Origin: Clostridia bacterium
GTDB lineage: Bacteria; Bacillota; Clostridia; UBA1381
Reading direction: 5' to 3'
Assembly (NCBI GenBank): GCA_026418715.1
Contig: JAOAAV010000024.1
Span: forward strand, 1-48,332
Length of the DNA stretch: 48,332 nt
Translations under genes and position numbers: made by a program
The notes under the pieces: generated by a model
What the model was told of the DNA's origin: nothing
Seen by the model: the letters and a program-made list of their open reading frames with translations, nothing else
The model's database searches: none
Part shown: positions 1 through 48,332 of the stretch, in pieces
Numbering within the stretch: the stretch's first letter is position 1
Layout: each line of letters begins with the position of its first letter

Positions 1-93
1 ACCGACAGAGAACTTCAACGTATTGAAGACTGGGTAAACAATTACCCTCGCAAAATTTTTGGTTATAAATCCGCTAATGAAATAGCTGCTTAA
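1..93 (+). pseudogene. C-terminal end of IS30-type transposase (cut by window edge)
   Basis: The first 31 codons are an open frame ending in TAA. The peptide ends with a pattern of the type NYPRKIFGYKSANEIAA, which matches the C-terminus of IS30-family transposases (usual form: N-x-RPRK-x-LGY-x-TP-x-E). Only the tail is visible, so it is unknown whether the gene is intact upstream; it is filed here as a partial remnant. It lies about 115 bp before a tRNA-Leu gene. Family assignment rests on this short motif alone. Confidence 0.6.
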
Positions 94-150
94 TGTAAAA
101 CTGGTATTTTATGGTGGGCAATTAAACTTGCAATTTTCATAGAGGAGCTA
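94..150 (+). mobile_element. Probable right end of the IS30-type element
   Basis: Directly after the transposase stop comes a short non-coding stretch with GTGGGCAATTAAACTTGCAA (112-131), the kind of sequence found in the terminal inverted repeats of IS30-like elements. The left end and the target duplication are outside the window, so the exact boundary cannot be set. Confidence 0.35.
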
Positions 151-165
151 ATCACTGAAAAAATG

Positions 166-194
166 TTGACAAACGAATATATATCTGATATAAT
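166..194 (+). promoter_or_regulatory. Strong sigma-A promoter for tRNA-Leu
   Basis: TTGACA at 166-171 and TATAAT at 189-194 are both perfect consensus hexamers with a 17-bp spacer. The tRNA begins 14 bp after the -10. It lies just outside the IS30-like end, so the tRNA keeps its own promoter. Confidence 0.85.
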
Positions 195-207
195 ATCATT
201 GTTTTCT

Positions 208-291
208 GCGGATATGGCGGAATTGGCAGACGCGCTAGACTTAGGCTCTAGTGTCCTCGACGTGGGGGTTCAAGTCCCTCTATCCGCACCA
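208..291 (+). tRNA. tRNA-Leu (anticodon UAG)
   Basis: The acceptor arm GCGGATA (208-214) pairs with TATCCGC (281-287), followed by A and an encoded CCA (289-291). The anticodon stem CTAGA/TCTAG encloses the loop CTTAGGC, giving anticodon UAG, which reads CUN leucine codons. A long variable arm and the T-arm GGGGGTTCAAGTCCC are present, as expected for a class II tRNA. It has its own promoter and terminator, so it appears to be a single-gene unit. Confidence 0.95.
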
Positions 292-301
292 AATAAAAAA
301 T

Positions 302-340
302 CGCGTAAGTGCTTGAGGATGTGGCATTTATGCGTTTTTT
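302..340 (+). terminator. Terminator of tRNA-Leu
   Basis: The stem CGCGTAAGTGC (302-312) pairs with GCATTTATGCG (324-334) through two G-U pairs and is followed by a run of T to 340. It lies 11 bp after the tRNA. Confidence 0.8.
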
Positions 341-341
341 T

Positions 342-786
342 ATGTTTTTAAATCGATTGTTTTCGACTTTTTATAAGTGATTTTCGGTCAAAACATAAAA
401 GTAAACAAAACCCAAAACGCCCAACGTATAAAACGTTGGGCGAAGCAAGGGGAAGATGGTATTGTTAGATATTGATAGTGTAGCATATGTTTGACGCTTT
501 TTAGGGACTTGTAATAATTTATGTGTGGAAATGTAATAAATGATTGATTGGTTTGCAATGGTACGTATTTTTGTTAACCAACTTATCACAATACATACTA
601 GAATATTCAAAAATATTTTGATAAAGCATTGAAAGAGGTGGAATCAATACTGTAATAAGTTGTAAAAATGGGGGACGAAAATATGGCAAACAATAAAATA
701 TGTGTTTAAATATGTAAATCGATATTTCATAATGTAATACATACGTTTCAAACTTACAGTGTGACGGAAAATGTTGATTTATACGA
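342..786. other. Non-coding AT-rich spacer
   Basis: No convincing gene is seen on either strand. The open frames here are short, lack ribosome-binding sites and show no recognisable motif. Visible structure is a perfect hairpin at 419-441 and four copies of TGTAATA at 510, 532, 651 and 733, two of them exactly 22 bp apart. The right end holds the upstream part of the promoter for the TSCPD gene. Confidence 0.6.
419..441. repeat. Perfect inverted repeat (hairpin)
   Basis: GCCCAACGT (419-427) and ACGTTGGGC (433-441) form a perfect 9-bp stem with a 5-nt loop. No T-run follows on the plus strand; on the minus strand a moderately T-rich stretch follows, so it could end minus-strand transcription. 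Function unclear. Confidence 0.6.
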
Positions 787-815
787 TTGCAAAATTTGTG
801 TTTTTGTTGTATACT
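787..815 (+). promoter_or_regulatory. Promoter of the TSCPD gene
   Basis: TTGCAA at 787-792 and TATACT at 810-815 with a 17-bp spacer, ending 37 bp before the start codon. Confidence 0.65.
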
Positions 816-852
816 CGTGGAGAACATAAAATGCGTGGCAGGAGGAAGTATA

Positions 853-1104
853 ATGAATAGGTTTACCTATAAGCCCAAGGGGGTTTGTGCTAATGAAATT
901 TCATTTGATGTTGACGAAGGACTTGTAAAAAATGTATCTTTTTCACATGCTTGTGCAGGAAATACAGAGGGAATAAGCCGTCTGGTTGAAGGACTCCCAG
1001 TGGATTATGTGATAGCTAAGCTGAAGGGAACGAGATGCGGAAGACGAGAAACTTCCTGCCCGGATCAGCTGGCAAAAGCTTTAGAAGAGAGTAAGAAAAT
1101 ATAG
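853..1104 (+). CDS. TSCPD domain-containing protein
   Basis: 83 residues, whole length of the small TSCPD family common in Clostridia. Family function is unknown; the domain also occurs at the C-terminus of some vitamin B12-dependent ribonucleotide reductases. The signature is the Cys-rich end CGRRETSCPDQL, and Cys residues near positions 12, 33 and 62-69 may bind metal, which is inference. The start was set at 853 because GGAGG lies 841-845, 7 bp before it; an upstream in-frame start at 787 lies within the promoter. It is followed by the GerMN gene after 94 bp. Identity is confident, role is not. Confidence 0.85.
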   Translation: MNRFTYKPKGVCANEISFDVDEGLVKNVSFSHACAGNTEGISRLVEGLPVDYVIAKLKGTRCGRRETSCPDQLAKALEESKKI

Positions 1105-1110
1105 AGATAA

Positions 1111-1127
1111 ATGTAATATATTTACAT
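1111..1127. promoter_or_regulatory. Dyad ATGTAA-N5-TTACAT upstream of the GerMN gene
   Basis: ATGTAA (1111-1116) and TTACAT (1122-1127) form a short inverted repeat in the gap between the TSCPD and GerMN genes. It has the shape of a repressor operator, but in AT-rich DNA a 6-bp dyad can arise by chance. Confidence 0.3.
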
Positions 1128-1198
1128 AACCTCGCATATAATAATAATGTTTGCTAAAATTGATGCTTGCATTAATCTTGTTTTACGGAGGATATTAT

Positions 1199-1696
1199 AT
1201 GCGAAGACTTTTTTTGTTGTTCATGGCAACGTCAATGCTGTTTTGCTGCAGCTCGTGCAGAGAGAGTCAAGCGGTAATTGCAAATGAGCAAACGGCAGAA
1301 ATATATTTTGTAGATGCTGATATGCTGCGGCTGCTGCCGTTTTCCGTACGCCTTACAGATCATTCCGCACAGAAGAATGCGCAAAGAGTTGTAGGCGAAC
1401 TAATTAAGGGGAAAGATGACAATCCAAAGATTATGCGCTTAATCCCGAACGTGAAAAATGTTATGACCGTAAAAGTAAAAAATGACACCGCATACGTAAA
1501 TCTAACAAAAAAATTTGTGGACGAGCATCCTGACGGGAAGGATAAAGAGATTTTAACGGTATATTCTATAGTTAATTCTCTTACTTCCGTAAACGGAATT
1601 ACTAAGGTGAAATTTACGATAGACGGAAAGGAACAAGAACGTTTTAAAGGATATATAGATATGAGAGAAACTTTCACACCGGACTACACGGTTTAG
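1199..1696 (+). CDS. GerMN domain lipoprotein
   Basis: 165 residues. An N-terminal signal (MRRLFLLFMATSMLFCCSSC) ends in a lipobox-like Cys, so it is probably a membrane-anchored lipoprotein. The rest is a single GerMN domain: it includes stretches of the form VKNVMTVKVKNDTAYVNLTK and ILTVYSIVNSLTSVNGITKV. GerMN domains occur in the spore-germination lipoprotein GerM and in peptidoglycan-associated proteins of spore formers. The start at 1199 follows GGAGG (1187-1191) with 7-bp spacing; an upstream in-frame codon at 1151 has no such site. It probably acts at the cell surface in spore or wall biology; the exact role cannot be told from sequence. Confidence 0.8.
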   Translation: MRRLFLLFMATSMLFCCSSCRESQAVIANEQTAEIYFVDADMLRLLPFSVRLTDHSAQKNAQRVVGELIKGKDDNPKIMRLIPNVKNVMTVKVKNDTAYVNLTKKFVDEHPDGKDKEILTVYSIVNSLTSVNGITKVKFTIDGKEQERFKGYIDMRETFTPDYTV

Positions 1697-1742
1697 AGTG
1701 CTGCCAAAGATTTGTTTTCGCCTTTTGATAACAAAAAATAAG

Positions 1743-1804
1743 GGAGTGCAAAACAAACCGCTTATCATACACCTGTAAAAATTTTATGCAATCGTTTTAC
1801 ACTC
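1743..1804. repeat. Imperfect inverted repeat between convergent genes
   Basis: GGAGTGCAAAAC (1743-1754) pairs with GTTTTACACTCC (1793-1804) with one mismatch, separated by 38 bp. It sits between the convergent GerMN and DUF1292 genes and may be a weak transcription barrier; there is no clear T-run. Confidence 0.35.
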
Positions 1805-1812
1805 CTAAAATT

Positions 1813-2076
1813 TTACTCCATTTCTTCATCTCTTCTTAAAAACTCGTTGAAAGCCGCCTCAAGTTCTTCTTCGTCTTCGATCATAACGAGCGAGAGATCC
1901 TCATCGTTATCGCCTTCTTCAACCTTCATAATTAAAACTTCATCCGTTTCCTCGCCATCGGGAACAACTTCAAGCATGGCAAAGTAGCGTGTTTGGTTAA
2001 AATCAAAAACATCGATTACCTCAAACGTAACTTCGTTTCCGTTTTCATCTTCCAAAACTATAATATTATCTTCCAT
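1813..2076 (-). CDS. DUF1292 protein (YrzB-like)
   Basis: 87 residues, very acidic (many Asp/Glu, ending in DEELEAAFNEFLRRDEEME). It shows the typical DUF1292 layout: an opening IIVLEDENGNEVTFEVIDVF, a central FAMLEV and an EVLIMKVEE strand. The family is widespread in Firmicutes, usually near the Holliday-junction resolvase ruvX gene, but its role is unknown. Here it stands alone on the minus strand with its own promoter at 2217-2245. GAGGTGA precedes the ATG at suitable distance. It is probably cytoplasmic. Confidence 0.85.
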   Translation of the reverse strand: MEDNIIVLEDENGNEVTFEVIDVFDFNQTRYFAMLEVVPDGEETDEVLIMKVEEGDNDEDLSLVMIEDEEELEAAFNEFLRRDEEME

Positions 2077-2216
2077 ATCGTGTCACCTCACTGCACTTTA
2101 TTATTACATATTGTCTACCCAAATATTATTATCATGTATTTATCTTAATCGAAAACTTGAGTTTATATTTTAAAAGTTTTTATATAAGTTTAAATACAAG
2201 CAAAATATTTACTGCT

Positions 2217-2245
2217 ATTTTAATATAGCAAAAGTAGAATGTCAA
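2217..2245 (-). promoter_or_regulatory. Promoter reading into the DUF1292 gene
   Basis: On the minus strand TTGACA (2245-2240) and TAAAAT (2222-2217) with a 17-bp spacer. It implies a 5' leader of about 130 nt; no riboswitch-like structure was recognised in it. Confidence 0.7.
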
Positions 2246-2301
2246 TCATTATTTTTATAATGTATTGCAGACATGATAAGTGAAAATTAAAGAAGCTTGC
2301 A

Positions 2302-2343
2302 AAAAATAAAGCCGAAATCGCATTTTTGGTGAGCGATTTCAGC
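2302..2343 (-). terminator. Terminator of tRNA-Gly
   Basis: On the minus strand an 11-bp stem (arms 2343-2333 and 2321-2311, one G-U pair) is followed by TTTATTTTTT. It ends the tRNA-Gly transcript about 40 bp after the tRNA. Confidence 0.85.
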
Positions 2344-2381
2344 CGTATCCGCAATATATCAACACGCAGATATTCAATTTT

Positions 2382-2455
2382 TGGAGCGAGTGATGGGAAT
2401 CGAACCCACACGGTCAGCTTGGGAAGCTGAAGTTCTGCCACTAAACTACACCCGC
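2382..2455 (-). tRNA. tRNA-Gly (anticodon CCC)
   Basis: Read on the minus strand: acceptor GCGGGTG pairs with CACTCGC (one G-U), then T and encoded CCA. The anticodon stem TCAGC/GCTGA holds the loop TTCCCAA, giving anticodon CCC for GGG codons. The T-arm contains GGTTCGATTCC. It has its own promoter at 2480-2508 and terminator at 2302-2343. Confidence 0.95.
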
Positions 2456-2479
2456 AAAGAACAACAACCGACAAGTATT

Positions 2480-2508
2480 ATTATGCTACGAAACTTTGAA
2501 AATGTCAA
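2480..2508 (-). promoter_or_regulatory. Promoter of tRNA-Gly
   Basis: Minus strand TTGACA (2508-2503) and CATAAT (2485-2480) with a 17-bp spacer, ending 24 bp before the tRNA. Confidence 0.8.
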
Positions 2509-2510
2509 GC

Positions 2511-2556
2511 AAAAAATAAAAGAATTTTCCTTTGAGAATAGGAAAATTCTTTTATT
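2511..2556 (-). terminator. Hairpin terminator of the small YtxH-like gene
   Basis: A perfect stem of about 14 bp (2518-2531 with 2540-2553) begins directly after the stop codon of the small gene. On the minus strand it is followed by an ATTTTTT run. A short T-run on the plus strand makes it possibly bidirectional. Confidence 0.8.
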
Positions 2557-2557
2557 T

Positions 2558-2737
2558 TCAGTGCATTATGTTCAGTGCCGTATCAATGGCGCTGCCGATG
2601 TTCCTAAAGATTCCGCTTGTTTTTTTCTTCATTCTGTTCCTTTGCCTGTCTGAAATAGGATCGGCTATCATGGTAACTGCAGCGCCCACAACAAGCCCTG
2701 CCGCCATGCCTCTCATAAATCCGGAATTATTCATCAT
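2558..2737 (-). CDS. Small membrane-linked protein, YtxH-like
   Basis: 59 residues, below the usual length cut-off but well supported. GGAGG lies 8 bp before the first of two tandem ATG codons, and a strong terminator follows the stop at once. A Gly/Ala-rich hydrophobic segment (GMAAGLVVGAAVTMIADP) near residues 9-26 precedes a basic stretch RQRNRMKKK. This is the pattern of short YtxH/YtxG-type proteins, whose function is unknown. It may insert one helix in the membrane. It stands alone between tRNA-Gly and DUF1015. Confidence 0.75.
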   Translation of the reverse strand: MMNNSGFMRGMAAGLVVGAAVTMIADPISDRQRNRMKKKTSGIFRNIGSAIDTALNIMH

Positions 2738-2896
2738 GATTTTTTCCTCCTTTGAACATTCTTAATACATTGATACAGTAATATTATGTGTGAAGGCTCA
2801 AAAATTAAACAAGTATTTTATGCAGCATATGTAAATAAAATACAAGATTTTTAAAAGAAACTTCATGCCTCATACATTTGAAAAAATTTACATTAA

Positions 2897-2914
2897 CTGT
2901 AATAAAACTGTAAT
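2897..2914 (+). promoter_or_regulatory. Direct repeat resembling a PHO box
   Basis: CTGTAAT at 2897-2903 and again at 2908-2914 repeat with an 11-bp period (N4 spacer of A). It ends 10 bp before the -35 of the DUF1015 promoter. The layout CTGTNAT-N4-CTGTNAT is that of PhoB-type binding sites. No phosphate gene is nearby, so this is a pattern only. Confidence 0.4.
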
Positions 2915-2924
2915 GAAAATGGTA

Positions 2925-2953
2925 TTGACTAACTTCAACAGATGTTATAAAAT
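2925..2953 (+). promoter_or_regulatory. Promoter of the DUF1015 gene
   Basis: TTGACT at 2925-2930 and TAAAAT at 2948-2953 with a 17-bp spacer, 40 bp before the start codon. Confidence 0.7.
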
Positions 2954-2993
2954 TCATACAAAGCGGCAGAGTGTTTTTGTTTTAGGAGGGAAT

Positions 2994-4304
2994 ATGGCTA
3001 ATATAATACCGTTTAAGGGGTATCGCTACAATAAAGAAAAAGTGGGAAATCTCGGTGCTGTTATGTCCCCGCCTTATGATTCAATATCAAAGGAGGAGCA
3101 AGCGGCTCTTTACAGTGTGCACGAAAATAATGTAGTAAGACTGGTTTTAGGCATGGAATATGAAAATGATACCGACAGCAACAATAAGTATACCCGTGCT
3201 GCAAATTATTTGAATGAATGGATAGCAAAAGATATTCTTGTCAGGGATAAAAAAGACGCAATTTATCTATATGAGCAAATAATTACAGTAAATGATACTC
3301 AATTTTCCAACAAAGGCTTTGTGGTGCTTCTGGAGCTTGAGGAATTTGAAAAAGGAGGCATTATGCCCTGCGAACAGGCTATCACCAGTTCAAAAATGGA
3401 TAGATTTAATCTCCTAAAGGCGACCCGTGCGAATATCAGTATGATAAATTGTATGTATGTGGAAACAGAGAAAGTGCTTGCAAACATGATTAACGAATTG
3501 TCCGAAGAGGAACCGGATATGGATTTTGTCACAGAGGAAGGTACAAGGCAGAGACTTTGGATGATTACATATGAGCCCACAATAGAGTTTATTAAGAAGA
3601 ATATGGCGGACAAACGCATTTTTATTACGGATGGTCAAAACAGGTATGAAACGTGCCTTGAGTATAAAAAGCAAATGATGGAACAAAATCCCAATCATAC
3701 AGGTAAAGAGCCTTACAACTACATTATGGCGCTTTTGATAAATGCTCATGCGGATGGGCTGGTTCAATTGCCGGTGCATCGTTTGGTATCATGTCCGCAA
3801 GGGTTTAAGGAGGACTATTTTGTATCCGGCGCACAGGATCACTTCAAGGTGGAAAAAATAATTGTTGATACCAATATTGAGGAATTGGTTGATACTATGA
3901 AAAAACAAATTGCTACGCCAAGGAAGGAAAATAGGATTGCGCTTTATTGCGGCGAGGATTATTTCTACAGACTTACCTTCACCGACAGGGAATATTTAAA
4001 AAATCTTATGCCGGACAAATCTGAAGCGTACCGCAGCTTGGATGTCACGGTTCTAAATGAGTTGCTTCTCAATGAATTGTTGCATATTGATGAAAGCAAT
4101 TATCATGAGTATGTTACATTTACCAAAAAGTCAGTGGAGGGCGTGAGGGCTGTTAAGGATAAAAAATACGATTGTATGTTCTTGATCAATCCCACAAAAC
4201 CGTATCAAATAAGCGAAGTTGCTATAGCTGGGGAGAAGATGCCTGAAAGATCCATTTGCATTTTCCCCAAACCTGCGACGGGAATTATTATAAATAAGCA
4301 TTAA
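2994..4304 (+). CDS. DUF1015 family protein
   Basis: 436 residues, the usual size for this family (COG4198). Family hallmarks are the N-terminal IIPFKGYRYN and VMSPPYDSISKEEQAALY, HENNVVRLVLG, and the middle stretch FITDGQNRYETCLEYK (usually DGHHRYET). In many relatives the last motif reads DGHHRYE; here the two His are replaced by Gln-Asn. The reaction is unknown; the gene often lies beside serine-biosynthesis genes in other bacteria, but not here. The start at 2994 follows AGGAGGG by about 5 bp; an upstream in-frame ATG at 2865 overlaps the promoter and is rejected. It is probably cytoplasmic and transcribed alone. Confidence 0.85.
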   Translation: MANIIPFKGYRYNKEKVGNLGAVMSPPYDSISKEEQAALYSVHENNVVRLVLGMEYENDTDSNNKYTRAANYLNEWIAKDILVRDKKDAIYLYEQIITVNDTQFSNKGFVVLLELEEFEKGGIMPCEQAITSSKMDRFNLLKATRANISMINCMYVETEKVLANMINELSEEEPDMDFVTEEGTRQRLWMITYEPTIEFIKKNMADKRIFITDGQNRYETCLEYKKQMMEQNPNHTGKEPYNYIMALLINAHADGLVQLPVHRLVSCPQGFKEDYFVSGAQDHFKVEKIIVDTNIEELVDTMKKQIATPRKENRIALYCGEDYFYRLTFTDREYLKNLMPDKSEAYRSLDVTVLNELLLNELLHIDESNYHEYVTFTKKSVEGVRAVKDKKYDCMFLINPTKPYQISEVAIAGEKMPERSICIFPKPATGIIINKH

Positions 4305-4331
4305 AAACTATAAGAAAATCTAAATTGTATC

Positions 4332-4366
4332 AGGCAGGAAAACCGCATATTGGATTTCCTGCTTTG
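4332..4366 (+). terminator. Possible terminator after DUF1015
   Basis: GCAGGAAA (4334-4341) pairs with TTTCCTGC (4355-4362), followed by only a short broken T-run. Weak but well placed between two genes. Confidence 0.45.
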
Positions 4367-4406
4367 GCTTTAATTAAGAGACATTTTGAAAAAAGGGGAA
4401 TATAAC

Positions 4407-6590
4407 ATGGGCGTAAAATATGATGATGGACAACGTATTTTTCACCTGCAGGGGAAAGATACGAGCTACATATTTAAGGTGACTGAAGACGGATATCTTG
4501 TGCATATTTATTGGGGGAAAAAAATAAGAAGTTGCGACATATCCGATTTGATACACGTTCAATACAGAGTATTTTCAACAAGCACGGGAACGAGGGACAA
4601 TAATTTTTCACTTGACAATATAATGCAGGAATATCCGTCATATGGGAATACTGATTTGCGGCATCCGGCATATCAGGTTCAGCTTGAAAACGGGTCTACG
4701 ATTACAGATTTGCGTTATGTTTTCCATAAAATTTACCAAGGTAAGCCTAAACTTGAAGGATTGCCTGCAACGTATGCAGAAAGCGAGTCTTGTGTGGATA
4801 CCTTGGAAATAGAGCTTTATGATCAAGTTGCAAATTTGAAGGCGATACTTACCTATTCGGTTTTCAAAGACTATGATGTTTTGGTACGTTCAGTAAAATT
4901 TATAAATGAGGGCACACAAAAGTTAAAACTGCTATGTGCAATGAGTGTAAGTGTTGACTTTGATAACTCCAATTATGAGCTAATGCAGCTTTCAGGCTCA
5001 TGGGCAAGGGAAAGGTATATATACAAAAGGAAGCTTGTTTTTGGAATGCAGGGCGTTGAAAGCATAAGAGGGGCAAGCAGCCCCCAGCAAAATCCGTTTA
5101 TTGCGCTTTTGGGAGAAGGAGCGTCGGAGACATTTGGAGATGTTTACGGCTTTAATTTGGTATACAGCGGAAATTTTACTGCTCAGTGTGAAGTTGAGCA
5201 GTATGGCACCGCTAGAGTGCTAATGGGAATAAATCCTTTTGATTTTTCGTGGCTTTTAGAAGGTGGAGAAAGTTTTCAAACTCCTGAAGCGGTGATGGTG
5301 TATTCGGATAAAGGAATAGAGAAAATGTCTCAGTCATACCATAAATTCTATAAAAATCATTTGATACGGAAAAGGGAAGAACTTCCGCCTATTCTTATAA
5401 ATAATTGGGAGGCTACATATTTTGATTTTGACGATGAGAAAATTATCTCAATTGCGGAAGAAGCGTCAAAGCTTGGTATAGAGCTTTTTGTGCTTGACGA
5501 CGGATGGTTTGGAGAACGCAATGATGATACGAGTTCGCTGGGTGATTGGTTTGTCAATAGAAATAAGATTAAAGACGGGCTTGACGGACTTGCAAAGAGG
5601 ATAAACAGTTTTGGCATGAAATTTGGATTGTGGTTTGAGCCTGAGATGGTTTCTCCGAAAAGCAAGCTCTACAAGGAGCATCCCGATTGGTGCATACATG
5701 TCCCCGACAGACACAGATCACTTTCAAGACATCAGCTCATATTGGATTTAACCAACAAAGATGTATGCGACACTGTTGTTAAAATGCTGACAGACGTTTT
5801 ATCGTCTGCTCCAATCAGTTATGTTAAATGGGATATGAACAGACATATGACAGAAATAGGTTCATCATTTTTGCCTAAGGGAAGACAGCGTGAAACGGCG
5901 CATAGGTATATGCTGGGTCTTTATGATATTATGGAAAGGCTTACGTCAGCATTTCCCAAAGTGCTTTTTGAAGGCTGTTCAAGCGGTGGGGGGCGTTTTG
6001 ATCCGGGTATTTTGTATTATATGCCCCAAATATGGACAAGTGACAATACAGACAGTGTTGAACGCTTAAAAATCCAATACGGAACAAGCATTGTCTATCC
6101 TCCATCTTCAATGGGGTCTCATGTATCCGCTGTGCCTAATCATATTACGGGAAGAGTATCATCTTTAAAAATGCGTGGGGATGTCGCATCATCGGGGAAT
6201 TTAGGTTATGAGCTTGATGTGGGTATTCTTACGGATACTGAAAAAGATATTATTTGCAAACAGATTGATTTCTACAAAAATATCAGGCCGCTTGTTCTGT
6301 TTGGTGATTTTTACAGGCTTATAAGTCCGTTTGAGGGAAATGATGCAGCTTGGATGTTTGTATCTGAAGATAAAGATGAGGCAGTTGTATTTTATTTTGG
6401 GATTTTGTCTGTTCCTAATTCATCGGTAAAAAGACTCAAGCTTAGAGGTCTGGATGAAAATGCCGATTATGAATTGGTTGGGGGAAATGTGTGCTATGGA
6501 GGGGACAGACTGATGTATGCCGGAATAAATATAACAAATATTCGTGGTGATTTTTCAAGCTATGTAATGCAGTTTAAAAGGTGCCGATAA
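4407..6590 (+). CDS. Alpha-galactosidase, GH36
   Basis: 727 residues, the normal length for bacterial GH36 enzymes, which release alpha-1,6-linked galactose from raffinose-type sugars and galactomannan. The order is an N-terminal beta-sandwich (about 1-320), a catalytic barrel (about 325-650) and a C-terminal beta-domain. Seen motifs: LDDGWFG (363-369), FGLWFEPEMVSP, KWDMNRHMTE with the nucleophile Asp near 476, CSSGGGRFDPG, and WTSDNTDS with the acid/base Asp near 546. There is no signal peptide, so it acts in the cytoplasm on imported sugars. AAGGGGAA precedes ATG 4407; a TTG at 4386 lies upstream of that site and is less likely. It converges with the GH2 gene. Confidence 0.95.
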   Translation: MGVKYDDGQRIFHLQGKDTSYIFKVTEDGYLVHIYWGKKIRSCDISDLIHVQYRVFSTSTGTRDNNFSLDNIMQEYPSYGNTDLRHPAYQVQLENGSTITDLRYVFHKIYQGKPKLEGLPATYAESESCVDTLEIELYDQVANLKAILTYSVFKDYDVLVRSVKFINEGTQKLKLLCAMSVSVDFDNSNYELMQLSGSWARERYIYKRKLVFGMQGVESIRGASSPQQNPFIALLGEGASETFGDVYGFNLVYSGNFTAQCEVEQYGTARVLMGINPFDFSWLLEGGESFQTPEAVMVYSDKGIEKMSQSYHKFYKNHLIRKREELPPILINNWEATYFDFDDEKIISIAEEASKLGIELFVLDDGWFGERNDDTSSLGDWFVNRNKIKDGLDGLAKRINSFGMKFGLWFEPEMVSPKSKLYKEHPDWCIHVPDRHRSLSRHQLILDLTNKDVCDTVVKMLTDVLSSAPISYVKWDMNRHMTEIGSSFLPKGRQRETAHRYMLGLYDIMERLTSAFPKVLFEGCSSGGGRFDPGILYYMPQIWTSDNTDSVERLKIQYGTSIVYPPSSMGSHVSAVPNHITGRVSSLKMRGDVASSGNLGYELDVGILTDTEKDIICKQIDFYKNIRPLVLFGDFYRLISPFEGNDAAWMFVSEDKDEAVVFYFGILSVPNSSVKRLKLRGLDENADYELVGGNVCYGGDRLMYAGINITNIRGDFSSYVMQFKRCR

Positions 6591-6610
6591 TTATCTTTTT
6601 GATAAAGTGA

Positions 6611-6640
6611 AAGGCGGGGGAAATTAGCGTCCCCGCCTCG
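6611..6640. terminator. GC-rich hairpin between convergent genes
   Basis: AGGCGGGG (6612-6619) pairs perfectly with CCCCGCCT (6631-6638). It lies between the stops of the alpha-galactosidase and the GH2 gene and could end transcription from both sides, though T-runs are poor. Confidence 0.55.
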
Positions 6641-6675
6641 TAACAATTTATATAATTTTTAAGTTGATAGAAAAG

Positions 6676-9330
6676 TCAACGAAATAGGCTCTGTAGTTGA
6701 CTTAGGGATATGGTTTGCTTTGGATTGAAATTTTCGGAGTTAATATATTTTATAATGCTGTTTTTCAGCTGCCTCGTTTCAATAAATTCATCATTCAAAG
6801 AAAAGCTGCATACTAAAATATCCGCTTTTCCCACTCTTGCCTCAAATATATTTGACATTCTGGTATTGTCAAAGAAGTTGGGGACAAGCTCAATTATCGG
6901 CTCAAAGCTGTTCGGCAATTCGGAAATATCCATAGATACCGAGTTTTCCAATATATGATACCACTGAAAATTAGAGTGGCTTTGAGTTGGGAAATCCTCA
7001 AATAAAGGATGGGTATTTTTGCATATGAAGCCGCACGGATTAGACGACGGAAAATATGCGGGGCTCCAAAATACGGGGTAAAAGCAGCCATGAATGTTTT
7101 TCTTAAGAGATTTCTCGTCTGCAAAAACAGCAACTCTTCCACCGCTTTTAATCTTGTCTAAAACGGCGTTTGTCAGAGTGTTTTCAATCAGGACTTTGTT
7201 TTCTTGCTTTTCATATCCGGCAGGGTAGACAAAAATATCCCAACTATTTTTAATATTTGTATTTTTAATGGAAAGCACAGCTTTAATCATAGATGCTTTC
7301 TTGATAAAGCCAAGAGGGAAACTGATATTGTATTCCGACGTTTCTATGGAATATATAATTTCCCCATTGCTTACAAAATCAAGTACATAAATCGGATTTT
7401 TTACCTTTTCCTCTCCAAAATCGGCAAAAGCAAGCTGTGCGAAAAAGTTTTCCGTATTTTCATAGATACGCTTTGTCTTTAAAAGGGGAACCTGCGGCGA
7501 GCAAAATTCTCTAAACTCCTCGGGTGATATAATTTTTTTGCTTTCCCAGAAGGAGTTTAAAAGCCCGATAGTTGCGGTGCATTGCCCCGGATAATCGTGT
7601 ATTCCCAAAAGCTCAAAACCGCCCATATCATGCGTGCGAAGTGCCGCTTCGATATCTTCTTTATACAAAAGTGCCGCAAGCTTACCTGATGCAAAAACAA
7701 AATCACCTACTTTGTGGAGCAGGTTCTTTTTTTTCAGATCATTTGCGATAACTTCAAAGTTTACTGGAATAAGATTTCCAGTAAACTTTTCGATTTCTCT
7801 CACATCGGGATATACACAGTATTGTCCTACCTCGAATGATATGACTGGAACATCCTTCGCTTGGATGCCGTCGTCATATGCCAGGAAAGTGTCAAGAGGG
7901 AGCTTTTTGTGAAAGTACTGCGCACGTATCCCGTGTCCATCTGCACGGAAGGCGGAAAAATAATCGTCTGCCGGCGTAACACAACGGTCAAAATTTGAAG
8001 TGAGGGTGTATAGTCGGCGGCTGTCTAATGCCTTAAGTTTAGTAGTGATACTTTCTAAAAGCTCAAAATCTCCCAAAAGCTCATTTCCGTTGCTAAACAT
8101 ACAAAATGACGGGTGATTTCCGTAACACTTTGAAATCCTTTCCGCTTCTGCGGGATAATAACTGTGATGCGCCAAATCATCACCCGTTGCAAGCGAGCAT
8201 ACATCTAAATTAAGCCAAAGAGGCATTTCGGCAAGGACATAAATTCCGGTCAAATCCGCTGCCGCAAAAGCTGCATCCGGAGGACACCAAGAATGGAATC
8301 GGATATGATTTAAGCCATATTCTTTTAATGTACGGCAAACGTGAAGCCAAGAATCCAAATCTGTCGGCGGATAACCCGTTTTAGGATAAACACAGCAATC
8401 GAGTGTCCCCCTTAAAAATATTTTTTTGCCGTTTACATGAATTTCTCTGCCAACTGCCTTAATTTCACGCATACCGAAAATAACTGTCTTGCTTTCTCTG
8501 CAATCTTCACAAACAAGCTCTGCGTTAAGCTCATACAAATTGGGATGAAATTCATCCCAAAGCATGACATCATCTCCCATATCATATGTGAGCGTTACAA
8601 TTTGACGCTTGTGAAACAAGGTAACATTATACTCTTTTTTTTCAAGGGTGCTTGTGCCTTTGCAGTCTGCAACAGACAGGAAAACGGTTGCATTGTTTTT
8701 GCTGCTTGGTGTGGACAGCGGGGTGTTTATTGTCAGTTTAACTGTGATATTTTTTCTGTGTATGTCGGGAAAGACTTGAACATTGCTTATGTGGTACGCA
8801 TCATATGCACGAAGTTCTATTTTGCCTACTATTCCGTTCCATATAGACTGGGTATCGTCCGTATAGCCGCTTGCCATGGTGTCTATATTGTATAGATCAC
8901 GATTGTCTATTCGAACCGTCAGAGTATGTTTGCCGGTGGAGGCGTATGGGGTAAGGTCATAAATATGGGGAGTGGACAAAGAATCCTGTTGTCTGCCTAT
9001 TTTATTCTCATCCAGCCACACCTGCGAGAAAAACATGACTCTTTCCATGAAAAGCTCTATTTTTTTATTCATCCATTCTTTTGGAATTTCTATTTCTCGC
9101 TGATACCACATTACTCCGGTGTAAATATGATGCTGACGGAGAGAACGAACCGCATCCTTTGTCATGATATCATATCTTTCCGGTTCTGTGCCTACATTAT
9201 TCTCACAAGCACTTCCAGGCAATTTGAAATTGCTATTGTTTAGCTTTTTTTTGTAAAATGCCTGACTTTTTCCGATGTCGGTTTCATCGGTTTGATAATC
9301 CCAAAATCCGCTTAAAGAAATTGTTTGCAT
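6676..9330 (-). CDS. Glycoside hydrolase family 2 enzyme
   Basis: 884 residues. The order fits GH2: sugar-binding jelly-roll (about 1-180), immunoglobulin-like domain (about 180-290), TIM barrel (about 290-600), and a C-terminal part of about 280 residues that I do not recognise. The barrel holds KKIFLRGTLD, NHIRFHSWCPP, LAEMPLWLN, SNGNELLG with the acid/base Glu near 417, and VPVISFEVGQY with the likely nucleophile Glu near 500. Specificity (beta-galactosidase, glucuronidase or other) cannot be read. There is no signal peptide, so it is cytoplasmic. AAAGGAA precedes the ATG. It follows the DUF5107-TPR gene after 19 bp and is surely in the same operon. Confidence 0.88.
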   Translation of the reverse strand: MQTISLSGFWDYQTDETDIGKSQAFYKKKLNNSNFKLPGSACENNVGTEPERYDIMTKDAVRSLRQHHIYTGVMWYQREIEIPKEWMNKKIELFMERVMFFSQVWLDENKIGRQQDSLSTPHIYDLTPYASTGKHTLTVRIDNRDLYNIDTMASGYTDDTQSIWNGIVGKIELRAYDAYHISNVQVFPDIHRKNITVKLTINTPLSTPSSKNNATVFLSVADCKGTSTLEKKEYNVTLFHKRQIVTLTYDMGDDVMLWDEFHPNLYELNAELVCEDCRESKTVIFGMREIKAVGREIHVNGKKIFLRGTLDCCVYPKTGYPPTDLDSWLHVCRTLKEYGLNHIRFHSWCPPDAAFAAADLTGIYVLAEMPLWLNLDVCSLATGDDLAHHSYYPAEAERISKCYGNHPSFCMFSNGNELLGDFELLESITTKLKALDSRRLYTLTSNFDRCVTPADDYFSAFRADGHGIRAQYFHKKLPLDTFLAYDDGIQAKDVPVISFEVGQYCVYPDVREIEKFTGNLIPVNFEVIANDLKKKNLLHKVGDFVFASGKLAALLYKEDIEAALRTHDMGGFELLGIHDYPGQCTATIGLLNSFWESKKIISPEEFREFCSPQVPLLKTKRIYENTENFFAQLAFADFGEEKVKNPIYVLDFVSNGEIIYSIETSEYNISFPLGFIKKASMIKAVLSIKNTNIKNSWDIFVYPAGYEKQENKVLIENTLTNAVLDKIKSGGRVAVFADEKSLKKNIHGCFYPVFWSPAYFPSSNPCGFICKNTHPLFEDFPTQSHSNFQWYHILENSVSMDISELPNSFEPIIELVPNFFDNTRMSNIFEARVGKADILVCSFSLNDEFIETRQLKNSIIKYINSENFNPKQTISLSQLQSLFR

Positions 9331-9349
9331 AAGTGCATTCCTTTCCGAC

Positions 9350-12300
9350 TCAATAGTGAATTAAAAGATCCGTATACATTAATTTTAAATGAGTAAGTAT
9401 TCCTTGATGCGACAGATCCTTCTCCAATCCATTTGAAAACATCTTTTCACTTTCTTTTATTTTTCCGAGACCATAAAGCCCCAAACCCATCAGATAACAG
9501 CAATGGATATAATTTTTTTCCGTCAGATCCGTATCAAAAATAAGGAAATCAGGCAGTGATACCGCAAAGTAATCAATACTTACTTTATCATAAATATGCT
9601 GTTCGGCATAGTCCACAAGCTTATTGAATTTCCCTTTTGCGCTTTTTTCATCGCCAAGCTTTGCTGAAGATAGTGCCTGATAGAAAAACATTTCGGGGGG
9701 TTGGTCATTGTAGTACATGGCTGAACCGAGGTCGCTACCGCCGGCTGAAGCGCGCATAAAAGCATCCTTTGCGGCATCTTTGTTTCCAAGTCCTTCATAT
9801 GCGCAGCCTAAAAAGTAATAGATGTCATTTTCCTGAGCTCCGGCAAGCTTCCCTTCACCAAGATTGTAAGGATAAATCAACGCATTATTGAGCAAGGTTA
9901 TGCCGCGCTCATACTCCTTATTTAAAATTGCTTTCTTTGCAAGCTCAATATTTGCGGTCTTATACTGCGAGGTGATTTTCCCTTCACCGCCTTCCCATGG
10001 ATGGAATATGTGGGAATTCATTGCGGAAAGCGCTTTTTCATATTGACTTGTAAGGTTTAGCAGTGTGATGTATTCCGTATATAAATCATCTCTTGTTTTG
10101 ACAAGATTTTCATATCTTGAGAGCTGGTTTAAACGTTTCTCCACAGGAGTATTCATTCGTTTTAATAGCTGATCAAGTTCCAAAAGAATTCGGGCATCTG
10201 ACGGGGCACACTCAAAGGCTTTTGTCATGGATACAAGAGCTTTTTCGGCGTTATGTTCTTTGTTGAAATAAGCGAGTGCCAAATTCCTGTGAACAATGGA
10301 AAAAGCATCATCTAGGGAGCGTGAATTTTCCCAATATCGAATTGCCTCATGATGCTGCCCTTTATCGTATAAGAGGTTGCCAAGATAGTACATAGCTTTG
10401 GAATCAGACGGATTTTTTGATATCGCATATTTTAGCACAATGATATCCTCCAAGCGGTTGGGGAAACAATAATCTCCGCTGCATTTTGCTGCAGTTTCAA
10501 GTATATTGAGATTGTCTGATTGCTGATAGAAGGCGAGATAGTAATGCATCATAGGATCCGTGGTATTCGGAAGCAAGTTTAAAACATCTGCTGCATCATT
10601 GTACATTCCCGCTACGGCATAATTTAAAGAAAGTTCGATATAATTGTGCGTGTCGCCCCTCATTAGATTTGTCAGTTCGGACAAAATGTCTTCATCCTTG
10701 CTTATCGCATAAAGCTCATACATTGCACCAAAATCCAGAGGATCAATTGTGTTTGTTTCCTGTGCGTATCCTTTTGCTTCTTCAATTTTCCCTATTTTTC
10801 TCAAAACTGATGTTTTGAGATTTCTTGCTTTCAGGTTATGCACATTTCTTGATAATGATATATCAATAAAATTCAATGCCTGCAAGAGATCCCCTTTCCG
10901 TGCGGACAATGCGGCAAGCTGATAATATGCACCGTCCTGCTGGGCGCTGTTCCAAGCGGATTTGTAAAAGGCGTCAAAGCTTTCTTCATATCTGCCCTGC
11001 ATACGAAGCGCAAGACCGAGATTATAGTAAGGTTCTCCATCGTATGGATTGGGATTTTTCCAAGTTAGCTTTTTTATTGCTGTTCTAAAATGTGCCTCGC
11101 TTTTTTCAAACAATCCCTTTTTAAATAAAAGCTTGCCATAGCCGTTGTTTAATCTGATATCGGTTGGCTCACGCTTTAATCCTTCCAAATAGTACAGTTC
11201 GGGGTCGTAGGTTGCGTGATGATATTGTTCCAAATGTACAGCAGTAAGGAACAAATCTTCGCAGGATGAGATTTCCTCCGGAGCAAGAGCAGGTTTTGCA
11301 GGCTCGGGAATTTTTTCGATTGTCTTCTCAAGCGGGGTATAGGAAACCAGTATTTTCCCGTTTTCATCTATAACGGATACTGTTATATCTGTTTCTTTTT
11401 CGTCCGTTTCAAATTTTTCAAAAAAGCTTGTGTCGGGAGAAAGTTTTACGATTTTATTGACGTATGTCTGCCTTTTGCCTTTTACATTGATTTTAAGACT
11501 GTCATGTGATGAAGTAACATAAACGTGTACGGCCGCATTTTGATTTTCAAACTCCAGATTTACCATGGCGTCACGCGTAGCGTTTTTAACCGCTCCGATA
11601 TTCTTATAAGGCATGAAATACTGCACGAATCGCTTTTCTTCATAAGGCGCGATAAAAGAAAAGTCCGGCTGATTGTCGGTATATACGCCTGTCATAAGTT
11701 CAATATAAGGACCGTCCTCATCGGTCAAATTCCTGTCCCATGCTTTTCCAAAGTCGCCGCAGCCCCAAGTCCACTGCTTTTTGCCCGGTGATATGTGGTG
11801 ATCGGCAACGTGCAAAAGTCCCGCTTTTTTACCATAATCATAGTTGCCTATGAAATCAAAATCAGAGTGATATGCCATATAAGAGGTTGGCACAGGAATA
11901 TTTTTATACCTTGAAATATCTACACCAGCAGAGTAATCCATTTTGTAGTAAGTGCCGGTAGCTATTGGAAATCTTGATACGTCACGCTTACCGTGGTCCA
12001 TAACTGCATGAACGTCCGGCGGGAATATGGACTGAGTATCATCATTTACAGCCACGGCAGGATTTGCCCACCATAGAAATGTTTTTTCAAGATCGGTGGG
12101 ATTGTATAGCTGTCCTTTTATTTCAAGGTACGCTTTGCCTGGATAAAGCGTAAATCCTGCCATACCCTTGGTATGATACATTTTTTCTATTTCTCCAACC
12201 CAAACGGTTTTGCTTCCGTCTGAATTTTCGACAATTTTGTAATCGACGGGGTCAAAGGTGGACGGACGGTGGTGTTGAGGCCAATTAAATTCTATTCCAC

Positions 12301-12646
12301 CCGAAATCCATGGGCCCGCCAAGCCTACAAGCGCAGGTTTTATTACCCTGTTGTAATATACAAAATCATATCCGTTCGTTTTGTCGAGCGCACGCTGAAT
12401 ACGCCCGCCGATTTCGGGAAGAATCATAATTTGAAGATACTCATTTTCCAAAAATACGGCTTTATATATCTTATCTGTTTTTTCATTTGAGATAGCTTCA
12501 GTAACTGGATGGGGATATACTTTGCCCGAACTTCCTTGATATACGCGTTTTTCCAAAAACATCGGATTTTTATCTGCTTTTGCCGTTTCATAGGTGGGAA
12601 TTGTCACATCTTGTTCCCAAGCCTTTACGATATCGTTTTTACTCAT
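9350..12646 (-). CDS. DUF5107 domain protein with TPR repeats
   Basis: 1098 residues. The first ~400 form a DUF5107 region: it has YLQIMILPEIGGRIQRALDK, WISGGIEFNWPQHHRP, WWANPAVAVNDDTQ and HHISPGKKQWTWGCGDFG. The PEIGGRI strand and overall beta pattern resemble the galactose-mutarotase-like superfamily, so it may bind or act on sugar; this is inference. From about 470 on are many helical TPR-type repeats (for example GEPYYNLGLALRMQGRYEES and AMYYLGNLLYDKGQHHEAIR). There is no signal peptide. GGAGC lies 8 bp before ATG 12646. It is the first gene of the unit with GH2 and is divergent from an AraC regulator, which suggests induction by a plant glycan. Confidence 0.85.
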   Translation of the reverse strand: MSKNDIVKAWEQDVTIPTYETAKADKNPMFLEKRVYQGSSGKVYPHPVTEAISNEKTDKIYKAVFLENEYLQIMILPEIGGRIQRALDKTNGYDFVYYNRVIKPALVGLAGPWISGGIEFNWPQHHRPSTFDPVDYKIVENSDGSKTVWVGEIEKMYHTKGMAGFTLYPGKAYLEIKGQLYNPTDLEKTFLWWANPAVAVNDDTQSIFPPDVHAVMDHGKRDVSRFPIATGTYYKMDYSAGVDISRYKNIPVPTSYMAYHSDFDFIGNYDYGKKAGLLHVADHHISPGKKQWTWGCGDFGKAWDRNLTDEDGPYIELMTGVYTDNQPDFSFIAPYEEKRFVQYFMPYKNIGAVKNATRDAMVNLEFENQNAAVHVYVTSSHDSLKINVKGKRQTYVNKIVKLSPDTSFFEKFETDEKETDITVSVIDENGKILVSYTPLEKTIEKIPEPAKPALAPEEISSCEDLFLTAVHLEQYHHATYDPELYYLEGLKREPTDIRLNNGYGKLLFKKGLFEKSEAHFRTAIKKLTWKNPNPYDGEPYYNLGLALRMQGRYEESFDAFYKSAWNSAQQDGAYYQLAALSARKGDLLQALNFIDISLSRNVHNLKARNLKTSVLRKIGKIEEAKGYAQETNTIDPLDFGAMYELYAISKDEDILSELTNLMRGDTHNYIELSLNYAVAGMYNDAADVLNLLPNTTDPMMHYYLAFYQQSDNLNILETAAKCSGDYCFPNRLEDIIVLKYAISKNPSDSKAMYYLGNLLYDKGQHHEAIRYWENSRSLDDAFSIVHRNLALAYFNKEHNAEKALVSMTKAFECAPSDARILLELDQLLKRMNTPVEKRLNQLSRYENLVKTRDDLYTEYITLLNLTSQYEKALSAMNSHIFHPWEGGEGKITSQYKTANIELAKKAILNKEYERGITLLNNALIYPYNLGEGKLAGAQENDIYYFLGCAYEGLGNKDAAKDAFMRASAGGSDLGSAMYYNDQPPEMFFYQALSSAKLGDEKSAKGKFNKLVDYAEQHIYDKVSIDYFAVSLPDFLIFDTDLTEKNYIHCCYLMGLGLYGLGKIKESEKMFSNGLEKDLSHQGILTHLKLMYTDLLIHY

Positions 12647-12681
12647 AAAAATTGCTCCTTTTGAAAATGAATTCTTATAAA

Positions 12682-12792
12682 AATCACATTTGACCTTGAT
12701 AATCACATGATGGTATTATATAATGAATGTGTGTAAATTGCATTAGTGTGTCTTGCTGTTTCATTGATGAATATTGCTTATTTTAATGTGAT
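12682..12792. promoter_or_regulatory. ATCACAT repeats between AraC gene and DUF5107 operon
   Basis: AATCACAT occurs at 12682-12689 and 12701-12708 as a direct repeat with 19-bp period, and its inverse AATGTGAT occurs at 12785-12792. Direct repeats about two helical turns apart are typical AraC-family sites. They flank the araC -35/-10. Proposed operators for the divergent regulator. Confidence 0.4.
12696..12724 (+). promoter_or_regulatory. Promoter of the AraC regulator gene
   Basis: TTGATA at 12696-12701 and TATAAT at 12719-12724 with a 17-bp spacer. It implies a leader of about 170 nt. The -10 is inside the palindrome ATTATATAAT, so a -10 is also present on the minus strand. Confidence 0.65.
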
Positions 12793-12900
12793 ATATGCAC
12801 TAATTTTACAGTGTTTTTGTGAAAAATTCTTTGCTTGGGGGACCTTCTGAATAATTTGAAAATCAAGGGTTTCTTGGGACAACAAAGGAGCGGATTTTTT

Positions 12901-13734
12901 ATGAGGAATATAAAAAAGGGTGTAATGGAAGGGTCGGAAATTTACTTCCATACGCCGAGTGGACTTGAAAAATCAATGTTTTTATACCCTTTGAGCGTAG
13001 GGCATTTTTACTGCAATCACAGATACGAAACTTCAAGGATAGGACTTGATAATTATCTGATTATTTATATTAAAAACGGTAAAGGACTTCTAATTTATGA
13101 AGGAAAAACAACATATGTAAAAAAGGGCGAGATAATTTTTATCAACTGTAATCGTCCGCATACATATAAATCAGATCCTGATTGGGAGTCCGTGTGGATG
13201 CATTTTAATGGAACCGGCGCGAAGCAGTACTATGACATTATTGAAGAAAAAATGGGAAACGTCAGTTATGTAGGGGAGGGAATGATCTATCAGGTTCTTA
13301 TGTCCATCTTAAAAACATTTAGGGATAACGAACCGATGAATGAAGCTATAATGTCATGCTATATACAGAGGATTTTAGCTGAGTTGTATCAAAATACCTG
13401 CAATGCAAAGCGCAATTCCGGAATTCTTTTTGATGTGCTGCAGTACATACAGGAAAATTATAATAAAAATATTTCATTGGATGATCTGTGCAATCTCGTT
13501 CATCTGAGCCCATATTATTTTTGTAGGATGTTTAAAAAAGAAATGGGTTATGCACCGTACGAGTACATTATAGTGGTAAGAATAAATATGGCAAAAAGAC
13601 TGCTGAAAAAAACAAATAAAACAATTAAGGAGATTGCTTTTGAAACAGGGTTTAACAGCGAGGCAAATTTTATAAGAACGTTTAAGGTATATACCAACAT
13701 GACTCCGGGGATATTTAAAAAGACGGACTTTTAA
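12901..13734 (+). CDS. AraC family transcriptional regulator
   Basis: 277 residues. An N-terminal cupin-like sensing domain (about 1-160; includes KGEIIFINCNRPHTYKSD) is followed by two helix-turn-helix motifs at about 175-277: ISLDDLCNLVHLSPYYFCRM and IKEIAFETGFNSEANFIRTF, then the closing MTPGIFKK. Such regulators sense a sugar and activate nearby operons. It is divergent from the DUF5107-GH2 operon, its probable target. AAAGGAG lies about 10 bp before ATG 12901; an in-frame GTG further upstream lacks such a site. Confidence 0.9.
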   Translation: MRNIKKGVMEGSEIYFHTPSGLEKSMFLYPLSVGHFYCNHRYETSRIGLDNYLIIYIKNGKGLLIYEGKTTYVKKGEIIFINCNRPHTYKSDPDWESVWMHFNGTGAKQYYDIIEEKMGNVSYVGEGMIYQVLMSILKTFRDNEPMNEAIMSCYIQRILAELYQNTCNAKRNSGILFDVLQYIQENYNKNISLDDLCNLVHLSPYYFCRMFKKEMGYAPYEYIIVVRINMAKRLLKKTNKTIKEIAFETGFNSEANFIRTFKVYTNMTPGIFKKTDF

Positions 13735-13770
13735 GGGAAAAGATATTTTTATGTGGGGAGCATTAAAGGC

Positions 13771-13799
13771 TTGACTAAACCGCAAAAAAGAGGTATTAT
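13771..13799 (+). promoter_or_regulatory. Promoter of the HPr-like gene
   Basis: TTGACT at 13771-13776 and TATTAT at 13794-13799 with a 17-bp spacer. Confidence 0.7.
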
Positions 13800-13867
13800 A
13801 TAAATATAAAATTTGGAATTTTAATTTCTGACTATAGGCGGTAAAAATTTAAGGAGGAGTATATAAT

Positions 13868-14098
13868 ATGAAAACATTCAATCTTGTTTTAAGCTCAATC
13901 AACGACGTGAAGGATTTTGTGAATATTGTCAGCAAATATGACTTTGACGTGGATTTAACTTCCGGCAGATATGTTGTTGATGCGAAATCGATTATGGGAA
14001 TTTTCAGCTTGGATTTGTCAAAGCCGATTAAAGTGGAGGTTCACAATGATAATTGTGATGAGTTCATGGGAGAATTGAAAAAATTTATTGTTGAATAA
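13868..14098 (+). CDS. HPr-like protein without the phosphorylatable His (Crh-like)
   Basis: 76 residues, slightly shorter than HPr. The central DAKSIMGIFSLDL matches the Ser-46 region of HPr (KSIMGVMSLG), and Ser-41 here is the likely equivalent. At the site of the active His (LHARPA in HPr) the protein reads SSINDVKDF, with no His, so it cannot pass phosphate from PEP in the sugar PTS. This is the state of Crh, which acts only as a co-repressor of CcpA when Ser-phosphorylated. A regulatory role in carbon catabolite control is therefore possible but unproven. AAGGAGGAG precedes the ATG, and its own promoter and terminator make it a single-gene unit next to the AraC-GH2 module. Confidence 0.75.
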   Translation: MKTFNLVLSSINDVKDFVNIVSKYDFDVDLTSGRYVVDAKSIMGIFSLDLSKPIKVEVHNDNCDEFMGELKKFIVE

Positions 14099-14100
14099 AA

Positions 14101-14144
14101 ACAACTCCTCCTCATTGTGAAAAGAGGGGGAGTTGTCTTTTTAC
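14101..14144 (+). terminator. Terminator of the HPr-like gene
   Basis: ACAACTCCTCCTC (14101-14113) pairs with GAGGGGGAGTTGT (14124-14136) and is followed by CTTTTT. Confidence 0.85.
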
Positions 14145-14163
14145 GGCTTCTTTATAATAAATA

Positions 14164-15516
14164 TTAGCTTATTCTCTTTGTTTTCCAATGCCCCGAACAG
14201 TATCTCAGTACGGTCATAATACATGCCATGCCCCATGCTGCGGGGACAGCTGTCCATATTCCCCATGTGCCGAAAAAGTGAGCAAGAACGTAGGAAAATG
14301 CTACTCTGGCGCTAAGTTCTATAAGTCCTATTGACATAGCAATATTAATATCTCCCGCACCTTTTATAAGATTCAAAAAAGTCTGCATAATTCCCGCTAT
14401 AATATAAGCAATTCCAATAACGGACAGATATTGTCCCCCAATTGCGATTGCTTCAAAATCTTTGTTTTTGTCCAAAAACAAATGCAAAAGCTGTACTCTG
14501 AAACTTACAATTACCGCAGCGACGACAATACATGAGCTTACCATCAGAATAAGAGTTTGCTTTACTCCGCTTTTAATTCTGTCAATATTTTTTGCACCGA
14601 TATTTTGGGCGGTAAATACAGACATTGCCGTACCTATAGATACAATGGGCTGAATGGCTAATGTATCAATTTTTGTGCCTGCCGTATATGCGGCAATTGT
14701 TGTGGTGCCAAATGAATTTACAAGACGCTGGACGCTCATTCCGCTTAAAGAAATCAGCGAACTTTGCAGGGCATTTGGTATGCCCATTTTCAATATTTTC
14801 ACAATCATATTTTTATCAAAAATCCACTCATTTCTTCTTATATGCAAAATAGCATATTTTTTCATGATGAAAAAGATGCATACTAATGCAGAAGAAATTT
14901 GGGCAATAATAGTTGCATATGCCGTCGAATTGATTCCTCCATGAAAATTTACGACAAACAGTAAATCCAGTCCTATGTTGACGATAGATGAAACGATTAA
15001 TGCATATAGCGGAACACGAGAGTCACCGACGCTTCTGAGCACAGCAGCACAGGTATTGTAAAGCGCAACGCCGATTGTTCCAAAGAATATAATTCTAAGA
15101 TATGAAGCTGCGCCATCTATAATTTCCGGAGGGGTATTTAATAGACGCAATGCGGGTTTTGCGCCCAAACCCCCGATAACAGAGATAAAAACCGTCATTG
15201 CGGAGACTACATACATCAGGGAAACAAATGCTCTGCGCATATTTTCAAATTTGTTCGCTCCAAAGTATTGTGAAATAATAATTCCTGCACCGTTTGTAAG
15301 GCCTATGAGCCATGAAATCAACAAAAAAGACGTAGTTCCTGTAGTTCCCACGGCTGCCAAGGCGTCTGAGCCTATAAATTTTCCCACAATGGCAGCATCC
15401 GTTAAATTATAAAGCTGCTGAAATATATTTCCTATAATCATAGGTATTGCAAAATTTATGATTATAGTAATCGGTTTGCCTGTAGTCATGCTTTTAATCA
15501 CGATTTTTTTCTCCAT
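14164..15516 (-). CDS. MATE family efflux transporter
   Basis: 450 residues with about 12 hydrophobic segments. The N-terminal part reads IPMIIGNIFQQLYNLTDAAI and VGKFIGSDALAAVG, the classic MATE opening; a second MatE repeat starts near residue 235 (MGIPNALQSSLISLSGMSVQ). These inner-membrane antiporters export drugs or metabolites using Na+ or H+ gradients; substrate cannot be predicted. The ATG at 15516 has no good ribosome site; an in-frame GTG at 15501, 9 bp after GGAG, is an alternative start giving 445 residues. It lies downstream of pckG on the same strand, past a hairpin. Confidence 0.9.
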   Translation of the reverse strand: MEKKIVIKSMTTGKPITIIINFAIPMIIGNIFQQLYNLTDAAIVGKFIGSDALAAVGTTGTTSFLLISWLIGLTNGAGIIISQYFGANKFENMRRAFVSLMYVVSAMTVFISVIGGLGAKPALRLLNTPPEIIDGAASYLRIIFFGTIGVALYNTCAAVLRSVGDSRVPLYALIVSSIVNIGLDLLFVVNFHGGINSTAYATIIAQISSALVCIFFIMKKYAILHIRRNEWIFDKNMIVKILKMGIPNALQSSLISLSGMSVQRLVNSFGTTTIAAYTAGTKIDTLAIQPIVSIGTAMSVFTAQNIGAKNIDRIKSGVKQTLILMVSSCIVVAAVIVSFRVQLLHLFLDKNKDFEAIAIGGQYLSVIGIAYIIAGIMQTFLNLIKGAGDINIAMSIGLIELSARVAFSYVLAHFFGTWGIWTAVPAAWGMACIMTVLRYCSGHWKTKRIS

Positions 15517-15546
15517 TCGTCATATGTTTATCTTCAACGTGAACAA

Positions 15547-15594
15547 AAATATGAGAAGCTATTTTCTAATAAAACAGCTTCTCATATTTTTTAT
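15547..15594 (-). terminator. Terminator of pckG
   Basis: AAATATGAGAAGCT (15547-15560) and AGCTTCTCATATTT (15576-15589) form a perfect 14-bp stem. T-runs on both sides make it bidirectional. It starts only a few bases after the pckG stop. Confidence 0.8.
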
Positions 15595-15595
15595 A

Positions 15596-17347
15596 TTATT
15601 TCAGGTTTGCTTCAAGTTTGGCAAGTTCGTCTTTAATTCCTTGAGGAAGCTTATCTCCAAACTGCGCAAAAAATTCTTTCTGGTCTTTAACATCTTCCAT
15701 CCAAACAGCCTTATCAACGCTCAACAATTCTTTCATTACGTCTTCGCTGATATCAAGATCTGTTGTGTCAATGGATGTAGGAAGGTATCCGATCGGGCTT
15801 TCAACGGCATCGGCTTTGCCCTCGCATCTGTCTATAATCCAGTTGAGCACGCGCATATTATCACCGAATCCAGGCCACATAAATTTGCCGTTTGAATCTA
15901 ATCTGAACCAGTTTACATGGAATATCTTAGGAGCTTTGTCACCAAGCTTTTTGCCCATTTCAAGCCAATGAGCAAAATAATCTCCCATATTATAGCCGCA
16001 GAACGGCTTCATAGCCATCGGGTCGCGTCTTACAACGCCCACTTCGCCTATAGCAGCTGCTGTAGTTTCGGACGCCATAGTCGCACCTATAAATACACCA
16101 TGCTGCCAGTCACGAGCCTGATATACAAGAGGAGCTGTTTTAGCACGTCTTCCGCCGAACACGATTGCACTTATCGGCACACCGGCACTGTTTTCAAACT
16201 CAGAAGAGATACAAGGACAATTCTTTGCCGGTGCGGTAAATCTTGAATTCGGATGAGCCGCAGGAACACCCGATGCAGGAGTCCAAGGATTGCCTTTCCA
16301 ATCCGTAAGATGATCCGGAGCATCTCCGTCCATGCCCTCCCAGTAAACCGTACCGTCATCTTTAAGTCCTACGTTTGTGAAGATTGTATCCTTCATTGTA
16401 GACGCAAGGGCATTAGGATTGGTTTTACTGTTCGTACCCGGAGCAACACCAAAGAAACCAGCCTCAGGGTTAATTGCATACAGTCTGCCGTCAGGCCCTA
16501 TTCTGAGCCATGCGATATCATCGCCGACTGTCCAAACCTTATAACCTTGTTTTTTCAAATATTCTGGAGGAATCAACATAGCCAGATTTGTTTTTCCGCA
16601 AGCTGACGGGAATGCAGCAGCAATGTATTTTACTTCACCTTTAGGATTTTCAAGCCCCAAAATAAGCATATGCTCAGCCAGCCAGCCTTCGTTTCTGCCC
16701 AAGTAGCTTGCAATTCTAAGAGCAAAACACTTCTTGCCGAGAAGCACATTTCCGCCATAGCCTGAATTTACTGACCAAATTGTACTGTCCTGCGGGAAAT
16801 GAACGATGTATCTTTCCTCTGCATCAATATCCTTTTTAGCGTGCAGACACTTAACAAAATCCGTGCTGTCGCCCAACTGATCAATCACAGCTTTTCCTAT
16901 TCTGGTCATTATATCCATATTGAGAACAACATAAATGCTGTCCGTCAATTCAATGCCAATCTTTGAAAAAGGCGAACCTACAGGACCCATTGAATAAGGG
17001 ATTACATACATCTTTCTGCCCTTCATAGAGCCATTGTAAAGAGCTCTCATTTTTGCATACATTTCATCGGGAGCCATCCAATTGTTATTGGGACCTGCCT
17101 CTTCCTTGGTGGGAGTGCAGATGAATGTCCTGTCTTCTACGCGGGCAACGTCATTCACAGCTGTTCTATGATAATAACAACCGGGAAGTTTGTCCTGATT
17201 AAGCTTTATGATCTCACCTGTTGAACAAGCTTCTTCTCTTAAAGCGTCCAACTGCTCCTTGCTTCCGTCAATCCAGATAACATCGTCGGGCTGGCAAAGC
17301 TTTACCATTTCGTCAAGCCAAGCCAAAACAGTTTTGTTAGTTGTCAT
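15596..17347 (-). CDS. pckG: Phosphoenolpyruvate carboxykinase (GTP)
   Basis: 583 residues, the length of GTP-type PEPCK (ATP-type enzymes are about 530). It interconverts oxaloacetate and phosphoenolpyruvate. Seen motifs: AAFPSACGKTNLAML (245-258), the kinase-1a loop with the reactive Cys near 250; the metal site VGDDIAW (275-280); and the GTP-type PNSRFTAPAKNCPCIS and VFGGRRAKTAPLV. In anaerobic Clostridia it can run in the PEP-carboxylating direction to make oxaloacetate, or in gluconeogenesis. AGGAGG precedes the ATG, and an extended -10 lies about 115 bp upstream. It is followed by a strong terminator. Confidence 0.96.
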   Translation of the reverse strand: MTTNKTVLAWLDEMVKLCQPDDVIWIDGSKEQLDALREEACSTGEIIKLNQDKLPGCYYHRTAVNDVARVEDRTFICTPTKEEAGPNNNWMAPDEMYAKMRALYNGSMKGRKMYVIPYSMGPVGSPFSKIGIELTDSIYVVLNMDIMTRIGKAVIDQLGDSTDFVKCLHAKKDIDAEERYIVHFPQDSTIWSVNSGYGGNVLLGKKCFALRIASYLGRNEGWLAEHMLILGLENPKGEVKYIAAAFPSACGKTNLAMLIPPEYLKKQGYKVWTVGDDIAWLRIGPDGRLYAINPEAGFFGVAPGTNSKTNPNALASTMKDTIFTNVGLKDDGTVYWEGMDGDAPDHLTDWKGNPWTPASGVPAAHPNSRFTAPAKNCPCISSEFENSAGVPISAIVFGGRRAKTAPLVYQARDWQHGVFIGATMASETTAAAIGEVGVVRRDPMAMKPFCGYNMGDYFAHWLEMGKKLGDKAPKIFHVNWFRLDSNGKFMWPGFGDNMRVLNWIIDRCEGKADAVESPIGYLPTSIDTTDLDISEDVMKELLSVDKAVWMEDVKDQKEFFAQFGDKLPQGIKDELAKLEANLK

Positions 17348-17462
17348 GTTCCGTTTACCTCCTAAAAAGCATCTTAAATTGTTATATTTTTAACTAGCAT
17401 AATGAAACACCAACCCAGCATCTCATAATACTAATTTTTCCCCATTATAAAATTCAATTCGC

Positions 17463-17471
17463 ATTATATCA
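17463..17471 (-). promoter_or_regulatory. Extended -10 promoter of pckG
   Basis: On the minus strand TGATATAAT (17471-17463), a TGN-TATAAT extended -10 with only a poor -35 (TTTCAA). It leaves a leader of about 110 nt before pckG. Confidence 0.5.
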
Positions 17472-17533
17472 CAAAACAAGTATAATTGAAAGTCTTTTTT
17501 TCAAATTTCAAAATTTTATGCACATTTTCACAA

Positions 17534-17562
17534 TTGACACATAAAATTTGGTATTATATAAT
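17534..17562 (+). promoter_or_regulatory. Promoter of the DUF6062 gene
   Basis: TTGACA at 17534-17539 and TATAAT at 17557-17562 with a 17-bp spacer. The stretch around the -10 is identical over 18 bp to that of the araC promoter. Confidence 0.8.
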
Positions 17563-17630
17563 GAATATGCACAAAAACGTTCTAAAAAAGATATGCTGTG
17601 AAAAGTGATTTTTAGCAAAGGAACATGATT

Positions 17631-18383
17631 ATGAAAGAAAAAATATATACCATACCTGTAAATGAAGCGTTTGACAAGGATTGTGAATGTCCGCTGTGTC
17701 ATCTGAAGGATGAGATTGAAAAAACGCAGATAGAATATGCTTTAGGTGCGGCGATGATGGAACCGGATAATCGGGTGGAGTCAAATGAAAAAGGCTTTTG
17801 CAAAGAGCATTTTTCCATGCTTTATGCGTATCAGAACAGATTAGGACTTGCATTGGTGCTTGATACGCATTTGGAAGAAATTAGAAATAAACTTTCTTCG
17901 CTGGACAATAAGGCAAAAGCCTTGAAAAATGAGAGAGATGGTTTATTTTGCAAGAATAATGTTAAAATGTTTTCGGAAGAGCTGTCTTCTTTGCTTTTTA
18001 ACATTGATAAGAGTTGTGTAATTTGCGATAATATAAACAATACAATGGAGCGATATTACGACGTTACGGTTTATCTCTGGGAAAAGGAGACGGAGTTTAG
18101 AAAAAAATTTAATGACTCAAAAGGTTTTTGTTTGTCGCATTTTAACGGATTGTCGAGGGCGGCGGTAAGATATTTAAATCGGGCTAAGGCGGGAGAATTT
18201 ATTGCGGATTTATGCAAAAAGCAAAAGGATGAACTTCAAAGAATACAAGCAGATATACATAAATTTACCTTAAAATTCGACTATAAAAACAAGGACATGG
18301 AATGGGGAACGGCAAAAGACGCACCCATTCGAACAATAGAAAAAATTGTGGGACAAATATCTTCAGACAAACCAAAAGAGTAA
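17631..18383 (+). CDS. DUF6062 family protein with paired Cys/His motifs
   Basis: 250 residues, role unknown. It has two similar halves with possible metal sites: CECPLCHLKDEIEK and FCKEHFSMLYAYQNR near residues 18-70, then SCVICDNINNTMERY and FCLSHFNGL near 125-180. CxxC followed later by CxxH in each half suggests two zinc-binding units, which is inference. YALGAAMMEPD is a typical family stretch. No signal peptide or membrane segment is seen. The start at 17631 lies 8 bp after AAGGA; the ATG at 17625 is too close to that site. It has its own promoter and ends at a strong hairpin. Confidence 0.8.
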   Translation: MKEKIYTIPVNEAFDKDCECPLCHLKDEIEKTQIEYALGAAMMEPDNRVESNEKGFCKEHFSMLYAYQNRLGLALVLDTHLEEIRNKLSSLDNKAKALKNERDGLFCKNNVKMFSEELSSLLFNIDKSCVICDNINNTMERYYDVTVYLWEKETEFRKKFNDSKGFCLSHFNGLSRAAVRYLNRAKAGEFIADLCKKQKDELQRIQADIHKFTLKFDYKNKDMEWGTAKDAPIRTIEKIVGQISSDKPKE

Positions 18384-18390
18384 GACTCTC

Positions 18391-18440
18391 AAATAATACT
18401 CTCTTGCAAATAATTGCAAGAGAGTATTATTTGCTTTTTT
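18391..18440. terminator. Bidirectional terminator with a 19-bp perfect stem
   Basis: Arms 18391-18409 and 18414-18432 pair without mismatch around a 4-nt loop. A CTTTTTTT run follows on the plus strand. The arm overlaps the last codons of the convergent glyoxalase gene, so both genes may use it. Confidence 0.9.
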
Positions 18441-18804
18441 TGCTTGGGATGATTTCAAGCCAGTATCCATCCGGATCGGAGATGAAGTAAATGCCCATCT
18501 GAGGATTTTCAAAGCAAATGCAGCCCATATTTTTATGTCTTTTATACGCCTCATCAAAATTGTTTACAGAAAATGCAATATGTATTTCGTTATCACCCAA
18601 ATTATACGGTCTTTCCCAATCACGCAGCCATGTCAGTTCCAATTTGTATGGACTCTCGCCGTCACTTAAATAAACAATGATGAAATCACCGTTTTCATGG
18701 ACAATTCTGGACTCTTCAGTTAAATTCAAAGCCTCTTTGTAAAACGCCAGACTTTTCTGCAAATCAAACACATTTAAGTTACTGTGTGCAAACTTGAAGT
18801 TCAT
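18427..18804 (-). CDS. gloA: Glyoxalase I (lactoylglutathione lyase), VOC fold
   Basis: 125 residues, the size of bacterial glyoxalase I, which converts the methylglyoxal-thiol hemithioacetal to a lactoyl thioester. The four metal ligands seem intact: His-7 (MNFKFAH), Glu-56 (YKLELT), His-75 (NEIHIAF) and Glu-117 (DGYWLEII). The two halves form the paired beta-alpha-beta3 VOC repeats. AAAGGAA precedes the ATG. It lies 33 bp after the Rrf2 gene on the same strand, so the two are probably co-transcribed. Other VOC enzymes with the same fold cannot be excluded, but the full ligand set favours glyoxalase I. Confidence 0.85.
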   Translation of the reverse strand: MNFKFAHSNLNVFDLQKSLAFYKEALNLTEESRIVHENGDFIIVYLSDGESPYKLELTWLRDWERPYNLGDNEIHIAFSVNNFDEAYKRHKNMGCICFENPQMGIYFISDPDGYWLEIIPSKKSK

Positions 18805-18837
18805 ATTATTTCATTCCTTTGCTTCATTAATGGAGTA

Positions 18838-19239
18838 TCAAATACTGCTGCTTAAAACCATTTCAAAATTAACTTTTTCAAGTTCATTTTCAAATGCCGT
18901 CTGACCTAAAAGCAGGTATTTTCGCAATTGACAAGTTTTTGAATTGGCGCACGCATTATGGTTCTCAATACATTTGTTAACGGCTATAGGACCGTCGATA
19001 ACTTCAATAATCGATTTTACGGTGATTTCGGACGGTTCTTTGTTTAGAGCATAGCCGCCGTTTACACCCCTGAATGATTTTACTATGCCGGATTTTACAA
19101 GTTTTCTTAAAATTTTCAGCGTAAATCGGTAGGGTATCGCTTTTTTTTCGGAAATTTGCTTTGCCTCAATTTGAACCTTTTCACCCGATAGCATAGCCAC
19201 AATTCTGAGTGCATAATCCGCTTCTCTGGTAATTTTCAT
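18838..19239 (-). CDS. Rrf2 family transcriptional regulator with three conserved Cys
   Basis: 133 residues. A winged helix lies at about 1-65 (MKITREADYALRIVAML; RGVNGGYALN wing). Three Cys follow at 90, 97 and 103 (CIENHNACANSKTC), the spacing of [2Fe-2S] cluster ligands in IscR/NsrR-type regulators. It therefore may sense iron-sulphur status, oxidants or nitric oxide. It has its own promoter and is directly followed by glyoxalase I, its likely co-regulated partner. No isc/suf genes are present here. The Shine-Dalgarno is weakly placed (AGGGGAA, 13 bp before ATG). Confidence 0.88.
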   Translation of the reverse strand: MKITREADYALRIVAMLSGEKVQIEAKQISEKKAIPYRFTLKILRKLVKSGIVKSFRGVNGGYALNKEPSEITVKSIIEVIDGPIAVNKCIENHNACANSKTCQLRKYLLLGQTAFENELEKVNFEMVLSSSI

Positions 19240-19292
19240 TTCGCATCATATTCCCCTATAAATAGATTTTAAAGTATGAAACACTTTAGTCC

Positions 19293-19321
19293 ATTTTATA
19301 TTCTAAAAAATATAAAGTCAA
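19293..19321 (-). promoter_or_regulatory. Promoter of the Rrf2-glyoxalase unit
   Basis: Minus strand TTGACT (19321-19316) and TAAAAT (19298-19293) with a 17-bp spacer. An imperfect dyad, ATGGACT and GTTTCAT, lies just after the -10 and could be an auto-regulatory site, but it is weak. Confidence 0.65.
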
Positions 19322-19366
19322 GCATTTTAGTGGAATTTGTAAAAAAAGACTATTTTTTTATAAAAA

Positions 19367-19885
19367 TTATTGTGTATTTTTTATATTATAGATACTTACA
19401 ATTTGTTTGGCTGTTTCAATTGGAGTACTTTTTTCATTTATTGTTATTTTATAGTCACAATTATTGTAAAACGGTTTTCGGGCATCGTAACGTGCCTTGA
19501 TTTGTTCGAGACTTTGTCCTTTTAGCAGTGGTCTGCTTTTTGCGGCATCTTTAATACGTTCCGATATTATTTCAAAACTAGGCTCAAGACAAAACACAAT
19601 GCCTGATTCTCGTAAATATTCAATATTTTCAGTCCTTAAAACAACACCTCCTCCCGTGGCAATCACCGTATTTGATAATTTGGACGCATATTTTACCGTT
19701 TCACTTTCCAGATTTCTGAAATATTCCTCGCCATTGTCTTCAAAAATCCGATTAATGCTTTTTCCTTCTCTTTCAATAATTAGTTGATCAGTATCTACAA
19801 AAGAAAACCCGCAAAGCTTTGCAACTGCTTTTCCTACTTCCGTTTTTCCTGATGCCATAAAGCCTGTCAGGACAATATTTTTCAT
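19367..19885 (-). CDS. aroK: Shikimate kinase
   Basis: 172 residues, typical length. It phosphorylates shikimate at O3 in aromatic amino-acid synthesis. Seen: P-loop GFMASGKTEVG (8-18), the Asp pair DTDQLI (32-37), shikimate-binding FRNLE and ATGGGVV, and the lid region near SRPLLKG. A good ribosome site (GGAGG) lies inside the end of aroE, and the two genes overlap by 4 bp, showing translational coupling. Order on the minus strand is yqeG, aroE, aroK; no clear terminator follows. Confidence 0.95.
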   Translation of the reverse strand: MKNIVLTGFMASGKTEVGKAVAKLCGFSFVDTDQLIIEREGKSINRIFEDNGEEYFRNLESETVKYASKLSNTVIATGGGVVLRTENIEYLRESGIVFCLEPSFEIISERIKDAAKSRPLLKGQSLEQIKARYDARKPFYNNCDYKITINEKSTPIETAKQIVSIYNIKNTQ

Positions 19886-20721
19886 TTTGAAAAAACCTCC
19901 TTGGTGACAGTTTCAAATATATTTTCGGGCAGCTTAATGTTTGTAAAGAGTTCATATGCAATAATGCCCTGATAAATCAGCATTCCAAGACCGTTAATTG
20001 TTTTTGCTCCCGCTTTTTTGGCACGCTTTAGGAAAACAGTTTCCGAAGGATTATATATCATATCGGCAACCGCAGTTTTTTTGTCAATAAAAGACATATC
20101 ATCAAGAGGACACTCCTCAAGCTGTGGGTACATTCCCGCAGAAGTAGTGTTAATTACAACATCATAATGGTTGCGGCAATGGGTTGTGGATATTTTGTAT
20201 CCGCATACGGTATGTATATATTCTGCAAGTTCTTCAGCTTTTTCCTTTGTACGGTTGACAAGCGTGATGCTTTTTGCACCTATTTGAGAAAAGAGCACGC
20301 AGACAGGTTTTGATGCACCGCCTGCGCCTATGATTAATACATCCCTATCCTTTATTTCAATCCCTTCGTGCAGCAAAGAACGGTAAAAACCGTCTGCGTC
20401 CGTGTTGTACCCCACCAATTTTCCACATTTGTTGACAACAGTATTTACAGAGCCGAATTTCCGAGCCTGCTCGGATATCTCGTCAATATACTTCATTACT
20501 TCATATTTATGAGGTGCGGTTATATTCACACCCGCAAATTTCATGGCACGTATGCCTTCAATTGCATCTTTGAGCTTATCAGGACTTACTTCCAATGCGG
20601 TATATACATAATTGAGCCCCATTTTTTCGGATATAAAATTATGCATTTGCGGGGAAAAGCTATGTTCCACGGGATAGCCCAAAATAGCAAGTTGTTTAGT
20701 ATGTCCGTTTATTTCAAACAT
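19882..20721 (-). CDS. aroE: Shikimate dehydrogenase
   Basis: 279 residues, typical AroE length. It reduces 3-dehydroshikimate to shikimate with NADPH, the step before AroK. Seen: the substrate site YPVEHSFSPQMHN, the catalytic Lys in NITAPHKYEVM, the partner Asp in NTDADGFYRSL, and the dinucleotide loop IIGAGGASKPV, where Ser-Lys replaces the usual Ala-Arg. AFA-type end: NGLGMLIYQGIIAYELF. CGGAGGA lies about 8 bp before the ATG. It is 14 bp downstream of yqeG and overlaps aroK by 4 bp. Confidence 0.95.
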   Translation of the reverse strand: MFEINGHTKQLAILGYPVEHSFSPQMHNFISEKMGLNYVYTALEVSPDKLKDAIEGIRAMKFAGVNITAPHKYEVMKYIDEISEQARKFGSVNTVVNKCGKLVGYNTDADGFYRSLLHEGIEIKDRDVLIIGAGGASKPVCVLFSQIGAKSITLVNRTKEKAEELAEYIHTVCGYKISTTHCRNHYDVVINTTSAGMYPQLEECPLDDMSFIDKKTAVADMIYNPSETVFLKRAKKAGAKTINGLGMLIYQGIIAYELFTNIKLPENIFETVTKEVFSK

Positions 20722-20735
20722 AAATATCCTCCGTA

Positions 20736-21230
20736 TTATTTATTATTCATTATACTTAAAATTTTTTTTTCCATATGCCTTTTGAGTTGAAAAAATCTGC
20801 TTTCCTTAGCTTCCAACGGTTCAACAAGAACTGTTGTCAATTTCATCCGATTTCCGCTATAAATATCTGTAAACAATTGATCGCCGATAATTGCGGTTTC
20901 GGATGGCTTCGCTCCCATGCTTTTCATTGCGGAACGAATAGCATGAGTCAGCGGTTTTGAGGCACGGTATCTCACATTCAGACCCAAGTCACTATTGAAA
21001 AGAGTTACTCTTGATTTGCTGTTGTTTGATACAAGACATATGTTGAGCCCTTCTTTTTTTAGCCTGTTGATAAAACTGATTGCAAATTCATTCGGTTTTT
21101 CCAAAGTATATGGTACAAGTGTATTGTCTATATCCAGCAGAACATTTTTAATGTTGTGTTTTTTAAAAAAATCATCCTCAATATCCGCTACGCTTTTATA
21201 GATATAAGCAGGATAGAATCTTTTCAGCAT
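20736..21230 (-). CDS. yqeG: YqeG family HAD-type phosphatase
   Basis: 164 residues. HAD class IIIA phosphatase with motif I DIDNTLVPY (33-41), motif II VSNNSKSR near 67-74, motif III Lys in ASKPLTHA, and motif IV IIGDQLFTDI near 115. In Bacilli yqeG sits at the head of a cluster with yqeH, aroE and yqeI; the aroE link is kept here, but yqeH is not. The substrate is unknown. It opens the aroE-aroK operon behind an extended -10 promoter. Confidence 0.9.
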   Translation of the reverse strand: MLKRFYPAYIYKSVADIEDDFFKKHNIKNVLLDIDNTLVPYTLEKPNEFAISFINRLKKEGLNICLVSNNSKSRVTLFNSDLGLNVRYRASKPLTHAIRSAMKSMGAKPSETAIIGDQLFTDIYSGNRMKLTTVLVEPLEAKESRFFQLKRHMEKKILSIMNNK

Positions 21231-21266
21231 GCAAACACTCCGTTTCTGTTTTAAAGCTTACTGTTT

Positions 21267-21275
21267 ATTATATCA
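21267..21275 (-). promoter_or_regulatory. Extended -10 promoter of yqeG-aroE-aroK
   Basis: Minus strand TGATATAAT (21275-21267), an extended -10 without a recognisable -35, 37 bp upstream of yqeG. Confidence 0.5.
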
Positions 21276-21333
21276 TAGATTTAAAATTTTGGATAGGAAA
21301 AATTTTATTATAAACTTTGAAAACAATCATTGA

Positions 21334-21371
21334 TTAAAAAAAGTTTGTGCGGTTTAAAACCGCTCAAACTT
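21334..21371 (-). terminator. Terminator of spoVAE
   Basis: A long stem (AAGTTTG, mismatch, GCGGTTT against its complement; 21341-21371) is followed on the minus strand by CTTTTTTT. It separates the sporulation genes from yqeG. Confidence 0.85.
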
Positions 21372-21391
21372 CTTTCATTCTTAAATATTTA

Positions 21392-21748
21392 TTATTTTTT
21401 TGCCTTCGGCTTAAATATAATTGAAACCAAAAAACCAAATACAATTGCTGCGGCAATTCCTCCCGATGCTGCCGTCAATCCCCCTGTGAAAATACCAACC
21501 AAACCATTTTCCGTTGCTCCTTTATAAGCTCCTCTTGCAAGCAAGGAGCCAAAGCCTGTAAGAGGAACGGTGGCACCGGCTTTTGCATATTTTATAAGCG
21601 GCTCATAAAGTCCTAAAAGCTGCAAGAATACACCTGCGACCACAAAGCTTACTAAAATTCTTGCGGGAGTCATTTTAGTTTTATCAATCAAAATTTGACC
21701 CACCAAACATATAAGCCCGCCGACAATAAAAGCTCGTACATAGTCCAT
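21392..21748 (-). CDS. spoVAE: Stage V sporulation protein AE
   Basis: 118 residues with about four hydrophobic segments. It is recognised by AFIVGGLICLVGQILIDKT near the N-terminus and the Gly-rich VPLTGFGSLLARGAYKGA and GGLTAASGGIAAAI. SpoVA proteins form the channel that moves dipicolinic acid and calcium into the spore core and out at germination; they are in the spore inner membrane. AAGGGGGA precedes the ATG. It lies 15 bp after spoVAD on the same strand. The usual third partner, spoVAC, is not in this locus. Confidence 0.93.
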   Translation of the reverse strand: MDYVRAFIVGGLICLVGQILIDKTKMTPARILVSFVVAGVFLQLLGLYEPLIKYAKAGATVPLTGFGSLLARGAYKGATENGLVGIFTGGLTAASGGIAAAIVFGFLVSIIFKPKAKK

Positions 21749-21763
21749 ACATATCCCCCTTGG

Positions 21764-22777
21764 CTACAATGTTTTTTGAATTGTTATAGCGTGTGCAATT
21801 GACGGGATGGATTCACCCTGCTGAATAATTGTGGTATTCATCAGTGCGCCTGTTGCAACCACCAATATTTTATTGAGTTCTCCGCTTTGCAGCTTTTCAA
21901 AAATCGGTCCGCACAATACCGCTCCGCAACAGCCGCAGCCGCTGCCGCCAGAGTGGACGTCCTGTTTTTCTATATCAAATATCATTTTTCCGCAGTCGTT
22001 ATGTTTTGAAGCTATGTCAAATTGAGTTTTCGCCATAGATTCTAAAAGTATTTTAGAACCAATTACGCCTAAATCGCCAGTTAAAATTAAATCATAAAAA
22101 GAAGGGGAAAGTCCTGTGTCCTCAAAATGCGTTGTTATGGTCTCAAAAGCGGCAGGGGCCATCGCCGCTCCCATGTTGTTTGTGTCAGTTATGCCCATAT
22201 CCACGATTTTTCCCGTAGTAATATGTGTTATAAACGGACCGTTGCCTTGTTTTGCCAAAACGGCGCACCCAGCACCTGTTACCGTCCATTGTGCTGATGG
22301 GGGACGCTGTCCCCCGTATTCAAGCGGAACGCGAAACTGCCTTTCTGCAGAACAAAAATGGCTTGAAGTCACACTCATAACGTAATCGGCATAGTCTCCG
22401 TCAAGGAGCATTGCGCCGATTGACATACTTTCAACCATTGTAGAGCAAGCTCCGTACAACCCCAAAAACGGAATTTCCAAATCTCGAAGTCCGTAATGTG
22501 TACCTACGCATTGATTAAGCAAATCTCCCGCAAGAATATAATTTATCTGACTTGGAGAAAGTGAAGCTTTTTCCAAAGCCGCACGTGCGGTTTCTTTTTG
22601 AAGTTTGCTTTCGGCTTTTTCCCAGGTTTTTTCACCGTAGTAGTCATCTTCTAAAACAGTGTCAAAACTTTGTGCAAGGGGCCCGCTGCCTTCCTTTTGC
22701 CCCACTGTGGTTGAAGTTGCAAGTATGGTGGGCGGATTTTGCAAATAAACAGTTTGTTTGCCAAGTCTTTTACTCAT
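21764..22777 (-). CDS. spoVAD: Stage V sporulation protein AD
   Basis: 337 residues, typical length. It has a thiolase-like fold and binds dipicolinic acid as the soluble part of the SpoVA complex. Seen: the YLQNPPTILATSTTVGQKEG opening, GSGPLAQSFD, FLGLYGACSTMVESM (thiolase-type Cys), and HSGGSGCGCCGAV near the end. The ATG at 22777 is preferred to a TTG at 22801; the Shine-Dalgarno is weak for both. It is followed by spoVAE and preceded by the SLH gene with a 39-bp gap, where spoVAC would normally be. Confidence 0.93.
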   Translation of the reverse strand: MSKRLGKQTVYLQNPPTILATSTTVGQKEGSGPLAQSFDTVLEDDYYGEKTWEKAESKLQKETARAALEKASLSPSQINYILAGDLLNQCVGTHYGLRDLEIPFLGLYGACSTMVESMSIGAMLLDGDYADYVMSVTSSHFCSAERQFRVPLEYGGQRPPSAQWTVTGAGCAVLAKQGNGPFITHITTGKIVDMGITDTNNMGAAMAPAAFETITTHFEDTGLSPSFYDLILTGDLGVIGSKILLESMAKTQFDIASKHNDCGKMIFDIEKQDVHSGGSGCGCCGAVLCGPIFEKLQSGELNKILVVATGALMNTTIIQQGESIPSIAHAITIQKTL

Positions 22778-22816
22778 GTTTTCACGTCCAATCCGTAACA
22801 AAAATATGGATATTTT

Positions 22817-24160
22817 TTATGCAACTTCGCCGTTTGCATTGAAAAGACGGCTCTTTAAACGATGCGCCAAAGTTTGGGTATTTTCTTGATTGTATTTAAT
22901 CATTTGATACATCATTTCAACCTCCTGCGCCTTTGTTACGGTTGAAAACGGGCGCATAGTATTATCTTCATAACCTTGCAAAATACCATATCCTACCATG
23001 TTTTTGACATGCTGAACCGCCCAATCCGGAATTGCTGAAGCATCAATAAATTCCAGTTCTTTATCACTTCTGGTTTTAGGACCCATAGCGCTGTCAATCA
23101 TTTTAACAACTTCTACTCTTTTAACACTGGAGTACGGATTTAAATAAATTTCATCTCCAACTCTTTCACCCTCTATGATGCCCAATTCATACGCTTTATA
23201 GCCGATTTTATTAATATATTCGGGTAGTGAGGCACTGTCGGCAAATATGTTTATGTTATCGGTGTTTACATCGTCAACAGTTGCATTAAGTGAGGCAAGC
23301 AAATAATTAATTACGTCAATTCTTCTTAAAACGGTATCCGGATAAAAATAATATTTGCTTCCAACTCTTTCTCCTTTGATAATGTCTTTTTCTACCATTT
23401 TGACAGCAGAATAGTTTACCCAATGATTTTTAGTATCTTCATACACGAATTCAAACGCCTCAGGAGAGGGCGCAGGTGTTTGAGGTTCAGATATGGTGAC
23501 CGAACAGGTAGCAATATTTGAGGCAAGTTCTCCGGCCGATACGCGGAAGGTAAAGCTGTCATTGCCAATTTCGTCCGTATGGGGGGTGTATATGAAGTCC
23601 CCTTGGGTGCTTGTTATTTCAACCGATCCTTTTGAGGGACCATCTACAACTGAAAAACTCAATGTTTCGCTGCCTGTGTAGGTATAAACTAATTTCCCTG
23701 CTTCAGGAGTATTTTTCGTCACACTGAGGTTGAAGCTTTCTGCCGTGGGAGCGGTTGAAAGAGGTTCGTCCGTATAAATTATTTTAACATTTGCCGGATT
23801 TGAATATTCCGTCCCATCGAAGGCTTTGTAAGCGAAAACCACCTCTCCTGTAAAATCGCTTGCAGGTTCAAAGGTCAAGCTTGATAAATCATCATGCGGA
23901 ACGGATTGATTTTCCGATATGGGGACATTTTTTACTTCCAACGTTCCGGCAGTACTCGGAGGAAGCGATGTAACTTGAATACTTTCAAGAGGCAGAGAAT
24001 TTGGGCTTGTGTAGCTGTCCTCAAATTCGTCTGCGGTAAAGGTGCATATTGCATTTTTCGTCTGGTATTTCGTAAGTTCATTTGCAACAGGAGCGGCAAA
24101 TGCTGTATTCATAGTGAATAACAATGAGAATAAAAATAGAGATATAAGTTTTTTATTCAT
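22817..24160 (-). CDS. S-layer homology (SLH) protein with cadherin-like repeats
   Basis: 447 residues. A signal peptide (MNKKLISLFLFSLLFTMNTAFA) is followed by two beta-sandwich repeats of the cadherin-like/Ig type at about 30-130 and 135-225 (for example TFEPASDFTGEVVFAYKAFD and FIYTPHTDEIGNDSFTFRVS). Then come three SLH repeats at about 240-440 (YEDTKNHWVNYSAVKMVEKD; IDASAIPDWAVQHVKNMVGY). SLH repeats bind wall polymers, so the protein is secreted and wall-anchored. AAGGAG precedes the ATG. It lies between spo0A and spoVAD on the same strand; a spore or cell-surface role is inference. No catalytic domain is seen. Confidence 0.88.
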   Translation of the reverse strand: MNKKLISLFLFSLLFTMNTAFAAPVANELTKYQTKNAICTFTADEFEDSYTSPNSLPLESIQVTSLPPSTAGTLEVKNVPISENQSVPHDDLSSLTFEPASDFTGEVVFAYKAFDGTEYSNPANVKIIYTDEPLSTAPTAESFNLSVTKNTPEAGKLVYTYTGSETLSFSVVDGPSKGSVEITSTQGDFIYTPHTDEIGNDSFTFRVSAGELASNIATCSVTISEPQTPAPSPEAFEFVYEDTKNHWVNYSAVKMVEKDIIKGERVGSKYYFYPDTVLRRIDVINYLLASLNATVDDVNTDNINIFADSASLPEYINKIGYKAYELGIIEGERVGDEIYLNPYSSVKRVEVVKMIDSAMGPKTRSDKELEFIDASAIPDWAVQHVKNMVGYGILQGYEDNTMRPFSTVTKAQEVEMMYQMIKYNQENTQTLAHRLKSRLFNANGEVA

Positions 24161-24276
24161 GTAAATTCTCCTTTTAACTTATTATTATAGATATATTTTG
24201 TAATTTGGAGGCGTAATATACGAATATCTATTTTCCAATTTTAAATTAGAAAGGGAGATGTTGATAAAAATATACG

Positions 24277-24310
24277 AAAAATAAAAGATGCAAGCATTTT
24301 TTGCCTGCAC
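24277..24310 (-). terminator. Terminator of spo0A
   Basis: On the minus strand GTGCAGGCA (24310-24302) pairs with TGCTTGCAT (24296-24288) through two G-U pairs, followed by CTTTTATTTTT. Confidence 0.75.
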
Positions 24311-24344
24311 CTGTACATTTTTTGATCATTAACTGCTTTTCAAA

Positions 24345-25136
24345 TTATTTTATTTGAAGTCGTATTCTGTCGGCAACCATGGCGATAAATTCCGAATTTG
24401 TCGGCTTTCCCTTACCTGTATGTATGGTATAGCCAAAAATTTCGTGCATCGTTTCAGGTTTTCCGCGGCTCCATGCCACCTCAATAGAATGACGTATAGC
24501 TCGCTCAACACGACTCGCTGTGGTAGCATATTGTTTTGCAATAGTTGGATACAGCTGTTTGGTTATGAAATTAATCATCTCCATATTCTGAGCAACCATC
24601 ATAATTGCGGTTCTCACGTACTGATATCCTTTAATATGGGCAGGTACTCCCAATTCATGTATAAAGTTTGTTACTAAAGTTTCCAAATCAAAATTTTTTG
24701 TTTTGGTTGTAGTGGTTTGAGGTTTGACAGATGTGTCCATTTCTATATTTCTCCTTGAAAAAGCAAAATTTCGAATTAAATCTGTAAACAAATCATATTC
24801 CACAATTGGTTTTAAAATGTAATAGGCCGCCCCCAAAGAAATAGCGGTGTTCATAATACTTGACGAGCTTGAAACTGATGTTATGATGCATACCGGTCTT
24901 TTTTCAATGGAAGCACTGTTTAGTTTCTTCAGAACGGAAATACCATCAAGTTTGGGCATAAAAAGATCAAGAATAACAACATCAGGTTTTAATTCAATAA
25001 TTTTTTGATAGGCTTCTAAACCGTCGTAGGCTCGCGCTATTACAGAAATATCTTTTTGTGTATCCAAGTGCTCCGACAACTCATCGGAAAAATTTTGAAA
25101 ATCGTCGGCGATTAATACGTTGATTGTGTTGTTCAT
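24345..25136 (-). CDS. spo0A: Sporulation master regulator Spo0A
   Basis: 263 residues, typical. A receiver domain (1-125) has the acidic pair Asp-11/Asp-12, the phosphorylated Asp-57 ([13 protein letters not shown]), Thr-86 and Lys-108 (YYILKPI). After a linker rich in Thr, the DNA-binding effector domain (about 150-263) has the Spo0A-specific [38 protein letters not shown] and [18 protein letters not shown]. Phosphorylated Spo0A starts sporulation and alters many stationary-phase genes. The gene keeps the common order spoIVB-spo0A. A sigma-A promoter lies at 25259-25286. Confidence 0.98.
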
Positions 25137-25258
25137 GATATTCCCCTTTCAAATTTAGAATTTAGATAATTATAAAATATAGCAATATGTATATGGATTA
25201 TTTTAAAATTATACAAATTTTTATAACAACTGCTTAAATATTTTACATCACGAGAATA

Positions 25259-25286
25259 ATAATACCACAATTTTACAATTTGTCAA
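25259..25286 (-). promoter_or_regulatory. Sigma-A promoter of spo0A
   Basis: Minus strand TTGACA (25286-25281) and TATTAT (25264-25259) with a 16-bp spacer. It leaves a leader of about 120 nt. No clear 0A box (TGNCGAA) was seen in it. Confidence 0.7.
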
Positions 25287-25364
25287 TAGTAAATTGATAA
25301 AAAAGTATATTATTACCTTTTAAAACATTTAAATGAAATTCACTTCAAAAATTTTACAGCATAT

Positions 25365-25411
25365 GGGCAAAAAAATATACAAAATATGCAACCGATTTTG
25401 CATATTTTGTA
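25365..25411 (-). terminator. Terminator of spoIVB
   Basis: A perfect 14-bp stem (25398-25411 with 25378-25391) is followed on the minus strand by TATATTTTTTT. It isolates spo0A transcription from spoIVB. Confidence 0.9.
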
Positions 25412-25423
25412 CAATATTAAGGT

Positions 25424-26692
25424 CTATTCAGCCAATTCATATATTTTGTCAATCATATTTTCCGCAAAGATGCCGTATCCTTTCAAAGGGTCGTTTACAA
25501 ATACATGAGTTACGGCTCCGACGAGCATATCATTTTGTATAATAGGACACCCGCTCATGCCTTGCACAATGCCGCCTGTTTTCTCTATCAAATCACGATC
25601 TGTTACCTTAAATATAATACCTTTGTTATTTTGTGTGGCGTCTCGTGCAATTTTTTGAATTTCAACGGAATATGCCTTAACACCCGCCCCGTCCGTATCG
25701 GCTAAAATATAGGCGCTGCCTTCATTTATCTGAAAGCGCGTAGCTACTTCTATTTCGGGCTTTCCTGAAAAATATTCGGTATCTTCCACCGAACCGTAAA
25801 TTCCAAGGGGAGTATTAAGCTGTATTTTTCCAATATCTTTATTCGTAAAGCTGCCTATTAATTCTCCGGGACTGCCCTTTTGTCCCTTAGTTACTGATAC
25901 TATATTGCATGAAATGATACTGCCTTTTAATACCTTTAAAACGTCACCGGTATCTACGTCTGTTATTGCATGACCCAATGATGCAAATTTTTTTGTTTCC
26001 GGGTCATAAAAGGTCATGGTTCCCACTCCTGCGGCAGTATCCCGCACCCAAATGCCTAATTTATAGCTGTGGTCATTCTTGCTTCGCACAGCCTTTATTT
26101 TTATTTCCGAAATGGTGTTGTCACGTTCTACCGACAAAGTCAAATTGCCGTTTGAAGCGTTAATACGCTCAGACATTTCCTCAATTGAGGAAATTTTTAC
26201 ACCGTTTATGGAAATAATCCTGTCACCTTCCTTTAATCCTGCTTCTTTTGCAGGAAAAACATTTTCCCCGTTTTGTGCTGTGACATATGATATGCCGACA
26301 ACCAAAATTCCGTCCGTATAAAGCTTTACGCCTATCGGCTCTCCGCTTGCTACCACATAATGCTTGGGAGTTACGACAACATTAATTTTTTTTAAAGGAA
26401 TTGCGTCAAAAAGCTTTAAGGAGAGAACGTAATTTCCTATATTGTTTGCATTTATATTTGTATTTTTCCCCAGGCTTGTTATGAATCCTTGGGAAATATT
26501 AGAGGTCTCTGCCAAAATCTTATCTTGTGAAGATTTTAGCGTTGTGAACGGCTGCAATCTATAGGTGTAGCTTCCGCCGCAAGCAAGAGTTATTTGTGCA
26601 GGGATACTGCAATACAGGTGTAATATCGCAATAATTGGCGATAATATAACAAGAGAGCATACGATTTTCGTCAATTTTTTCTTATGCGACAC
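25424..26692 (-). CDS. spoIVB: SpoIVB serine peptidase
   Basis: 422 residues. An N-terminal membrane segment (VCSLVILSPIIAILHLYCSI), a PDZ domain near 110-205 (EAGLKEGDRIISINGVKI) and a C-terminal peptidase domain are seen. Catalytic residues appear kept: His near 241 (SLGHAITDVDTG), Asp near 365 (KVTDRDLIEKTGG) and Ser near 380 (IVQGMSGCPII, usually GMSGSP). SpoIVB is secreted by the forespore and triggers sigma-K activation. The start is GTG at 26692, 6 bp after AGGGTG; a GTG at 26701 is the alternative. Confidence 0.95.
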   Translation of the reverse strand: MSHKKKLTKIVCSLVILSPIIAILHLYCSIPAQITLACGGSYTYRLQPFTTLKSSQDKILAETSNISQGFITSLGKNTNINANNIGNYVLSLKLFDAIPLKKINVVVTPKHYVVASGEPIGVKLYTDGILVVGISYVTAQNGENVFPAKEAGLKEGDRIISINGVKISSIEEMSERINASNGNLTLSVERDNTISEIKIKAVRSKNDHSYKLGIWVRDTAAGVGTMTFYDPETKKFASLGHAITDVDTGDVLKVLKGSIISCNIVSVTKGQKGSPGELIGSFTNKDIGKIQLNTPLGIYGSVEDTEYFSGKPEIEVATRFQINEGSAYILADTDGAGVKAYSVEIQKIARDATQNNKGIIFKVTDRDLIEKTGGIVQGMSGCPIIQNDMLVGAVTHVFVNDPLKGYGIFAENMIDKIYELAE

Positions 26693-26777
26693 ATAAAACA
26701 CCCTAACATGAAGTTATTAAGCGGTATTATTTATTGGACATTTTTGTAAAATTACCGATTTTGTTCGTTCAAATATA

Positions 26778-26917
26778 ATTTAAGAAACCTCTGATTTAAT
26801 AAGAATAAAAAACGAAGTTGTAAAAGATCGTCGTTTAGAGCCGCTTTTTCTTTTAGAAAACGACCTACGATAAATTCCAACTCATTTTTTGTGGGTTATT
26901 CAAGAGGCTACTTAAAT
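26778..26917. repeat. MITE-like imperfect palindrome
   Basis: The ends ATTTAAGAAACCTCT (26778-26792) and AGAGGCTACTTAAAT (26903-26917) are inverted repeats matching at 13 of 15 positions. Further in, a stretch with AAAAAACGAAGTTG (left) and CCAACTCATTTTTT (right), then TCGTCGTTT and AAACGACCTACGA, also pair in part, so about 140 bp could fold into one long hairpin. There is no coding frame. This looks like a small non-autonomous mobile element or a structured RNA; only one copy is seen in the window. Confidence 0.45.
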
Positions 26918-27037
26918 GTCAATACCGCATTTTTAAGTTAACCTTATGGAGCTTTTATTATACTCAAAAACATATTGTAACAGTGGAAAATCAGTGTCCT
27001 GTCACATAAAAAATATATAGAAAATATTGACTTGTTG
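26918..27037. other. Non-coding upstream region of pcrA
   Basis: No gene or clear motif is seen in this AT-rich part of the 385-bp gap between spoIVB and pcrA. The right end leads into the extended -10 of pcrA. Confidence 0.5.
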
Positions 27038-27046
27038 TGATATAAT
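27038..27046 (+). promoter_or_regulatory. Extended -10 promoter of pcrA
   Basis: TGATATAAT at 27038-27046 (TGN-TATAAT), with no good -35 at the right distance. It is the third copy of this exact nonamer used as a promoter core in the window. Confidence 0.5.
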
Positions 27047-27086
27047 AAGCACTGTCAAAAAAAGCAGCGATTAATTTGGAGGATAT

Positions 27087-29279
27087 ATGCAGGAATTATT
27101 AAATAAATTAAATGATAAACAACGTAAAGCAGTCTTGGAAACAGAAGGACCTGTACTCATTTTAGCGGGTGCGGGCAGCGGGAAAACTACTGTTTTGGTA
27201 AATCGCATTGCTTACATCATATCGGAAAAGAATGTAAAACCATACAATATTTTGTCCATCACCTTCACCAACAAGGCGGCAAGGGAGATGAAGGAAAGAA
27301 TATCACAAATGATAGGGGAGATGTCCAATGATATGTGGATAGGGACGTTTCATTCCGTTTGTGTAAAAATTTTAAGGCGCACAATTGACAGACTCGGCTA
27401 TGACAACAGCTTTGTCATTTACGATACTGCCGATTCTCTTACGGTTATAAAGGATTGTTTAAAAGAGCTTGACATAAATGATAAAAATTTTTCGCCACGG
27501 AGCGTCTTATCTGCCATAGGCAGGGCAAAAGATGAAATGATTGATCCGGAACGTTTTGAAAATATCTATGTCAATGATTTTCGTATGTCGGTTATATCAA
27601 AAGTATATGCACTCTATCAAAAAAAGCTGAAAAAAAACAATGCTTTGGATTTTGACGATATTATAGTAAATACCATTCGTATTTTCAGCGAAAACTCCGA
27701 TATTTTAGAAAATTATCAAAAAAGATTCAGATACATACTTGTGGATGAGTATCAAGATACAAATAATGCACAGTATAAGCTTATCAGCATGCTTGCGAAA
27801 GGCTCAGGAAATCTTTGCGTCGTGGGCGACGACGATCAAAGCATTTATAAATTCCGAGGTGCCAATATAAGGAATATTTTGGATTTTGAACGTGAATTTC
27901 CTGATGCAAAGGTGATTAAGCTTGAGCAGAATTACCGTTCCACACAAACGATTTTAAGCGCAGCCAACTCAGTTATTCATAATAACAAGGGGAGAAAGGG
28001 AAAAGCCCTTTGGACTCAAAATACAAAAGGCGAAAAAATAAATGTTTTCACTGCGTCAAATGAGCATGAGGAAGGTCAGTTCATAGCAAAAGAGATACAA
28101 ATGTACGCAGAAGAAGGCGGAAAATTTGCGGACTGTGCAATTTTATACAGAACCAACGCACAATCCCGCGTACTTGAGGAAATGCTGATAAGACAAGCTA
28201 TTCCTTACCGTGTTCTTGCGGGCCTTAGGTTTTATGACAGAAAGGAAATAAAAGACATTATAGCATACCTTCGGGTAATTCAAAATCCGCATGATAATGT
28301 CAGTTTAAAAAGAATAATAAACGAGCCTAAACGTAATATCGGGGCGGCAACTTTGGAGAAGGCACAGCAGGCGGCGGATGAAATAGATACAAGCCTTTTT
28401 GCGATTATTTCAATAGCCGATAAAATTCCCGAGCTTTCAAGGGCTTCGGTAAAGTTAATGGCATTTGCTGAATTGATTAACTATTTTATTAAGACGTCGG
28501 AAAATCTGCCTCTTGGCGAATTTGTGCTCAAGGTTATAAATGATTCGGGCTATATGGCGATGCTTGAGCTTGAAAATACAGTTGAGGCGCAAAGCAGAAT
28601 TGAAAATTTGAGAGAATTTATGACTGTTGTGCATGAACATGAAAAAACAACTGAAAACGCAAGTCTTGCCACATTTTTAGAAAGCGTGTCCTTGATTTCG
28701 GACATTGATTCTTATGACGAGGAGCAGGATGCCGTTGTGCTTATGACAATTCACAGTGCAAAGGGGTTAGAATTTCCTGTGGTTTTTTTGTCAGGAATGG
28801 AAGAAGGAATTTTTCCGGGACTGCGCTCAATCGGTGAGGAGGAAGAAATTGAGGAAGAACGCAGACTCTGTTATGTTGCAATAACAAGGGCAAAACAAAA
28901 GCTTTACATCACAAATACGGAATCGAGAACAATTTACGGTACAACCACATATAATCCTCCGTCCAGATTTTTAAAAGAAATTCCGCGTGAGTACCTAAAC
29001 GAGAAAAAAGCTGCGAAAGCAAAAATTAAGTCTTTTTTTGGTGCAAATAAGGATGAATACAAGAGCCACGAAAGAAAAAATATATACATAAAGCCGGAAA
29101 AGGCGATACCTGAGGGACTTGATTTTAAAGCGGGCGATTTGGTGGAACACAAAAAATTCGGAAAAGGAATGGTTCTTTGTGCGCAGCCTGTCGGCAACGA
29201 TATTAAGTTGGAAATTGCCTTCGACAGCATAGGAACAAAGCATTTAATGGCCGTTTTTGCCAATTTAAAAAAGCTGTAG
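27087..29279 (+). CDS. pcrA: ATP-dependent DNA helicase PcrA/UvrD
   Basis: 730 residues, normal length. Superfamily 1A 3'-5' helicase used in repair and plasmid replication. Motifs: Walker A LAGAGSGKTT (26-35), Ia SITFTNKAAREM, II VDEYQDTN (219-226), III VGDDDQSIYKFRGA, IV QNYRSTQTIL, V VVLMTIHSAKGLEF, VI RRLCYVAITRAK. The C-terminal tail (about 670-730) has the Tudor-like fold seen in PcrA (AGDLVEHKKFGKGMV). GGAGG lies 5 bp before the ATG. It is transcribed alone. Confidence 0.97.
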   Translation: MQELLNKLNDKQRKAVLETEGPVLILAGAGSGKTTVLVNRIAYIISEKNVKPYNILSITFTNKAAREMKERISQMIGEMSNDMWIGTFHSVCVKILRRTIDRLGYDNSFVIYDTADSLTVIKDCLKELDINDKNFSPRSVLSAIGRAKDEMIDPERFENIYVNDFRMSVISKVYALYQKKLKKNNALDFDDIIVNTIRIFSENSDILENYQKRFRYILVDEYQDTNNAQYKLISMLAKGSGNLCVVGDDDQSIYKFRGANIRNILDFEREFPDAKVIKLEQNYRSTQTILSAANSVIHNNKGRKGKALWTQNTKGEKINVFTASNEHEEGQFIAKEIQMYAEEGGKFADCAILYRTNAQSRVLEEMLIRQAIPYRVLAGLRFYDRKEIKDIIAYLRVIQNPHDNVSLKRIINEPKRNIGAATLEKAQQAADEIDTSLFAIISIADKIPELSRASVKLMAFAELINYFIKTSENLPLGEFVLKVINDSGYMAMLELENTVEAQSRIENLREFMTVVHEHEKTTENASLATFLESVSLISDIDSYDEEQDAVVLMTIHSAKGLEFPVVFLSGMEEGIFPGLRSIGEEEEIEEERRLCYVAITRAKQKLYITNTESRTIYGTTTYNPPSRFLKEIPREYLNEKKAAKAKIKSFFGANKDEYKSHERKNIYIKPEKAIPEGLDFKAGDLVEHKKFGKGMVLCAQPVGNDIKLEIAFDSIGTKHLMAVFANLKKL

Positions 29280-29351
29280 AAGAGGATTTGATTGAGAAAG
29301 AGTCCTATGAATAATTAAAAAAATGAGTTTGGATTTATAAGTGAAAAATCA

Positions 29352-29379
29352 AGAGAGCCATTTTAAAAAATGGCTCTAA
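29352..29379. terminator. Hairpin after pcrA
   Basis: AGAGCCATTT (29354-29363) pairs perfectly with AAATGGCTCT (29368-29377). There is no plus-strand T-run; the minus strand has a looser T-rich stretch. Placed between the convergent pcrA and recombinase genes. Confidence 0.5.
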
Positions 29380-29490
29380 GACAGAGCTCCATGACAAATA
29401 TCGGGTGATGAAGACGATTTTGCCGAGGTCACAATTTCTAAGAATTTTTTGCAAGCCTGTTTTTCTGATTTTATTAAATTCAGGAATTTC

Positions 29491-30546
29491 TTAATCGGAT
29501 GTTTCCTTTGGTATGACCTCAAGAGATTTCATTACTTCTTTTCTTGCTTTTGCGCTGTATTGCGCATAATATTTGTGTGTAACTTCGATATTTTTATGCC
29601 CCATAAGTTCTGCAACCATTTTAATATCTACTCCGTCTTCCAGAAGACGGCAGGCAAAGGTTCTCCTCAAAGCATGAGGACGAGTTTTATCGGGATTTGT
29701 TATATTCGCAATCATACAATATTTTTTTAAAGCTTTTTCTATGCTGGAAACCGTCATTCTGCCGCCCAAACGACTTATAAACAAAGCATTCTCATCTTTT
29801 GCAGGACATTTTTGCCTGATTTGAAGGTAAGTGAAAAGTTCGTTTTCGACCTGTACCGGCATAAAAATTTCCTGCTCATCTCCGCCCTTGCGGGTGACGA
29901 TAAAGGAAGACGTTTCAAAGCAAATGTCTGTTATATTCAGATTTACAAGCTCACTGACACGGATTCCGGTGCCGAGATATGTGGTAAATATAGCGATATC
30001 ACGTTGCTTTTTATTTAAATATTCAGTTAAGTCCCTGCCCTTGAAATATTTTTCGCCATTGTAGATAACATCAAGAATACGAATGGTTTCCTGCGTGGTG
30101 AGAGGTTTTTTGATTTTTTGACTTATGCTTGCAAAATCCACTTTATCGGTTATGTTTTGACTGATTTTATCGGTTTTATAAAGATATGTAAACAATCCTC
30201 TGACGGAAGAGAGTTTTCTGTTTATCCCATGACTTGAATTTCGCAGAGTGCGGTTTACCGTGCGCCCATCGGCAGTTTTCGTTTGAATTTGATATTCTCT
30301 GAGGTACGCCTTAAACTGAATTAAATCCTCTACTGTGACGCGGTTAATGTGCTCGGGAGTAAACTCTTCAAGGGAACTTAGAGTTTTGAATTTGAAAAGC
30401 CTGAGATAATTCAAAAAAATTCGTATGTCTATACTGTAGCCTATTTGAGTGTTTATGCTTTCTCCGTCATAGTAGCTTTGAATGTAGGAAAAAACAAAAT
30501 CCGGAAGTTCCGACAGATAATTACTTAAATAAGAGTATTTATTCAT
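29491..30546 (-). CDS. Tyrosine recombinase (XerC/D type)
   Basis: 351 residues, about 50 longer than XerC or XerD. The N-terminal SAM-like DNA-binding domain is at about 1-135 and the catalytic domain at 145-345. The full catalytic set is visible: Arg-196 (GTGIRVSEL), Lys-220 (TRKGGDEQEI), His-291 and Arg-294 (RPHALRRTF), His-317 (LMGHKNI) and Tyr-326 (THKYYAQ). It could resolve chromosome dimers or be an orphan integrase. No phage genes or att sites were found around it, and it sits among repair genes, which favours a housekeeping role. It has its own promoter. Confidence 0.88.
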   Translation of the reverse strand: MNKYSYLSNYLSELPDFVFSYIQSYYDGESINTQIGYSIDIRIFLNYLRLFKFKTLSSLEEFTPEHINRVTVEDLIQFKAYLREYQIQTKTADGRTVNRTLRNSSHGINRKLSSVRGLFTYLYKTDKISQNITDKVDFASISQKIKKPLTTQETIRILDVIYNGEKYFKGRDLTEYLNKKQRDIAIFTTYLGTGIRVSELVNLNITDICFETSSFIVTRKGGDEQEIFMPVQVENELFTYLQIRQKCPAKDENALFISRLGGRMTVSSIEKALKKYCMIANITNPDKTRPHALRRTFACRLLEDGVDIKMVAELMGHKNIEVTHKYYAQYSAKARKEVMKSLEVIPKETSD

Positions 30547-30578
30547 GGCTTTGCTCCTTGAGTCAAAATACTAATATT

Positions 30579-30607
30579 ATTATAGAACTTTGTACAAATT
30601 TTTTCAA
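30579..30607 (-). promoter_or_regulatory. Promoter of the tyrosine recombinase
   Basis: Minus strand TTGAAA (30607-30602) and TATAAT (30584-30579) with a 17-bp spacer. Confidence 0.7.
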
Positions 30608-30632
30608 TACTTTATGGACGAGGTGATTGCAT

Positions 30633-31706
30633 TTGCAAAAAATAAAAATACTTCATACTGCTGATCTGCATTTGGGAAGCGCATTTTCAAGCTTTCCCGC
30701 TGAGATGGCAAAGGAGCGTCAGAAAGAGCTTCTTGCTTGTTTTGACACAATAGTCGAGCTCGTAAAATCAGAAAAAGCAGAGTTGTTTCTCATTGCGGGA
30801 GATTTGTTTGACCATCCTGATTGTATCTGTGCGGCAGAATATGTAAATGCAAAGTTTGCGGAAATTCCCGATACCAAAGTTTTTATTGCGGCCGGAAATC
30901 ATGATCCAAAACGTTTGATTTATGATTCCGTACGCTGGAATAGAAATGTACATATTTTCGGAAGTCGGCTTGAAAAGGTGGAATATGAACACTATAACGT
31001 GTACGGCGCATCTTTTTCGCAAAGCTGCCAGAGTGAAAGCCTCCTTGAGAGAGTGGATACGGATGAAAAAATAAATATACTTGTTATGCACGGAGATTTA
31101 TCAAAAACTGAATATAATCCGATTGATGCAAAGCTGCTCTCGCAGTTTGATTACAGCGCACTCGGGCATATTCATAAATTCAGCGGAATTGGAAGGGAAG
31201 GCGGAGGTTTTTTTGCATATTCCGGAAGTCCTGAAGGCAGAGGCTTTGATGAGTTGGGGGAGATGGGTGTTATCATAGGAGAAGTCGGCAAACGTTTTTC
31301 GGATTTGAGTTTTAGACCGACTATGAAACGCATATATGAACGCTTGACCGTCGATGTGGGAAATTTTGAAAACAATGCTCAGCTTGCACAGGAGATCATG
31401 AAAAAAATACTGTCTGAAAATCTATATGATATTTCATTGACTGGGGAAAACGGGGGATTTGCAATCTCAACCGAGTATATAAAGGCCTGTATAGAACCGT
31501 TGTGTTTTTTTGTTAAGGTATCCGACAATACGAAAATGAATGAGGATTATACATCCATGGCAAATGATTGTTCTTTGAAGGGTCTGTTTATAAAAAATAT
31601 GCTCAGTAAAATAAATGCCGCAGAAAGTGAAGACTTGCGAAGACGATACCATAAAGCCTTGGAATATGGCGTAATGGCGCTTGACGGGAGGGATGTGCTT
31701 GATTAA
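30633..31706 (+). CDS. SbcD/YhaO-like DNA repair exonuclease (metallophosphoesterase)
   Basis: 357 residues. Calcineurin-type phosphoesterase with the metal motifs DLHLGS (11-16), GDLFDH (56-61), GNHDPKR (88-94), VMHGDLSK and LGHIHKFSGI. This is the Mre11/SbcD nuclease family; the C-terminal part resembles YhaO. It pairs with the following SbcC-like ATPase, whose TTG start lies 8 bp inside this gene, so the two are coupled. The start is TTG at 30633, 7 bp after GAGGTG; a TTG at 30627 is too close to that site. Function: probably processing of DNA ends, not confirmed. Confidence 0.88.
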   Translation: MQKIKILHTADLHLGSAFSSFPAEMAKERQKELLACFDTIVELVKSEKAELFLIAGDLFDHPDCICAAEYVNAKFAEIPDTKVFIAAGNHDPKRLIYDSVRWNRNVHIFGSRLEKVEYEHYNVYGASFSQSCQSESLLERVDTDEKINILVMHGDLSKTEYNPIDAKLLSQFDYSALGHIHKFSGIGREGGGFFAYSGSPEGRGFDELGEMGVIIGEVGKRFSDLSFRPTMKRIYERLTVDVGNFENNAQLAQEIMKKILSENLYDISLTGENGGFAISTEYIKACIEPLCFFVKVSDNTKMNEDYTSMANDCSLKGLFIKNMLSKINAAESEDLRRRYHKALEYGVMALDGRDVLD

Positions 31707-33633
31707 AAAAATATATATCGAAGCCTTTGGTGGTATTAAAAATAAAGAAATTGTCTTTTCCGAGGGATTAAATATAATTTACGGTGAAAATGAGGCGGGC
31801 AAAACCACCATACAAGCTTTTATAAAGGCTATGCTCTACGGCATGGATTCTTCAAGAAGAGCGGATATCAGAACAAATCCCAGAAAACGCTTTATGCCCT
31901 GTGACGGCGACGTTATGTCCGGCAGTATGCAGATTTCTCATTATATGATTACTCGTCGGTTCGGGAAAACACCCAAAGGGGACAGGTGCAGTGTTATTGA
32001 TATACACACGGGAGAAGCGGCAGAAACAGAGAACATAGGAGAGATGCTTTTAGGCATAGGCAGTCAGACATTTTCAAATACGCTTGCTATGGAAAGCTAT
32101 AGCGCACAGATTTTATCAGATGATGAAATTATGACAAAACTTGCAAATTTAAGACAGAGCGCGCAAGAAGATGTCTCTTATGAAAAAGCAAGGGAAATTT
32201 TAAAATCGGAGCAAAAAAAACTAATCGGGAAAAACGGTATTTCCGCAATGCAGGATGATATATACGGCTTGGAAATCATGTTAAAAAGAGCAAGGGATGA
32301 ATACTTGCAAAACGAAATGAATAAAAACACACTTGCGGACTTGAGGCATGAACACGGTGAGCTTTTGAAAAAACAGGCATATTTTGAGGAAGCACGAAAA
32401 AGAGCTAAACAGCATGAGGATTATCGTACATATACACTGCTTTTAAATGAGTGTGAAGGCTTAAAAGAAGAAATATCAAAGCTTCGGGAAAAGCTTCATC
32501 AAGGAGAAAATCTAAAAGAACCTGCCTTTGACTTAAAGGAAACGGAAATGCTTGAAAAGCAGTATCAGGAAAAATGCACTGTTTCAACTGATACAAAACA
32601 AAGCTCGCTTTATAAAAATTTAAGCATTGTCTTTCTGCTGCTTTCTCTGGCAGGTTTTTTTGGAATTATATATCCGCCGCTGTTTTTTCTTTTCTTCTGC
32701 ATATTCCCATTTGTGTTTCTATTTTCAAAACACAAATGTCAGGAGAGGATACATTCGGAAAATATGGCTGTCATAAAAGAAAGGGATGCTCTAAAGCATA
32801 AACTTGACGAAATATATAATTCCCTCGGGACGGGCAGCTACAGTGAATATGCGAGAGTCTACAGCGACATAAAAATTAAGCAGGCAGAGAAAAACTCGGC
32901 TTTGTCGGCTATAGATGCAATAAATAAAGTATTAGCGCAAAAGCAGGCTATATTGTCCTCTTTGGAGGAGAGCGTAAAAGAGTTTTCCTCGGAACTTGAC
33001 AAAGAAGATGATGAACCCATGCATCAGGTATCGTACATAGACCATGAATTATCTAATATTGCCGGTCGGCTTCACGAAATAGAAAAACAATGTATTGCTT
33101 TGGAAAATGCCATACGTAGTGATATTACGGCCCCAGAAGGAATTTATATCCAACTGTCACAGAAAACGTATGAGAAAAAACAAGCGGAAGAGAAGCTGTT
33201 TTGCATTAATACGGCGGCAGATGTTTTGGAAGAAACATTTTCATATCTGCAAAAAAATTTTGTGCCGGATTTAAATAAAAAAATAAGCCAAATATTTGCC
33301 GGTATTTTAGGAAATCAAGAAATTTCCGTTTCCATGTCGTCGGATTTTCATACGGCGGTTATTGATAAAAGCAGGGTGATAGATGGAGCATATTTGAGCA
33401 ACGGTGCGATAGATGCCGTGTATTTTTCCGCAAGAATGGCTATTGTGCAGATGATGCTGGGCGACAAAGGTTCATTTTTGCTTTTGGATGACGCTTTTAT
33501 TCAGTATGATGATAAAAGGGCAAAACGTGCCATGAATTACCTTTGTGAAATCGGCAAAGATAATCAGGTTTTGTATTTTACCTGCCAATCACGTTTTTTG
33601 GATGCTGAAGGTGCGACATTTATTGAAATTTAA
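31699..33633 (+). CDS. SbcC/YhaN-like AAA ATPase with membrane segments
   Basis: 644 residues. N-terminal half of an ABC-type ATPase: Walker A IYGENEAGKTT (27-37). Two coiled-coil arms (about 165-290 and 355-500) flank a hydrophobic hairpin near 310-345 (two segments with LLLSLAGFFGIIYPPLFFLF). The C-terminal half holds Walker B FLLLDDAFIQYD. In SbcC and Rad50 a zinc hook is at the arm tip; here a membrane hairpin takes that place, as in YhaN. It would thus be a membrane-tethered partner of the upstream nuclease. The start is TTG at 31699, 7 bp after GGAGG; the nearer ATG at 31693 is only 1 bp after it. Confidence 0.85.
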   Translation: MIKKIYIEAFGGIKNKEIVFSEGLNIIYGENEAGKTTIQAFIKAMLYGMDSSRRADIRTNPRKRFMPCDGDVMSGSMQISHYMITRRFGKTPKGDRCSVIDIHTGEAAETENIGEMLLGIGSQTFSNTLAMESYSAQILSDDEIMTKLANLRQSAQEDVSYEKAREILKSEQKKLIGKNGISAMQDDIYGLEIMLKRARDEYLQNEMNKNTLADLRHEHGELLKKQAYFEEARKRAKQHEDYRTYTLLLNECEGLKEEISKLREKLHQGENLKEPAFDLKETEMLEKQYQEKCTVSTDTKQSSLYKNLSIVFLLLSLAGFFGIIYPPLFFLFFCIFPFVFLFSKHKCQERIHSENMAVIKERDALKHKLDEIYNSLGTGSYSEYARVYSDIKIKQAEKNSALSAIDAINKVLAQKQAILSSLEESVKEFSSELDKEDDEPMHQVSYIDHELSNIAGRLHEIEKQCIALENAIRSDITAPEGIYIQLSQKTYEKKQAEEKLFCINTAADVLEETFSYLQKNFVPDLNKKISQIFAGILGNQEISVSMSSDFHTAVIDKSRVIDGAYLSNGAIDAVYFSARMAIVQMMLGDKGSFLLLDDAFIQYDDKRAKRAMNYLCEIGKDNQVLYFTCQSRFLDAEGATFIEI

Positions 33634-33731
33634 GTGTTGTATTTAAATAAAATATGGACTAAATACATAAAATATAGTAAAATATAATCAATTGTTATCT
33701 TTAAATTTTAAGGGAAGGGACGGGAACTAGA

Positions 33732-34088
33732 ATGGCTCTAAAGATTAACGGCAGCTTAGGTGATATCTTTGTTGATTCTAATGTGATTGCCAGAATTGCC
33801 GGAGCGGTTGCAAACCAATGCTACGGTGTCGTGGGAATGGCGTCGAGAAATAAAAAAGACGGGTTTGTAAATTTGCTTAAGCCTGACGCAATGACAAAAG
33901 GAATTAAGGTTGATGCCGCTGACGGAGGAATAGTTGTAGAGCTCCATATCATCGTAGAATATGGAGTGACAATAAATGTCATATGCCAAAGCATCGTAAA
34001 TAACGTAAAATACAAACTGGAACACGTCACAGGACTTCAGGTGAACAAAGTGGTCGTAAATGTTGAAGGCGTGCGAGTTGACGAATAG
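33732..34088 (+). CDS. Asp23/Gls24 family protein (YloU-like)
   Basis: 118 residues. Family pattern: IFVDSNVIARIAGAVANQCY near the N-terminus, GVVGMASR, VVELHIIVEYGVTINVICQ and the end VNKVVVNVEGVRV. Asp23 proteins are envelope-associated and linked to cell-wall stress. It lies at the head of the asp23-yloV-recG run, the same order as yloU-yloV in Bacilli. A run AAGGGAAGGG lies upstream of the ATG. Confidence 0.92.
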   Translation: MALKINGSLGDIFVDSNVIARIAGAVANQCYGVVGMASRNKKDGFVNLLKPDAMTKGIKVDAADGGIVVELHIIVEYGVTINVICQSIVNNVKYKLEHVTGLQVNKVVVNVEGVRVDE

Positions 34089-34090
34089 TA

Positions 34091-34106
34091 GGGGGAGATT
34101 ATCATA
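34091..34106 (+). promoter_or_regulatory. Ribosome-binding site implying a non-AUG start for yloV
   Basis: GGGGGAG (34091-34097) is strong. The only in-frame codons at normal distance are ATC (34101) and ATA (34104); no ATG, GTG or TTG lies in reach. The TTG at 34125 is too far (27 bp). This favours an ATA or ATC start. Confidence 0.55.
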
Positions 34107-35732
34107 AGTGCGTTAGATGGAATTTTGTTTGCCCGAATGATGGTATCCGGTGCGAATAATTTATATAATAACAAAAAATCAGTGGATGACCTAAATGTTT
34201 TTCCTGTACCGGACGGAGATACGGGTACGAATATGTCTTTGACAAGCCGTGCTATGGCAAAGGCGCTGGAGGAGCATGTATCCTTATCACTGACTAAAAT
34301 TGCGGATGAGGCGGCAAATGCAACACTTCGCGGTGCCAGAGGAAATTCTGGTGTTATTCTCTCGCAGTTTTACCGCGGGATGTCAAAATGTTTGAAAGGG
34401 AAGGATTCTTGCACGGGGGCGGATTTTGCCCAAGCCCTAAAGGAGGGATCCGATACTGCTTACAAAGCGGTTATGAACCCTACGGAAGGGACGATTTTAA
34501 CAGTTGCCAAGGAAGCGGCGGCCGGCGCCATGCTTGCGGCACAAAGAAATTTGGACATGATTGAAATTTTGGAGGAGGCAGTCCGCAGAGGGAAGAGGGC
34601 TCTCGATAAAACTCCCGATATGCTTCCAGCCTTGAAACGGGCGGGCGTTGTGGACGCAGGTGGGCAAGGATGGATTTATATTTTGGAAGGCGCATTATAT
34701 TTTCTGAAAAATAATGAAGTCATACCGTGCAAAGAAGAACCATATCAAGGTTTTGAAAAGCTTTCCAAAGCACAGCAGAAGATATCTCCCGATAATATTA
34801 AGTATATGTATTGTACAGAATTTATTGTCGAGAAAAAGAATAAAAATGTCAATGTGATGGCATTTAGAAATTCAATTGAGACAAAGGGCGACAGTATGGT
34901 TGTTATTGATGATGAGGATATTGTCAAGGTGCATATTCATACCAATCATCCCGGATTTGTTTTAGAAAGAGCGGTTATGCTCGGAAGCATGATTAATATT
35001 AAAATTGATAACATGAAGCATCAGCATCAAAGCTTGATACAGACGGGTTTTGAAGAAAAGACAGTTTCCCCTTCAAAAAAGTATGGTTTTATATCTGTAT
35101 GCTCCGGAGATGGTTTAGTCGGAATTTTTAAGGATTTAGGGATTGATAAGGTAATAGAAGGGGGACAAACCATGAACCCGAGTACTGACGACATTCTGTC
35201 GGCAGCAAGCGAGGTAAATGCAGAGAATATTTTCGTGTTCCCAAATAATAAAAATATTATCTTGGCCGCAAATCAGGCAAAGGAATTGAGTGATAAAAAT
35301 ATTGTGGTTATTCCTACGAAAAGTATTCCCGAATGTATTGCCGCCATGCTTGCATACAGCGAAAGCGCAAGTCTGGATGAAAATGAATCCGCAATGAACA
35401 AGGCGAAGGATATGGTGAAAACCGGACAGATAACATATGCGGTGCGTGATACCGAAGCATCCGGCAAGCAGATTAAAAATGGAGATATTTTGGGAATTGT
35501 CGGCGGCGAAATTGCGGTAACTGGAAACAATCCGGAAGAAGTATGCTCAAATGTGACTCTTAACATTGCAGATGATGATACAGAATTTATTACGGTGTAT
35601 TACGGGAGCGATGTGTCGAAGGAACAGGCGGAGGAATTGGAAAAAGTATTGGAAAAACAGCATCCGAACGCTGAAATTTCCGTAAAATACGGTGGCCAGC
35701 CCGTTTACTACTATATTGTTTCCGCGGAGTAA
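34104..35732 (+). CDS. yloV: DAK2 domain protein, fatty-acid kinase FakA-like (YloV)
   Basis: About 542 residues. The N-terminal DAK2 (Dak-phosphatase-like) domain has DDLNVFPVPDGDTGTNMSLT and ATLRGARGNSGVILSQFYRG near residues 25-85. A middle domain and a C-terminal region (from about 305) complete the YloV/FakA layout. In FakAB systems this subunit phosphorylates fatty acids held by FakB; no FakB is in the window. Start inferred at ATA 34104, giving MSALDGILFARMMVSGANNL; TTG 34125 is the alternative. It follows asp23 by 15 bp and recG begins 4 bp after its stop. Confidence 0.9.
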   Translation: MSALDGILFARMMVSGANNLYNNKKSVDDLNVFPVPDGDTGTNMSLTSRAMAKALEEHVSLSLTKIADEAANATLRGARGNSGVILSQFYRGMSKCLKGKDSCTGADFAQALKEGSDTAYKAVMNPTEGTILTVAKEAAAGAMLAAQRNLDMIEILEEAVRRGKRALDKTPDMLPALKRAGVVDAGGQGWIYILEGALYFLKNNEVIPCKEEPYQGFEKLSKAQQKISPDNIKYMYCTEFIVEKKNKNVNVMAFRNSIETKGDSMVVIDDEDIVKVHIHTNHPGFVLERAVMLGSMINIKIDNMKHQHQSLIQTGFEEKTVSPSKKYGFISVCSGDGLVGIFKDLGIDKVIEGGQTMNPSTDDILSAASEVNAENIFVFPNNKNIILAANQAKELSDKNIVVIPTKSIPECIAAMLAYSESASLDENESAMNKAKDMVKTGQITYAVRDTEASGKQIKNGDILGIVGGEIAVTGNNPEEVCSNVTLNIADDDTEFITVYYGSDVSKEQAEELEKVLEKQHPNAEISVKYGGQPVYYYIVSAE

Positions 35733-35736
35733 AATT

Positions 35737-37752
35737 ATGCAGGATATACGTTTTTTGCGTGGTGTTGGAGAAGCAAGAGCAAAACTGTTTGCAAAAAAAA
35801 ATATTCGTACAATAGAAGATTTGTTGTATTTTTTCCCTAGAGATTATGAGGACAGGACCCTTATAAAAACTGTGGAGAATACGACCGACGGGGAAACGGT
35901 GTGCATTCATGCCGCCGTTTTTTCGCCTGTTAAGGAAAAAAGAATCAGGAAAAATCTTACCATATACACTGTTCTTTTACACGATGATACGGGAAGGATT
36001 TGGGCGGTATGGTACAATAACAAGTTTGCGGTCGGGAAATTTATAACAGGAGCAAAGTACATATTTTATGGGAAAATCGCAATAAATAACGGTAAAAGAG
36101 AAATTATAAATCCCGTTTATGAAAAAGAGGGGGAAAATCGATTCACGGGGAAAATAGTCCCTATTTATCCACTCGCAGGCTCGCTTACTCAAAAAACGGT
36201 TCAGGCAGCCGTTTCGCAGGCAATCGAGCAAGTCGGCACTTTAGAAGACATACTTCCGAATGATATGCGGGAAAGGTACAATATAGCGGAAATTAATTTT
36301 TGTATAAAAAATATTCATTTTCCAAGTAGTTTTGAAAGTCTTGATATTGCTAAAAATCGATTTGTATTTGAGGAATTTTTAATTTTGCAGCTTGCCATGC
36401 TTTTAAGAAAAAAATGTGTTGAAAGTGAAATGGGAAATGCTTTCTATGATAGCAATTGTGTCGGGGAATTTATAAAAAAGCTGCCGTTTTCATTAACCTC
36501 CGCCCAAAAACGAACACTTGATGAAATTGTGGAGGATATGAAAAAAAGCAGACCAATGAACCGATTGGTTCAAGGTGATGTTGGTTCGGGCAAAACCGTT
36601 GTGGCGGCCGCAGCAATGTATATGGCGGCAAAAAACGGATATCAGGCCGCTATTATGGCGCCAACCGAAATTTTGGCCCGTCAGCACTTTGAAACATTTT
36701 GCGAATTTTTTAAGGATGATTGTATTCGCATAGTTTTGCTGACGGGAAGCATGACGGCAAAGGAAAAAAGAGCGGCAAATGAAGCAATTGAAAAAGGAAA
36801 CGCAGATATTATCATAGGTACTCATGCCATTATACAAAGCAGTGTGAAATACAACAAGTTGGGCTTGGTTATAGCAGACGAACAGCACAGATTTGGAGTT
36901 AGTCAGCGCGCCGCATTGGCAGGTAAAGGAAAATCACCGCATATTTTGATTATGACTGCAACTCCGATCCCTCGCACGCTTTCACTTATTATTTACGGCG
37001 ATTTGGATATATCCGTTATAGATGAGCTTCCACCCGGAAGGAAGAGTGTAAAAACCTATGCAGTAGAAGAAGATATGCGAAGACGTGTATGGGACTTTCT
37101 GGAAAGGAGTGTCAGGCAGGGTATGCAAGCCTATGTTGTATGCCCGCTTGTAGAAGAATCTGAGAATATGGATTTATACAATGCGCAAGAATTGGCGAAG
37201 AAAATGCAGGCGGCATTTTCACATCTTAAAATAGGACTTATTCATGGGAAAATGACAAACAGCCAAAAAAACAGTGTAATGAATGAATTTATAAATGGGA
37301 ATATTCATATTCTTGTATCCACAACGGTGATTGAGGTAGGTGTGAATGTGCCTAATGCAAATATTATGATTGTTGAAAATGCGGAAAGATTTGGATTGAG
37401 CCAGCTTCATCAGCTTAGAGGCAGAGTAGGAAGAGGCAGGGATCAGGCATTTTGCATTTTGTTTGTGCATGGCAATAACGATGTCACAAAAAAGCGTATG
37501 AAAATTATATGTGAGTCCAATGATGGTTTTTATATCTCCGAGCAGGATTTAAAGTTGCGCGGGCCTGGAGATTTTTTCGGTGTACGCCAGCACGGATTGC
37601 CCAAAAGTTTATTTGAGGACGTGAAAATTTTAAAGACTGTATCTTGTGCGGCAAATGAAATTGTCGCGGGGGATAAAATTTGGAGCAAGGAATATGAAAC
37701 ACTCAAAAAAAAGGCAGAATCTGTATTCAAAGAAGATATCGCTATGAATTAG
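35737..37752 (+). CDS. recG: ATP-dependent DNA helicase RecG
   Basis: 671 residues, typical. It remodels stalled replication forks and Holliday junctions. An N-terminal wedge/OB domain (about 60-170) is followed by the helicase core: RLVQGDVGSGKTVVAAAAM (Walker A), MAPTEILARQHFE, VIADEQHRFGVSQR (DEQH box), MTATPIPRTL, STTVIEVGVNVPNA and HQLRGRVGRGRDQAFC. The C-terminus reads LKLRGPGDFFGVRQHGLP. The ATG at 35737 lies 5 bp after the yloV stop, with GGAG inside that gene. Operon asp23-yloV-recG. Confidence 0.97.
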   Translation: MQDIRFLRGVGEARAKLFAKKNIRTIEDLLYFFPRDYEDRTLIKTVENTTDGETVCIHAAVFSPVKEKRIRKNLTIYTVLLHDDTGRIWAVWYNNKFAVGKFITGAKYIFYGKIAINNGKREIINPVYEKEGENRFTGKIVPIYPLAGSLTQKTVQAAVSQAIEQVGTLEDILPNDMRERYNIAEINFCIKNIHFPSSFESLDIAKNRFVFEEFLILQLAMLLRKKCVESEMGNAFYDSNCVGEFIKKLPFSLTSAQKRTLDEIVEDMKKSRPMNRLVQGDVGSGKTVVAAAAMYMAAKNGYQAAIMAPTEILARQHFETFCEFFKDDCIRIVLLTGSMTAKEKRAANEAIEKGNADIIIGTHAIIQSSVKYNKLGLVIADEQHRFGVSQRAALAGKGKSPHILIMTATPIPRTLSLIIYGDLDISVIDELPPGRKSVKTYAVEEDMRRRVWDFLERSVRQGMQAYVVCPLVEESENMDLYNAQELAKKMQAAFSHLKIGLIHGKMTNSQKNSVMNEFINGNIHILVSTTVIEVGVNVPNANIMIVENAERFGLSQLHQLRGRVGRGRDQAFCILFVHGNNDVTKKRMKIICESNDGFYISEQDLKLRGPGDFFGVRQHGLPKSLFEDVKILKTVSCAANEIVAGDKIWSKEYETLKKKAESVFKEDIAMN

Positions 37753-37905
37753 ATTATATTTACAACGCTTGCTTTGTATAAAAAATTTCATTTTTCACAC
37801 AATAGTAGTAATACTGATAGAGGTCAGTATGAGTTTCCTATAAAATATATTTTTTGAGGAAGCGTGAAAAGTTCATACAAGCTTTACTATTGGAGGTGAC
37901 TTATA

Positions 37906-38103
37906 ATGGCAAGCAGATCAAAGCAGAATTTAGTTCCTGAAGCTCGTGCGGCTATGGACAAGTTTAAGATGGAATCGGCATCTGAGGTTGGAGTATCTTT
38001 AAAGAACGGCTATAACGGCGATTTGACGTCAAGACAGGCCGGCTCTGTAGGCGGTCAGATGGTTAAGAAAATGATCCAAGATTACGAAAACAAGATAAAG
38101 TAA
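37906..38103 (+). CDS. Alpha/beta-type small acid-soluble spore protein
   Basis: 65 residues. It shows the SASP signatures: KQNLVPEARAAMDKFKMESA, SEVGVSLKNGYNGDLTSRQAGSVGGQMVKKMI. These proteins coat spore DNA, make it UV-resistant, and are degraded at germination by GPR; the site is near KFKMESASEVGV. GGAGGTGA lies 9 bp before the ATG. A monocistronic gene with its own terminator; a forespore sigma-G promoter is expected but not clearly seen. Confidence 0.95.
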   Translation: MASRSKQNLVPEARAAMDKFKMESASEVGVSLKNGYNGDLTSRQAGSVGGQMVKKMIQDYENKIK

Positions 38104-38107
38104 CAAT

Positions 38108-38143
38108 AAAAAAAGAAATGGACTTTGCTCCGTTTCTTTTTTT
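38108..38143 (+). terminator. Terminator of the SASP gene
   Basis: A stem from 38108-38122 and 38129-38143 (GGA/TCC, T-G pair, AAA/TTT, G-C, A7/T7) ends in a T-run. Confidence 0.8.
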
Positions 38144-38156
38144 GTGAAATTTTATG

Positions 38157-38184
38157 TTGACATTTTTTCTTTATGATATAAAAT
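38157..38184 (+). promoter_or_regulatory. Promoter of rsmD-coaD
   Basis: TTGACA at 38157-38162 and TAAAAT at 38179-38184 with a 16-bp spacer. Confidence 0.7.
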
Positions 38185-38213
38185 ATATATATAGCATTTG
38201 GAGGGAGTATGAT

Positions 38214-38762
38214 TTGAGAATTATATCCGGCACTCATAGAGGAAGAAAATTGGCGGGGTTTGATGGAGATGAAATCAGACCCACCACGGATCGTGTAAAG
38301 GAGTCTATGTTTAATCTTATTGCAGACTTTGTACCGAACGCGAGTGTGCTTGATTTGTTTTCAGGCAGCGGGGCGTTGGCGCTTGAGGCGCTAAGTCGTG
38401 GCGCAAAGAGCGCCGTTTGTGTGGATTTGGCGAAAAAGTCGATAGAGATTATCAGAAAAAACGTAGAGAATTTGAAGTTTCAAGATAATGTATATTTGGT
38501 TCATTCCTCCGCTGTGAAATATTTGGATGCGGCAGATTGTAAGTTTGATATAATATTTTTGGATCCTCCCTATAATAGGGGCTTTATAAAGCCTGTTATT
38601 CGAAAAATTGTGGACAAGGGTGTTTTGTCTGATCGCGGAATAATCGTCCTTGAAAGTGATTTTACGGATGAGCATGATGAAGTTGCCGCACTGGACATAT
38701 ACAAACAGAGAAAATATGGTAGAACGTATATTACAATTTACAAAAAGGGAGAAACAATATGA
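38214..38762 (+). CDS. rsmD: 16S rRNA (guanine(966)-N2)-methyltransferase RsmD
   Basis: 182 residues, typical. The SAM-dependent enzyme methylates G966 of 16S rRNA. Motifs: IISGTHRGRKL opening, IRPTTDRVKESMFN, SAM loop VLDLFSGSGALALEALSRGA, and catalytic DPPYNRGF. The start is TTG at 38214, 9 bp after GGAGG; the ATG between them is out of frame, and an upstream in-frame codon at 38154 precedes the promoter. It overlaps coaD by 4 bp (ATGA), a common pairing in Firmicutes. Confidence 0.93.
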   Translation: MRIISGTHRGRKLAGFDGDEIRPTTDRVKESMFNLIADFVPNASVLDLFSGSGALALEALSRGAKSAVCVDLAKKSIEIIRKNVENLKFQDNVYLVHSSAVKYLDAADCKFDIIFLDPPYNRGFIKPVIRKIVDKGVLSDRGIIVLESDFTDEHDEVAALDIYKQRKYGRTYITIYKKGETI

Positions 38763-39253
38763 GAATAGCGGTATACCCCGGTAGTTTCGATCCGATAACG
38801 AACGGTCATTTGGATATTATCACCAGGGCTTCGCGCATATATGATAAAGTGATCGTCGGGGTACTTAATAACAGTGCGAAAAATCCGGTATTTTCCGCAC
38901 AAGAGCGTGCGGATATGATAAGGCTCGCCACAACGGAAATTAATAATGTGGAAACGGATATTTTCAGTGGACTTTTGGTAGATTTTGCAAAAAACAGTGG
39001 AGCAACTGTCATTATAAAAGGACTCAGGACTGTCTCGGATTTTGAATATGAATTTCAGATGGCTCTTTTAAATAAGGCTCTCAATCCCGAATATGAGACG
39101 GTTTTTTTAATGACTGACACCAAGTTTTCTTACATAAGTTCAAGTATGGTAAAAGAAGTGGCAAAGTATAACGGAGAGCTGGACGGTTTGGTGCCTGCAT
39201 GCATAAAGCAGATTATAAGGAAGAGATTTGAATTGTTAACGTCCAAGCAGTGA
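38759..39253 (+). CDS. coaD: Phosphopantetheine adenylyltransferase
   Basis: 164 residues, typical. It makes dephospho-CoA from phosphopantetheine and ATP. Motifs: AVYPGSFDPITNGHLDII (nucleotidyltransferase TxGH), IIKGLRTVSDFEYEFQMA, and the ISSSMVKEVA phosphate loop. Translationally coupled to rsmD by a 4-bp overlap. Confidence 0.97.
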   Translation: MRIAVYPGSFDPITNGHLDIITRASRIYDKVIVGVLNNSAKNPVFSAQERADMIRLATTEINNVETDIFSGLLVDFAKNSGATVIIKGLRTVSDFEYEFQMALLNKALNPEYETVFLMTDTKFSYISSSMVKEVAKYNGELDGLVPACIKQIIRKRFELLTSKQ

Positions 39254-39361
39254 TGCTTTGATTTATAAGACGTTTTTTGGTTTTTTCAGTGATTTTATGC
39301 AGCTTTTGTATGTGTTTGGATTATGGATATCGAATAATAGTAAGGGATGGGTGTTTGGCAA

Positions 39362-39802
39362 ATGGATATCATGGAAATTATTGATATGATGGAGGAAACA
39401 ATCGATAAGGCGACTTCAATACCGTTGACAGGAAAGATTCTTATCGACAAAGAGGATCTTCTAGATTATATACAGGAGATGCGTCTTGTTTATCCTGATG
39501 AGTTGAAGGAAGCAAAATGGGTAAAGGAGGAGCGTCAGCGCATTTTATCCGAGGCGGAAAATCGTGCCGAAACTATGCAAAAAAACGCGGAAGAAAAGAT
39601 TGTTCAAATGATTAATGAACATGAAATTACGAGGCAGGCATATGAGCAAGCAAATGAGATGGTAAACAATGCCCAGACAAAGGCTATGGAAATCAAGTCG
39701 GACTGTGATCAGTATGCGGATGATATTTTAGGTGATGTAGAGCGTCGATTGGAGATGCTTTTAAATAAGGTTCGGGATGACAGGGCATACTATAGGAAAT
39801 AA
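39362..39802 (+). CDS. Coiled-coil protein of unknown function
   Basis: 146 residues, highly charged. A helical start with IPLTGKILIDKEDLLDYIQE and LVYPDELKEAKWVKEERQRI is followed by a long coiled coil (about 45-146, many Glu/Lys/Ala). This matches short proteins related to ATP synthase b/H-type stalks or DivIVA-like scaffolds found beside coaD in Clostridia; function is unknown. The start at 39362 is chosen by likeness to relatives (ATG GAT ATC ATG); ATG 39347 is possible but sits directly on its AAGGG. It ends at a strong hairpin. Confidence 0.75.
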   Translation: MDIMEIIDMMEETIDKATSIPLTGKILIDKEDLLDYIQEMRLVYPDELKEAKWVKEERQRILSEAENRAETMQKNAEEKIVQMINEHEITRQAYEQANEMVNNAQTKAMEIKSDCDQYADDILGDVERRLEMLLNKVRDDRAYYRK

Positions 39803-39804
39803 AA

Positions 39805-39840
39805 GAATAACCCGTTAATTTTAACGGGTTATTCAAGTTT
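39805..39840 (+). terminator. Hairpin after the coiled-coil gene
   Basis: GAATAACCCGTTAA (39805-39818) pairs with TTAACGGGTTATTC (39821-39834), a perfect 14-bp stem with a very short loop, starting just after the stop. The T-run is weak. Confidence 0.7.
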
Positions 39841-39893
39841 ATAGTGCTTAATTTATATAATGAATTATTTTTCAAGTGGAAGGAAGTGTACAT

Positions 39894-40295
39894 ATGTTAA
39901 GCAAAGGTTTGACTGGAAAATATACTACTGTTGTGAATGAGGATAATACAGCGAGAGCTATGAAAAGCGGCGAACTTGATGTTTTTGCGACGCCTGCCAT
40001 GATTGCGGCAATGGAGGCTGCAAGCGTCGATTGTGTGCTGAGTCAGCTTGATGAGGGAGAGAGTACTGTAGGAACAAAGATAGATGCTGAGCATTTGTCC
40101 GCCACTCCTGTGGGAATGACGATCAAGGCAACGGCAACGCTGGAGGAGATTGACGGTAGACGGCTTGTTTTTTCTGTAATTGCCGAAGATGATTGCACAA
40201 TAATCGGCAGAGGAACTCATGAACGCTTTATTATCCAAAAGGAAAAATTTATGTCTAAGGCAAACTCAAAGAGGGGAGGCGGGCAAGGTTGCTGA
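39894..40295 (+). CDS. Hotdog-fold thioesterase, FlK-like
   Basis: 133 residues. Hotdog features of the fluoroacetyl-CoA thioesterase family: [39 protein letters not shown] and [10 protein letters not shown]. It likely hydrolyses a small acyl-CoA; the substrate is unknown. The ATG at 39894 is chosen with GGAAGGA 8 bp before it, over a GTG at 39876. The downstream fhs starts 7 bp inside its end, so the two are coupled. Confidence 0.85.
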
Positions 40296-41959
40296 AGGAT
40301 ATTGAAATTGCACAAAGAGCAAAGATGAACCCAATCAAGGACGTTGCCGCAAAACTTGGAATAAATGAGGATGAACTTGAGCTTTACGGAAAGTATAAGG
40401 CAAAGATTTCAGACGCTGTTTGGGAAAGAGTAAAAAACAATCCCGACGGAAAGCTGGTTTTGGTTACGGCGATAAACCCAACACCCGCCGGCGAGGGGAA
40501 AACCACAACAACAGTTGGTTTGGGCGAGGCTATGGAGCTTATAGGCAAAAAATCTATTATAGCCCTCAGAGAGCCTTCGCTTGGGCCTGTTATGGGCTTA
40601 AAAGGCGGTGCTGCCGGGGGAGGATACAGTCAGGTTGTACCTATGGAGGATATAAACCTTCATTTTACGGGCGATATGCACGCGATTACTGCCGCAAATA
40701 ACCTGCTTTCTGCTATGATTGACAACCATATTCATCAAGGAAACGAATTGGATATAGACGTATGTTCGATAGTCTGGAAACGTGTTCTTGATACCAATGA
40801 CCGCGCTCTTAGAAATACTATTGTCGGTTTGGGCGGCAAGATAAACGGTGTTCCTCGTGAAGAAGGTTTTATGATTACCGTAGCCTCGGAGATTATGGCT
40901 ATTTTGTGTCTGGCTGACGGTTTGCAGGATTTAAAAAGACGTTTGGGAGAAATTATCATCGGCTATAACCGAAAGGGCGATGTTGTAAAGGCATCGGATT
41001 TGCACGCCGAGGGAGCAATGGCGGTGCTTCTTAAAGATGCAATCAAACCGAATATTGTGCAAACTCTTGAAAACACACCGTGCTTTATTCATGGGGGCCC
41101 GTTTGCGAATATCGCCCATGGCTGCAACAGCATTATTGCAACAAAACTTGCGCTTAAGCTGTCGGATTATGCGATTACCGAGGCAGGCTTTGGTGCGGAT
41201 TTAGGCGCTGAAAAATTTATAAATATAAAATGTAGGTTTGCAGGACTAAAACCCGACGCGGTAGTGATTGTTGCTACAGTGCGCGCTCTTAAATATAATG
41301 CGGGGATATGCAAGGATGAGTTAAAAACACCCAATGTCGAAGCTTTGAAAAAAGGAATAGTAAATCTGAAAAAGCATATAGAGAATATGCAGATGTTCGG
41401 AGTACCCGTAGTTGTTGCGGTAAACAGATTTGACACGGATTCAGATGAAGAATTGGAAACAATAATACAAACGTGCTCAGAATATGATGTTTCCTGCTCT
41501 CTTTCCGAAGTGTTCGCAAAAGGAGGAAAGGGAGGAGTGGATCTTGCCAATAAGGTCGTTGAAACTATCGAAAAGACACAGTCCCGTTGCAAGCCAATTT
41601 ATGATGAGAATTTGCCGATTAAGAACAAAATATATACAATTGTAACAAAAATATACGGCGGAAGGGACGTTGTCTACTCACCGAAAGCGGAAAAACAGAT
41701 TAAGCAGCTCGAAAGTCTTGGACTTGACAAAAAGCCGATTTGTATAGCAAAAACTCAATATTCTCTGTCCGATAATCCGATGCTTCTTGGCAGACCCACG
41801 GATTTTGAGGTGACGGTGTCTGCCGTGAGAGTATCCAATGGAGCAGGGTTTATCGTTGTAGAAACAGGCAATATTATGACTATGCCAGGACTTGGGAAAA
41901 AGCCTGCGGCTGAAAGCATTGATTTGGATGAAAATGGTGTAACTGTTGGACTATTTTAA
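40289..41959 (+). CDS. fhs: Formate-tetrahydrofolate ligase
   Basis: 556 residues, typical. It makes 10-formyl-tetrahydrofolate from formate, THF and ATP, feeding purine and one-carbon metabolism. Motifs: [19 protein letters not shown] (ATP loop, about 66-84), [20 protein letters not shown], and [14 protein letters not shown]. The start is TTG at 40289, 9 bp after GGGGAGG, overlapping the thioesterase. No THF riboswitch was seen. The gene leads into tsaE-tsaB-rpiB. Confidence 0.97.
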
Positions 41960-41968
41960 GGAGAGAAT

Positions 41969-42427
41969 ATGAAGTACCAATCAAACAGTCCCGAGGATAC
42001 CGCAAAAATTGCGGCAAAGTATTCTAAAGTGCTAAAAGCTGGAGATGTTGTATGTCTTAACGGCGATTTGGGTGTGGGGAAAACAGTTTTTGTACAGGCT
42101 CTGGCAAAAGCGCTGGGTGTTGACGAATATATCAGCAGTCCCACATTTACTATTGTGAATCAATATCAGGGAAAATTTACTCTTTATCATTTTGACGCCT
42201 ATCGAATAGCAGATTGTGATGAAATGTATGAAATTGGCTATGATGAATATGTGTATGGCGATGGTATTTGCATTATAGAATGGGGACAGAATATTAGCGA
42301 AATTTTGCCTGAAGAACGTTATGAAATTACAATAGAAAAAGACTATGACAAAGGTGAAAATTATCGCCTGATTACAATTGAAAAGTTAGGAAAGGAATTG
42401 TTGGCGAATGAGGATATTGGCGATTGA
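41969..42427 (+). CDS. tsaE: tRNA t6A synthesis ATPase TsaE
   Basis: 152 residues, typical. P-loop NGDLGVGKTVFVQALAKALG (31-50) and ISSPTFTIVNQY, FDAYRI, IIEWGQN are seen. TsaE is the ATPase partner of TsaB-TsaD in N6-threonylcarbamoyladenosine formation. AAGGAGAG precedes the ATG. It overlaps tsaB by 20 bp. Confidence 0.95.
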   Translation: MKYQSNSPEDTAKIAAKYSKVLKAGDVVCLNGDLGVGKTVFVQALAKALGVDEYISSPTFTIVNQYQGKFTLYHFDAYRIADCDEMYEIGYDEYVYGDGICIIEWGQNISEILPEERYEITIEKDYDKGENYRLITIEKLGKELLANEDIGD

Positions 42428-43115
42428 CACCTCGTCAAACGTAGCGACTGCGGCGGTTTTGGAAGAAGGCAAGCTGACGGGAGAGTATATTTTAAATCAT
42501 AAAAAAACACATTCTCAAAAAATAATGCCTATGATAGATGAACTTCTTAAAAGCTGTGAGCTTGACGTATGTGATATTGACATTTTTGCTGCGGCAAACG
42601 GTCCCGGTTCATTTACGGGTCTGCGAATTGGCGTAGCCACAGTGAAAGGGCTTGCGCATACGGCAAAAAAACCGATTGTCGGAGTGAGCACATTAGAAGC
42701 AATGGCATACAATGTTTTATATTCGCCATATTTGCTGTCACCTATTATGGATGCAAGATGCGGACAGGTATACAATGGGCTTTATCGGTGGAATGATGCC
42801 GACTTTAGGGAAATTAAGCCGCCGAGAGCATTATCCATTGAAGAATGTGTTGGCGAGCTTTTGAAGCAAAACAGCAAGGTAGTGTTTATGGGTGACGGTG
42901 TGCCCGTGCATAAGGATTTTATTTCAAAGGCAATGGGGGAACAGGCATTTTTCGCACCCGCACCGTTTGCATATCAGCGTGCGGGGTCTGTTGCTCAATT
43001 GGCATATGAAAAAGCGCTCAGGGGCGAGGTGTGCAATTATTTGGAGTTTATGCCGTTTTATCTTAGAAAATCGCAGGCGGAGCGTGAGTATGAAAAAAGA
43101 GAGAAGACCCGATAA
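42408..43115 (+). CDS. tsaB: tRNA t6A synthesis protein TsaB
   Basis: 235 residues. Actin-like fold: ILAIDTSSNVATAAVL at the start, THSQKIMPMIDELL, NGPGSFTGLRIGVATVKGLA, and PIMDARCGQVY. It is the non-catalytic partner of TsaD in the t6A complex. tsaD and rimI, often next in line, are absent here; rpiB follows instead. Confidence 0.95.
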   Translation: MRILAIDTSSNVATAAVLEEGKLTGEYILNHKKTHSQKIMPMIDELLKSCELDVCDIDIFAAANGPGSFTGLRIGVATVKGLAHTAKKPIVGVSTLEAMAYNVLYSPYLLSPIMDARCGQVYNGLYRWNDADFREIKPPRALSIEECVGELLKQNSKVVFMGDGVPVHKDFISKAMGEQAFFAPAPFAYQRAGSVAQLAYEKALRGEVCNYLEFMPFYLRKSQAEREYEKREKTR

Positions 43116-43145
43116 ATTTTATTTCAGGAGGGAATTGTTAAAAAA

Positions 43146-43583
43146 ATGATAGCAATTGGAAGCGACCACGGAGGATACGAATTAAAGAATCAAATTATCG
43201 ACCATCTGCGTTCAAGGGGTATGGAAGTGAAAGATTTTGGGATTTATTCACAAGACAGCATGGATTATCCGGATATAGCAAAACCGGTTTGCAAAGCGGT
43301 GTTGTCAGGTGAGGCGGAGCAGGGTATTTTAATTTGCGGAACGGGCATAGGTATTTCGATTGCCGCAAATAAAATAAAGGGCATACGTGCAGCTTTGTGT
43401 ACGGACGTCTTCAGTGCAAAGATGGCAAAACAGCACAATAATGCAAATATTTTGTGCCTTGGTGGAAGGGTAACCGGACCTGAACTTGCCTTTATGATTG
43501 CAGATACATGGATTGACGAAAAATTTTTGGGAGGACGTCACCAAAACCGCATAGACAAAATCCATATAATGGAAAGTGAATAA
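43146..43583 (+). CDS. rpiB: Ribose 5-phosphate isomerase B
   Basis: 145 residues, typical. It interconverts ribose 5-phosphate and ribulose 5-phosphate. Seen: IAIGSDHGGYELK (substrate-binding Asp/His), ILICGTGIGISIAANK with the active Cys near 66, RAALCTDVFSAKMAKQHNNANILCLG. AGGAGG lies 12 bp before the ATG. Last gene of the fhs run. Confidence 0.95.
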   Translation: MIAIGSDHGGYELKNQIIDHLRSRGMEVKDFGIYSQDSMDYPDIAKPVCKAVLSGEAEQGILICGTGIGISIAANKIKGIRAALCTDVFSAKMAKQHNNANILCLGGRVTGPELAFMIADTWIDEKFLGGRHQNRIDKIHIMESE

Positions 43584-43616
43584 CGTGATTTGTGGTGATT
43601 TCCAACAAATAAATCC

Positions 43617-43645
43617 TTGTTATATATGTTTTTTTGGTGTATAAT
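43617..43645 (+). promoter_or_regulatory. Promoter of the cytidylate-kinase-like gene
   Basis: TTGTTA at 43617-43622 and TATAAT at 43640-43645 with a 17-bp spacer. Confidence 0.65.
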
Positions 43646-43678
43646 GTATGCAGATTATAAAAAAAGGGGGGTAGCAGT

Positions 43679-44308
43679 TTGAAGACTGTAATTACAATAG
43701 GCAGACAATTCGGAAGCGGCGGACATGAAATAGGAGAAAAGCTTGCAAAAGAATTTGGTATTCCTTTTTATGACAAAGAGCTTGTGGAAATGGCGGCGGA
43801 AAAAAGCAATTTACATAAGGAAGTATTGGAAGATATAGATGAACGTGCGACAAACAGTCTTTTATTTTCATTGGTTACGGGCAATTCTATGCGCGGTGCC
43901 AATTCGCCGGTGTATTATGAAATGACGATAAATGACAGGCTTTTTATAGCGCAGTCTGAGGTAATAAAGAAGGTTGCCTCGGAAGGTCCCTGCGTAATTG
44001 TCGGGCGCTGTGCGGACTACGTGTTGGAAGACTCTGATATACCTACCGTAAATGTGTTTATTTACTCAAACTTAAAATTCAGAATTGACAGAATTTCTAA
44101 AGAGTGTGATTTATCCCCTGAAAAAGCGAAGGAGAAAATTATAAAAATCGAGAAGCGAAGAAAGGCATATTATAATTATTATTCCAATCGAGAGTGGGGA
44201 AAGATAGAAAACTACGATATTTGCATCAATAGTGGTGATATTGGTGTGGACAATGCAGTAAAAGTTATCAAGCTGTTTGTCGAGATGAAGGATATGATGG
44301 ATATATAA
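43679..44308 (+). CDS. Cytidylate kinase-like protein
   Basis: 209 residues. The nucleotide loop ITIGRQFGSGGHEIGEKLAK (5-24) has GSGG in place of a standard Walker A, as in the cytidylate-kinase-like family of Clostridia; IVGRCADYVL and YNYYSNREWGKIENYD are further typical stretches. The substrate is unknown and a nucleotide kinase role is unproven. The start is TTG at 43679, 7 bp after GGGGGG. The subtilase begins 15 bp later, so they are likely co-transcribed. Confidence 0.85.
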   Translation: MKTVITIGRQFGSGGHEIGEKLAKEFGIPFYDKELVEMAAEKSNLHKEVLEDIDERATNSLLFSLVTGNSMRGANSPVYYEMTINDRLFIAQSEVIKKVASEGPCVIVGRCADYVLEDSDIPTVNVFIYSNLKFRIDRISKECDLSPEKAKEKIIKIEKRRKAYYNYYSNREWGKIENYDICINSGDIGVDNAVKVIKLFVEMKDMMDI

Positions 44309-44323
44309 AGGGAGAAGATACTT

Positions 44324-45772
44324 ATGATAAAAAAAGCATTTCTTGTTCTTTTTTGTTTTTTTGTTTTTGCAGGTGCCGCATATGCACAGGAAGACGACGA
44401 GAGGTACATAGTAAAGATAAGGGAAACTGCAGATTTTTCACTGCTCTCAGATTTTTCACAGAGTTTGGGGGATGAGCTGGATTCAAATTTGTATATAACC
44501 GATGATTTATCTGCTATTAAAGACTTGGAAAGTGCAGGAATGGTCGAATATTATGAAGAGGATGCAAATCTTACTTTGTTTGAAAGCCCATATAATGATA
44601 CATATTATTCGTATCAATGGAATCTTGCGATGACGGACGTTTTGCGGGCACGGAACGTAACGGCAGGAAGCAATGCGGTAAAGGTTGCTGTTATCGATTC
44701 GGGTGTAGATACAACAAACCCTGATTTGACGAATGTGGCTGCAGGCAGACACTACAGTGTCAGCAACAGTACCATAAGCATTGACAGCGACACTATGGAT
44801 ACATATGGACACGGAACGGCAGTATCAGGGATTATATGTGCAAAAACTAATAATAGCCAAGGCATTTCAGGCATTGCCGACGGAATAACTTTAATTCCTT
44901 TAAAGATTTTTACAACCGGCAATGACGGCAGTTTAAGCGCCATGGTTAAAGCGATATACGATGCGGTCGATGTTTACGGCTGTAAAGTTATTAATATCAG
45001 TGCAGGGATTTCTACCAACTATTCCTCTCTTGCCGATGCTATTAATTACGCCTACAGCAAAGGTGTTATTGTTGTTGCAGCAGCGGGAAATGACGGCACT
45101 TCAACACTAAACTACCCTGCCGCATATTCTACGGTTGTAGGAGTAGGTGCTGTTTCAAGCACGGGAACGGTTGCGGATTACTCCCAAAAAAACTCTTCGG
45201 TTTGGGTTACAGCACCGGGGACATTGGTACCGTCTACAATTTCGGCTACATACTCTATGAGTCTTAGCAAAATTGCGGATTATTATGCAAAAGTCAGCGG
45301 AACTTCATTTTCCGCTCCTCATGTTTCAGCTCTTGCATCGCTTGTGGCATCATATAAACCTAATGTTACCCCTGATGAGTTTATGCAAATGCTTAAGGAA
45401 ACTTCAACCGATTTGGGGGCATCGGGTTACGATACCAGCTATGGCTACGGCTTGATTGATATGTATGCGGCTTTGGATTATTTTGCGGATGAAATAGTAT
45501 TTTCCAATATAAGTGCAGGCAGTTCTTCCATAAGCAGAAGTATATATAACTTGACGGACAGTACCTTGTCAGGTTCTGTTGTTACTGCGTTTTACGCAAG
45601 TGATGGGACTTTGGCTGATATTAACATTCAAGCTGTAAATATTGCGGGCGGAAGTTCCATAGAAGTAGCCGTTCCAATCAGTGTGTCCGACTGCTCTAAA
45701 ATTGTTCAGTTTATTTGGGACGGTTTCGGAACCATGAAGCCGCTTGCGGACAGTGCGGCCGTTGTTCAATAA
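44324..45772 (+). CDS. Secreted subtilisin-like serine peptidase (S8)
   Basis: 482 residues. A signal peptide (MIKKAFLVLFCFFVFAGAAYA) precedes an I9-like pro-domain (about 25-88). The catalytic domain at about 95-390 has Asp-125 (VAVIDSGVDTT), His-163 (YGHGTAVSGI), Asn-256 (AAAGNDGT) and Ser-328 (SGTSFSAPHV). A C-terminal stretch of about 90 residues of beta-type looks like a small Fn3-like domain. It is probably secreted; no wall anchor is seen. A strong terminator follows. Confidence 0.94.
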   Translation: MIKKAFLVLFCFFVFAGAAYAQEDDERYIVKIRETADFSLLSDFSQSLGDELDSNLYITDDLSAIKDLESAGMVEYYEEDANLTLFESPYNDTYYSYQWNLAMTDVLRARNVTAGSNAVKVAVIDSGVDTTNPDLTNVAAGRHYSVSNSTISIDSDTMDTYGHGTAVSGIICAKTNNSQGISGIADGITLIPLKIFTTGNDGSLSAMVKAIYDAVDVYGCKVINISAGISTNYSSLADAINYAYSKGVIVVAAAGNDGTSTLNYPAAYSTVVGVGAVSSTGTVADYSQKNSSVWVTAPGTLVPSTISATYSMSLSKIADYYAKVSGTSFSAPHVSALASLVASYKPNVTPDEFMQMLKETSTDLGASGYDTSYGYGLIDMYAALDYFADEIVFSNISAGSSSISRSIYNLTDSTLSGSVVTAFYASDGTLADINIQAVNIAGGSSIEVAVPISVSDCSKIVQFIWDGFGTMKPLADSAAVVQ

Positions 45773-45775
45773 AAA

Positions 45776-45826
45776 AAGAGCAGATATAAGCCAAAAACTT
45801 ATATCTGCTCTTTTGAATTTTTTATG
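45776..45826 (+). terminator. Terminator of the subtilase gene
   Basis: AAGAGCAGATATAAG (45776-45790) pairs perfectly with CTTATATCTGCTCTT (45798-45812), followed by T-rich sequence. Confidence 0.9.
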
Positions 45827-45856
45827 AATTTACTTTATTATTTTCATATTATCGTA

Positions 45857-45862
45857 TATAAT
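45857..45862 (+). promoter_or_regulatory. -10 element upstream of the PL11 gene
   Basis: TATAAT at 45857-45862, 34 bp before the start codon. The -35 (TTTATT at 45834-45839) is poor, so an activator may be needed. Confidence 0.4.
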
Positions 45863-45896
45863 GATTTCATAATAACGTATAAAGGAGTTATATGTA

Positions 45897-48332
45897 ATGA
45901 ACAAAGTACGATTTGACTTTGGCATAAAGCCTGCAGATGAGGGATTTATAAAAGTGACCGGTGATATGCTTTATGATGACGCTTTGGGCTACGGGATAAG
46001 CGAAAAAGCGGAAGCGGTTGCAAGAGAAACGGGAGAGAAATCCGTGTGCAGGGATTTTTTGATGTTTGATAAAAAAAGCTTTAAGGTAAAGCTTGAAAAC
46101 GGAAGCTATAATGTGCGTGTTTATTCTGGCGATTATGTGGATGAAGGGGACGTTGTTACAAAATTTTGTATTAACGAAAAGCAGTTTGGATTATGGGTCA
46201 ATGACGGCACTGTTTTAGAGAGGGAGTGCAAAATTGAAGTGACGGACGGTATAATGAATTTTTCGTTTGAAGGACGTCACGCATGCTTGAATGCAATAGA
46301 TATTGCCCTTGATAATCTTCCCCCAATGGGAGAAGTTCTCCCATATATAACCGCACGGGCTGATGCGCAAAACGTTTCTTTGACTTGGGACGCTTTGGAG
46401 GGAATTAAAAAATACAGGGTTATACGAAGAAATATGAGAAACGGTTTTATAGATAAAGTAATTGAAACGGACAAAAACAGCTTTACAGACAATGACGTTT
46501 GTCTCTGTGAACGTTATGAATACACGGTTTCGGGACTCGATGACTATAAATTCTCAACAAAGCCAAGCCAAAAACTTGCGATTGATATTGTAAATGGAGA
46601 AGAAAATAATGCAAAAGTAGAAAAGCTTGCGGCAAAAACTTTGGAAAATTCGGTTGAATTATCGTGGGATAGCGTTAATGGTGCCTCATATTATAATGTG
46701 TATCAGAAAGCGCCGTATGGTATTTATAAAAAGCTTGCATCAGTAAGCACGAATTTTTATAAGGATACAAATGTTAAAACCACAGTTGAATTCACATATG
46801 CGGTGGAGGCTGTAACTTTCTGCGGCATTACGCCCAAAGCTGAAATAAAAACGCCCGCTGTTGCAAAACCATTCAGGCGAAAAATGGAAACGCTCGATCG
46901 TGGTCTTATAGCGATGAAAACAGACAACGGTGTATTTTTAAGCTGGAGATTAAATGCGTACGAATATGATAAGGGTATTGATTTCATGCTTTTTAGAAAC
47001 GGTGAACTCATTACACAAAAGCCTATTTCAGACAGTACAAATTATCTTGACAAAAATGGAAAAGCGGAGGATACATATACGGTAAAAGCTGTATGCGGCG
47101 GGAAGATGGAAAAGGAAGGGTATTCAACAAAGGTAATAAACGCAGATTATTTGTCTATCCCTTTGGATAAGCCGGCTCCATATACAACCCCTGACGGAAA
47201 TACATATGAGTATTCTGCAAACGATGCTGCTGTCGCGGATTTAGACGGGGATGGCGAATATGAATTGGTTCTAAAATGGGTGGCAAACGGAAAGGATAAC
47301 TCACATAAAGGATATACGGGTGTCGTGTACTTGGATGCATATAAGCTGAACGGAAAGAAGCTTTGGCGGATTAATTTGGGTGTGAACATCCGCGCGGGCG
47401 CACATTATACCCAGTTTATGGTATATGATTTCAATAATGACGGAAAGGCTGAGATGATTTGCAAGACTGCCGATGGTACGATAGACGGTGTGGGAAATGT
47501 AATAGGGGATATTAATGCAGATTACAGGAATAAAGATGGTTTTATATTGGAAGGCCCCGAGTTTTTGACTGTTTTCAACGGAGAAACGGGGAAAGCTATT
47601 GATACAGTGCCATATGATCCGCCGAGAGGAAATGTTGCCGATTGGGGAGACTCGTGGGGGAACCGTGTTGATCGTTTTCTGGCTTGTGTGGCATATCTTG
47701 ACGGGGAAAATCCAAGTGTGGTCATGTGCCGCGGATACTATGACACGGGACGGCCTACGGTGCTTGTAGCTTACGATATGATTGATAATAAGCTGGTAAA
47801 ACGTTGGAGGTTTTTGGCAAACAAAGATCAAAACATTGAATACACTAATCAAGGCAATCATAATCTGGGTGTCGGGGATATAGACGGTGACGGATTGGAC
47901 GAAATTGTTTACGGTGCCTGTGCTATTGACCATGACGGAACGGGGATATATTCGACGGGCTTAGAGCATGGTGATGCTATGCATCTGGGCAAATTTACAA
48001 CCAAAACGCCGAACCTTGATTTTTTCCAAATCCATGAGCATGCGCACGCAAAATACGGTTATGAAGTGCGAGATCCAGCAACAGGAGAGATTAAATGGGG
48101 TATATTTACAGGACGGGATACTGCTCGTGGATTGTGTGCAAATATCGACCCACGCTATGAGGGCAATGAGGTTTGGGTGATAAACGATGCGCTTTATACC
48201 TTTGATGGAAAGCTAATCACAGAAAATGCTCCCAAGTCTATTAATTTTGCCATTTGGTGGGACGGTGACCTTATTCGTGAGCTTTTAGACCATGACTGGA
48301 ACGGAAGCCGCGGAATAGGGCAGATTTATAAG
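45897..48332 (+). CDS. Rhamnogalacturonan lyase, PL11, multidomain (3' end cut)
   Basis: 812 codons seen, running off the window. An N-terminal beta-sandwich (about 1-140; RFDFGIKPADEGFIKV) resembles the domain that precedes rhamnogalacturonan acetylesterases. Three Fn3-like domains follow near 141-235, 237-325 and 328-420 (each with LTW/LSW and YRV/YNVY patterns). From about 425 comes the PL11 lyase propeller: EYSANDAAVADLDGDGEYEL, IRAGAHYTQFMVYDFNNDGK, CKTADGTIDG, GNVADWGDSWGNRVDRFLA, GNHNLGVGDIDGDGLDEIVY and STGLEHGDAMHLG. The Asp-rich DGDG loops bind calcium. No signal peptide is seen, so it may act in the cytoplasm on imported fragments, or leave by an unusual route. AAAGGAG lies 9 bp before the ATG. 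Confidence 0.9.
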   Translation, partial: MNKVRFDFGIKPADEGFIKVTGDMLYDDALGYGISEKAEAVARETGEKSVCRDFLMFDKKSFKVKLENGSYNVRVYSGDYVDEGDVVTKFCINEKQFGLWVNDGTVLERECKIEVTDGIMNFSFEGRHACLNAIDIALDNLPPMGEVLPYITARADAQNVSLTWDALEGIKKYRVIRRNMRNGFIDKVIETDKNSFTDNDVCLCERYEYTVSGLDDYKFSTKPSQKLAIDIVNGEENNAKVEKLAAKTLENSVELSWDSVNGASYYNVYQKAPYGIYKKLASVSTNFYKDTNVKTTVEFTYAVEAVTFCGITPKAEIKTPAVAKPFRRKMETLDRGLIAMKTDNGVFLSWRLNAYEYDKGIDFMLFRNGELITQKPISDSTNYLDKNGKAEDTYTVKAVCGGKMEKEGYSTKVINADYLSIPLDKPAPYTTPDGNTYEYSANDAAVADLDGDGEYELVLKWVANGKDNSHKGYTGVVYLDAYKLNGKKLWRINLGVNIRAGAHYTQFMVYDFNNDGKAEMICKTADGTIDGVGNVIGDINADYRNKDGFILEGPEFLTVFNGETGKAIDTVPYDPPRGNVADWGDSWGNRVDRFLACVAYLDGENPSVVMCRGYYDTGRPTVLVAYDMIDNKLVKRWRFLANKDQNIEYTNQGNHNLGVGDIDGDGLDEIVYGACAIDHDGTGIYSTGLEHGDAMHLGKFTTKTPNLDFFQIHEHAHAKYGYEVRDPATGEIKWGIFTGRDTARGLCANIDPRYEGNEVWVINDALYTFDGKLITENAPKSINFAIWWDGDLIRELLDHDWNGSRGIGQIYK

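Follow-up and report, generated by a model that had tools for sequence, protein, structure and literature searches.

A DUF5107-TPR protein encoded beside galactosidase-type genes in a Clostridia bacterium as a candidate sugar-active member of the mutarotase superfamily

The window, a stretch of 48,332 nucleotides from a Clostridia bacterium, encodes a protein in which a DUF5107 domain with a galactose-mutarotase-like fold and a predicted invariant polar pocket is joined to a long TPR superhelix. The role of this protein is more likely catalytic than merely structural, and the chances are about even that it is a cytosolic, galactose-related protein of the mutarotase superfamily, converting or binding a sugar in a pocket closed by the TPR part. 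A more specific proposal, which is tentative, is that it represents an undescribed class of mutarotase-superfamily enzymes, cytosolic and acting on galactose or a derivative, in which a Glu/Asn/His pocket is completed by the TPR part. If true, TPR repeats would have the unusual task of helping to form an active site, and Escherichia coli YphG would gain a function. Besides yphG, an orphan gene of E. coli K-12, the same DUF5107 family takes in at least 587 relatives found in a scan of species genomes. In the literature on DUF5107, PF17128, 5CD6 and yphG, within a coverage that leaves out most subscription journals, no activity, ligand or function was found.

Gene, domain architecture and predicted fold

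The gene (Table 1) begins with an ATG, with a Shine-Dalgarno sequence (AAGGAG) at 12655-12660. The open reading frame described in an earlier note made from the sequence alone is present on the minus strand and supported by Pfam, and the motifs quoted there (PEIGGRI, WPQHHRP and HHISPGKKQWTWGCGDFG) are all found in its translation. The match to DUF5107 (PF17128) scores 211.5 bits against a curated cut-off of 24.4 and spans positions 5-309 of the 310 in the model, which places the protein in the family, and multiple TPR matches are found at about residues 499-966. The protein also has the YphG-type long form, defined as one chain of 1050-1150 aa, as the DUF5107 domain, a second beta domain and about 600 aa of TPR repeats lie in a single chain that can be aligned end to end.

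Table 1. Positions of the gene, its domains, selected residues and its neighbours in the window
Feature	Position	Strand	Basis
DUF5107-TPR gene, 1098 aa, E. coli YphG homologue	9350..12646	-	ORF, Pfam, alignment
DUF5107 domain, residues 42-346, galactose-mutarotase-like fold	11609..12523	-	Pfam (E = 1.9e-62); fold search
His126 (QHHRP), aligns with mutarotase DHGE/LHG histidine region	12269..12271	-	conserved in 129/130
Asn195 (WWANPAV), at mutarotase general-acid His position	12062..12064	-	conserved in 127/130
Glu316 (PYIELMTG), candidate equivalent of mutarotase catalytic Glu	11699..11701	-	conserved in 130/130; motif and order
Second beta domain, residues 360-436, poorly conserved	11339..11569	-	model secondary structure; conservation
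TPR superhelix, residues about 456-1090 (about 630 residues)	9377..11281	-	Pfam, predicted structure
HPWEGGEGK motif, residues 882-890, strongly conserved in TPR part	9977..10003	-	homologue alignment
YPYNLGEGK motif, residues 925-933, second copy-like conserved TPR motif	9848..9874	-	homologue alignment
GH2 gene, 884 aa, no signal peptide, 3' of DUF5107-TPR gene	6676..9330	-	Pfam, NCBIfam
GH36 alpha-galactosidase-type gene, convergent with GH2, beyond GH2	4386..6590	+	Pfam
AraC-family regulator, 299 aa, divergent	12835..13734	+	Pfam AraC_binding and HTH_18
Divergent intergenic region, 188 bp, presumed control region	12647..12834	.	gene positions

Both features of the immediate context that had been pointed out earlier, a short gap to the GH2 gene and a facing AraC gene, are seen. 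The gap is exactly 19 bp and contains the ribosome-binding site of the GH2 gene, and a terminator scan listed no site within it; spacing by itself would suggest that the two genes are co-transcribed. The nearest NCBIfam model for the GH2 protein is of the exo-beta-1,4-galactosidase BT4151 type, at 787 bits and thus under the cut-off of 1500. In the divergent intergenic region, a promoter scan gave promoter-like matches at chance level overall. A DUF1015-family gene (2865-4304) lies just past the GH36 gene. The host is probably a spore-forming lineage of Clostridia, since genes for SpoVAD (21764-22801) and a SpoIVB peptidase (25424-26701) are present in the window and the nearest named relatives are Clostridia MAGs.

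Fold was computed from AlphaFold models built with an alignment of 80 homologues, giving a mean pLDDT of 89.2 and a pTM of 0.87 for the full-length protein and a pLDDT of 75.9 for residues 1-460 alone. When the N-terminal model was compared with the PDB using Foldseek, the top match was 5cd6 (E 1.8e-22), followed by Bacillus subtilis GalM (3mwx, E 4e-12; 4bze, E 2e-11), with YeaD, E. coli YphB (3nre) and Lactococcus lactis GalM (1ns0) also found, all with a probability of 1.00; 1ns0 and 1ns2 are E304 mutants of GalM with galactose bound. The galactose-mutarotase-like fold anticipated from sequence motifs is therefore supported by structure prediction and fold search. The fold is not new to DUF5107, as 5cd6 is itself a solved DUF5107 protein deposited as a structural-genomics entry. 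In a profile search against PDB sequences 5cd6 was the sole real match, and matches to FGFR (E 0.3-0.8) were dismissed as noise. None of the GH families in Pfam or NCBIfam matches the DUF5107-TPR protein.

A conserved pocket and its possible closure by the TPR part

Conservation among 80 long-form homologues is concentrated in residues 1-350, where 37% of positions are at least 98% conserved, compared with 3% in residues 351-455 and 9-13% in the TPR blocks (the range outside residues 1-350 being 0-13%). More than half of the protein is TPR, as would suit a plain TPR scaffold that carries a degenerate mutarotase domain, but this explanation is very improbable because no other part of the protein comes close to the mutarotase domain in conservation. 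In 130 sequences (118 long and 12 short forms), Glu67, Glu119, Trp193, Asp243, Lys290, Trp294 and Trp303 are near-invariant in addition to the three residues of Table 1, and the alignment thus supports an invariant polar pocket in the DUF5107 domain; the objection which the earlier note had foreseen, a fold unlike the mutarotase superfamily and lacking a conserved polar pocket, does not apply. The putative pocket would consist of Glu119, His126, Asn195, Asp243, Lys290, Trp294 and Glu316, and may bind a hexose, with galactose or a small galactose-containing sugar as the likeliest ligand. For this assignment of the pocket, as for the identity of the sugar, the docking of the TPR part and catalysis itself, we infer from the computed features.

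In GalM, a glutamate acts as base and a histidine as acid. When DUF5107 was aligned by HMM directly to GalM or DUF4432 proper, no score was significant, and only an intermediate worked, a cluster of DUF4432-like proteins (C20) that aligns with residues 61-215 of the DUF5107 protein in hhalign (probability 97%, E 5e-11) and in turn with the profile of E. coli YphB (probability 71%, E 3.8e-5). Through this chain Asn195 (WWANPAV) sits at the conserved mutarotase histidine (WAAHPLF, GTGWHPYF), so that the position of the general-acid His of the TNHxYF/WHPYF motif, by which GalM is recognised, is Asn in DUF5107. Glu316 (YIELMTG...PDF) fits the catalytic Glu in motif and position, with no significant score in the C-terminal half of the HMM alignment, and its equivalence to that residue is put forward as a proposal; in such a pocket Glu316 could serve as acid/base.

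These residues bear on whether the protein might be an ordinary galactose mutarotase that feeds alpha-galactose to galactokinase. The mutarotase fold, in which the Glu and one of the His residues seem to be retained, would suit such a role, as would mutarotation in the context of a beta-galactosidase. However, the acid His is replaced by a near-invariant Asn, the window's own genome encodes a canonical GalM at another place, and 9 loci, as well as the yph cluster of E. coli, have an aldose epimerase gene close to the DUF5107 gene. The separate GalM and the aldose epimerases beside DUF5107 argue against simple redundancy, and the ordinary mutarotase is quite unlikely. Galactokinase is near-universal in the family, and most relatives have it with or without DUF5107, so its presence is uninformative.

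The TPR part may contribute to the same site. In the model of the domain alone, the pocket loops at residues 219-254 and 284-297 have block-mean pLDDT values of about 33-60, which rise to about 75-90 in the full-length model, suggesting that the TPR superhelix closes over the DUF5107 pocket. Both TPR motifs of Table 1 are retained in most long forms, and a superhelix bearing HPWEGGEGK and NLGEGK could act as a lid on the pocket.

Gene neighbourhoods and cellular location

The best 80 of the relatives come from Bacillota and Bacteroidota, with a few from Chloroflexota and Ignavibacteria. Gene order was counted in loci where two or more genes flank the DUF5107 gene on each side, comprising 29 family relatives, 38 named Bacillota and 20 Bacteroidota. 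Position -1 is taken by a divergent AraC gene in 24 of the 38 named Bacillota and 12 of the 29 family relatives, and position +1 by GH2 or GH35 in 10/38 and 15/29, respectively. In Bacteroidota, 18 of the 20 loci have a Sugar_tr transporter (XylE-type MFS, 36-42% identical to XylE) within two genes, and in 7/38 named Bacillota a ribose-type ABC importer is found no more than five genes away. Among downstream operon mates GH35 (12/69) and GH2 (up to 11/69) are the most frequent, alongside GH36, GH31, sulfatase and aldose epimerase, while those upstream are led by Sugar_tr (21/60) and include GH95 and GH53. Neighbours are hence not random, a possibility that had been left to a genome survey, as AraC, GH2/GH35/GH36 and sugar transporter genes turn up repeatedly in both Bacillota and Bacteroidota. 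A family genome holds so few such genes (5-30 AraC, usually 1-10 and up to 16 GH2, 0-3 GH35) that chance explains this poorly, with the reservation that the relatives are not independent. The galactose link is a tendency and not a rule, because no GH2, GH35 or GH36 gene was detected within five genes in 40-60% of loci.

Arabinose isomerase was found in 17/29 long-form-positive family genomes versus 3/20 others, a difference that is suggestive although genome size confounds it, and L-arabinose was rejected as a required substrate since the isomerase is absent from several near-complete DUF5107-positive genomes. Two long-form copies, located in different neighbourhoods, are present in many relatives (G008, G011, G014, G022, G023, G025, G026, G029, G030, G033, G038, G043, G045, G046 and G048), which hints at different substrates. 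Short-form DUF5107 genes (about 650-710 aa; L068-L076) adjoin AraC genes, in several cases together with GH1/GH123-like genes and not galactosidases.

The regulators raise the main rival, in which the protein is a non-catalytic sensor or adaptor whose DUF5107 domain binds a sugar while the TPR part signals to a partner such as AraC or a transporter. TPR parts usually mediate protein contacts, AraC is adjacent in about half of the loci, and the acid His of mutarotases is lost. Yet the regulator varies, being of the NagC type in E. coli, many loci lack AraC within five genes, and conservation sits in the pocket domain rather than in the TPR part. A sensor or adaptor is accordingly regarded as doubtful, and a sugar-converting or sugar-binding protein is preferred.

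Location speaks to whether the DUF5107 domain might itself cut oligosaccharides as a glycoside hydrolase or lyase. Some loci contain GH2, GH35, GH36, GH53 and GH95 genes, and the fold class includes catalytic GH domains, such as that of OpgD of GH186. When N-termini were put through a simple hydropathy test, however, no signal peptide was seen in any of the eight DUF5107-TPR proteins inspected from three phyla, whereas the GH2, GH35 and GH36 partners in Bacteroidota carry one; in Bacillota, including the window, nearly all partner proteins appear cytosolic. The importer that adjoins the gene in Bacteroidota is of the monosaccharide XylE type, and no GH gene lies beside yphG in E. coli. A hydrolase or lyase is thus unlikely. 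The Bacteroidota arrangement would place the inner membrane between the DUF5107-TPR protein and the polysaccharide, pointing to a role on imported sugar rather than on the glycan. Together with the absence of a signal peptide, the export of the Bacteroidota hydrolases and the adjoining XylE-type importer, this makes the cytosol the most likely site of action, to judge by N-terminal sequences. The earlier idea of a catalytic or sugar-binding role in glycan breakdown can be kept in its first part, as a sugar-active reading is favoured, but breakdown itself fits poorly with these observations. The protein probably does not cleave glycans, nor is it likely to be a textbook mutarotase.

The favoured sugar-active protein would then work after or beside the GH2, GH35 and GH36 galactosidases under a sugar-responsive regulator, converting free or imported sugar. 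The gene order shared across phyla and the invariant pocket narrow the candidates to a short list, namely galactose and the products of GH2, GH35 and GH36 as sugars and E316, N195 and H126 as residues.

Comparison with known systems

The window gene is a typical representative of a large family that has been named but not characterised and that includes a solved relative. E. coli YphG (b2549) has the same length and architecture, with 40% identity over 1064 aa along the full length, rising to 63% in residues 1-350 and falling to 26-32% elsewhere. The yph cluster is associated with sugar transport and includes yphB (aldose epimerase), yphC (dehydrogenase) and yphDEF (ABC sugar importer), but differs from the window in that an ABC transporter, a dehydrogenase and the NagC-type regulator yphH take the place of GH2 and AraC. 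YphF is among several proteins raised on levoglucosan (PMC8753852), and yphF was included in a screen of UPEC transporter mutants (PMC11032443).

The solved relative 5cd6, BDI_1685 of Parabacteroides distasonis, shares the DUF5107 fold (E 1e-22 to 1e-28) and keeps the core residues, but is a short form of 580 aa, from which the HHISPGKK histidines and the long TPR part are missing. GalM (Aldose_epim, PF01263) has the fold in common with DUF5107, at an identity of about 12%, and Glu316 is a candidate for the counterpart of its catalytic Glu. Proteins of the C20 cluster are 312-332 aa long, have no TPR part and retain the His where DUF5107 has Asn195. DUF4432-like genes adjoin DUF5107-TPR genes in five loci (L088:13365-14303, L100:13448-14398, L104:13418-14377, L105:9977-10975 and L108:6118-7098), and proteins of 316-333 aa, two of them near a long form (G568, G533), also score weakly with PF17128. 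The small DUF4432-like neighbours could be related to DUF5107 or act with it in a pathway. To what was available for this family, the present analysis adds the examination of the pocket, the His-to-Asn difference from mutarotases, an apparently cytosolic site in contrast to the exported partner GHs, and a connection with YphG.
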